NCBI GenBank assembly: GCA_903953565.1
Contig: CAJBKE010000070.1
Location: 1 to 37,649, forward strand
DNA: 37,649 nt
Reading direction: 5' to 3'
Origin: an uncultured Verrucomicrobiota bacterium
GTDB taxonomy: Bacteria; Verrucomicrobiota; Verrucomicrobiia; Chthoniobacterales; JACTMZ01
Shown: positions 1 through 37,649 of the stretch, in pieces
Layout: each line of letters opens with the position of its first letter
Numbering within the stretch: position 1 is the stretch's first letter
Translations under genes and position numbers: made by a program
The notes under the pieces: model-generated
The model's input: the letters and a program-made list of their open reading frames with translations, nothing else
Told to the model about the DNA's origin: nothing
Databases searched by the model: none

Positions 1-247
1 CATTCCCTCCCGTTGAAAATGACCAAGCACTAAAACCAGCGCCCGCGGAAGAACCATTCGTCCAACCGGGTTCACCCGCGCCGCCGTAGTTGGCGGCGCT
101 GTCCGCGGCGAAGGTAAATTGCCCCCTCGCGTCGCTAATTGGCCAAAACGACCAACAACCGACCAAAAATGCGCTGAGAGCTACGCGTTCTATCGCCAAG
201 CTAGGAAAAAGCGAACGGCGCCCGCCAGAGGGAAAAAGTGTATTCAT
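1..247 (-). CDS. N-terminal part of an exported protein (runs off the left edge)
   Basis: Reading the minus strand from an ATG at 247 gives 82 codons without a stop to the window edge. A basic start (about residues 9-22) is followed by a hydrophobic stretch (about 24-38), as in a signal peptide. The mature start reads FTFAADSAANYGG, then GWTNGSSAGAGFSAWSF. Gly/Asn/Ser/Trp-rich starts of this kind are typical of exported autotransporter-like or PEP-CTERM proteins in Verrucomicrobiota; that comparison is from memory and is inference. No strong ribosome binding site precedes the ATG. The C-terminus, which would decide between an autotransporter and a PEP-CTERM protein, lies outside the window. 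Confidence 0.55.
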   Translation of the reverse strand, partial: MNTLFPSGGRRSLFPSLAIERVALSAFLVGCWSFWPISDARGQFTFAADSAANYGGAGEPGWTNGSSAGAGFSAWSFSTGGN

Positions 248-350
248 GGGGAGTAAGTAGTTACCAACAGGGGTTGCGTAGTCGGTATGGGCCTCGCCGC
301 CTTGGCGGAAAAACCCCTATCGACACAATTATCTTTTTAGCGCTGTGTGA

Positions 351-614
351 CGACCTCGCCACAAACCGCACGGTCAACCGTTAACCTCGCTATCAACCTC
401 GGCCGCGCTTTCCGTGTCCTTTGTCGGCGACATTCCCGATGTCTCGAGCTTCGACGTGAAAATCGAAGCAGCGCAGGCCAAAGACACCCTCTTCAAAATG
501 CGCGCCCTCTTCGTCTTCTTCCCCATCGTCGTGGCCACCGGCATACTCCTGCTCGTCCGCTTCTACCCGCTCAACGAACAACGCCGCCACGAGATCCGCC
601 ACGGCAACCACTGA
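351..614 (+). pseudogene. remnant of an MFS sugar transporter (C-terminal tail)
   Basis: This frame opens just after a stop at 348-350 and ends at TGA 612-614. From the GTG at 414 it encodes about 66 residues: a soluble stretch, KMRALFVFF, one hydrophobic helix, then FYPLNEQRRHEIR. A final helix followed by F/LYPL and a short basic tail is the usual C-terminus of GPH/melibiose-type MFS symporters. The other helices (about eleven) are absent, and the sequence upstream belongs to an oppositely oriented gene. I read it as the surviving tail of a deleted transporter. A short functional membrane peptide is possible but less likely. Confidence 0.5.
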
Positions 615-693
615 CGGAGGCAGACCCGCAGTTGTCACTATTTTGTCATGACCAAGCAAAGCCCATAAAGTCGAGGGCGTGCAATTCGGTCAC

Positions 694-1350
694 TCAGCCC
701 GAACGATCTCCTCGGCTTTTCTCGTCGGGATCTTCCGCACCCTTAACGTGGGGTGTTGATGGCACCTCCCTTTGCGCTCCGCCGGGTTTTTCCATCGGCA
801 AATTCCGATGGGCGGCTGACTCTCCACAAGACCGCGGAGCATCCTCTCCCTGCTCATTCAAGTCGCTCGTTAGCTCCGAGAGGTAAACGGCATCCGAGGG
901 GGTGTGGCCGGCGAACATCACCGTCATGAGTGCGGGGAAGTAGCGGTCGGCCATTTCGAGCGCCATTCCGATGAGAGCCATGATCGTCTCGTTGCTGAGA
1001 GAGGCTGAACCGATGACGTGGCCAACGCGATAACGGAGCCTTCCATTGTCCATATCCAGATCGAAATGGCCGATGATGAGGCGATAGTTGGCACGCGCCA
1101 CTACCTCGGCGACTAGCGGACGCATCTCCTCATGAGCCGCCGCGACTGGAATCTCCAAAGTGACCTGCAAAACCTGATCATTCGGCGTCACTTGCAGACC
1201 AAGCTCGTAGAGAGCGGCTGCACCATTGACCGAGACAGCAACAAGCTTCACCTCGATGTTTGAGCGGTGGGTAATCTGGTTGTCGCGGCAGTAGTCCAAC
1301 AAGACTTCAAACGGCGGACGATGGTTAGCGGCAATTGTATGATCCTTCAT
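694..1350 (-). CDS. YbjN domain-containing protein
   Basis: A soluble 218-residue protein. Residues 1-150 match the YbjN pattern: an N-terminal helix, a beta-rich middle (VNGAAALYELGLQV, VLQVTLEIPV), the segment PLVAEVVARANYRLIIGHFDLD, and a long C-terminal helix ending in EMADRYFPALMTVMFAG. YbjN proteins resemble type III secretion chaperones in fold and are linked to stress and motility regulation, but their biochemistry is unsettled. The last 65 residues are polar, proline-rich and probably disordered. The gene stands alone, divergent from the MauE/DoxX gene across about 200 bases. The ATG at 1350 begins the conserved region. Confidence 0.75.
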   Translation of the reverse strand: MKDHTIAANHRPPFEVLLDYCRDNQITHRSNIEVKLVAVSVNGAAALYELGLQVTPNDQVLQVTLEIPVAAAHEEMRPLVAEVVARANYRLIIGHFDLDMDNGRLRYRVGHVIGSASLSNETIMALIGMALEMADRYFPALMTVMFAGHTPSDAVYLSELTSDLNEQGEDAPRSCGESAAHRNLPMEKPGGAQREVPSTPHVKGAEDPDEKSRGDRSG

Positions 1351-1548
1351 TCTACTTATTGGATCCGTGTCAACTTGCAGGAATCCGCAAGGTCGATTAC
1401 GAAAACCTCATGCCTCTTCCGCGAACAAGACCGGTTCATGAAGGATCTCAAGCGCAGGCTCGACGCCAAGCGGGGGCTCCAAGCCCAGGTCTCCGCCCAC
1501 TTGAATCCGGCCAACCTCCCTCAACCAAGACCTGTCAGTGACCGCACC

Positions 1549-1989
1549 ATGAACCGGATCGCCATCATCGTCATCCGGACTTTTCTCGGGTTGCTTTTTC
1601 TCGCTGCCGGCATCCCCAAAGTCGGCGCGCCCCTGCAGACGCTCGCCGCTGTCTATTCCTATCAGATCGTCCTGCCAGATTGGCTGGCGACTGCCATTGC
1701 GTATGGGCTGCCTTGGGTGGAAATCGGACTGGGCCTCGCGCTCATCGCCGGTTTGGTCATGCCTCTCACCCTCGCCGCCACGGCGATCGTGCTGTTGTTT
1801 TTCACCGCTCTCACCTCGCAGGCCTGGTGGCGCGGCCTGGAAATCGACTGCGGATGCCTTGATTTCTCCGCTTTGCACCCCGCACTCGCCGCTCTTGGCA
1901 CGCCGGGCGGAGCGACACTGCGCAACATCGTATTGCTTGCTCTGGCCGGACTGCTCGCTTTTTTGCTCCGCAGGATGCGCCGCGATTAA
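1549..1989 (+). CDS. MauE/DoxX-family redox-associated membrane protein
   Basis: 146 residues with four hydrophobic segments (about 5-25, 45-65, 70-90 and 120-140). RTFLGLLFLAAGIPKV at the N-terminus is the DoxX/MauE signature. A CGC motif follows the third helix, within IDCGCLDFSA; MauE relatives carry a Cys-x-Cys there and are thought to handle electrons or disulfides at the membrane. An earlier in-frame ATG at 1438 would add 37 polar residues; I prefer 1549 because the family starts close to its first helix. No methylamine genes are nearby, so the partner is unknown. Its stop codon overlaps that of the convergent fmt gene. Confidence 0.75.
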   Translation: MNRIAIIVIRTFLGLLFLAAGIPKVGAPLQTLAAVYSYQIVLPDWLATAIAYGLPWVEIGLGLALIAGLVMPLTLAATAIVLLFFTALTSQAWWRGLEIDCGCLDFSALHPALAALGTPGGATLRNIVLLALAGLLAFLLRRMRRD

Positions 1990-2906
1990 ATGTCCGAGCC
2001 ACCACGGACCACCTTATTCCCGCGGGCGAAATCCCCGGCACTCATGCGGCGGCCACCGGGGGCCTGCACCTCGAGCAGACTGACCACCCCACCGCCCGCG
2101 CACGAAAAGCGCAGCTCTGCTGGATTGGTCGGCTGATGGGAAATCTCCGCACGATGGATTTTCAAATCAAGGCGTCGTCCGTCCTCGAGTTCGACCGTCG
2201 TGGTGCAGCCGGGCCATGGATAAAGCCCGCGAATCACCCGGTCCACCTCGTCGGCACAGCGTGTCCAATCAAGTCGCCCCAGACTCCGATCAAGCTTGGG
2301 AGCATAGGTGGCCTGCGATTCCTCCTGTTTGACACGCGGACCGTGTCCTTCGCCGATCAATGACATGGCTTCGGCCAAAGCAGCGGGCGCCAATGCCGCG
2401 ATCTTGTCGTGCAATGTCCCTGCCGTTTCCACCGAGTCGATGGCGCACTCCTTGCTCAGAAGCATGTCCCCCGTATCGAGTCCGGCGTCCATCCACATGA
2501 CCGTGACACCGCTCGTGCTATCACCGGCAAGGATCGCCGCGTGCACGGGTGCAGCACCGCGGTGCCTCGGGAGCAAGGAGGCGTGGAGGTTGAGCGCGCC
2601 GAGACGCGGGACGTCGAGAAGTTGCTGCGGGAGGATTTGCCCGTAGGCCATGGCCACAAGGACATCCGGTTGCAGCGCCGCGATTTGCTCCACAGCTTCC
2701 GGTGTGCGGACTCGCGCGGGCTGCATGATCAGAATCCCGCGGCTGACTGCCAGCTGTTTGACGGCGGAGGGCACGACCTGCAATCCGCGGCCGGCTGGCC
2801 GGTCAGGCTGCGTCACCACGCCGACCAATTCGATTCCGGGAGCCGAGGTCAACCACTGCAACGTGGGGACACTGATGTCCCCGCTGCCCATGAAGACGAC
2901 TTTCAT
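1986..2906 (-). CDS. fmt: methionyl-tRNA formyltransferase
   Basis: 306 residues, normal for Fmt, which formylates initiator Met-tRNA with 10-formyltetrahydrofolate. The N-terminal formyltransferase fold starts MKVVFMGSGDISVPTL, followed by VVTQPDRPAGRG. The folate and catalytic segment reads LNLHASLLPRHRGAAPVHAA (Asn, His), and the catalytic Asp lies in DAGLDTGDML. The C-terminal domain (about 205-300) includes the usual IRGLYPWPGC. It is the last gene of an adk, small cysteine protein, fmt operon; its ATG overlaps the previous stop by ATGA at 2903-2906. No def gene for peptide deformylase is in this window. Confidence 0.96.
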   Translation of the reverse strand: MKVVFMGSGDISVPTLQWLTSAPGIELVGVVTQPDRPAGRGLQVVPSAVKQLAVSRGILIMQPARVRTPEAVEQIAALQPDVLVAMAYGQILPQQLLDVPRLGALNLHASLLPRHRGAAPVHAAILAGDSTSGVTVMWMDAGLDTGDMLLSKECAIDSVETAGTLHDKIAALAPAALAEAMSLIGEGHGPRVKQEESQATYAPKLDRSLGRLDWTRCADEVDRVIRGLYPWPGCTTTVELEDGRRLDLKIHRAEISHQPTNPAELRFSCAGGGVVSLLEVQAPGGRRMSAGDFARGNKVVRGGSDI

Positions 2907-3133
2907 CGCAGGTGCGGCGAAGGATTCCGCGGGCCTGGCGCCACGCGCCTATGAAGCAACTCGCCAGCCGTCACCTCGCGCTGGCCAACAGAATCGGCGC
3001 AACCGGTGCAAAGATAGTCGTAGATTTCTTTGTCCGGCAAAACGAGCAACAGACGCTCTCGCACCGGCATGGCCTGTCCGCAGCGCCGACAGTAAAGACT
3101 GCTCGCACGCAGACTCTCGAACTGACCGCTCAT
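2903..3133 (-). CDS. small four-cysteine, putative zinc-binding protein
   Basis: 76 residues with two cysteine pairs, C15-x2-C18 (YCRRCG) and C42-x2-C45 (LCTGC), separated by a predicted strand. This is a plausible zinc ribbon or knuckle. It joins both neighbours by 4-base ATGA overlaps (adk at 3130-3133, fmt at 2903-2906), so it is very probably translated and coupled to them. The C-terminal 25 residues are basic and probably flexible. I do not recognise a named family. A nucleic-acid or ribosome-related role would fit a neighbour of fmt, but that is a guess. Confidence 0.7.
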   Translation of the reverse strand: MSGQFESLRASSLYCRRCGQAMPVRERLLLVLPDKEIYDYLCTGCADSVGQREVTAGELLHRRVAPGPRNPSPHLR

Positions 3134-3756
3134 GTCACCGCGCTGAACCCCTCCTCGCCGAAGTGGTTGCGACGGTCGGCGGTGAGAACGTCGACGATCC
3201 GGCCGAGAACATCGACCGGCGATTGTGTCGCGTCGATGTGCTCGATCATGTTCTCGCCGTAGTATTCGAGCAGCGGTCGCGACTCCTGCTCGTAGGTGTC
3301 GAGGCGGTGCTTGATCACTTCCTCGTTGGCATCGTCGAAACGGTTGTCGCGCAGCGCGCGGCGTTTGAGGCGTTCGACCAGCTTGGAGCGGTCGGGGCAG
3401 GAAAGATGGAAAATTTTCCGCACGCGAACCGTGTCCTCGAGCATCTGGGCCTGGTGGACATTGCGGGGAATCCCGTCGAGCACGAGGAAATCGTGATCGG
3501 GATGGAAGGCGTGGGATTCGACGCTCTGGTCGATGCGGATTTTCCAGAGCTTGACCGTGATTTCATCGGGGACGAGTTCTCCCCGGCTCGAATACTCGAG
3601 GAACTGCTGGCCGAGCGGGGTCCGCAAGTCGAGCGCGCGGAAAACATCGCCGCAGGCGCAATGGTAATAACCGGGAACTTTGCCCAGCACGCGGCCTTGC
3701 GTTCCTTTGCCGCTGCCGGGTGCGCCGAAGATGAGATAGGTTTGGTATTTGCTCAT
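3130..3756 (-). CDS. adk: adenylate kinase family nucleoside monophosphate kinase (short LID)
   Basis: 208 residues. The P-loop is FGAPGSGKGTQ near residue 10; the NMP-binding region includes GDVFRAL and LVPDEITVKLW, and LDGIPRNVHQAQMLE is the adenylate kinase family signature. The enzyme should interconvert ATP, AMP and ADP. After the Walker B-like strand it goes from RRALRDNRFDD directly to EEVIKHRL, so it has the short LID of eukaryotic AK1-type enzymes and not the long, often zinc-binding LID of most bacterial Adk. It may be a second copy or have shifted specificity. The ATG at 3756 lies just before the P-loop strand; a start at 3825 would add 23 unconserved residues. Confidence 0.9.
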   Translation of the reverse strand: MSKYQTYLIFGAPGSGKGTQGRVLGKVPGYYHCACGDVFRALDLRTPLGQQFLEYSSRGELVPDEITVKLWKIRIDQSVESHAFHPDHDFLVLDGIPRNVHQAQMLEDTVRVRKIFHLSCPDRSKLVERLKRRALRDNRFDDANEEVIKHRLDTYEQESRPLLEYYGENMIEHIDATQSPVDVLGRIVDVLTADRRNHFGEEGFSAVT

Positions 3757-3835
3757 GGATTGCGGGAATTCCGAAAAATGGGATTCTATGCGTCGCAGGC
3801 CAATTGACAACGCGGCACTGCGCATCCGCTGCTCC

Positions 3836-3864
3836 TTGACACAGCGTCCTCACAGAAGTAACCA
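3836..3864 (+). promoter_or_regulatory. candidate sigma-70 promoter for the PilB/GspE genes
   Basis: A perfect TTGACA at 3836-3841 is followed 17 bases later by a poor TAACCA (3859-3864), 18 bases before the GTG start. A second TTGACA at 3804 has no matching -10 box. The weak -10 keeps confidence low. Confidence 0.25.
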
Positions 3865-3882
3865 GTCCTGCCGCCCAATTTT

Positions 3883-5571
3883 GTGTCCGAAGACGACGAA
3901 ATCCTCCAAATTCTCCTCGACCAGTATCTTGTCACGCAAGAACAGGTCGATCAGGCTGCGGAGAACCATTCTGGGCATTCGAAGCTGGAGGCCCTGCTGC
4001 TCGATGGCGTCATCGAGCCACGCGACAAGCACAAGGCGAAGGCGGCCAAGGAGGGCTTAAGTTTCGCCGACCTCACCGATGCGGCAACCGTTGAAAAACT
4101 CCGCTCACTGCACACTGAAGTTCCGGGCGAAATAGCGCGGCGGCACCGGATTTTACCGCTTCAGCAGACCGACCACGGACTGCAGGTCGCCATCGGCGAC
4201 GCCTTGAACTTCGATGCCTTCGACAGCGTCCCGTTCTTGCTCAAGAAAGAGGTCGAATTCCTCTACGCCGATCCGGAGCTCGTGGAGACCCTTCTGGCCG
4301 AGATTTTCCCGCTTCAGGACTCGCTTCTTGCCGCGGGCACAGAGGAGGAAAAGGAATCGGGCACGTCCGACGATGACGCTTCCGTCATCAAACTCGTCCA
4401 GGAGTTCCTCGAGAAAGCGCAGGAAATGCGGGCCAGCGACATCCACCTCGAGCCGGTCGAGGAAGGCTTCCGCGTCCGCTTCCGCATCGACGGCGAACTG
4501 GAACTCTTCCGCCTGCTGCCCAAGATGCTGCAAAGCGCCGTCATCAGCCGCCTGAAGATCATGACGGAGACCATGAGCATCGACGAGAAGCGCGTCCCGC
4601 AGGACGGCCGCATCCAGTGCAAGGTGCGCGGCAAGGATCTCGACTTGCGTGTTTCGACCGTCCCCACCTCCCAGGGCGAGTCGATTGTCATGCGTCTGCT
4701 CGACCAGTCGACGCTCTCGATCACCCTCCCCGATCTCGGCTTCATGAGCGACGATCAGGAATATTTCCGCGGCCTGATCAAAATGGCCGACGGCATCATT
4801 CTCGTCACCGGCCCCACCGGATCCGGCAAAACAACCACGCTCTACGCCTGCCTCTCCGAAATCAACAACGAGAGCCGGAAAATCATCACCGTTGAGGACC
4901 CGATCGAATACGTCATGCCCGGCGTCAACCAGGTCCACGTCAAAGCGGACATCGGCATGACCTTCGCCCGCGCGCTGCGGTCCATTCTCCGTCAGGCGCC
5001 CAACGTCATCATGATCGGGGAAATTCGCGACCTCGAAACGGCCGGCATTGCCATCAATGCATCCCTCACCGGCCACCTCGTGCTCTCCACCCTGCACACC
5101 AACGACGCGCCGAGCGCCATCGCGCGCCTGATCGACATCGGGGTGAAGCCGTTTCTCGTCTCCAGCGCCGTCCGCGCTGTCATGGCCCAGCGCCTCTGCC
5201 GCAAGCTCTGCGCCTGCAAGGAGCCCGCCACCCTGACCGAAGCCGAAATCGCCACCCTGCGCCTCGACCCCGAGCAACTCGGGTCCGCCACCTTCTACAA
5301 ACCAAAGGGCTGCGAACGCTGCCGCTTCACCGGATACCGCGGACGTCTCGGTATTTTCGAAATTTTCAAAGTCGACGACGAAATGCGCCAGATGATCAAT
5401 CGCATGGGCGATGGCGGCGACCGTTCGGAGCAGGTCAGCACCGTGCAGTTGCGCAAGCGTGCCCGCGAACAAGGCATGCGCACCCTGCGCGAAGACGGCT
5501 TCCAGAAGGTTTTTGCCGGACTCACCACATTCGACGAGGTGCTTGCGGTCACGATGGGAGACTCCGAGTAA
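3883..5571 (+). CDS. PilB/GspE-family secretion ATPase, first of a tandem pair
   Basis: 562 residues. An MshEN-type N-terminal region (about 1-150) precedes a GspE/PilB ATPase core. Walker A is GPTGSGKTTTL at about 310, the Asp/Glu boxes include VEDPIEYVMPG, Walker B is MIGEIRDLETA at about 377, and the His box is TLHTNDAP. Paired cysteines CRKLCAC (about 440) and GCERC (about 476) form the C-terminal zinc site of GspE/PilB enzymes. It should be a cytoplasmic hexameric motor for a type IV pilus or type II secretion system. It starts at GTG 3883, where the conserved N-terminus begins. The next ATPase gene starts one base after its stop. Confidence 0.93.
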   Translation: MSEDDEILQILLDQYLVTQEQVDQAAENHSGHSKLEALLLDGVIEPRDKHKAKAAKEGLSFADLTDAATVEKLRSLHTEVPGEIARRHRILPLQQTDHGLQVAIGDALNFDAFDSVPFLLKKEVEFLYADPELVETLLAEIFPLQDSLLAAGTEEEKESGTSDDDASVIKLVQEFLEKAQEMRASDIHLEPVEEGFRVRFRIDGELELFRLLPKMLQSAVISRLKIMTETMSIDEKRVPQDGRIQCKVRGKDLDLRVSTVPTSQGESIVMRLLDQSTLSITLPDLGFMSDDQEYFRGLIKMADGIILVTGPTGSGKTTTLYACLSEINNESRKIITVEDPIEYVMPGVNQVHVKADIGMTFARALRSILRQAPNVIMIGEIRDLETAGIAINASLTGHLVLSTLHTNDAPSAIARLIDIGVKPFLVSSAVRAVMAQRLCRKLCACKEPATLTEAEIATLRLDPEQLGSATFYKPKGCERCRFTGYRGRLGIFEIFKVDDEMRQMINRMGDGGDRSEQVSTVQLRKRAREQGMRTLREDGFQKVFAGLTTFDEVLAVTMGDSE

Positions 5572-5572
5572 T

Positions 5573-7276
5573 ATGGATCCGCATCTTGTCATCACCACAT
5601 TGGCTGATCAGGGCGTCATTGCCGCCGACCAAGCCGATACGCTCATTCAAGCTATCGTCGAAAGCGGACGGGCACCGGAAGACTTCCTCCTCGAGGAAGG
5701 CCACGTCGACGAGCACACATTCTACCAAACCATCGCCGACTCGATCGGGGCCAACTACATAGATCTGACCGACTTTGTCCTGGAAGACAGCTTGCGCGAC
5801 CGCATGCCCGTCAGTCGCGCACTGCTGCACCGCGCCCTGCCTGTGGCCGATCACGAGGGTATGCTTTTTGTCGCGCTGAGCGACCCGCTCAATGCGGAAA
5901 ATGTTTCCGAGCTTCGTTTTGCCCTGCCCCAGAACTTCCAAGTCAGCGTGGCACCCGTCCGCCGCATCGAGGAGCTGATCGAGAAATATTACGACGCCGC
6001 CATGTTGGCCGCGGGTGCCAGCACCAAGGAACTCGAAGAACAGTTGCGGGAACTTTCGGGACGGGTGTCGGGTGATCTTTCCGAACAGGAGCGGTCGCTA
6101 TACGTGACCCAGATCATCGACAGCCTTATCGACAAGGGCATTCAGGCGAAGGCGAGCGATATCCATTTCGAACCTTTCGAGGAATTCATGGATGTCCGCA
6201 TGCGCGTCGACGGCACACTGCGGTCTCTCCTCACCAAAACAGACCAGAAGGCCTACCACTCGATCGCCCGCGAGCTCATTTCGCGCATCAAGGTCATTGC
6301 CAATCTCAACATCGCCGAGAGCCGCCTGCCCCAAGACGGCCGCATCCAACGCAGCGTGATGCGGGACGGTCGCCCCTTCGGGATCGACTTGCGTGTGTCC
6401 ACCCTGCCGACCCAATTCGGCGAGAGCGTGGTGCTGCGTATCCTTGACCGGTCGGCCGTCCAACTCGACCTCGACAAACTCGGCGTGCCGGAGAGCGTCA
6501 AAAAAACACTGCGGGAAATGATCCAGTTGCCCAACGGCATCATCATCGTCACCGGTCCGACCGGCTCGGGCAAAACCACCACGCTCTACGCGTGCCTGCG
6601 CGAAATCAACGAGCCGAATGCCAAACTCCTCACCGCCGAGGATCCGGTGGAATACGACATCGACGGAATCATGCAGGTTCCGGTCAACGAAGGCATCGGT
6701 CTCGATTTCTCGCGCTGCCTGCGCGCCTTCTTGCGGCAGGACCCCGACCGCATCCTCGTTGGCGAAACGCGCGACTTGGAAACCGCGCAGATCGCCATCC
6801 AAGCCTCCCTCACCGGCCACTTGGTCTTCACCTCGCTCCACACCAACGACTCGACCGGCGCAATCACCCGGCTTGTCGATATGGGCGTGGAACCATTCCT
6901 CATTTCCGCCTCGCTCGAACTAGTCGTGGCGCAGCGTCTTGTCCGCCGCATCTGCACGAGCTGCATCGAGCCCTACGAGCCCTCCGAGGACGAGTTGACG
7001 CTCCTCGGTCTTTCCGCCCACGAAATTGGCGACAAGAAGTTCTACAAAGGCCACGGCTGTGCCGAATGCAATAACACGGGCTACCGGGGCCGGCGCGCGA
7101 TCTACGAGACCCTGCGGCTCAATGACACGCTGCGCGAGATGATCAACCAGCGCGCCCCCGGGGTCGTTCTCCGCCAGAAGGCGATCGAACTCGGTATGCG
7201 CACCCTGCGGGAGGAAGGTCTGCAGGCGATTTTCGACGGCGAGACCAGCGTCGAGGAAATCCTCAAATACACCTAA
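5573..7276 (+). CDS. PilB/GspE-family secretion ATPase, second of a tandem pair
   Basis: 567 residues, homologous along its length to the preceding gene product but well diverged. An MshEN-type N-terminal domain (about 1-150) includes FLLEEGHVDEHTFYQ. Walker A is GPTGSGKTTTL at about 328, Walker B is ILVGETRDLETA at about 393, the His box is SLHTNDST, and the zinc cysteines are CTSC (about 461) and GCAEC (about 496). ATG 5573 is one base after the previous stop, so the two are surely co-transcribed. They could form a mixed motor or serve separate machines. No PilT, PilC or pilin gene is in the window. The stop overlaps that of the convergent PAP2 gene (CTAA, 7273-7276). Confidence 0.93.
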   Translation: MDPHLVITTLADQGVIAADQADTLIQAIVESGRAPEDFLLEEGHVDEHTFYQTIADSIGANYIDLTDFVLEDSLRDRMPVSRALLHRALPVADHEGMLFVALSDPLNAENVSELRFALPQNFQVSVAPVRRIEELIEKYYDAAMLAAGASTKELEEQLRELSGRVSGDLSEQERSLYVTQIIDSLIDKGIQAKASDIHFEPFEEFMDVRMRVDGTLRSLLTKTDQKAYHSIARELISRIKVIANLNIAESRLPQDGRIQRSVMRDGRPFGIDLRVSTLPTQFGESVVLRILDRSAVQLDLDKLGVPESVKKTLREMIQLPNGIIIVTGPTGSGKTTTLYACLREINEPNAKLLTAEDPVEYDIDGIMQVPVNEGIGLDFSRCLRAFLRQDPDRILVGETRDLETAQIAIQASLTGHLVFTSLHTNDSTGAITRLVDMGVEPFLISASLELVVAQRLVRRICTSCIEPYEPSEDELTLLGLSAHEIGDKKFYKGHGCAECNNTGYRGRRAIYETLRLNDTLREMINQRAPGVVLRQKAIELGMRTLREEGLQAIFDGETSVEEILKYT

Positions 7277-7923
7277 ACGGGCCCGAGCCAGCGCCCGAGG
7301 CCTCCGCGGACGACAATCCAGCGCCAAACGAGCCATCCCGCCACCACGCCGAGCAAAGCCCCTGCGGCGATGTCGGAAATGTGATGCGCATTCAACTGCA
7401 CGCGTGACCAGGCGATCGCGGCAGCGGCGAGCAGACCGGCTGTTCCGACGACACGCCGCGAGAGAAAGAGCGGGAAGAAAAAACCAAACGCGCAGGCGGC
7501 ATGCGAAGACGGAAAGCTTTGGAAATCGTGGCGCACGGACACCCAGCGGTCCTCGTGCTTCGGCCCATACCATCCATGCTCGGTGTGCTCCACCCTCGGC
7601 CGCACGCGGCCCGTGGCCAGTTTCGTCGCGTTCGAGGCCAGCCCGGCCAGAATTCCGGCAAGGATCATCGCCGTGAAAATGCGCGACCAAGCTTTGGCGC
7701 GAAGACGAAGACTGATGCCCAGGGCGATGGCGCCCGCGGCGAGGAGAAACGGGAAATCACCATAACGCGAAAGGAAACGCGCCATTTCGACCCACGATTG
7801 GCACGCACCGGCCCGAATGGCCTCGAGCACCGGTTGATCCCACAGGGCAAAACCAAGTGCCGTAAGGAGGACGGCAACCACGGCAAGCCCCGCCGTCCAG
7901 AGAATCGCCGCGCGTTCGTTCAT
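7273..7923 (-). CDS. PAP2-family membrane phosphatase
   Basis: 216 residues with about five or six hydrophobic helices. All three PAP2 motifs are present: KLATGRVRP (K-x6-RP), SFPSSHAA (the PSGH motif with Ser for Gly) and SRVQLNAHHISD (SR-x5-H-x3-D). Family members remove phosphate from lipid phosphates such as phosphatidic acid or undecaprenyl diphosphate, with the active site facing the periplasm. The substrate cannot be read from the sequence. I chose ATG 7923 because GTGGAA lies about 10 bases upstream. It is the last gene of the dehydrogenase, EVE, amylase run and starts 31 bases after the amylase stop. Confidence 0.88.
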   Translation of the reverse strand: MNERAAILWTAGLAVVAVLLTALGFALWDQPVLEAIRAGACQSWVEMARFLSRYGDFPFLLAAGAIALGISLRLRAKAWSRIFTAMILAGILAGLASNATKLATGRVRPRVEHTEHGWYGPKHEDRWVSVRHDFQSFPSSHAACAFGFFFPLFLSRRVVGTAGLLAAAAIAWSRVQLNAHHISDIAAGALLGVVAGWLVWRWIVVRGGLGRWLGPV

Positions 7924-7954
7924 GGAAGACATCATTCCACAGCACAGCCCCAAC

Positions 7955-9805
7955 TCACGGCAAAAAGACCGCGGCGGTCAGCGGCGGCATTTCGGCGAGC
8001 AACTCCCCGCCGACCCGGCGAAGCACGGCGGATCCACCGTCGGAAACAAAATCCGCGCTCACCGCCGCATCAGGCCAACCATCCGGCGCGGCGAGGCGCA
8101 CGGTCTGCCCGCCTTCGCTGCGGTTGAAAACCACGATGGCCCGCGCATTACCCTCGAACCTTTCGAAGGCCAGCGTGTTCGCCGCATCATCCTTCGACAG
8201 CCAACGGAAGTCCCCCGTGTTGAGCACGGGCGTGTTGCGCCGCAGCGAGATGGCGGCACGGAAGAAAGCGTGAAGATCCCGGTCGAACTTCACTTCATGG
8301 GGTCCGACCCGCCGCCCGTCGGGACCGATGAATTCCGCGTCGTAGTTCATGTCATCCCACACCATCGGCTTGCGGCAGTCCGGATCGTTCGCCCCCCACA
8401 TCCCCGCCTCTCCGCCATAGTAAACAAAGGGAGTGCCGACATACGTCATCTGTAGCACGGCCGCCATGCGGACAAGTTTCCATGCGCGCTGGTCGGGCTT
8501 TTGCCACCGGTAATCGGGATTATTCTGCGGCGAGACCTTGGCGCCGACCGCGAGGTCGAACTCGTGGCTCTTTTTGTAATCTTTGCCCGGACGGCCATCG
8601 AAAGCGGCAGATCCGGCCCGCGGCGTGTCGTGTGAATCAAGCAGGTTTTGCAAACGCAACGCCGTGGGCGCGGGCCACGTGGCGCGCGTGCGGTCGAGCC
8701 ACGCGGCGAATTCCGAAGGCTTCAGCGCGGTGTCGAAGAGCCACCCCTTCACCGGCATGGCAAAGCCCTCGTAGTTCATCGTGGCGTCGAACTTGCCGTC
8801 GAGCGTCACCGTGTGCGCGTCTTTCCAGATTTCCGTCACGGTATACGCGGAAGGATTGATCTCGTGCACCAGCGCGTTCCAATCGCGCCAAAAGTTATTC
8901 GGCACCATCCAAGCGACATCGAGACGCCATCCGTCCACTCCGCGCGAGATATTGCCGTCCGGCGCCATCCAGCGTCGCGTCACCGCCATGACATAGTCTC
9001 TCACACCCGGAACGAGATCACCCTGACCATCGGGCGCGGTCTCGGCAAACTCGGGCAACTCTTTGATCCCGTGCCATCCGCGCCAGCGGAATTCGTTTTC
9101 CGGGGTGGCAGGATCGTCCCACGCTTCGACGATGAACCAGTCTTTGAAGCGCGAGGCTTGCCCCTTGGCCCGCACATCCTCGAAGGCGAAAAAGCCGAGG
9201 CCCGCATGGTTGAAGACGCCGTCGATCACGACACGGATCCCGCGCTCGCGCGCTTTTTTGAGCATCTCGAGGAAAAGCTTGTCCGCCGACGTCCACTGCC
9301 ACGTCGCGGGATCCTCGGTTTCCTTGGCAATGATGGCCAAGTCACCCTGCGGGTCAGGACCGAACCACGGGTCGACGTGATGGAAACTGAAAGTGTCGTA
9401 TTTATGATGCGAACCCGACCAGAAGACGGGATTCAGATAGATGGCGTTGATGCCGAGGTCGCGGAGATAATCCAGTTTGTCGATGATCCCCTGGATATCG
9501 CCGCCGTAACGGCGGTCGCTCACCGTCCAGTAAAAACTGTCGGACTTGGCCTGCTCCCACGCGTCGCGCGCATACCAATCGGACGTCCACGCCCGCACCT
9601 GCCACGAGGCGGGCAACCACTCCTTGCCCCCGATGCTGTCGCGCACCGGGTCATTGGTCGGATCGCCGTTGCGGAAGCGCTCCGGGAAAATCTGATACCA
9701 CACGGCTTGGTCCTGCCACGCTTTGGGATCAGGCTTCGAGGCAAAGGCCCGCGCCCCCGGTGCCGAAATGACAAGGATGACGGCGGGGATGAGGAGAAAT
9801 TTCAT
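7955..9805 (-). CDS. exported glycoside hydrolase family 13 (alpha-amylase/neopullulanase type)
   Basis: 616 residues with a signal peptide ending near PGARAFA (about residue 20). The GH13 barrel shows INAIYLNPVF, then VVIDGVFNHAG, then GVDGWRLDVAW with the nucleophile Asp near 294, TEIW with the acid/base Glu near 324, and LLDSHDTPR with the third Asp near 390. A beta-rich C-terminal domain follows. The pattern fits neopullulanase or cyclomaltodextrinase-like enzymes that cut alpha-glucans outside the cytoplasm. The start at ATG 9805 overlaps the EVE gene stop by ATGA. No starch-uptake genes surround it; the neighbours are an EVE protein and a PAP2 phosphatase. Confidence 0.92.
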   Translation of the reverse strand: MKFLLIPAVILVISAPGARAFASKPDPKAWQDQAVWYQIFPERFRNGDPTNDPVRDSIGGKEWLPASWQVRAWTSDWYARDAWEQAKSDSFYWTVSDRRYGGDIQGIIDKLDYLRDLGINAIYLNPVFWSGSHHKYDTFSFHHVDPWFGPDPQGDLAIIAKETEDPATWQWTSADKLFLEMLKKARERGIRVVIDGVFNHAGLGFFAFEDVRAKGQASRFKDWFIVEAWDDPATPENEFRWRGWHGIKELPEFAETAPDGQGDLVPGVRDYVMAVTRRWMAPDGNISRGVDGWRLDVAWMVPNNFWRDWNALVHEINPSAYTVTEIWKDAHTVTLDGKFDATMNYEGFAMPVKGWLFDTALKPSEFAAWLDRTRATWPAPTALRLQNLLDSHDTPRAGSAAFDGRPGKDYKKSHEFDLAVGAKVSPQNNPDYRWQKPDQRAWKLVRMAAVLQMTYVGTPFVYYGGEAGMWGANDPDCRKPMVWDDMNYDAEFIGPDGRRVGPHEVKFDRDLHAFFRAAISLRRNTPVLNTGDFRWLSKDDAANTLAFERFEGNARAIVVFNRSEGGQTVRLAAPDGWPDAAVSADFVSDGGSAVLRRVGGELLAEMPPLTAAVFLP

Positions 9806-10212
9806 GCCAAACCGCCGAGTCGGCGCAAAGTTTTCGCCTCGGTCGAGTCCACTGGCATCACGCTGAGCCGCGATTGGCGGAGCAGCGCTATATCTTGCAG
9901 CGACGGATCCGCTTTGATCGCCTCCAGCGTCACCGGCGTGCGGCATGCTTTGACCGGAACCAGATCGACGCAGGACCAATCGCCCTCCTCCGCCGTGGGG
10001 TCGGGATAGGCCTCGCGGGCCACGCGCGCCACTCCTACCACCGCCTTGCCGGTCACGCTGTGGTAGTAGAACACTTCGTCCCCCTTTTTCATCGCGCGGA
10101 GGTTGTTGCGGGCCTGAAAATTCCGCACTCCGGTCCAAGCCGTGCCCTTGTCGCGGACAAATTTTTCCCACGCGTAGGTGTCGGGTTCCTGTTTGACGAG
10201 CCAGTGTTTCAT
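9802..10212 (-). CDS. EVE domain-containing protein
   Basis: 136 residues, essentially one EVE domain (PUA-like fold). Hallmarks are the start MKHWLVKQEPDTYAW, WTGVRNFQARNNLRAMKKGD, the FYYHS strand and VGVARV near residue 60. EVE proteins resemble YTH and ASCH domains and are proposed to bind modified bases in DNA or RNA; the ligand here is unknown. It overlaps the dehydrogenase gene upstream and the amylase gene downstream, each by ATGA, so it is translationally coupled although the neighbours are functionally unrelated. Confidence 0.92.
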   Translation of the reverse strand: MKHWLVKQEPDTYAWEKFVRDKGTAWTGVRNFQARNNLRAMKKGDEVFYYHSVTGKAVVGVARVAREAYPDPTAEEGDWSCVDLVPVKACRTPVTLEAIKADPSLQDIALLRQSRLSVMPVDSTEAKTLRRLGGLA

Positions 10213-11261
10213 GAATGGATGATGGCGTCCCGGGCTACATGGCCTTCGATGAAATCGAGGATGTTCTGCACCGTGCCGAGGTTGATGCGCTCCATCGCTT
10301 CGACACTGTTGTAGCCGACATGCGGCGTGAAGAAGACGTTTTCGTGTGCGAGGAGCTGGCGGTTGAGCATGATGCCCTGCAATTCCCGCAAGCGCTGTGC
10401 CCTCCGCTTCTCGTCGCCGCCGGGTGTCGACATGGAATGGATTTTCTGGACGATCTGCGCGCCGATAATGCGCGAGGCGTCAGCGCGGAAGGCCTCCTCA
10501 TCCTCCAGCACATCGAGACCCACCCCGCCGATGTGCCCGCTTTTCAGACCGGCGAGCAAGGCGTTGACATCAATCAACGCACCTCGCGCGGTGTTGATGA
10601 GGATGCAACCGGGTTTGCAGCGGGCCAGACGCCGCGCGCTCAGCATATGGCGCGTCCGCACATTGAGCGGAACATGCAATGTCACCACATCGGAATGGCG
10701 CAGCAAGGCATCCAAAGAAACATAACGGAACCCGGTCCGCGCGGCCCATTCCTCGTCCGGGTGGCTGTCAAAGGCGAGGCACTCCATGCCAAAGGCCTTG
10801 GCGATATCGATGACCATGCGCCCGACCCGCCCGGTGCCGACGACGCCCAGGGTTTTGCCGCGCAGCTCGCGCCCGCGCAGGCGACCGGCCCAGCCGCGGC
10901 TGCGGTTGCCTGATTCCAGACAGGAGCGTAACCGGCGCGAAACGCCGAGGATCAGGGCAAAGGTGTGTTCCGCCACAGTAGCCGCCCCGTAATCGGGAAC
11001 ATGCACCAGCAAAACTCCCCGCTTTTCCGCCGCTTTGGTGTCCAGGTGGTCGCAAGACGAGGACCGGGAGGCGATCAGCCGGACTTTGGGGTGGCGCCGG
11101 AGGAAGCCCGCCCCGACCCGCGAGTTGACGAACACCGAAACGATCTCCGCATCGGCCGGCACATCGTCCAATTCATCGACGAACTCGACCTGGTGGCTGT
11201 CCAGACTGCCGGCGAAGAACGGTTGCTCGTCGTCCTGCGTTTCGACAAAAACAATTTTCAT
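10209..11261 (-). CDS. D-isomer-specific 2-hydroxyacid dehydrogenase (D-lactate dehydrogenase-like)
   Basis: 350 residues. The NAD-binding fold has LGVVGTGRVGRMV near 137 and an Asp/Ser-rich segment after strand two. Catalytic residues sit in INTARGALID (Arg), GLDVLEDEE (Glu) and FFTPHVGYNS (His). N-terminal SRSSSCDHLDTKAAEKRGV matches the substrate-domain crossover. The order fits D-lactate dehydrogenase or a related reductase of 2-keto acids. A charged insert of about 45 residues before the catalytic His is longer than usual. It is the first gene of the minus-strand run and diverges from tmk across only 62 bases. Confidence 0.88.
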   Translation of the reverse strand: MKIVFVETQDDEQPFFAGSLDSHQVEFVDELDDVPADAEIVSVFVNSRVGAGFLRRHPKVRLIASRSSSCDHLDTKAAEKRGVLLVHVPDYGAATVAEHTFALILGVSRRLRSCLESGNRSRGWAGRLRGRELRGKTLGVVGTGRVGRMVIDIAKAFGMECLAFDSHPDEEWAARTGFRYVSLDALLRHSDVVTLHVPLNVRTRHMLSARRLARCKPGCILINTARGALIDVNALLAGLKSGHIGGVGLDVLEDEEAFRADASRIIGAQIVQKIHSMSTPGGDEKRRAQRLRELQGIMLNRQLLAHENVFFTPHVGYNSVEAMERINLGTVQNILDFIEGHVARDAIIHS

Positions 11262-11323
11262 CGGTGAACGCCGCGAAATGCTTTTGCCCCCGCGGTGCCG
11301 AATGAGTCTAATGCGCTGTTCGC

Positions 11324-11968
11324 ATGAGACGAGGTCTATTTGTCACTTTCGAAGGCTCCGAGGGCTGCGGCAAATCCACGCAAATCCGCCGGCTCGCCGC
11401 ATGGCTGCGCGAAACTGGTCACCCCTGCCTGACCACACGCGAGCCGGGAGGCACGGCCGCCGGAGACCGTATGCGCGACCTGTTGCAACATGCACCGGAA
11501 GGCCACGGCCTCGTGCCGGAAGCCGAGCTGTTTCTTTTCGCTGCGAGCCGCGCACAGCACGTTCGCGAAGTCATCCGCCCCGCGCTGGCTCGCGGCGATG
11601 TGGTGATCAGCGACCGGTTCCACGATTCGACCGAGGTTTACCAAGGCGTTGCCCGCCGGCTCGATCCGGCCATGACGCGCACGGTCAACGGCTACGCCAT
11701 CGGCGAGACCCTCCCCGATGTCACCTTTCTCCTCGATATGGACGCGCGTGAAGCCTTCGCGCGCCTGCAAAAGCGCGAGCGGCCGGCCGATCGGATGGAA
11801 AGCGAGCCGCTCGATTTTTACGAAGCTGTCCGTCAGGGCTACCTGCGTGCGGCGGCAGCAGAGCCGGCACGCTTCGCCCTGATCGATGCCACCCGGCCCG
11901 AAGAACAGATCGCGGACGAAATCCGCGGGGTCCTGACCGAAAAATTCCATGGCTTTTTTGCCCGCTGA
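11324..11968 (+). CDS. tmk: thymidylate kinase
   Basis: 214 residues, standard for bacterial dTMP kinase, which makes dTDP from dTMP and ATP. The P-loop is FEGSEGCGKSTQ, the TREPGGT segment binds dTMP, ISDRFHDSTEVYQG is the DR(Y/F) motif, and the LID carries KRERPADRME. It starts at ATG 11324 and overlaps holB by 20 bases; tmk next to holB is a common bacterial order. It leads a five-gene plus-strand run. Confidence 0.96.
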   Translation: MRRGLFVTFEGSEGCGKSTQIRRLAAWLRETGHPCLTTREPGGTAAGDRMRDLLQHAPEGHGLVPEAELFLFAASRAQHVREVIRPALARGDVVISDRFHDSTEVYQGVARRLDPAMTRTVNGYAIGETLPDVTFLLDMDAREAFARLQKRERPADRMESEPLDFYEAVRQGYLRAAAAEPARFALIDATRPEEQIADEIRGVLTEKFHGFFAR

Positions 11969-12920
11969 CATCCTCGAGCGGCTACGCCGCGCCCGTGCGG
12001 GCGGACGCCTGCCCCACGCCATGCTGATCAGCGGATCGGCGGGCAGCGGTCGTGCGGAGCTCGCCATGAGCATCGCCGGCATGGCCAACGAAACGGATGC
12101 GGCCGGCGCGGCCTCGCACCCCGACGTGCACAAATTGGAACCGGAATCAAAATCGCGGCGCATTCTCATCGAGCCGTTCCGCCAATTCTGCGAGCCGTTT
12201 TTCTCCACCAGCTTCCGGCCGGGCGCGACCAAGACCGGTATTATCCTTGAAGCCGATCGCCTTCACCCGAACGCGGCCAACGCCTTCCTCAAAACCCTCG
12301 AGGAACCGCCAGCCAACACGCTTTTCATCCTTGTCACTTCGAATCCCGGACAATTGCCCGTGACGGTTGTCTCCCGTTGCGCCCACTTCCCTCTGCGTGA
12401 CGCGGGGTTGCCCGCCTTGGAGGGACCCGCGGCCGAAATCGCCGAGGCCACCGGCGAGATACTTTCAGCCGGATCTTCCTCCCGCACCGGTGCGGCGCTC
12501 CGTCTGGCCCGCCGCTTGCAGCGTTTGCTGCGCGAGGCACGCGAGGATGTGGAGGAGGAACTGACCGCCGCTTTCAAGGCGGAGAAAAAGCGTCTCGGCG
12601 ACACGGCGGAAGATGAGTGGTTGAAGGACGAGGAAGCCCGCCTCAAAGCCCTTGTCGAAGCGCGCGTGTTGGCCACGAGGCAGCACCTCGCGGGCGTAGT
12701 GGCGGAGCGCACGGCCGATGTCCTCCGCGCGCGCCACGGCGTGGCCGCCCTCCAATTTCCCGCCTTGGAGGCGGAGTCCCGGCGCCTTGCGGCGCAATTC
12801 GATGACGCCGCGCTGCTGCGTGTCCTTGACGGCGCGGCGCGATTGCGCCTTTTTCTCGACCGGAATTTGAAGGAAGATCTCGCCCTCGAGGCCGGATGCC
12901 TCGCTCTTGTCCGTTCATGA
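11949..12920 (+). CDS. holB: DNA polymerase III delta-prime subunit (clamp loader)
   Basis: 323 residues. The N-terminal AAA+ region starts with LERLRRARAGGRLPHAMLIS. The P-loop position reads GSAGSGRAEL, with Arg in place of the usual Lys, so ATP binding is probably lost, as is usual for delta-prime. ILEADRLHPNAANAFLKTLEEPP and VTVVSRCAHFPL (the sensor/SRC region) are typical clamp-loader segments. I see no zinc-binding cysteines. A charged helical region (about 195-255) leads into the C-terminal collar. The order tmk-holB supports the call. The stop overlaps proB by ATGA. Confidence 0.88.
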   Translation: MAFLPADILERLRRARAGGRLPHAMLISGSAGSGRAELAMSIAGMANETDAAGAASHPDVHKLEPESKSRRILIEPFRQFCEPFFSTSFRPGATKTGIILEADRLHPNAANAFLKTLEEPPANTLFILVTSNPGQLPVTVVSRCAHFPLRDAGLPALEGPAAEIAEATGEILSAGSSSRTGAALRLARRLQRLLREAREDVEEELTAAFKAEKKRLGDTAEDEWLKDEEARLKALVEARVLATRQHLAGVVAERTADVLRARHGVAALQFPALEAESRRLAAQFDDAALLRVLDGAARLRLFLDRNLKEDLALEAGCLALVRS

Positions 12921-13675
12921 AAAAACGCATCGTCGCCAAATTCGGCACCGGCGTCCTCACCACCGACGCCAGTGGCCTGCAACTCGATGCCGCGCAGTTC
13001 GCGCGGCTCGCCGCGGAAATCGCCGCACTGATCAGCGCCGGACACTCGGTCGTTGTTATCTCCAGCGCGGCAGTCGCGGGAGGGGTGGCTGCACTCGGTT
13101 TGCCCGGACGCCCCGACACTCTCCCGGCCAAACAAGCCTGCGCCGCCGTCGGCCAATCCCAACTCATGCGCGCCTATCAGGAAGCTTTCGCCGCGCACGG
13201 ACTGGTCGCGGCACAGCTCCTTCTCACCCACGACGACATCGATAGCCGCCAGCGCCGGCAAAACGCGGAGAACACGCTGGGCGAACTTCTCACCTACCCG
13301 CGCGTTGTCCCCATCATCAACGAGAACGACTCGGTCGCCGTCGAGGAATTGAAGTTCGGCGACAATGACACGCTCGGCGCCGAGGTGGCACAGCTTTGCG
13401 GCGCCGACTTGCTTCTCATCCTGACCGGCAGCGACGGACTGCACGGCGGTGGACGACGTCTGCCCGTCGTCACCGACCCCGTGGAGGCGCGCCGCCATGT
13501 CACGGGCGAAAAAGGACAGCACAGCACGGGCGGCATGGGTAGCAAGCTGGACGCCGTTGTCGTGGCCATCGGCGCGGGTATCGAGACTTGGATTCTCGAC
13601 GGACGCCGGCCCGGACAAATGGCTTCCGCCGTGGCCGGTGGCGACGTCGGCACCCGTTTCCCCGCACGAAAATGA
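12917..13675 (+). CDS. proB: glutamate 5-kinase without a PUA domain
   Basis: 252 residues forming only the amino-acid kinase fold. It phosphorylates glutamate in the first step of proline synthesis. Motifs are VAKFGTGVL at the start, VVVISSAAVAGGV, QACAAVGQSQLMRAYQ, VPIINENDSVAVEE, FGDNDTLGAEVA, ILTGSDGL and STGGMGSKLDA. The enterobacterial enzyme has about 367 residues with a C-terminal PUA domain; this one stops before it. No proA lies alongside. ATG 12917 overlaps the holB stop, and the gene ends in an ATGA overlap with the permease gene. Confidence 0.93.
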   Translation: MKKRIVAKFGTGVLTTDASGLQLDAAQFARLAAEIAALISAGHSVVVISSAAVAGGVAALGLPGRPDTLPAKQACAAVGQSQLMRAYQEAFAAHGLVAAQLLLTHDDIDSRQRRQNAENTLGELLTYPRVVPIINENDSVAVEELKFGDNDTLGAEVAQLCGADLLLILTGSDGLHGGGRRLPVVTDPVEARRHVTGEKGQHSTGGMGSKLDAVVVAIGAGIETWILDGRRPGQMASAVAGGDVGTRFPARK

Positions 13676-14532
13676 TCCGCCGCACCACCGCCATTGCCGC
13701 CGTTACCTGGACCGAGCTCGTCCGCTTGAAGGTCTTCTATTTCCTCGTCATCTTCGCCCTGCTCATCATCGGCAACTCATTTTTCCTCGCGCGCTTCAGC
13801 TTTGAGGAAGAATTCCAAATGCTCAAAGACATCGCTCTCGGCGCGATGAGCATCTTCAGTTCGTTGCTCGCCATCCTGGCCACTGCCACGCTGTTGCCTA
13901 AGGACATGGAAGACCGGACGATCTACACGATCCTCGCCAAGCCTGTCTCGCGCGTCGAATACCTGCTCGGAAAACTGGCCGGGGTTTTCCTCCTCCTCAC
14001 CCTCGCGGTCTTGCTCATGGGCGCGGTTTTTGCCGTCGTGCTCACTTTGCGAACCCAGACTCTTCTGCATCAGGCATCGGTCGAAATGGCCGGGCTGCCC
14101 GCCGGGGAACTGCAGACCGCGCTGGAGAAAATTCGCTCGGCCGGACGCGATCCCAACCTACTCGCCGGCGGTGCGGTCATCCTCGTCAAATCCTGGCTCC
14201 TCGCGGCCATGACCATGTTCATCTCGACCTTCGCCACGTCGACAATCTTCACCACGATCACCGCTTTCGCCGTTTACTTTATCGGCCACCTTCAGGCCAC
14301 GGCGCGGGAATACTGGCAAGCCGCGGACGGAACCGGCTTCTTCAGCAAGTCCGCCCTCGCTGTGGTCGCGCTCATCTTTCCCGACCTGCAGGCTTTCAAT
14401 CTCGTCGATGACATCGTGACAGGCGCGGCCATTCCCCCAGCCATCTTTTGGAAGACGCTCGCCCTCGGCGCCGGCTACATCGCCGTTTACACCGCGCTCG
14501 CCGCCGCGGTCTTTCATCACAAGGAGCTCTGA
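13672..14532 (+). CDS. ABC-2 type transporter permease subunit
   Basis: 286 residues with about six hydrophobic helices. The start WTELVRLKVFYFLVIFALLII and the segment LLPKDMEDRTIYTILAKPVSRVEYLLGKLAG are characteristic of ABC-2 permeases of the NosY/DUF-type branch. A soluble, periplasmic-side segment (about 125-165) contains helical ELQTALEKIRSAGRDP. No ATPase subunit is adjacent, so it must pair with one encoded elsewhere. It is coupled to proB by ATGA, and the membrane-anchored protein gene begins 3 bases after its stop, suggesting these two work together. The substrate is unknown. Confidence 0.82.
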   Translation: MIRRTTAIAAVTWTELVRLKVFYFLVIFALLIIGNSFFLARFSFEEEFQMLKDIALGAMSIFSSLLAILATATLLPKDMEDRTIYTILAKPVSRVEYLLGKLAGVFLLLTLAVLLMGAVFAVVLTLRTQTLLHQASVEMAGLPAGELQTALEKIRSAGRDPNLLAGGAVILVKSWLLAAMTMFISTFATSTIFTTITAFAVYFIGHLQATAREYWQAADGTGFFSKSALAVVALIFPDLQAFNLVDDIVTGAAIPPAIFWKTLALGAGYIAVYTALAAAVFHHKEL

Positions 14533-14535
14533 CCC

Positions 14536-15306
14536 ATGCGGCGCGCCGCCCTCTGGACAGTTGTTATCGCCGCCTTGCTGATCTTCGGTGCGGCCCGGCT
14601 TCCTTTCGAGAAATCCCTCGAAGCAGCCCATCGCGAAGCCGGCTTGCGCAGCGCCGCACTCAACATCGAACTCCGCGAGCAAATCGGACAACTCGCCTAC
14701 GCAGCTGCCCTGAGCGGATTCCGCTCGCTCGTTGCCGCCTTCCTCTGGATCGAGGCCCACACCGCATGGGAGCAAACCGCGTGGGGTCGCATGGCCGGAC
14801 TATTCCAGAGCGTGACCGGCCTTCAGCCGCGCTCCCTCGTTTATTGGGACTTGGCCAGTTGGCATATGGCATGGAATGCCTCGATTGCCGCCCGCGACAA
14901 CCCGAAGGAGCCCAGCGAATTTCTGCGCCGCCGGGCCGAGCGCGAATACCACGAAATCGGGCGCGATTTCCTCCAGCGCGGCATCGACAACAACCCGGAC
15001 GCCTACCTGCTGCGCGAACGGATGGGCATCATGCTGCGCGACAAGTTCTCCGATCACTGCGGCGCGGCCGATGCTTTTGCCGCCGCCGCGGAACGTCCGG
15101 AAGCACCGCCTTATGTCAAACGCCTCGCCGCCTACGAGTTGTCCCAATGCGAGGGCCGCGAGCGCGAGGCCTACGAACGGCTGCGCGCCATCTACCTGCT
15201 GGGCGAGGACGAACGACTCCCGCGCGTCATCACGCTGATCAACGAACTCGAGGAGAAACTCGACATCCCGCCCTCCGATCGCCTCGCCCCGGCCGAACGC
15301 GACTGA
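14536..15306 (+). CDS. membrane-anchored helical-repeat protein of unknown function
   Basis: 256 residues. One N-terminal hydrophobic segment (about 4-22) could be an anchor or uncleaved signal; the rest is helical. From about 60 on it shows aromatic-rich helices (FLWIEAHTAWEQTAWGRMAGLF, written here in part: AFLWIEAHTAWEQ) and pairs resembling TPR repeats, such as DFLQRGIDNNPDAYLL and AADAFAAAAERPEAP. I recognise no named family. Its position 3 bases behind the ABC permease suggests a shared complex at the membrane. It closes the tmk operon, and a hairpin starts 18 bases after its stop. Confidence 0.7.
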   Translation: MRRAALWTVVIAALLIFGAARLPFEKSLEAAHREAGLRSAALNIELREQIGQLAYAAALSGFRSLVAAFLWIEAHTAWEQTAWGRMAGLFQSVTGLQPRSLVYWDLASWHMAWNASIAARDNPKEPSEFLRRRAEREYHEIGRDFLQRGIDNNPDAYLLRERMGIMLRDKFSDHCGAADAFAAAAERPEAPPYVKRLAAYELSQCEGREREAYERLRAIYLLGEDERLPRVITLINELEEKLDIPPSDRLAPAERD

Positions 15307-15318
15307 GGCCGACACTCT

Positions 15319-15345
15319 AGGTGGATCGCGCCGTCCCGGCGCGAT
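15319..15345 (+). repeat. hairpin repeat, copy 1 (possible terminator)
   Basis: Conserved AGGTGGATCGCG opens the unit. Arms ATCGCGCCG and CGGCGCGAT (9 bp, perfect) enclose TCC, and TTTTG follows. Copies 2 (17174) and 3 (25122) share the frame with different loop or arm bases. Twelve bases separate it from the preceding stop codon. The GC stem with a short T run could terminate transcription of the tmk operon. Confidence 0.75.
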
Positions 15346-15470
15346 TTTGCTACCCGCCCACCGCAATCCGTCCTACCTGGGTCGGAAGTCATCCCCTCCC
15401 GCGACCAGTCCGGCGAACGGTATTGCCATCGCCCCGCATCCGTCGGAATCTGACCCAATGACCCACCGCC

Positions 15471-16193
15471 ATGCGCATCGCCATCTTCGGTGACATCCAC
15501 AGCAACCTCGAGGCCCTGCAATCGGTCATCGCCGACGCGCAGATCCAAGGGTGCACGCATTTTATCTGTCTCGGCGATCTGGTTGGCTACAGCGCGGATC
15601 CCGCCGCCTGCATCGAGTTGGTCCGTTCGCTCGACTGCCCGGTGATCAAAGGAAATCACGACGAACAAGCCGCCATGGCCGGCTCACTCGCCGGATTTAC
15701 CGAACTTGCCGCCTCCGCCATGGCTTGGACGCGCGAGCAAATCTCGGAGCCGGACAAGGAATGGCTGCGCTCACTCCGGCTCCAGCGCGTCATCCGCGAT
15801 TTCACCGTGGTCCACGCCACGCTCGATACGCCGCACAAATGGGGTTACGTCGTCACGCCCGGCGATGCGGCGGCCAGCTTTACCTACCAGCATACGCCGG
15901 TTTGCTTCTTCGGACACACCCACGAACCATTCCTTTTTTCCACCGGCATTGTGGTGAAAAAGAAGCCTTATGACAAATTGACCCTCAAGCCGGGCGTGCA
16001 GTATCTCATCAACGCCGGCAGCGTAGGCCAGCCGCGCGACGGCGATTGGCGTGCTGCCTATGTCATTTACCAGCCGGATACTCTCGAGGTGGAGCTTCGC
16101 CGCATTCCCTACGACATCGAGACCACACAGCGCAAAATCATCGAGGCCGGTCTCCCTGCCGAATTGGCCGAGCGTCTTGCCCTCGGCAAATGA
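15471..16193 (+). CDS. calcineurin-like metallophosphoesterase
   Basis: 240 residues with a full set of metal-binding motifs: GDIHSN (Asp, His) near residue 7, LGDLVGY (Asp) near 34, KGNHDE (Asn, His) near 60, VVHAT, and GHTHEPF near 148 (His-x-His). The YfcE/MJ0936-like branch of this superfamily hydrolyses phosphodiesters with two metal ions; the substrate is unknown. The stop overlaps the GT9 gene by ATGA at 16190-16193. The 164-base gap before it holds the copy 1 hairpin and little else. Confidence 0.88.
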   Translation: MRIAIFGDIHSNLEALQSVIADAQIQGCTHFICLGDLVGYSADPAACIELVRSLDCPVIKGNHDEQAAMAGSLAGFTELAASAMAWTREQISEPDKEWLRSLRLQRVIRDFTVVHATLDTPHKWGYVVTPGDAAASFTYQHTPVCFFGHTHEPFLFSTGIVVKKKPYDKLTLKPGVQYLINAGSVGQPRDGDWRAAYVIYQPDTLEVELRRIPYDIETTQRKIIEAGLPAELAERLALGK

Positions 16194-17161
16194 ATCCCGC
16201 GCGCATCCTTGTTCTCAAGCCGAGTTCGCTCGGTGACATCGTGCATACCCTGCCCTCCGTGGCCGGGCTTCGCGCGAAATTTCCCGCCGCGCACCTCACG
16301 TGGATGGTCAACCCGGAATGGGCCCCGCTGCTCGAAAGCAACCCGCACATCGACGAAACACTGCTTTTTCCCCGTGCCGACTTCCGCGGACCGGCCGGAT
16401 GGCTCCGCTTCCACCGCTGGCGCAAGGAACTAAAAAAACAACCCGCACCCGACCTCATCCTCGATTTCCAGGGACTCCTGCGCACCGCGCTCGTTGCGCG
16501 CGCCTTTCGTGGTGTGCCGGTTTACGGACTTTCCGATGCGCGCGAGGGCGCACGCCTCGCCCACACCCACACCGTTCCCGTCGACGAAAAGGCCCACGCC
16601 GTCGAACGCTATCTCGCCCTCGCCGCCGCAGTCGGCGCCACTCTCCCCGGACCTCCTGTCTTCGATCTTCCGCAAGGCGACCGCCCCGCCGGACATCTGC
16701 CCGGGGAGCCATTCGTGCTTTTCCATCCGTTTTCCCGCGGCAAGGGCAAGTCGCTCTCCCCGGATGCGGTCGCTGCTTTCTGCCGCGCCTTGGATTGTCC
16801 AGTCGTTGTCGTCGGACGCACGGATGAGTCGCTGCGCGATTTGCCCGCCAAGACAACAAGCTTGCTCAACAAGACGAGCCTCAGCGAGCTCCTCTGGCTA
16901 CTCCGACACGCGGCCTTCGTCGTCAGCGTAGACAGCGGACCCATGCACCTCGCCGCCGCGGTGACCGACCAACTGCTCGCGATCCATACATGGAGCGATC
17001 CCTGTCGAGTCGGACCCTATCGCCCTGGCGCCCATGTCTGGAAAGCCCGTAACTTCTTCTCCGCCTTGGATCCGGTCAGCTCTTCCGCCCCGAGCATCGC
17101 TCCCTCGGTCAACGACGCCGAAACAATGGCCCGCTGGGTCCGCCAAAAGCTCCTCGTGTAG
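16190..17161 (+). CDS. glycosyltransferase family 9 (heptosyltransferase-like)
   Basis: 323 residues. The start RILVLKPSSLGDIVHTLPS is the GT9 signature, followed by HLTWMVNPEWAPLLE and DLILDFQGLLRTAL. The C-terminal half has FVLFHPFSRGKGKSLSP and the nucleotide-sugar site VSVDSGPMHLAAA. Relatives such as WaaC and WaaF add heptose to the lipopolysaccharide inner core at the cytoplasmic membrane face. The donor sugar here cannot be decided; a role in envelope glycan synthesis fits. It is translationally coupled to the phosphoesterase by ATGA. Confidence 0.88.
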   Translation: MNPARILVLKPSSLGDIVHTLPSVAGLRAKFPAAHLTWMVNPEWAPLLESNPHIDETLLFPRADFRGPAGWLRFHRWRKELKKQPAPDLILDFQGLLRTALVARAFRGVPVYGLSDAREGARLAHTHTVPVDEKAHAVERYLALAAAVGATLPGPPVFDLPQGDRPAGHLPGEPFVLFHPFSRGKGKSLSPDAVAAFCRALDCPVVVVGRTDESLRDLPAKTTSLLNKTSLSELLWLLRHAAFVVSVDSGPMHLAAAVTDQLLAIHTWSDPCRVGPYRPGAHVWKARNFFSALDPVSSSAPSIAPSVNDAETMARWVRQKLLV

Positions 17162-17173
17162 CGTTGCCACCCG

Positions 17174-17201
17174 AGGTGGATCGCGATGTCCCCATCGCGA
17201 T
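17174..17201 (+). repeat. hairpin repeat, copy 2 (possible terminator)
   Basis: AGGTGGATCGCG again, with arms ATCGCGATG and CATCGCGAT around TCCC. Compared with copy 1, both arms have changed together (CC to AT, GG to AT), so pairing is kept. It lies 12 bases after the GT9 stop, the same spacing as copy 1, and is followed by TTTG. It sits between the convergent GT9 and murJ genes. Confidence 0.75.
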
Positions 17202-17248
17202 TTGTTCCCCGGTGAAGCCGGCTAGCCCGGCCAGACGCCAGGCAAACC

Positions 17249-18856
17249 TCACGCTCCCGGCGGCGCAATGGCCCGGCGATTGATTTTACGTTTGATCAAG
17301 GACACTGCATCGCGCGCTTCATCGACCCGCAAGAGCGCGCAGAGCGCGAAATAAACTGCACCCCCCGCTCCGATGATGGCGAGCAAGGACCAAATCCGAT
17401 CGACCAACGACGGAGCTCCCAACCACGGCGCCAACCACTCGCATCCAAGCAAACACACCGCCGCCAATCCTGCCGCCGCAACCAGGATCTTCGCGAAAGA
17501 ACCGAGCACTTTGAGTGTTTCCATGCCACCGGCGGCGCGGCGCATGAAAAAATAGAGAAGCAGAAAATTGGCGATGGCGGATATGCCGGTCGAAAGAGCC
17601 AGACCGCGGTGCCCCATGCCGAGACGGAAGGTCAGCTGCCAGTTGAGGAAGATATTGAGCCCGATGGAGACAAAACTCACCGTCATCGGTGTCCATCTGC
17701 GGTCGAGAGCATAAAACGCGGGAGAAAGAACCTTGATGCACGCGTAGGCCATCAGTCCCGCGGCATAAAACTTCAGCGCGCCACCCGTCTGCAGAGTGTC
17801 GTTCAGCGTGAATTTTCCGCGCTGGTAAATCAGCCCGATGATTTGGTCGCCCAGCAAAACAAGCCCGACGGTAGCCGGCAGGGTGAGGAACAGCGCGAGG
17901 CGGATCGCCTTGGCCAGCGTCTCGCGGAAGTGCGCCATGTCGCCACCCGCGGCAATCTTCGAAACCGCCGGCAAGGTTACCGTAGCCACGGCCACACCGA
18001 AAATCCCGAGCGGCAATTGCATCAGGCGGAAGGCGTAGGCCAACCAGCTCACCGCCCCGTCGCCGAGGTAGGAGGCGAAGATGCTGTTGACCATGACATT
18101 GACCTGCACCGCGCTGGCGGCAATCACGGCCGGCAACATCAGCCAGACAACGCGCTTAACCTGCGCATCGCGCCAGCCGAAATCAAAATGGAAGGTGAAT
18201 CCGACCTTTTTCAAACTCGGGATTTGCACCGCGAGTTGGAGGAAGCCGCCCATCAGGGTGCCGATGGCCATGCCGATCAGTGCGCGCGGACCGAAGGTCG
18301 GATCAATGAGCCACGCCATGGTCACGCCACCGAAAATCGAACCCAAGTTGTAGAAACTCGAGGCCAGCGCGGGCACGCCGAAGATATTGCGCGAGTTGAG
18401 CATGCCCATGACCAGCGCAGCCAAGGACACCATGAGAATAAAGGGGAACATGATGCGCGTCAGTTCGACGGCGAAGGCGGACTTCTCCGCGTCGAAGCCC
18501 GGAGCCAGCACGGAAATGAGCGCGGGCGCGAAAATAATGCCGAGCAAAGTCACGGCGGACATGAAGACCAGCACCAGCGTGGCCATCTTGCGCGCCAGCT
18601 CCCACGCCGCCTCGTAGCTCTTCTCCACCCCGAGCTTGGAAAAAACCGTGACGAAGGCGACCGACAGCGCCCCCTCGGCAAACAAATCTCGCAACAGATT
18701 CGGCGCGCGGTAAGCCGTGATGTAGGCGTCCATCCCGCGCCCCGCGCCGAACAATCCCGCGAAGATCAGTTCGCGCGCCAAACCAAGCACGCGGCTGAGC
18801 ATGATGGCCAACGCGACGATGCCCGCCGCCCGGGTATTGAGCTTTTCCTTAGCCAT
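17249..18856 (-). CDS. murJ: lipid II flippase MurJ (MviN)
   Basis: 535 residues with about 14 hydrophobic helices. MurJ hallmarks are SRVLGLARELIFAGLFGAG near the start, DAYITAYRAPNLLRDLFAEGA, the LAPGF segment, IFASYLGDGAVSWLAYAFRL and QLPLGIFGVAVATVTLPA. It moves lipid II across the cytoplasmic membrane for peptidoglycan synthesis. I chose ATG 18856 (MAKEKLN) because translation upstream of it lies inside the previous gene in another frame and is not conserved. The start overlaps the Sua5-type gene stop by 8 bases, so these two are co-transcribed. Confidence 0.95.
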   Translation of the reverse strand: MAKEKLNTRAAGIVALAIMLSRVLGLARELIFAGLFGAGRGMDAYITAYRAPNLLRDLFAEGALSVAFVTVFSKLGVEKSYEAAWELARKMATLVLVFMSAVTLLGIIFAPALISVLAPGFDAEKSAFAVELTRIMFPFILMVSLAALVMGMLNSRNIFGVPALASSFYNLGSIFGGVTMAWLIDPTFGPRALIGMAIGTLMGGFLQLAVQIPSLKKVGFTFHFDFGWRDAQVKRVVWLMLPAVIAASAVQVNVMVNSIFASYLGDGAVSWLAYAFRLMQLPLGIFGVAVATVTLPAVSKIAAGGDMAHFRETLAKAIRLALFLTLPATVGLVLLGDQIIGLIYQRGKFTLNDTLQTGGALKFYAAGLMAYACIKVLSPAFYALDRRWTPMTVSFVSIGLNIFLNWQLTFRLGMGHRGLALSTGISAIANFLLLYFFMRRAAGGMETLKVLGSFAKILVAAAGLAAVCLLGCEWLAPWLGAPSLVDRIWSLLAIIGAGGAVYFALCALLRVDEARDAVSLIKRKINRRAIAPPGA

Positions 18857-19823
18857 GCGCCGCTCTGCGTAGCCGATCCATGATAGCCATGCCCAGTCCC
18901 GATTCGGAAATTTCGCGGGCATAGATGCGGCGCACCCCTGCGGCATCGAGTCGGCGCAGCGCCGCGAAAAACAGCGGCGCGGCATCCGCGGGATCGGAAG
19001 GCAATGCTTCGACCGCAGCAAACCCCGGGCCAACCGCCCCGAAGGCGAGCACGCCGCTCGTCGCCGCGTCGTCCGGCAAAGGCGCGCCTTCCGGCCACAA
19101 TCTCAACGGAGTCCGCGGCGCGTAGTGGCTCTCCAACATGCCCGGCGCGGACACAACCACGCCTCCTGCGGCACGCTCCACCGGCGCGAATTTTTCCAGC
19201 ACCTCGGCCGTGACCGGACCCGGACGCAACAACACCAAACGCCGGTCTTCGACCGCAACAATCGTGGATTCCAACCCATGCCGACACGGACCGCCGTCCA
19301 GCACCAGCGGGATGCGCCCGCCAAGCTCCTCCACCACATGTTCCGCGGTCACCGGACTGATTCGTCCGAAACGGTTGGCGCTCGGCGCCGCGATAGGACG
19401 GCCGAGTTCGTCAATCACCGCAGCCATCACCGGATGCGCGCTGCAACGCAAGGCAACGGTCGGCAAACCGGAACGCACCAGATCCGGCACGAGATCTTTG
19501 GCCGAGAGCACCATGGTTAATGGTCCCGGCCAGAACGCGGCAGCCAATTCCTGCGCGAGCAATCCGACTGGACCGGTCATATCGGACAACGACTCGATCC
19601 ACGATGCGTCGGCCACATGCACGATGAGTGGATCAAAAGACGGACGCTCCTTCGCGGCAAAAACCTTGCCCGCCGCACCGGCGTTGAGCGCATCGCAAGC
19701 CAATCCGTAAACCGTCTCGGTCGGCACCGCCGCAATGTCGCCCGCGCGCAGACACGCGGCGGCCTCGCGGGCAGCCTGCTTGATTTCATCCGCCGTGTGT
19801 GCGGCCAAGAGGCGCGTCGTCAC
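18849..19823 (-). CDS. L-threonylcarbamoyladenylate synthase, Sua5 type
   Basis: 324 residues. The YrdC domain (about 15-205) shows PTETVYGLACDA, FAAKERP and PLIVHV, then FWPGPLTMVL, RPIAAPSANRFGRISPT-like APSANRFGRISPV, and LDGGPCRHGLESTIV. A C-terminal Sua5 extension (about 230-324) is present, connected through SAPGMLESHYAPRTPL. The enzyme makes threonylcarbamoyl-AMP from Thr, bicarbonate and ATP for t6A37 in ANN-reading tRNAs. The start is GTG 19823, overlapping a small upstream frame by GTGA. murJ follows in the same operon. Confidence 0.94.
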   Translation of the reverse strand: MTTRLLAAHTADEIKQAAREAAACLRAGDIAAVPTETVYGLACDALNAGAAGKVFAAKERPSFDPLIVHVADASWIESLSDMTGPVGLLAQELAAAFWPGPLTMVLSAKDLVPDLVRSGLPTVALRCSAHPVMAAVIDELGRPIAAPSANRFGRISPVTAEHVVEELGGRIPLVLDGGPCRHGLESTIVAVEDRRLVLLRPGPVTAEVLEKFAPVERAAGGVVVSAPGMLESHYAPRTPLRLWPEGAPLPDDAATSGVLAFGAVGPGFAAVEALPSDPADAAPLFFAALRRLDAAGVRRIYAREISESGLGMAIMDRLRRAAHG

Positions 19824-19934
19824 GGATAAACCCCCGGACCCTTGTCCAACTTAAGCACTTGCAGGATAATCACTTGAGAATTCGTCTTGGGTCGCTCGGA
19901 CTGAGGGCAGACCGCAGCCTCAACCGAGACCATC
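19820..19934 (-). CDS. small open frame upstream of the Sua5-type gene (uncertain)
   Basis: From the ATG at 19934 this frame encodes 37 residues, with a hydrophobic patch (NSQVIILQVLKL), and its TGA overlaps the next GTG start (GTGA, 19820-19823). The overlap is the main reason to list it, since many genes here are joined this way. It could be a leader peptide coupled to Sua5 translation or chance. I see no known domain. Confidence 0.3.
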
Positions 19935-19968
19935 ATGGCCGCATCGGCCACGGCATTCCAATAAGCAA

Positions 19969-19997
19969 TTGACCAATTCCAACCCCTCCCCCATACA
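19969..19997 (+). promoter_or_regulatory. candidate promoter of the cold shock gene
   Basis: TTGACC (19969-19974), a 17-base spacer, then CATACA (19992-19997). Transcription would start near 20004, giving about 38 untranslated bases before ATG 20042. The -10 match is partial. Confidence 0.4.
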
Positions 19998-20041
19998 CAC
20001 CGATGGGCGCAGAGTATCGCGTCAAAACCAGCCTCGCCTGC

Positions 20042-20248
20042 ATGCCCCAAGGAATAGTCAAATGGTTCAACAACAAGAAGGGCTTCGGTTTCATCGCCGA
20101 CCCCAGCGGAGCCAGTGCCGACATCTTCATTCATTATTCGGAGATCCGGACCGATGGCTACAAAACGTTGGAGGAAGGTGACACCGTGGAGTTCGAGCTT
20201 TCGCCAAGCGAACGCGGTCCCAAAGCCCTGAATGTGGTGAAAATCTGA
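20042..20248 (+). CDS. cold shock domain protein
   Basis: 68 residues, one cold-shock domain. The start [18 protein letters not shown] contains the RNP1 motif KGFGFI; RNP2 reads DIFIHYSEI in place of the common VFVH. It is a nucleic-acid chaperone-type protein binding single-stranded RNA or DNA. A longer frame from ATG 20003 adds 13 unconserved residues; I prefer 20042 because the family starts immediately before the first strand. No clear ribosome binding site precedes either ATG. Shikimate kinase begins 2 bases after its stop. Confidence 0.92.
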
Positions 20249-20250
20249 AC

Positions 20251-20772
20251 GTGTTTCGCAATCTGGTTCTCGTCGGATTCATGGGATCCGGCAAATCCAG
20301 CGTAGGGCGCATTTTGTCGTCTCTCACCGGATTCGCTCTCGTCGACACCGACACACTCGTCGCGCAGCAGGCCGGACAATCCATCCCGGCCGTCTTCAAG
20401 CAGCACGGCGAGGAACATTTCCGCTCCCTCGAAACCGAAGTTCTGCAAAGCCTCGTCGGACGCATCGGTCTCATCATCGCGACCGGAGGCGGCATCATCA
20501 CCGTGGAACAAAACCGGGCCATCCTCCCGCAGATCGGCCCCGTCGTTTGGCTCGATGCCAACCCCGAATTGCTCTACCAGCGCGTCAAAAACAGCAAACG
20601 CCCGCTCCTCCGCACCCACGACCCCCGCCGCACGGTGGACGAACTTTACCGCGCCCGCGAACCTCTCTACCGCGAAACCTCCAACTTCCGCATCGACTCC
20701 ACCCACCTGACCCACCGCCAAACCGCCGAAGCCGTCCTCGCCCACCTCCAGCAACAGCAGGCCCAGCAGTAA
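20251..20772 (+). CDS. aroK: shikimate kinase
   Basis: 173 residues, the usual size. The P-loop is LVGFMGSGKSSVGR; VDTDTLV holds the metal and shikimate Asp residues (DTD), FRSLETEVL holds the shikimate-binding Arg and Glu, and IATGGGII is the Walker B-like glycine motif. The LID region has KRPLLRT with its Arg. It phosphorylates shikimate on the way to chorismate. It starts at GTG 20251, two bases behind the cold shock gene, and is probably co-transcribed. The C-terminus ends in a Gln-rich tail. Confidence 0.95.
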   Translation: MFRNLVLVGFMGSGKSSVGRILSSLTGFALVDTDTLVAQQAGQSIPAVFKQHGEEHFRSLETEVLQSLVGRIGLIIATGGGIITVEQNRAILPQIGPVVWLDANPELLYQRVKNSKRPLLRTHDPRRTVDELYRAREPLYRETSNFRIDSTHLTHRQTAEAVLAHLQQQQAQQ

Positions 20773-20784
20773 AAACCTGCGCGG

Positions 20785-20812
20785 TTGAAAAAAATCCGGG
20801 CCCGGTTATCGT
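20785..20812 (+). promoter_or_regulatory. candidate promoter of tRNA-Gln
   Basis: TTGAAA (20785-20790), a 16-base spacer containing CCGGGCCCGG, then TATCGT (20807-20812). The tRNA begins at 20827, so a start near 20819 gives a short 5' leader. Confidence 0.45.
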
Positions 20813-20826
20813 TGCGATGTATTCAT

Positions 20827-20900
20827 TGCCTCGTGGTGTAACGGTAGCACTGCAGATTCTGGATCTGTTTGTCATGGTTCGAATCCATGCGAGGCAGCCA
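20827..20900 (+). tRNA. tRNA-Gln (anticodon CTG)
   Basis: A full cloverleaf can be folded. The acceptor stem TGCCTCG (20827-20833) pairs perfectly with CGAGGCA (20890-20896). The anticodon arm GCAGA/TCTGT encloses TTCTGGA, giving anticodon CTG, which reads CAG. The T arm CATGG-TTCGAAT-CCATG is perfect. The discriminator G and an encoded CCA end the gene at 20900. The weak first pair (U1-A72) is typical of bacterial tRNA-Gln. Confidence 0.95.
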
Positions 20901-20971
20901 TGCGCAGCATGGCGAACTCAAGTCCACAAGACGCGAAGCCATCCTGGGAAAGATCGCTCCATGCGAGGCAG
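20884..20971 (+). repeat. 14-bp direct repeat of the tRNA-Gln 3' end
   Basis: TCCATGCGAGGCAG occurs at 20884-20897 inside the tRNA and again at 20958-20971, 74 bases apart. The DNA between does not fold as a second tRNA. Confidence 0.6.
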
Positions 20972-21146
20972 GCACGCTTGCCGATGCGGCTCAAGTCGTC
21001 TGGGTAGAACTATCCATAGGCGGAAAAGATGGAGCGGTGAGAATGGGGTGCATGCCTACGTTTTCGTCCGTCAGCAAAGTCGGGCCTTCCTACCACAACA
21101 AAGTTTACCACTGGCCCTTTAGATCACCCGACCAGAAGGGAGACGA
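20901..21146. other. region after tRNA-Gln with no confident gene
   Basis: It holds the second copy of the tRNA tail and a palindrome GCCATGC-GCA-GCATGGC (20897-20913) that begins in the tRNA 3' end. An open frame of 99 codons runs through it from 20869, but it starts inside the tRNA and shows no domain. It may be a relic of an inserted element. Confidence 0.4.
21136..21142 (+). promoter_or_regulatory. ribosome binding site of the GT4 fusion gene
   Basis: AAGGGAG, four bases before ATG 21147. It is one of the few clear Shine-Dalgarno sites in the window and fixes this start. Confidence 0.7.
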
Positions 21147-23435
21147 ATGGCTGCTCCGTCTCCTGTAACCAAAGTAGCCTTTCTCGGCGACTATCCGCCC
21201 CGGCAGTGCGGCATCGCCACCTTCACGCGCGATTTGCGTGATTCGGTGGTTGCCGTGAACCCGGACTGGAACTGCCCCGTCATCGCCGTGTCCGACCGCC
21301 CCGGCGCCTACGCCTACCCGGATACCGTCCGCTTCGAAATTCCCCAACCCGACGTCGCCTCCTATGTCCGCGCGGCCAACTTCCTCAACCTCGCGCACAT
21401 GGACGCCCTTTGCGTGCAACACGAGTTCGGCATCTACGGCGGCGCGGCCGGCAGCCACCTGCTCGCCCTCCTCCGTCGCGTGCGCATGCCGGTGATCACC
21501 ACCTTGCATACGGTGCTGGAAAATCCCGACGCCGACCAACGCCGCGTGTTCACCGAACTCCTCGATCTTTCCTCCCGCATTGTCATCATGGCCGAACGCG
21601 CCCGCGGTATGCTCCTCAGCCTCTACGGCGTGGATGAAGGCAAACTCTCCGTCATTCCCCACGGCATCCCCGGCACCGCCTTCACCGATCCCAGTTTCTA
21701 CAAAGACCAATTCGAAGTCGCCGGCCGACCGGTCATGCTCACCTTCGGCCTGCTTTCGCCAAACAAGGGGATCGAGTATATCATCCAAGCCCTGCCCGAC
21801 ATCGTCGCGCGCCATCCCCGTCTCGTCTACATCGTGCTCGGCGCCACGCATCCGAATCTCATGCGCGAGGAGGGCGAGAACTACCGCTTGCAACTCGAAC
21901 GCATGACCCGCCGGCTCGGGGTGGAAAAAAACGTCATCTTCGTCAACCGCTACGTCTCCAGCGAGGAACTCGTCGAATACATCGGCGCCGCCGACATCTA
22001 CATCACACCCTACCTCAACGAAGCCCAGATCACCTCGGGAACTCTGTCATACTGCTACGGTGCCGGCAAAGCCGTCGTCTCCACCCCCTACTGGCACGCC
22101 GCCGAACTCCTCTCCGACGGCGCCGGGTCCCTCATCCCTTTCCGCGATGCCGCCGCCGCGGCCGCCGCGGTCAACGCGCTGCTCGACGACGAGAAAAGTC
22201 TCAATGCCATGCGCAAGCAGGCCTACCTCTCCGGACGACACATGGTCTGGCCCGAAGTGGCCAAGGCCTACACCGGACTCTTTGAAAAAGCCTGCGAGCA
22301 CTACGAGATCTACCGCAACCACCAACCGCAAGCCGCCACCGCGCTCGGCGAGCACTCTCACCTCCCACCCTGGCGGTTCAACCACCTCCTGCGCATGACC
22401 GACAGCACCGGGATCTTCCAGCACGCCATCTTCACCGTGCCTTGGTTCGACCACGGTTATTGCACAGACGACAACGCCCGCGCGCTCCTCCTCTCCGTCC
22501 TGCTCGAGGAACTCGACGAATGCCCGACTGAAGTCCGCCTCGCCCGCGCGGCCTATGCCGCCTTCATCCAACACGCCTTCGTCCGCGAGACTGCCCGCTT
22601 CCGCAACTTCATGAGCTTCGATCGCAAATGGCTCGAGCAGCACGGTTCGGAGGACAGCCACGGCCGCGCCCTCTGGGCACTCGGCGCCGTCGTCGGCCGC
22701 ACCCGGAGCGAAAGCCTGCGAGCTTGGGCCGCACCGCTCTTCGAAGAAGCCCTTCCCGCCGTCGAGTCCTTCAGTTCCCCGCGCGCCTGGGCCTTCGCCG
22801 TTCTCGGACTGCACGAATACCTCCGCACTCTCGACGGCGACCTGCTCGCCGCACGCCTCCGGGAAGAACTTGCCACCCGCCTCTTCGAACTTTGGCAACG
22901 CACCGCGACGGACGACTGGCCGTGGTTCGAGAGCATTGTCGCTTATGACAATCCGCGCCTCAGTCACGCCCTCATTCTGGCCGGACGCTGGACCGGCAAT
23001 CACGAGATGCGCGACGCCGGGCTCCGTTCCCTGCGCTGGCTCATGGACCACCAACGCGGCGAAGGCGGTTGCTTCCGCCCGGTCGGCTCCAACGGCTTCT
23101 GGCTCAAGGGAAGCGCACCCGCGGAATTCGACCAACAACCGATCGAAGCAGCTGCCGCGGTCAGCGCCTGCATCGAAGCCTTCAACAGCACCGGTGACCG
23201 CCATTGGCGCGCCGAAGCCACCCGCAGCTTCGACTGGTTCCTCGGCACCAATGACCTCGGAGAAAGTCTTTACGACGCGGCGTCCGGCGGTTGTCGTGAC
23301 GGACTGCATCCCAACCGGTCCAACCAAAACCAAGGCGCCGAATCCACCCTCTCGTTCTGGCTGGCCCTCGCCGAGATGAAGGCCCTCGACAACGCCAGCG
23401 CCGCCTTCCAAGCAGACCGGCATAGCGATTCATGA
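21147..23435 (+). CDS. GT4 glycosyltransferase fused to a C-terminal helical-barrel-like domain
   Basis: 762 residues in two parts. The first (about 1-385) is a GT-B family 4 glycosyltransferase: GDYPPRQCGIATFTRDL at the start, VQHEFGIYGG, VIPHGIPG, the FGLLSPNKGIEYIIQALP acceptor-donor loop, and TPYLNEAQITSGTLSYCYGAGK with the nucleotide-sugar glutamate region. The second (about 400-750) is helical and rich in Trp, His and Asp (WFDHGYCTDDNARALL, FMSFDRKW, DSHGRALWALG), like an (alpha/alpha)-barrel glycosidase or epimerase-like domain; I cannot name its activity. ATGA overlap joins it to a GH130 gene, suggesting that both act on one mannose-containing glycan or oligosaccharide. Confidence 0.85.
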   Translation: MAAPSPVTKVAFLGDYPPRQCGIATFTRDLRDSVVAVNPDWNCPVIAVSDRPGAYAYPDTVRFEIPQPDVASYVRAANFLNLAHMDALCVQHEFGIYGGAAGSHLLALLRRVRMPVITTLHTVLENPDADQRRVFTELLDLSSRIVIMAERARGMLLSLYGVDEGKLSVIPHGIPGTAFTDPSFYKDQFEVAGRPVMLTFGLLSPNKGIEYIIQALPDIVARHPRLVYIVLGATHPNLMREEGENYRLQLERMTRRLGVEKNVIFVNRYVSSEELVEYIGAADIYITPYLNEAQITSGTLSYCYGAGKAVVSTPYWHAAELLSDGAGSLIPFRDAAAAAAAVNALLDDEKSLNAMRKQAYLSGRHMVWPEVAKAYTGLFEKACEHYEIYRNHQPQAATALGEHSHLPPWRFNHLLRMTDSTGIFQHAIFTVPWFDHGYCTDDNARALLLSVLLEELDECPTEVRLARAAYAAFIQHAFVRETARFRNFMSFDRKWLEQHGSEDSHGRALWALGAVVGRTRSESLRAWAAPLFEEALPAVESFSSPRAWAFAVLGLHEYLRTLDGDLLAARLREELATRLFELWQRTATDDWPWFESIVAYDNPRLSHALILAGRWTGNHEMRDAGLRSLRWLMDHQRGEGGCFRPVGSNGFWLKGSAPAEFDQQPIEAAAAVSACIEAFNSTGDRHWRAEATRSFDWFLGTNDLGESLYDAASGGCRDGLHPNRSNQNQGAESTLSFWLALAEMKALDNASAAFQADRHSDS

Positions 23436-24907
23436 ACCTCCGCCGTCAGACGCTCGAACTCCGCCCCGACGCCCGACGTGTTCTTCTGCGTCCGTTCATG
23501 GCCTCGGTCATCGTCAAACCCACCGGCCACGCCGAGCCGAGCCGCCGCTTGCTCGACATCCTCGCGCGCGTCCTTCTCCTCGACGACGCCACCGTCACCG
23601 CGACCCTCGAAAATGTCCTTCACGAATTCCACGACCGCCACGAGGACATCCGCGCCATCTTCCTCGACCGCTACAACAAGATGGCCCCGCTCCTGCCGGT
23701 CGACGGCGCGGTAAGCGAACCGCGCAAACTCCTCATCGGTTCGTATTTCACCAACGAGTATTCGCTCGAATCCAGCGCTCTCTTCAACCCCAGCATCGTT
23801 CCGGCGCCCGACCAGTCCGGCCTCGGCCCCGGAGAGCTGCGCATCATCCTCAGCCTCCGCGCCACCGGCGAAGGCCATATCTCGTCCATCACCTTCCGCT
23901 CCGGCATCGCCGCGCCGGACGGCACGGTGCGCCTCGATCCTGTCACCCGCTTCGTCCACTCGCCCCGTCCCGAACCCGCGGCCGGCTACGACCTCGCCCT
24001 CGTCCGACGCAAACTCCACGAAATGGGCATCGAACACGACGCGGCCAAGCGCGCCACGTCCGAGTTGCCTCAAACTTTCCAAATGAGCGAACTCGTCGCC
24101 CGCGTCGTGCGCCTCCGCCGCGAGGATGTGCCCTCCGATGTCATCCGTGCCGGGGAACAGGCCCTCCACCTGGCCGAAGCGAATTACACAGTGCGTTTCA
24201 AAGACGGACTGCGCATGGCTGAAAAAGTCCTCTTTCCCTATTCCCCGCTGGAGAGCAATGGCATCGAAGACGCGCGCTTCGTCCGCTTCAAAAACGACGA
24301 CGGCTCCTTCGTCTACTACGCGACATACACCGCCTACAACGGCAGCACGATTTTTCCCCAGATCGTGGAAACGCGCGACTTCTGCGCCTTCCGCGTCAGC
24401 ACCCTCAACGGCCCCGCCGTGACCAACAAAGGCTTCGCCCTCTTCCCGCGGAAAATCAACGGCCTCTACGCCATGCTCGGACGCCAGGACGGCGAGAACA
24501 TCCACCTCATGTTCTCCGATCACCCGTATTTCTGGTATGAATCCAAAGTTATCGTCCGCCCCTCGCAGCCTTGGGAATTCACCCAGCTCGGCAACTGCGG
24601 CTCGCCCATCGAAACGGAGGCCGGTTGGCTGGTCCTCACCCACGGTGTCGGCCCCATGCGCAAATATTGCATCGGCGCCGTCCTCCTCGATCGTGCCGAT
24701 CCCTCCCGCATCATCGGACGCCTGCAAGAGCCTCTCCTCGGCCCCGCCCCGGACGAGCGCGAGGGCTACGTGCCGAATGTCGTCTACTCCTGCGGCGCTC
24801 TCATTCACCGCGACACCCTCATTCTTCCCTACGCCGTCTCCGACACCGCCACGCGCTTTGCTTCGATCGACCTGAACGAGCTTCTCTCCGGCCTGCGCGC
24901 GCGCTGA
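23432..24907 (+). CDS. glycoside hydrolase family 130 (mannoside phosphorylase-like)
   Basis: 491 residues. A helical N-terminal extension (about 1-100) precedes the five-bladed propeller. NGIEDARFV near 285 carries the conserved Asp expected as the proton donor; WEFTQLGNCGSP and TEAGWLVLTHGVGPMRKYCIGA are typical GH130 blades. Known members phosphorolyse or hydrolyse beta-mannosides. Product and linkage cannot be read from the sequence. No signal peptide is seen, so it is cytoplasmic. The pairing with a GT4 fusion protein recurs in other bacteria as I remember it; that is established only loosely. Confidence 0.88.
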   Translation: MNLRRQTLELRPDARRVLLRPFMASVIVKPTGHAEPSRRLLDILARVLLLDDATVTATLENVLHEFHDRHEDIRAIFLDRYNKMAPLLPVDGAVSEPRKLLIGSYFTNEYSLESSALFNPSIVPAPDQSGLGPGELRIILSLRATGEGHISSITFRSGIAAPDGTVRLDPVTRFVHSPRPEPAAGYDLALVRRKLHEMGIEHDAAKRATSELPQTFQMSELVARVVRLRREDVPSDVIRAGEQALHLAEANYTVRFKDGLRMAEKVLFPYSPLESNGIEDARFVRFKNDDGSFVYYATYTAYNGSTIFPQIVETRDFCAFRVSTLNGPAVTNKGFALFPRKINGLYAMLGRQDGENIHLMFSDHPYFWYESKVIVRPSQPWEFTQLGNCGSPIETEAGWLVLTHGVGPMRKYCIGAVLLDRADPSRIIGRLQEPLLGPAPDEREGYVPNVVYSCGALIHRDTLILPYAVSDTATRFASIDLNELLSGLRAR

Positions 24908-24990
24908 CCAAGATTGGAGCAGTTTCGGAAATGTGTGGCACCCCTTGGTATAGCCGCGGCACTGACGTAGTAAAATGGAGGTAGCCCGAC

Positions 24991-25056
24991 GGTAGGGCGC
25001 GACGTCCCCGGCGCGCCGGTGCTGGTGCGTGGCGGGTCCGGAGGCCCCGCCCTACC
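24991..25056. repeat. nested palindrome with GGTAGGGC/GCCCTACC ends
   Basis: Outer arms GGTAGGGC (24991-24998) and GCCCTACC (25049-25056) are perfect. Inside are GGCGCG...CGCGCC around ACGTCCCCGG, and GGCGGG...CCCGCC around a TCCGGAGG-like loop. The layout resembles the element at 34852, with different sequence. Confidence 0.65.
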
Positions 25057-25121
25057 ACGAACCGTGGGTAGCAAGATTAGGGCCTCAACGTGCATTTCAC
25101 GGCCGCCCTGGAACGCCAGCA

Positions 25122-25148
25122 AGGTGGATCGCGCCGTCACGGCGCGAT
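25122..25148 (+). repeat. hairpin repeat, copy 3
   Basis: AGGTGGATCGCG with arms ATCGCGCCG and CGGCGCGAT around TCA. The arms match copy 1; the loop differs by one base. Here it is 214 bases after the nearest plus-strand stop and 83 bases from the end of the DUF3147 gene. Confidence 0.7.
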
Positions 25149-25230
25149 ATTTCAGCCCGAAAACCGCGATAGGGTCTCCGGCTCGGAGTGACCAGCGGAA
25201 CCAACCCCAATGTCTCTCCAGCACAACTTT

Positions 25231-25617
25231 CTACGGGAAAAGATCCACCCCGAAACGCTTCGCAATCAATGCGGTGATGACAAAGCAGACAAAGGTGAGC
25301 AGAGCGCACCAGAGCAAGGACCACCAAAAACCGACCCCTTTGTTCAGCAGCCATGGCATGAGCAGGAACATCGGCAACGTCGGGATGACATACCAGAAGG
25401 TGTAGAAAGCGTGATTCGACAGCTTGGACGCGCCCTGCTTTTCGAGGTGCAGCCAGACGAGCACCATGATGGTGACAAAGGGCAACGAGGAAACGAGCGC
25501 ACCGATCCGGTCGCTGCGCTTGGCCAATTCGGAGACCAGCACAATGACAAAGGCGGTCACCGCATACTTCGTGATCAAAAGGGTCACTTGCGGATCATGC
25601 CCTTCGGCCGGAAGCAT
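25231..25617 (-). CDS. DUF3147 family membrane protein
   Basis: 128 residues with four hydrophobic helices. ITKYAVTAFVIVLVSELAKRSDRIGALVSSLP and IMVLVWLHLE match the DUF3147 pattern of a small inner-membrane protein of unknown function. ATG 25617 gives a 10-residue polar leader; a GTG at 25587 (VTLLITKYAV) is equally plausible. It is the last of four minus-strand genes behind the DUF2231 gene, separated by 32 bases. Confidence 0.75.
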   Translation of the reverse strand: MLPAEGHDPQVTLLITKYAVTAFVIVLVSELAKRSDRIGALVSSLPFVTIMVLVWLHLEKQGASKLSNHAFYTFWYVIPTLPMFLLMPWLLNKGVGFWWSLLWCALLTFVCFVITALIAKRFGVDLFP

Positions 25618-25649
25618 TGCAACGACTGCCCGGCAGCGAACTACTGTCC

Positions 25650-26183
25650 TTACTCCTCTTCCTGCTCATCGCCGCCCCGACCGCGTTGCCCGGCGCTTTC
25701 CAACGGCGCGCCGGCCGTTGCTGGTTTTCCCGCCGTTACACCCGCCCCATGACGATAAACAAGTTGTCCGCCGAGGTGCGCGGCCTGGACGACGCAGTAA
25801 GCAGCGCTGAGCGCCGCGATGGCCGAGAGAACGCTGAAGACCCGGCCGGTGAATCCGCGCCTGTCCGCAAAATAGACCGCGATGGCGGCAAGGAACGCGG
25901 CCACGATGCCTGCATTGCGCGCGTTTTCGCCCCACCGCTCGTGGTTCTCGAGCAGACTTTCCGCCGCAGGGACAGCATGCTCGACCTTCTCTTCATCCTC
26001 CTTGCCCGTGTTCACCGCAATAACCGCGCCAACCGCCCCTGCAACGAGGAGCACCGCGGCAAACAGGGGCAAGTTCCAGCGCCTGACAAAAACGGCCATC
26101 ACGGCCATCGCCGCACCGAGCAGCAGAAATGCGATGGGAAAATGAACCGTGGCCGGATGGAGAGGATCGGGAAAAGGAATCAT
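25650..26183 (-). CDS. DUF2231 family membrane protein
   Basis: 177 residues with four hydrophobic helices and an acidic tail. PDPLHPATVHFPIAFLLLGA near the start is the DUF2231 signature, including the conserved HP and HFP histidines; a further His lies in LLENHERWGENA. The histidines in the membrane have led to suggestions of heme or metal binding. I chose ATG 26183 (MIPFPDPLHP), which overlaps the rubrerythrin stop by ATGA; a longer frame would start within the rubrerythrin gene. The tail ends EQEEE. Confidence 0.82.
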   Translation of the reverse strand: MIPFPDPLHPATVHFPIAFLLLGAAMAVMAVFVRRWNLPLFAAVLLVAGAVGAVIAVNTGKEDEEKVEHAVPAAESLLENHERWGENARNAGIVAAFLAAIAVYFADRRGFTGRVFSVLSAIAALSAAYCVVQAAHLGGQLVYRHGAGVTAGKPATAGAPLESAGQRGRGGDEQEEE

Positions 26184-26791
26184 TCCACTTTCTTGTAATT
26201 CATACCCGAACCGCGGCAAACCGAACAAACCGCCGGAACGGCGTCCATAGTGGTCATCCCACACGTCTGGCAAACAAAGTAATCCGCAGCCGGTTTTCCG
26301 CCGAGACGGTTCAGACTCCTTTGGAAGAGACGCGCATGCGCCCTTTCCGATTCGCGCGCGAAACGGAACGCGCGCTCCGCCGCGGGAATTCCCTGGCGGC
26401 GCGCCGTGCGGATGTAGTCTGGATACATCACGCGGCTTTCCTGCTGCTCATCGGCCACCGACTCCGCGAGATTGTCCCGCGTCGATTTCACCTTGGTCTG
26501 CGTGTAGGGCAATTTATCCTGCATGACACCTAAGGTGCGCAGAGCCCGCCGATGGTTGTCGCGGTGGATGGCCTCGGAAAACGCCGCCGCCCGGAATAGT
26601 TTGGCCGCATCAGGATAGCCTTCGCGCATCGCTTGCTTCGCGCATGCTGTGTAGAAACTCGAGGCCTGCGCCTCGCCTCTGTAGGCCGCCTTAAGATTGC
26701 CCACAGTTTCGGGCGCAGCCGGTTGCGGTTGCGCCTGCGCCGTGGCGAGCAGAGCGCAGAGGCCGAGCAGCGTGAAATAATGCGGCTTCAC
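26180..26791 (-). CDS. exported rubrerythrin-like protein
   Basis: 203 residues. A signal peptide (GLCALLATAQA, cleavage near 20) precedes a rubrerythrin four-helix domain: E40 in YRGEAQASSFY, FSEAIHRDNH (Glu, His), ADEQQESRVMY and ESERAHARLF (Glu, Glu, His), matching diiron ligands. A rubredoxin-like C-terminus has VCQTC and VCSVC, two Cys-x2-Cys sites. Rubrerythrins reduce hydrogen peroxide; most are cytoplasmic. The start is GTG 26791. It is coupled to the DUF2231 gene by ATGA and follows the cysteine-rich lipoprotein gene by 43 bases. Confidence 0.9.
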   Translation of the reverse strand: MKPHYFTLLGLCALLATAQAQPQPAAPETVGNLKAAYRGEAQASSFYTACAKQAMREGYPDAAKLFRAAAFSEAIHRDNHRRALRTLGVMQDKLPYTQTKVKSTRDNLAESVADEQQESRVMYPDYIRTARRQGIPAAERAFRFARESERAHARLFQRSLNRLGGKPAADYFVCQTCGMTTMDAVPAVCSVCRGSGMNYKKVE

Positions 26792-26834
26792 GAAGATGTG
26801 TTTGCTTTTGTTTCGATGACTCGCGCGCAGGAGG

Positions 26835-27161
26835 TCAGGAGGACTTTTTCTGCGGAGCCGGACGCAGTTCCACCATGCAGGCGCGCATGCTCTTGCCGCA
26901 TTTAGGGCAGGTTCCCGCCATTTCGCCGGTCGACAAATACTTCCGGGCCATCTCGGAACAATACGGGCAGGCGCGATGCTGATGCGTGGGCCCCATGGTG
27001 AACATACCCGGCTTGCCCGCAGGCGAATCCGACGCCACCCAGACAGATTGGCAACCGGTGCACATCACAGCCTGTCGCTTGGCCAAGGGCGACGACGGAC
27101 ACCACGCAGCGCAGCCCACCAGGAGCAACGACGAAGTAATCAGCAGTATCATCTTTTTCAT
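26835..27161 (-). CDS. cysteine-rich lipoprotein with three Cys-x2-Cys motifs
   Basis: 108 residues starting MKKMILLITSSLLLVGC; the lipobox LVGC gives lipidation at C17. The mature part has CTGC (34-37), CPYC (65-68) and CPKC (85-88), plus HQH (60-62), suggesting a zinc-ribbon or rubredoxin-like metal site. I know no family name. It is the first gene of the run leading to rubrerythrin, DUF2231 and DUF3147. An envelope redox or metal-handling role is inferred from the motifs and the neighbours. Confidence 0.7.
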   Translation of the reverse strand: MKKMILLITSSLLLVGCAAWCPSSPLAKRQAVMCTGCQSVWVASDSPAGKPGMFTMGPTHQHRACPYCSEMARKYLSTGEMAGTCPKCGKSMRACMVELRPAPQKKSS

Positions 27162-27345
27162 ACTCGCCAACAATCGCCCAACTCGCCGCAGCGCACCATG
27201 GGGTCTCCGCCCCAAGACGATTTTGGAAAACAGGGACCACGCCAAACCCGTTCGACTCTGTTGGAAAGCGGCCTTCGAGAAAAAACTCGCGCCGACCCAT
27301 TGCGCGGGGTCCGGAGCAGTGCAACGTTCCGCCGTCATCCCGCAC

Positions 27346-28167
27346 ATGCCCATGCACCGACTACTCTCCCTTGCTGTCGCCGTCTGTTTTCCCGGCGGCA
27401 CGGCCCTTGCCGCCCTCGCCACCGCCAAAGAGTCCGATTGGCGCGAGCACGCCGCACGGACTCTCGAGATGCGGCGCCACGAACCCCCGCCCGTTCGCCG
27501 CGCCACGCCCCGCTCGCCCTATCCGTGGAAACGCAACATCATGACCACCGTCTTTTGGATCGGCGAGGCCGCCGCCCAAAACAATCCGGTGCCGAATGAC
27601 AAAAGCTCTTGGGACACACGATGGGCCGACAATTACGGAGGTTATGACAATCCTGATCCGCGCGACCGGCGCGGTTACTTGCCTGCCGCTTTCATCCCGC
27701 AGCAAAATCCCTTTTACATCGCCCTGCCCTACAACGACGTCACCCGCGGCGGCACCAAATCCGAAGCCGCCGAGGTTGTTCCGTGGTTCAAGGACGCCTT
27801 CGTCAGCTCCGGACGCAGCGTTCTCAAAGGACGCTGGCTTGCCATCCACTACCGCGGACGCGTGGCCTTCGCCCAGTGGGAGGACGTTGGACCTTTCCGG
27901 ACCGACCACTGGGAATACGTCTTCGGCGACGAGCGGCCCTCACCCAACCGCAACAAGGGCGCCGGACTCGATATCTCGCCCGCGGTGCGCGACTACCTCG
28001 GGATGAAGAGCAACGACTATGTGGACTGGCGCTTCGTCGAATTCTCCGAGGTCCCTATGGGGCCATGGGCCCTGCACGGGGAAAACAATTGCTTCATCAA
28101 ACTTCGCCGCGGCACCAACCGGGATCTGGCCGACGCCTCGCCCGCATCGTCGTCGCGCGCGAACTGA
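27346..28167 (+). CDS. exported protein with RlpA-like (double-psi barrel) segment
   Basis: 273 residues. An N-terminal signal peptide (MHRLLSLAVAVCFPGGTALAA) is followed by a basic, proline-rich stretch and a compact C-terminal region. WEDVGPFRTDHWEYVFGD (about 178-195) and GLDISPAVRDYLGM (about 206-220) resemble the DRGPF...DLSxAAAxxLGM pattern of RlpA-type double-psi beta-barrels, including the catalytic-type Asp. It could act on peptidoglycan, but the insert between the two motifs is longer than in RlpA. The start is ATG 27346 or 27352. It diverges from the lipoprotein gene. Confidence 0.55.
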   Translation: MPMHRLLSLAVAVCFPGGTALAALATAKESDWREHAARTLEMRRHEPPPVRRATPRSPYPWKRNIMTTVFWIGEAAAQNNPVPNDKSSWDTRWADNYGGYDNPDPRDRRGYLPAAFIPQQNPFYIALPYNDVTRGGTKSEAAEVVPWFKDAFVSSGRSVLKGRWLAIHYRGRVAFAQWEDVGPFRTDHWEYVFGDERPSPNRNKGAGLDISPAVRDYLGMKSNDYVDWRFVEFSEVPMGPWALHGENNCFIKLRRGTNRDLADASPASSSRAN

Positions 28168-28206
28168 TCACCCCTGTCGCCGCCGACCCAGGGCTCGTCG
28201 CGGGCT

Positions 28207-28395
28207 TCAGGGACGCTCGTTGGAGAACGCCACTTCCTCCCGAACGACCACATTCGCTTTCACGGCCCGCTCGAGGATGAGGATCATGTAACGATGGCGC
28301 GACATGCGGGAGGTTGCCGCCAACTCATCCAAACGCTTGACGGTTTGCGGGGACAATTGAACCGCAATGGCGCGTGTCTTTCTCTCAGTCTTCAC
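28207..28395 (-). CDS. small ribbon-helix-helix DNA-binding protein
   Basis: 62 residues starting at GTG 28395. KTRAIAVQLSPQTVKRLDELAATSRMSRHRYMILILERAV fits a ribbon-helix-helix fold: a short strand, then two helices with the usual Arg/Ser turn. Such proteins bind DNA as dimers and are often antitoxins or small regulators. No toxin gene follows it; the next frame is a convergent exported protein. It is divergent from a second RHH-like gene across 117 bases. Confidence 0.65.
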   Translation of the reverse strand: MKTERKTRAIAVQLSPQTVKRLDELAATSRMSRHRYMILILERAVKANVVVREEVAFSNERP

Positions 28396-28477
28396 AGGAT
28401 TAAGGGTCGTTTAAACAACACTAATTCCTTCGCGAGCGATAGGCAAATGTTATGCCGCATCGTAAAACCATTGCCGC

Positions 28478-28509
28478 CTGTATCAGTTGTATATAAAAAT
28501 GGGATACAG
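28478..28509. promoter_or_regulatory. inverted repeat over an A+T-rich promoter-like core
   Basis: CTGTATC (28478-28484) and GATACAG (28503-28509) are perfect 7-bp arms around TTGTATATAAAAATGG. A TATAAA-like -10 box (28492-28497) lies between the arms, and the repeat ends four bases before ATG 28513. This is a plausible operator for one of the two RHH proteins. Confidence 0.5.
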
Positions 28510-28512
28510 CAT

Positions 28513-28686
28513 ATGCTTTCACGAGAATCAGGTCCGCATAAAGAAACCATCTTGCTCCATGGGCTCACGCCGCATGTCGAGGAAGGTCTGGCCGAACGAG
28601 CCGAAGCGCACGATCGCGACGTTGCCGACGAAGCAGCAGACATCATCGAGCGGCATGTCATGGAAAGCAGCGACGACATAAGTTAA
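28513..28686 (+). CDS. small RHH/FitA-like protein
   Basis: 57 residues. ILLHGLTPHVEEGLAERA followed by a second helix (DVADEAADIIERHV) matches the strand-helix-helix form of Arc/FitA-type antitoxins. No PIN-domain toxin follows it. ATG 28513 is preceded by the inverted repeat and an A+T-rich core. The stop shares TTAA (28683-28686) with the convergent small gene. Likely a regulator or solitary antitoxin; confidence is moderate because of its length. Confidence 0.55.
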   Translation: MLSRESGPHKETILLHGLTPHVEEGLAERAEAHDRDVADEAADIIERHVMESSDDIS

Positions 28687-28886
28687 TCGGCCTGTCGCCG
28701 CGCCCCGGCTTCATCCGGGATCCGCAACGCCTCCAGCCTCTCCTCGATCCATCGCGCGTCACCGAACAAGGGTTCGTCCGCTGCGTTGCCGGCCGCACCT
28801 TCATTCGCCGCGCCGGCACCTTCGTTGAGCATCTTGGAAAATTCCATCGCAAGGAAACATTCGCAGCGCAGCGCCGCGTCAGCCAT
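28683..28886 (-). CDS. small hypothetical protein
   Basis: 67 residues, polar, with three Ala/Gly-rich segments and a helical end (ARWIEERLEALRIPDEAG). I see no known domain. The main support is the 4-base stop overlap with the convergent RHH-like gene, a layout shared with two well-supported pairs in the window. Two cysteines occur near the start (RCEC). Confidence 0.4.
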   Translation of the reverse strand: MADAALRCECFLAMEFSKMLNEGAGAANEGAAGNAADEPLFGDARWIEERLEALRIPDEAGARRQAD

Positions 28887-29332
28887 GGGATAAACACCTG
28901 CCTTTCGTTCTCCGTCCGGCAGCGCACGTTATCGGGATGAAAAAACCCGAGCATTGGTCGCAACCAACGACCCGCGTCCACGAATCCCGCGACGACCGCG
29001 CCCGCACAAGGGCCGGCAAAACCGCCGACAGCAAAGTCCGCAGCGAGAGCCGTCACCTCGCCGCGCTCGAAGACAACGCCGAAACCAAAGTCCGCCACCA
29101 AGCCACGGAGGCGAAGACAGACCAAACCAGCCACAGCCGAGCATAGCGAGACGGCCGAGGCCGCCAGGCCGCAGGCAAATAGACGCGGATAAAAACCGGA
29201 TAAGATCTCAGACGGCTGACGATTTTCTGCCGGGGTCACCCGGCAGAAAATAAATCCTGTCTTTTATCCGTGTTAATCCGTGGCCTGTCTTTTTCTGACT
29301 CCACCCTCCCTGCTCCCCGCTCCCCGCTTCCC
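28887..29332. other. 446-base region without a convincing gene
   Basis: A 69-codon plus-strand frame (28937-29146) encodes a very polar sequence, with no domain and no ribosome binding site. A minus-strand frame there is Gly/Arg-rich and not convincing. The right half holds the nested palindrome at 29186-29270 and a C-rich stretch ending near 29332. Confidence 0.55.
29186..29270. repeat. nested palindrome with a 13-bp inner hairpin
   Basis: Outer arms CGGATAAAA (29186-29194) and TTTTATCCG (29262-29270) enclose ATTTTCTGCCGGG (29222-29234), loop GTCA, CCCGGCAGAAAAT (29239-29251); all are perfect. It could be a terminator or a mobile palindromic unit. Confidence 0.7.
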
Positions 29333-29545
29333 TCACAGCCACCACCAATCCTCCACCGCTTTTTCGTAGCCGCGCTTGGCTGTTTCCCCCGGACGCCATT
29401 CGTCGAAGCTCTTCATCGCCAATTTGCCGTTCTTTCCCCGGATTTTCGGCGGGGCCGCTTTGCTCCATTTGACCGGATCCCGCGAGGGTTGCGTCGCGTG
29501 ATGCGCAGTGACGGTGTTCGCATTGATGTGTCGAAGTGTGGTCAT
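29333..29545 (-). CDS. small hypothetical protein with aromatic C-terminus
   Basis: 70 residues from ATG 29545. A basic middle (WSKAAPPKIRGKNGKLAM) leads to SFDEWRPGETAKRGYEKAVEDWWWL at the end (last residues DWWWL). The composition looks protein-like and not random, but I know no family. It is divergent from the CheB-CheR gene. An upstream extension to 29599 is possible. Confidence 0.4.
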   Translation of the reverse strand: MTTLRHINANTVTAHHATQPSRDPVKWSKAAPPKIRGKNGKLAMKSFDEWRPGETAKRGYEKAVEDWWWL

Positions 29546-29643
29546 GAGGAAAGCCAACGCGTGCGCCTCACTTGCTGCGAGGAGGAGTTCACCTACCACC
29601 GCGCGCCATTTGCCCCTTGTAGGTTCGGACAGCGCGCACGATC

Positions 29644-32607
29644 ATGACTCTGTTGAAGAACAGCCGCAGCACACCGCGGCGCGAGACGGCTCCCGAGAAG
29701 CCCTCCGGCGCTTCGGTCCCGAGCTTCCCCGTGGTGGGGATTGGAGCTTCAGCCGGGGGTTTGGCCGCTTTCGAGGCCTTTTTCGCGGGCCTGCCCGCCG
29801 ACCGGGATCCGGGCATGGCTTTCGTCCTCGTCCAACACCTCGCCCCGGACCACAAAAGCATCCTCGGCGATATCATCCAGCGGTGCACGCGCATGGCAGT
29901 GCATGAAGTGAGCGACGGCATGGTGGTGCAACCGAATTGCACCTACATCATCCCGCCCGGCCACGACATGGCGCTGCTCAATGGAACGCTGCAACTCCTC
30001 AAACCCTCGCCCGCGCGCGGACAACGCCTGCCCATCGATTTTTTCTTCCGCTCACTCGCCCAAGACCAGCGCGAGCGCGCCATCGGCATCATTCTGTCCG
30101 GCACCGGCACCGACGGCACGCTCGGTGTGCGCGCCATCAAAGGCGAGAACGGCCTGGTCATGGCACAGAATCCGGAATCCGCCGAATTCGACGGCATGCC
30201 ACGCAGTGCCATTGGCACGGGTTTGGTCGATTACGTGATGCCGCCGGCGGAAATGCCGGCCAAGTTGATCGCTTACGCCGAGCACCTCACCGGCCGTCCC
30301 CGCCTCGAGACCGTGGCCACGACCGAAACGGAGAATGCCCTGAAGAAACTTTTCGTCCTTCTCCGCACCCAGACCGGCCACGACTTCTCGCTCTACAAAC
30401 CGAGCACGATCAACCGCCGCATCGAGCGCCGCATGGCGCTCCATCAGATCGACCGCCTCGAGTCCTACGTCGCCTACCTCAATACAACCCCCGACGAAGT
30501 CGAAGCCCTTTTCCGCGACCTGCTCATCAACGTGACGCGCTTCTTCCGCGATCCGGAGGCCTTTGCCGTGCTGAACAAGGACGTTATCCCCGGCCTCTTC
30601 GAGCGTCGTCCGCCCGGCGCATCCTTGCGCCTCTGGGTGGTTGGTTGCTCGACCGGGGAGGAGGCCTACTCATTGGCCATCCTTCTCGCCGAGCGCATGG
30701 AGACGCTCAAGCGCAGCACCCCGATCCAGCTCTTCGCCACCGACATCGACAGCCGCGCCATCGCCATGGCCCGCGCCGGAATCTATCCGTCGAGCATCTC
30801 GGTCGATGTCTCGCCGGAACGCCTTGCCCGCTTCTTCACCCTCGATACCGACGGCAGCGTCTACCGCATCAACAAGAGCATCCGCGACATGCTCGTCTTC
30901 TCCGAGCACGACGTGACCAGAGATCCTCCGTTTTCCAAACTCGACCTGATCAGCTGCCGCAATCTCCTCATCTACCTCACGCCCGAACTGCAAAAGAAGG
31001 TCGTGCCGCTTTTCCACTACGCCCTCAATCCGGACGGCGTCCTTCTCCTCGGCAACTCGGAGAGCGTGGGCGAAGCCGCCGCCCTCTTCCGGGCCATCGA
31101 TCAAAAAGCCAAGCTCTACCGCCGCCAAGAATCCGGACTCACCGCACACGGGAAAACGACTTTTCCCCAGGCCTTGTCGGGCGATCGCGTCTTTCCGCAT
31201 CTCCCGCAGACGCCCCGCGGCGCGCCGACGAAAACCCCCGTGCGCGAACTCGTGGAACGAGAACTCCTCGCCCATGCGGCCATGTTCGGTGCGCTGGTCA
31301 ACGCCCGCGGCGACATCTTCTACCTGCACGGACGCACCGGACTCTACCTTGAGCCTTCCACCGGCGAACCTGGCGTCAGCAACATCCTCACCATGGCGCG
31401 CGAAGGACTGCGTCCTGCCGTGACCTCGGCTTTGCGCAAAGCGGCCAAAGGTTCGGCCGCCGTTCATCTGCCGCGCGTGGGCATCGTCGGCAACGCACAT
31501 TCCCTCGAGGCCGACCTCACGGTGCGCCCGGTCGCGGCAGGCAATAAGGACGAACCATCGCTCTTCATGGTTGTTCTCCAGCCGTCGCCGCCGGTCGCCG
31601 AGAAAGCGGTCCGCGCCCGCCGCGGCCACGGCACCGGCATCGCCGCGTTGCGCCGGGAGTTGCAGGCCAAGGAGGAATATCTGCGCAGCGCCAACGAGCA
31701 GCTGCAGAGCGCGACCGAGGGTCTCCAGTCGGCCAACGAGGAAATGCAATCGGTCAACGAGGAGTTGCAATCAACCAACGAGGAGCTCGAGACATCCAAA
31801 GAGGAACTCCAGTCGGTCAACGAAGAACTCAGCACGGTCAACGCCGAACTCCAGAGCAAAGTGCTCGGTCTGACCCAGGCCAACAACGACATGAACAATC
31901 TGCTGGCCGGCACCGGCATCGGCACGGTGTTCGTCGACCAACAACTGCGCATCATGCGCTTTACCCCCGCGGCCAGCACCATCATCAACCTCATCCTCAG
32001 CGACGTCGGACGCCCCGTCTCGCACGTTGTTTCGAATCTCGTCGGCTACGACCGCCTTGTCGCGGACACCATGGAAGTCCTCGACACGCTCGTGCCGAAG
32101 GAAATCGAGGTCCGGACCAACGAGGACAAGTTCTACACCATGCGCATCCAGCCCTACCGCACGCTGGAAAACGTCATCGAGGGCGCCGTCATTTCTTTCG
32201 TCGACATCACCGCCATGGTGCAGACACGCGAGGAACTGCGCAAAGCCAACGACCTCCTCCGCCTCGCCGTCGTTGTCCGCGACGCGCACGATGCCGTCAC
32301 AGTGCAGGACCTCGAGGGCAACACCCGCGCATGGAACCCCGCGGCGTCGCGCATATATGGCTGGAGCGAAGCCGAGGCGCTGCAGATGAATTTCCGCGAC
32401 CGCGTGCCGGTCGAACTGCAAACGCAGGAATTCGACAAATTCCGTCTCCTCGCCCGCGGGGAAGTCTTGCCCGCCTATCCGTCGTCCCGCCGGACCAAAG
32501 ACGCCCGGGTTCTCGACGTCGAGGTCACAGCCACCGCCCTGATCGACGCTTCCGGCCAAGTCTATGCCGTCGCCACAACGGAGCACATCAGGAACAAGAC
32601 CGTATGA
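29644..32607 (+). CDS. CheB-CheR-PAS fusion protein
   Basis: 987 residues. CheB methylesterase (about 30-215): IGASAGGL with its Ser, LVQHLAPDHKS with His, TGTDGT with Asp. CheR methyltransferase (about 230-500): a helical N-domain and the SAM motif VVGCSTGEEAYSLA near 331, then SCRNLLIYL. A coiled coil (about 670-742) of heptads such as NEELQST and NEELSTV joins two PAS domains (about 750-865 and 870-985). It probably methylates or demethylates glutamates on a partner, under PAS control. Relatives often end in a histidine kinase; this one does not. It is coupled to the next gene by ATGA at 32604. Confidence 0.92.
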   Translation: MTLLKNSRSTPRRETAPEKPSGASVPSFPVVGIGASAGGLAAFEAFFAGLPADRDPGMAFVLVQHLAPDHKSILGDIIQRCTRMAVHEVSDGMVVQPNCTYIIPPGHDMALLNGTLQLLKPSPARGQRLPIDFFFRSLAQDQRERAIGIILSGTGTDGTLGVRAIKGENGLVMAQNPESAEFDGMPRSAIGTGLVDYVMPPAEMPAKLIAYAEHLTGRPRLETVATTETENALKKLFVLLRTQTGHDFSLYKPSTINRRIERRMALHQIDRLESYVAYLNTTPDEVEALFRDLLINVTRFFRDPEAFAVLNKDVIPGLFERRPPGASLRLWVVGCSTGEEAYSLAILLAERMETLKRSTPIQLFATDIDSRAIAMARAGIYPSSISVDVSPERLARFFTLDTDGSVYRINKSIRDMLVFSEHDVTRDPPFSKLDLISCRNLLIYLTPELQKKVVPLFHYALNPDGVLLLGNSESVGEAAALFRAIDQKAKLYRRQESGLTAHGKTTFPQALSGDRVFPHLPQTPRGAPTKTPVRELVERELLAHAAMFGALVNARGDIFYLHGRTGLYLEPSTGEPGVSNILTMAREGLRPAVTSALRKAAKGSAAVHLPRVGIVGNAHSLEADLTVRPVAAGNKDEPSLFMVVLQPSPPVAEKAVRARRGHGTGIAALRRELQAKEEYLRSANEQLQSATEGLQSANEEMQSVNEELQSTNEELETSKEELQSVNEELSTVNAELQSKVLGLTQANNDMNNLLAGTGIGTVFVDQQLRIMRFTPAASTIINLILSDVGRPVSHVVSNLVGYDRLVADTMEVLDTLVPKEIEVRTNEDKFYTMRIQPYRTLENVIEGAVISFVDITAMVQTREELRKANDLLRLAVVVRDAHDAVTVQDLEGNTRAWNPAASRIYGWSEAEALQMNFRDRVPVELQTQEFDKFRLLARGEVLPAYPSSRRTKDARVLDVEVTATALIDASGQVYAVATTEHIRNKTV

Positions 32608-34811
32608 GCACGCCGCCGGAAGACCAAGCTGCCGTTCTGCGCCACCGCGCGGAAGCCGCGGTGGCCAAGATGACCAACCCTCTCCGCCCCGGCGCCGATG
32701 CGGAGCAGACACTGCACGAACTCCTCGTGCACCAAGTCGAATTGGAAATGCAAAACGAGGAACTGCGCCGCCTGCAGGCCTCCATCGACGTCGAACGCGC
32801 GCGCTACTTCGAACTCTTCGACCTCGCCCCCGTCGGCTACATCACGCTCGACGACCACAACATCATCCTTGAAGCCAACCTCACCGCGGCCCACCTGCTC
32901 GCAATGCCCCGCGAAGAGCTTGCCAAGCTTCCGCTCGGCCGCGTCATTCTTCCGGATGATCAGGACATCTTTTATCTGACGAGGAAGAAACTCCTGGCCG
33001 ACGGCGCGGCGCAGACCTGCGAACTGCGCCTGCTCAAGTCGGACGGCTCGTTTTTCTGGGCCCGTTTCGAGGTGATCCCGGCGGCACGAGACGGCGATCA
33101 AGGAGACTTCTGCCGCATCTCCATCACCGACATCACCGATAAGGTGAAGATCCGCCAAGACCTCACCCGGCGCGAGCAGGAATACCGCCTGCTCGCCGAG
33201 AACGCCTCCGACGTCGTCTTCCGCAGCAGTATGGAAGGCCTCATCGAGTGGGTCACCCCGTCGGTGAGCGTCCGCACCGGATGGACGCCCGAGCAACTCG
33301 TCGGCCGGCAACTCCGCGACCTTGTCCATCCCGACGATACCGACCGTCTGGCCGCGGCCCAGGCCGGACTAAAGGACGGCATCGGCTTCGAGATCGAACT
33401 GCGCATCCGCATCCGCACTGACGGCTACCACTGGTTCTCCGTCAGCATACGCCCGGCCCTCGACGATGCCGGCACCGTCACCCACCTCGTCGGCGGCTGG
33501 CAGGACATCCAGAGCATGGTGCAAGCCCGCGCCGCCTTGGAAATGGAGCGCGCCCGCCTGCGCGCCACCTTGGATTCGCTCCTCGACCCCCACGTCATGC
33601 TCGAGGCGGTGCGCAACAAACAAGGACGCATCGTCGACTTCGTCTACGCCGATGCCAACGAGGCCGCCTGCCAATACAACAAAATGGAACGCGCCCGACT
33701 CGTTGGCCGGCGCCTGCTCGAACTGCTCCCCGCCCACACCTCCTCGGGACTGCTCGACATGTATCGCCACGCCCTCGAGACCGACCAACCGCTCGTCCTC
33801 AACGATTTTGTCTACCCCCATGAAATCCTTGCCCAGGATCGGCGCTTTGACATTCGGGCCATACGCGTCGGCGACGCCCTCAGCTTCACCTGGCGCGACG
33901 TCACCGACCGTTATCTCCTCACGCAGAAACTGGCCGCCTCCGAGGAACACTACCGCCTGCTGACCACCAACTCTTATGACACCGCCATCCGGATCGACGA
34001 CGTGGGCAAGGTCACCTGGGTCTCTCCCTCGATCAAAGCCCTGCTCGGCTGGGATCCCGGGGAATGGATCGGCCGGCCCATCGCCGACTTCGTCACCCCC
34101 GAATCCCTGCCCACACTCCGCACCAACCTGGAACGCGTGGTCCATGGCGAGCCCGTCGTGGCCCGCTACCTGGCACTGGCCAAAGATGGGACCGCCCACT
34201 GGGCCGAAAGCCGCGCCATGCCCTACATCAACGCGCAAGACCACCGCGACGGCGTGATCGCCGCCTTCCATCTCATCGACGAACAGGTCGCCATGGAACA
34301 GAAATTGGAACAACGCGCCCGCACCGATGAACTGACCAGCCTGCTCAACCGCAAGGAAGTCTTCGAACGCATCGAAGCCTACGGCGGCAAACACCCGCGC
34401 ACCGGACAAGCCATCGCCGTCCTTTTCTGCGACATGGACAAATTCAAAATCGTCAACGACACCTACGGCCACGCCGCCGGTGACGAGGTTTTGCGCGTCA
34501 TGGCCGACCGCATCCGCCACTTCCTGCGCAGCACCGACGACCTCGGTGCCCGCGTCGGCGGCGACGAACTCCTCGTCGTCCTCCACGGCGTGCACGATCT
34601 GCAAAATGCCGTGGCCATCGCCGAGAAGCTGCGCCTCTCCGCCGCCAAACCCATTGCCGTCCCCGCAGGCACGATCCGCACCACGGTCAGCATCGGCGTC
34701 ACCCTCGCCCGGCCCGGCGAAAAAACCGAAGCCCTCATCGCCCGCGCCGACGAAGCGATGTATCGCGCAAAGCAAAGAGGCCGCAACCAAGTCATCACCA
34801 TCGAAACCTAA
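32604..34811 (+). CDS. multi-PAS diguanylate cyclase (GGDEL)
   Basis: 735 residues, cytoplasmic. A coiled coil (about 30-70) precedes four PAS-like domains: about 70-190 (FELFDLAPVGYITLDD), 190-310 (WVTPSVSVRTGWTPEQ), 318-445 (LDSLLDPHVMLEA) and 445-565. The GGDEF domain (about 570-735) has DMDKFKIVNDTYGHAAGDEVL and GGDEL at about 652, so it should make cyclic di-GMP, though Leu replaces the usual Phe. The RxxD inhibitory-site region is shifted by one residue. PAS3-GGDEF closely resemble the next cyclase gene. Confidence 0.9.
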   Translation: MSTPPEDQAAVLRHRAEAAVAKMTNPLRPGADAEQTLHELLVHQVELEMQNEELRRLQASIDVERARYFELFDLAPVGYITLDDHNIILEANLTAAHLLAMPREELAKLPLGRVILPDDQDIFYLTRKKLLADGAAQTCELRLLKSDGSFFWARFEVIPAARDGDQGDFCRISITDITDKVKIRQDLTRREQEYRLLAENASDVVFRSSMEGLIEWVTPSVSVRTGWTPEQLVGRQLRDLVHPDDTDRLAAAQAGLKDGIGFEIELRIRIRTDGYHWFSVSIRPALDDAGTVTHLVGGWQDIQSMVQARAALEMERARLRATLDSLLDPHVMLEAVRNKQGRIVDFVYADANEAACQYNKMERARLVGRRLLELLPAHTSSGLLDMYRHALETDQPLVLNDFVYPHEILAQDRRFDIRAIRVGDALSFTWRDVTDRYLLTQKLAASEEHYRLLTTNSYDTAIRIDDVGKVTWVSPSIKALLGWDPGEWIGRPIADFVTPESLPTLRTNLERVVHGEPVVARYLALAKDGTAHWAESRAMPYINAQDHRDGVIAAFHLIDEQVAMEQKLEQRARTDELTSLLNRKEVFERIEAYGGKHPRTGQAIAVLFCDMDKFKIVNDTYGHAAGDEVLRVMADRIRHFLRSTDDLGARVGGDELLVVLHGVHDLQNAVAIAEKLRLSAAKPIAVPAGTIRTTVSIGVTLARPGEKTEALIARADEAMYRAKQRGRNQVITIET

Positions 34812-35041
34812 GGGGCCCGCCGCCCTATGTATCGTCGCCCGTTAGTCCTGCTTTTGTAGCGGCGGTCTATGACCGTCGGTGCCTCTTAGAGATGCATGTT
34901 CCGGCGGACATAGTCCGCCGCTACAAAATCACTCAGGTTTCAGGTCTCAGCCTTCAGCCCTCTCTTTGCTCCCCGCTCCTCCCTCTGGGCAAAACACCCT
35001 ACAGATACCCCGATCGCCCGCGGCCTATACTCATCGCCGTT
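34812..35041. other. 230-base spacer between the two cyclase genes
   Basis: It holds the nested palindrome at 34852-34928 and a C/T-rich stretch. TGCTCCCCGCTCC at 34967-34979 also occurs at 29311-29323. No gene is seen. It separates the two cyclase genes, so transcription through it is uncertain. Confidence 0.6.
34852..34928. repeat. composite palindrome with 14-bp arms
   Basis: Arms TTTTGTAGCGGCGG (34852-34865) and CCGCCGCTACAAAA (34915-34928) are perfect. Inside, GGCGGAC-ATA-GTCCGCC (34903-34919) is a perfect hairpin, and GGCGGTC-TAT-GACCGTC (34861-34877) is near-perfect. The A/T run at the end makes it a possible terminator. Confidence 0.8.
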
Positions 35042-35233
35042 ATGACCATGAAAGCCATGCATGACGAACTGCGCGATCTTCACGCGGTTCGCTTTGCCGA
35101 GATTTCCGCCCTGCGCGAAATGCTCGTCGATGCCGGGTCCGGCACGCACTCCGCGGATATCGCCGGTCGCATGCGCGACTCGGTAACGGAAATCCTCCGC
35201 CTGCAGAGAATGATCACTCTGATCGAAGAATAA
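35042..35233 (+). CDS. small helical protein of the cyclase locus
   Basis: 63 residues, Met-rich start (MTMKAMHDEL), with two helices (LRDLHAVRFAEISALREMLVD, split here as LRDLHAVRFAEIS and ALREMLVD; and RMRDSVTEILRLQRMITLIEE near the end). It has no known domain. It ends 5 bases before the second cyclase gene and is likely co-transcribed. A role as a coiled-coil partner is a guess. Confidence 0.6.
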   Translation: MTMKAMHDELRDLHAVRFAEISALREMLVDAGSGTHSADIAGRMRDSVTEILRLQRMITLIEE

Positions 35234-35238
35234 GTCTT

Positions 35239-36585
35239 ATGGACCTCGTCATGGAACCCGCCGTCGACACCGCGACAGACTCCGATCCGCATCCGCAAAT
35301 CCCGGCGCGGGTCATCCTCGACTCGCTGCTCGATCCGCATTTCATCCTCGCCCCGCGGCGCGACGGCGCCGGCAAGATCACCGACTTCACCATCGTCGAT
35401 GCGAACGTCGCCGCCGCCGAATACTACAATCTCGAGCGCGATACCATGCCCGGCCGGCGACTGCTCGAGTTCCTGCCAGCCGACAATGCGGGCGCGCTCA
35501 TGGCCAGGGCGCGCGATGCGCACGAGTCCGGCGAACCACTCGTGGTCAACAACTACCCCTTCGCTCTCGAGATCTACGGACAGGAACGCCGGTTCGATAT
35601 CCGCGCCGTGCGCATCGACGACGAGATCCTCTGGACCTGGCGCGATGTCACCGAGCGCCATCTCGCCGCCAAACGCCTCGCCGCCTCCGAAGAGCGCTAC
35701 CGGTTGCTCGCCGAGAACTCCTCCGACGTTGTCACCCGCATCCGCCTCGGCACCATCCAATGGATATCTCCCTCCGTGACCCCGACCTTCGGCTACACCG
35801 TCGAAGAATGCACGGGGCGGCTGGCCTCGGACTTTCTCGAGGACAACGATCGCGCCACCTGCGCTGGCTACATGAAGCAACTCGAGGTCGGGCGGCACGT
35901 CCGGGCTCGCAAAATTGTGCGGGCCAAGGATGGCACGCGTCACTGGATCGAAACGCACGCCAGCCCCTATTTCGACTCCGGCGGAAAGGTCGATGGCCTC
36001 GTCGCCACCAGCCGCATCGTCGATGCCCAGGTCGCCGCGGAACAACTGCTGGAGCACCGCGCCCGCACGGACGAACTCACCGAACTGCTCACCCGGAAGG
36101 AAGCGCTCAACCGCATCGAAACACTGGGAGCGAAAACCCGCCGGTCAGGGAGCGAGCTGGCTGTGCTTTTCTGTGATCTCGACCGCTTCAAGGAAATCAA
36201 CGACATCCACGGGCATGCCGCCGGCGACGAAGTCCTGCGCGTGACGGCCAGCCGCCTGCGCGAGGTCCTGCGCACGAGCGACGACCTCGCCGCGCGAATC
36301 GGCGGGGACGAACTCCTCGTCGTGCTCCACGGAGTCCGCGACATGGACGATGCCGTATCCATTGCCGAAAAACTCCGTGGCGCCGCAGCGCAACCCGTTT
36401 CCACCGCGACCGGTCCGGTCACCGCGACGCTCAGCATCGGCGTCACCCTCGCGCACCCCGACGAATCTACCGATGAGCTCGTCGCCCGCGCGGACACCGC
36501 GATGTATCAGGCGAAACAGTCCGGCCGCAACCGCGTCGTCCCTTTCAATGGTCAGCCCGCACTCTCACCTTCCTTGCTGCTATGA
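35239..36585 (+). CDS. PAS-PAS diguanylate cyclase (GGDEL), paralogue of the upstream gene
   Basis: 448 residues. PAS-a (about 22-155: LDSLLDPHFILAPRRD, ERRFDIRAVRIDDE), PAS-b (about 155-275: IQWISPSVTPTFGYT) and GGDEF (about 280-440: DLDRFKEINDIHGHAAGDEVL, GGDEL at about 355). It matches the C-terminal three domains of the upstream cyclase along its length. It lacks an I-site of normal spacing and has the same Phe-to-Leu change. The ATGA overlap (36582-36585) joins the histidine kinase gene. Confidence 0.9.
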   Translation: MDLVMEPAVDTATDSDPHPQIPARVILDSLLDPHFILAPRRDGAGKITDFTIVDANVAAAEYYNLERDTMPGRRLLEFLPADNAGALMARARDAHESGEPLVVNNYPFALEIYGQERRFDIRAVRIDDEILWTWRDVTERHLAAKRLAASEERYRLLAENSSDVVTRIRLGTIQWISPSVTPTFGYTVEECTGRLASDFLEDNDRATCAGYMKQLEVGRHVRARKIVRAKDGTRHWIETHASPYFDSGGKVDGLVATSRIVDAQVAAEQLLEHRARTDELTELLTRKEALNRIETLGAKTRRSGSELAVLFCDLDRFKEINDIHGHAAGDEVLRVTASRLREVLRTSDDLAARIGGDELLVVLHGVRDMDDAVSIAEKLRGAAAQPVSTATGPVTATLSIGVTLAHPDESTDELVARADTAMYQAKQSGRNRVVPFNGQPALSPSLLL

Positions 36586-37565
36586 ACCTCCAGAAAGCTG
36601 TCAAAACGCAACGCCGCAATGGGCGGCTGTATAAATTTAGTATTGACACACCTTCTCAGGACCGCGATGATCCAAATTATCGATTCCCCCCCCTGTCGCT
36701 TCTTTCCATCTTGAAGCACACACCCCGCAGCAACGGCCAAGAATCCCACGCTGATGACCGGCGCAGGAAAGAGGCTCGCCGTCCCAAAACCAAACCCGGC
36801 AAAACCGCCAAGGCGAGTGCGGAACCCCGACCGCTCGCCCTCGAACGGCGAGCTCCATCGGCCTCGGACGCCTCCGGCACGCACGTCAGGGAGTTGGAAG
36901 CCCTCACGCAAAGTCTGCTGCACGCACGCGAACAACAGCGGCAAGACATCAGCCGCGAGTTGCACGACAATATCGCCCAAGTCCTCGCCGCCACGGCGAA
37001 CCGCATAAGTTTGGCCAAGGACGAGTGTCTGAAATGCAGCTCCTGCAGCAGCGATGACATCGCATCTTCGCTACGGGATGAACTACAGGACCTGCGCAAC
37101 CAACTCCAAAGTGCAATCGAAGATGTGCGCACCCTCGCGCGCGAAATGCGCCCCGCCATGCTCGATCATTTCAGCTTCGCCGCCGCACTCGAGAAACATG
37201 CCGAAGCCTTTCGTGAACGCGCCCGCATGACGCTCGCCGTCCGCGTCGACCCGGACGGGGTCAGCTTCCTGGAACCGGACCACCTCACTCATCTTTTCCG
37301 CCTCACGCAGGAAGCCTTGCAAAACATCGAGGAACACTCCGAGGCCAAGCATGCGTGGGTCGAACTATCGCACCTCGACGGCGCCATGCACCTCGAGATC
37401 GGCGATGACGGACACGCTTTCACTCCGGAGCGCGTGACCCAAGCCCAGAGGGACGGACACCTCGGACTTCTCGGCATGCGCGAACGCGCCGAATTGCTCG
37501 GCGGTCACTTCGTCCTCGAGGCCGTGCCCGGACAAGGCACCGTCATCCGCATCCCAAGACGCTGA
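36582..37565 (+). CDS. NarX-type sensor histidine kinase
   Basis: 327 residues, no membrane helix. A basic, probably disordered N-terminus (about 1-95) precedes the HisKA_3 helices: RQDISRELHDNIAQVL with the phosphorylated His at 128. C149, C152 and C155 (ECLKCSSC) form a Cys-x2-Cys-x2-Cys between the two dimer helices. The HATPase_c domain has EALQNIEEHS (N-box) and GDDGHAF, then GHLGLLGMRERAELLGG. The start is ATG 36582, overlapping the cyclase stop. TTG 36711 could be a later start. A response regulator of the NarL type is expected as partner. Confidence 0.88.
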   Translation: MNLQKAVKTQRRNGRLYKFSIDTPSQDRDDPNYRFPPLSLLSILKHTPRSNGQESHADDRRRKEARRPKTKPGKTAKASAEPRPLALERRAPSASDASGTHVRELEALTQSLLHAREQQRQDISRELHDNIAQVLAATANRISLAKDECLKCSSCSSDDIASSLRDELQDLRNQLQSAIEDVRTLAREMRPAMLDHFSFAAALEKHAEAFRERARMTLAVRVDPDGVSFLEPDHLTHLFRLTQEALQNIEEHSEAKHAWVELSHLDGAMHLEIGDDGHAFTPERVTQAQRDGHLGLLGMRERAELLGGHFVLEAVPGQGTVIRIPRR

Positions 37566-37602
37566 TCGGTCCGATGATTTCAGCCATGAAGGCTTGGTCC
37601 TT

Positions 37603-37649
37603 ATGAATACCGCGAGTCAGCCAAGAGCGGTACCACTTAACTTGCTGGG
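37603..37649 (+). CDS. possible start of a gene cut by the window edge
   Basis: ATG 37603 begins an open frame of 15 codons (MNTASQPRAVPLNLL) to the right edge, 37 bases after the histidine kinase stop. A NarL-type regulator gene would fit here, but too little is seen to identify it. Confidence 0.3.
   Translation, partial: MNTASQPRAVPLNLL

Follow-up and report, generated by a model that had tools for sequence, protein, structure and literature searches.

Rubrerythrins that carry a predicted export signal are, across the phylum Verrucomicrobiota, nearly always encoded beside a membrane protein, and on balance we favour the view that the two form an envelope system in which a periplasmic rubrerythrin-type peroxide reductase would be fed electrons through its membrane partner. 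The combination of an exported rubrerythrin and an adjoining membrane protein gene suggests a little-known peroxide defence outside the cytoplasm. Our starting point was a stretch of 37,649 nucleotides from an uncultured member of this phylum (contig CAJBKE010000070.1, here called the window), for which the original prediction had proposed an envelope electron path involving a lipoprotein, an exported rubrerythrin, a DUF2231 protein and a ‘DUF3147’ protein. The idea of such a path gained strength from our analysis, both from the pairing described above and from one clade in which the partner has the domains of an electron conduit, but the four-membered chain did not survive, since its outer genes are unlinked to rubrerythrin in the other genomes examined and the lipoprotein has a paralog elsewhere.

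The four genes are present as predicted, as close-packed open reading frames that are all encoded on the minus strand. In the order of transcription they specify the lipoprotein (27161-26835), the rubrerythrin (26791-26180; 203 amino acids from a GTG start), the DUF2231 membrane protein (26183-25650) and a small membrane protein (25617-25231). The first two are separated by 43 nt and the last two by 32 nt, while the rubrerythrin stop and the DUF2231 start share a 4-nt overlap, ATGA. A promoter scan returned nothing above chance. Elsewhere in the window, positions 28207-28395 encode a small CopG-type ribbon-helix-helix protein that scores slightly below the Pfam cut-off, and positions 29644-36585 hold a signalling cluster composed of a CheB-CheR-PAS protein and, after it, two PAS-GGDEF proteins.

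The identity of the second gene product as a rubrerythrin with a signal peptide was borne out. The protein matches the Pfam Rubrerythrin family (PF02915 superfamily) with 88.2 bits at a cut-off of 22.8, and PDB rubrerythrins match it with an E value of 5e-21, but it stays below the cut-offs of the NCBIfam equivalogs NF045767 (73.7 against 200 bits) and NF045783 (84.3 against 340 bits). Its N-terminus reads MKPHYFTLLGLCALLATAQA followed by Q, a predicted Sec signal peptide with an AxA site that would span residues 1-20 (26732-26791, minus strand) and be cut after AQA, whereas cytoplasmic homologs start directly at the ferritin-like domain; here and in the relatives, signal peptides were called by a hydropathy rule together with reading of the start regions and not by a trained predictor. 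Alignment places all seven di-iron ligands (E40, E73, H76, E115, E118, E149 and H152) in the ferritin-like domain (26318-26698, minus strand). The rubredoxin-like domain (26207-26278, minus strand) gives a weak RUBY_RBDX profile match of 17 bits at a cut-off of 26.5, and its four cysteines, C174, C177, C189 and C192, are in register with those of solved rubrerythrins.

One scan of genome contigs returned only an archaeal cytoplasmic rubrerythrin. The search for the rubrerythrin covered 57 relatives as well as 387 genomes from the phylum, and the neighbourhoods were retrieved and scored. The pairing of rubrerythrin with DUF2231 is found again in a congener and more widely in the class (window, L037, L039, L042-L044, L143, L148 and L150), and the two genes are often followed, as at L037, L042, L043, L044 and L150, by a response regulator gene of the OmpR type and a histidine kinase gene. 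Two loci, L045 and L046, show a different order, namely DUF2231, regulator, kinase and rubrerythrin. Thus, of the predicted gene order the central pair is conserved in other genomes and the arrangement of all four genes is not.

We rejected a conserved four-gene operon because homologs of the lipoprotein and of the small membrane protein lie elsewhere, and in no other locus examined was either of them found beside rubrerythrin. The lipoprotein has a lipobox (LLLVGC, C17) and, as foreseen, three Cys-x2-Cys pairs (34/37, 65/68 and 85/88), which are invariant among its homologs. It matched no family above the cut-off, and its structure model (pLDDT 76) gave no structural match. Its homologs either adjoin a phospholipid-methyltransferase-like gene or sit in other places away from rubrerythrin, and the paralog lies on another contig of the window genome. 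Within the genus, this three-CxxC lipoprotein family recurs beside the phospholipid-methyltransferase-like gene at L102-L106, in some cases with a transglutaminase-like proteinase nearby. For the small membrane protein, the label ‘DUF3147’ had to be replaced: no Pfam model of that name matched at E<=1, and the protein instead belongs to the PRK09272-type hypothetical proteins (NCBIfam NF006751, 165 bits at a cut-off of 154). Its homologs, 84-90% identical, have different gene neighbourhoods, and two of them lie near the end of a contig. The lipoprotein and the PRK09272-type gene are local neighbours only and stand outside the conserved system.

Exported rubrerythrins without DUF2231 mostly adjoin a second type of partner, a protein of about 446 residues that combines the domains Ferric_reduct, FAD_binding_8 and NAD_binding_1. 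Homologs of this partner lie beside or near an exported rubrerythrin at L047-L052, L054, L055, L057, L058, L066 and others; at L058 the gene is convergent with rubrerythrin and not downstream of it. Histidines 83, 97, 161 and 174 are invariant in all 8 of the partners that were aligned; two-heme NOX/MsrQ proteins show the same pattern, four such histidines being a criterion for them (PMC5676040). At L050 and L066, lipoprotein rubrerythrins occur with an MsrQ-like partner that consists of the heme domain only; the L050 partner has no Pfam match and was assigned by alignment. The window genome contains no match to Ferric_reduct (PF01794), and the partner in the window is DUF2231. In the tree, exported rubrerythrins with the ferric-reductase-type partner form one clade (support 100/98) and most DUF2231-linked rubrerythrins another (84/95), with L045 and L046 standing apart.

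Within this one phylum, and in draws centred on the rubrerythrin (RBR), a membrane partner was found nearby for 23 of the 26 evaluable exported rubrerythrins as against none of the 38 that lack a signal peptide, a contrast whose Fisher p value of about 2e-14 is inflated by shared ancestry. These counts were assembled by hand, and a few of the unexported genes lie near contig ends. L039 and L058 were scored as exported by eye (from MKAYLLIAVLGCLALVNAQ and MKHLIAGITVAMAAFCFQLTSAQA, respectively) against the automatic rule, and the truncated L041 and L151, the loci found via DUF2231, and L071 (exported, at a contig end, and so not evaluable) were left out. Three genomes, G040, G177 and G154, carry both kinds of rubrerythrin, and in these the partner lies only beside the exported one. 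The three exported rubrerythrins that have neither partner in the range examined are L038, L178 and L191. The first of them comes from a congener without DUF2231 pairing and lies about 150 bases from a convergent gene whose product is an AhpC/TSA peroxiredoxin that appears to carry a signal peptide (L038:5390-5914).

The DUF2231 protein was correctly described as a histidine-bearing member of its family (PF09990, 54.5 bits at a cut-off of 26.4): H9, H14 and H81 are invariant in 24/24 aligned sequences, and H136 and H145 are kept in 18 of the 24. An AlphaFold2 model (pLDDT 86) consists of four helices; loops 1-2 and 3-4 hold the basic residues and the opposite side the acidic ones. Since the basic loops lie on the other side from the histidines, the positive-inside rule predicts that the histidines face the periplasm. 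Distant members of the family are fused to a Rieske domain (L160:5211-6023) or to a planctomycete-type cytochrome c domain (L157:3238-4071). Histidines, topology and fusions suit a role in electron transfer, which they do not prove. A Foldseek search with the model returned nothing at E<=0.001, and we did not take as evidence the VIA-align list, which comprised generic helical bundles along with some respiratory proteins (cytochrome oxidases, CcmF). No plasmid-borne relatives of DUF2231 were found, and only one, weak, of rubrerythrin. A second DUF2231 subfamily exists within the genus of the window (L152-L155), two members of which (L153 and L154) adjoin genes that by eye resemble argC and argJ.

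An export signal sets the window protein apart from almost every rubrerythrin described so far; these enzymes have been studied in the cytoplasm, with soluble rubredoxin or NAD(P)H reductases as their reductants. A periplasmic rubrerythrin would need another source of electrons, and the neighbouring genes suggest two candidates. In the system that we favour, the rubrerythrin would reach the periplasm by way of Sec or, in some relatives, be tethered there as a lipoprotein, and the integral membrane protein encoded nearby would provide its electron supply. Electrons would enter through the rubrerythrin's own rubredoxin domain, and hydrogen peroxide, presumably the substrate, possibly along with O2, would be reduced at the di-iron site. 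In one clade, the NOX/ferric-reductase-type partner would take electrons from NAD(P)H in the cytoplasm and deliver them, by way of FAD and two b hemes, at the periplasmic side. In the clade of the window, DUF2231 occupies the partner slot and, as the putative donor, would probably convey membrane electrons, perhaps from quinol, to a putative histidine-bound cofactor that faces the periplasm. We put forward only tentatively the further proposal that DUF2231 represents a novel type of membrane protein for electron transfer with a periplasm-facing, histidine-ligated cofactor, which would reduce the exported rubrerythrin and functionally replace the NOX/MsrQ-type partner.

The same genes could also be read as a system for envelope iron or metal handling, in which the exported rubrerythrin would be a ferritin-like iron binder or ferroxidase, DUF2231 a metal-binding membrane protein, and the two-component genes a metal- or redox-sensing control acting together with a P1B-4-type efflux ATPase. 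P1B-type ATPases with SPC and HEGST motifs do lie next to or near the DUF2231 loci L144 and L039, the kinase has histidines in its short periplasmic part, and the window rubrerythrin shows weak similarity to the iron exporter MbfA. A further, degenerate P1B-type ATPase lies between DUF2231 and the two-component genes at L149 (2699-4408); with NQTGT in place of DKTGT and no HEG motif, this protein is possibly inactive. However, linkage to an ATPase is confined to few loci, the rubredoxin domain has been kept although it would be superfluous in a pure iron binder, and in the sister clade the NOX-type partner is built from electron-conduit and not transporter domains, so we regard metal handling as unlikely.

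Some loci have DUF2231 but no rubrerythrin (L142, L144-L147 and L149), in several cases with a regulator and a kinase alongside (L144, L145, L147 and L149), and the primary role of DUF2231 may therefore differ from the one considered here. This distribution would fit an arrangement in which the exported rubrerythrin is active with another periplasmic donor and DUF2231 serves as a sensor or accessory of the two-component system, outside the electron path. Against this stand the Rieske and cytochrome c fusions and the loci at which the kinase was not found nearby (window, L039 and L143), yet rubrerythrin and DUF2231 stay together, and we hold this alternative to be improbable.

The window copy itself may be specialised or decaying, given its long branch in the tree (1.44), two changes at otherwise invariant positions (G114D and A159S) and the absence from the window genome of the two-component kinase seen at related loci. 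That it is decaying outright, with the two-component system gone, the rubrerythrin evolving fast and little function left, would agree with its identity of 38-40% to congeners that are 65% identical to each other and with damaged copies in relatives (L041:6092-7156, with a rubrerythrin lacking its start, a shortened DUF2231 and a regulator without receiver; L151:5381-5623, where the match to rubrerythrin is limited to its 3' part), but is very improbable, as the reading frames are intact and overlapping and 11/11 metal ligands are kept compared with 47/89 (53%) of the other sites common to three near relatives. To judge from its sequence, the rubrerythrin is likely functional, though its function is possibly altered.

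Several known systems share elements with the one favoured here. Like rubrerythrin and nigerythrin of Desulfovibrio and Pyrococcus, the window protein joins a di-iron ferritin-like domain to a rubredoxin-like domain with the same ligands; unlike them, it has a signal peptide and a membrane partner encoded next door, and it scores far below the cut-offs of the NCBIfam equivalogs. The Sor/rubrerythrin system of delta-proteobacteria has been described as cytoplasmic (PMC545781). MsrQ-like proteins act as electron donors to periplasmic enzymes (PMC8238504, PMC5676040), and MsrPQ, in which a methionine sulfoxide reductase of the periplasm is joined with the heme-bearing membrane protein MsrQ, resembles the proposed system in combining an exported reductase with a ferric-reductase-type membrane donor, the heme-only partners at L050 and L066 having the layout of MsrQ. 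However, the periplasmic enzyme of MsrPQ is a molybdoprotein and here it is a rubrerythrin, and the partner in the window, DUF2231, is unrelated by Pfam. With the bacterial NOX protein SpNOX, the partner in the relatives shares the Ferric_reduct, FAD and NAD domains and the four conserved histidines, but it probably donates to the protein encoded next to it and not to O2, and it is absent from the window genome. Ferriperoxin of Hydrogenobacter resembles rubrerythrin and acts as a peroxidase that depends on a ferredoxin:NADPH reductase for its supply, but it has no rubredoxin domain, and the paper describing it mentions neither a signal nor the periplasm (PMC3317640). We found no literature on exported or periplasmic rubrerythrins, alone or with such partners, or on the function of DUF2231, a weak negative as subscription journals were thinly covered.

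If the proposed system is right, it would extend the rubrerythrins to defence of the envelope, in parallel to MsrPQ, and would give DUF2231 a testable function. Should the more tentative reading of DUF2231 also be true, two unrelated membrane donors would serve one new family of periplasmic peroxide reductases.
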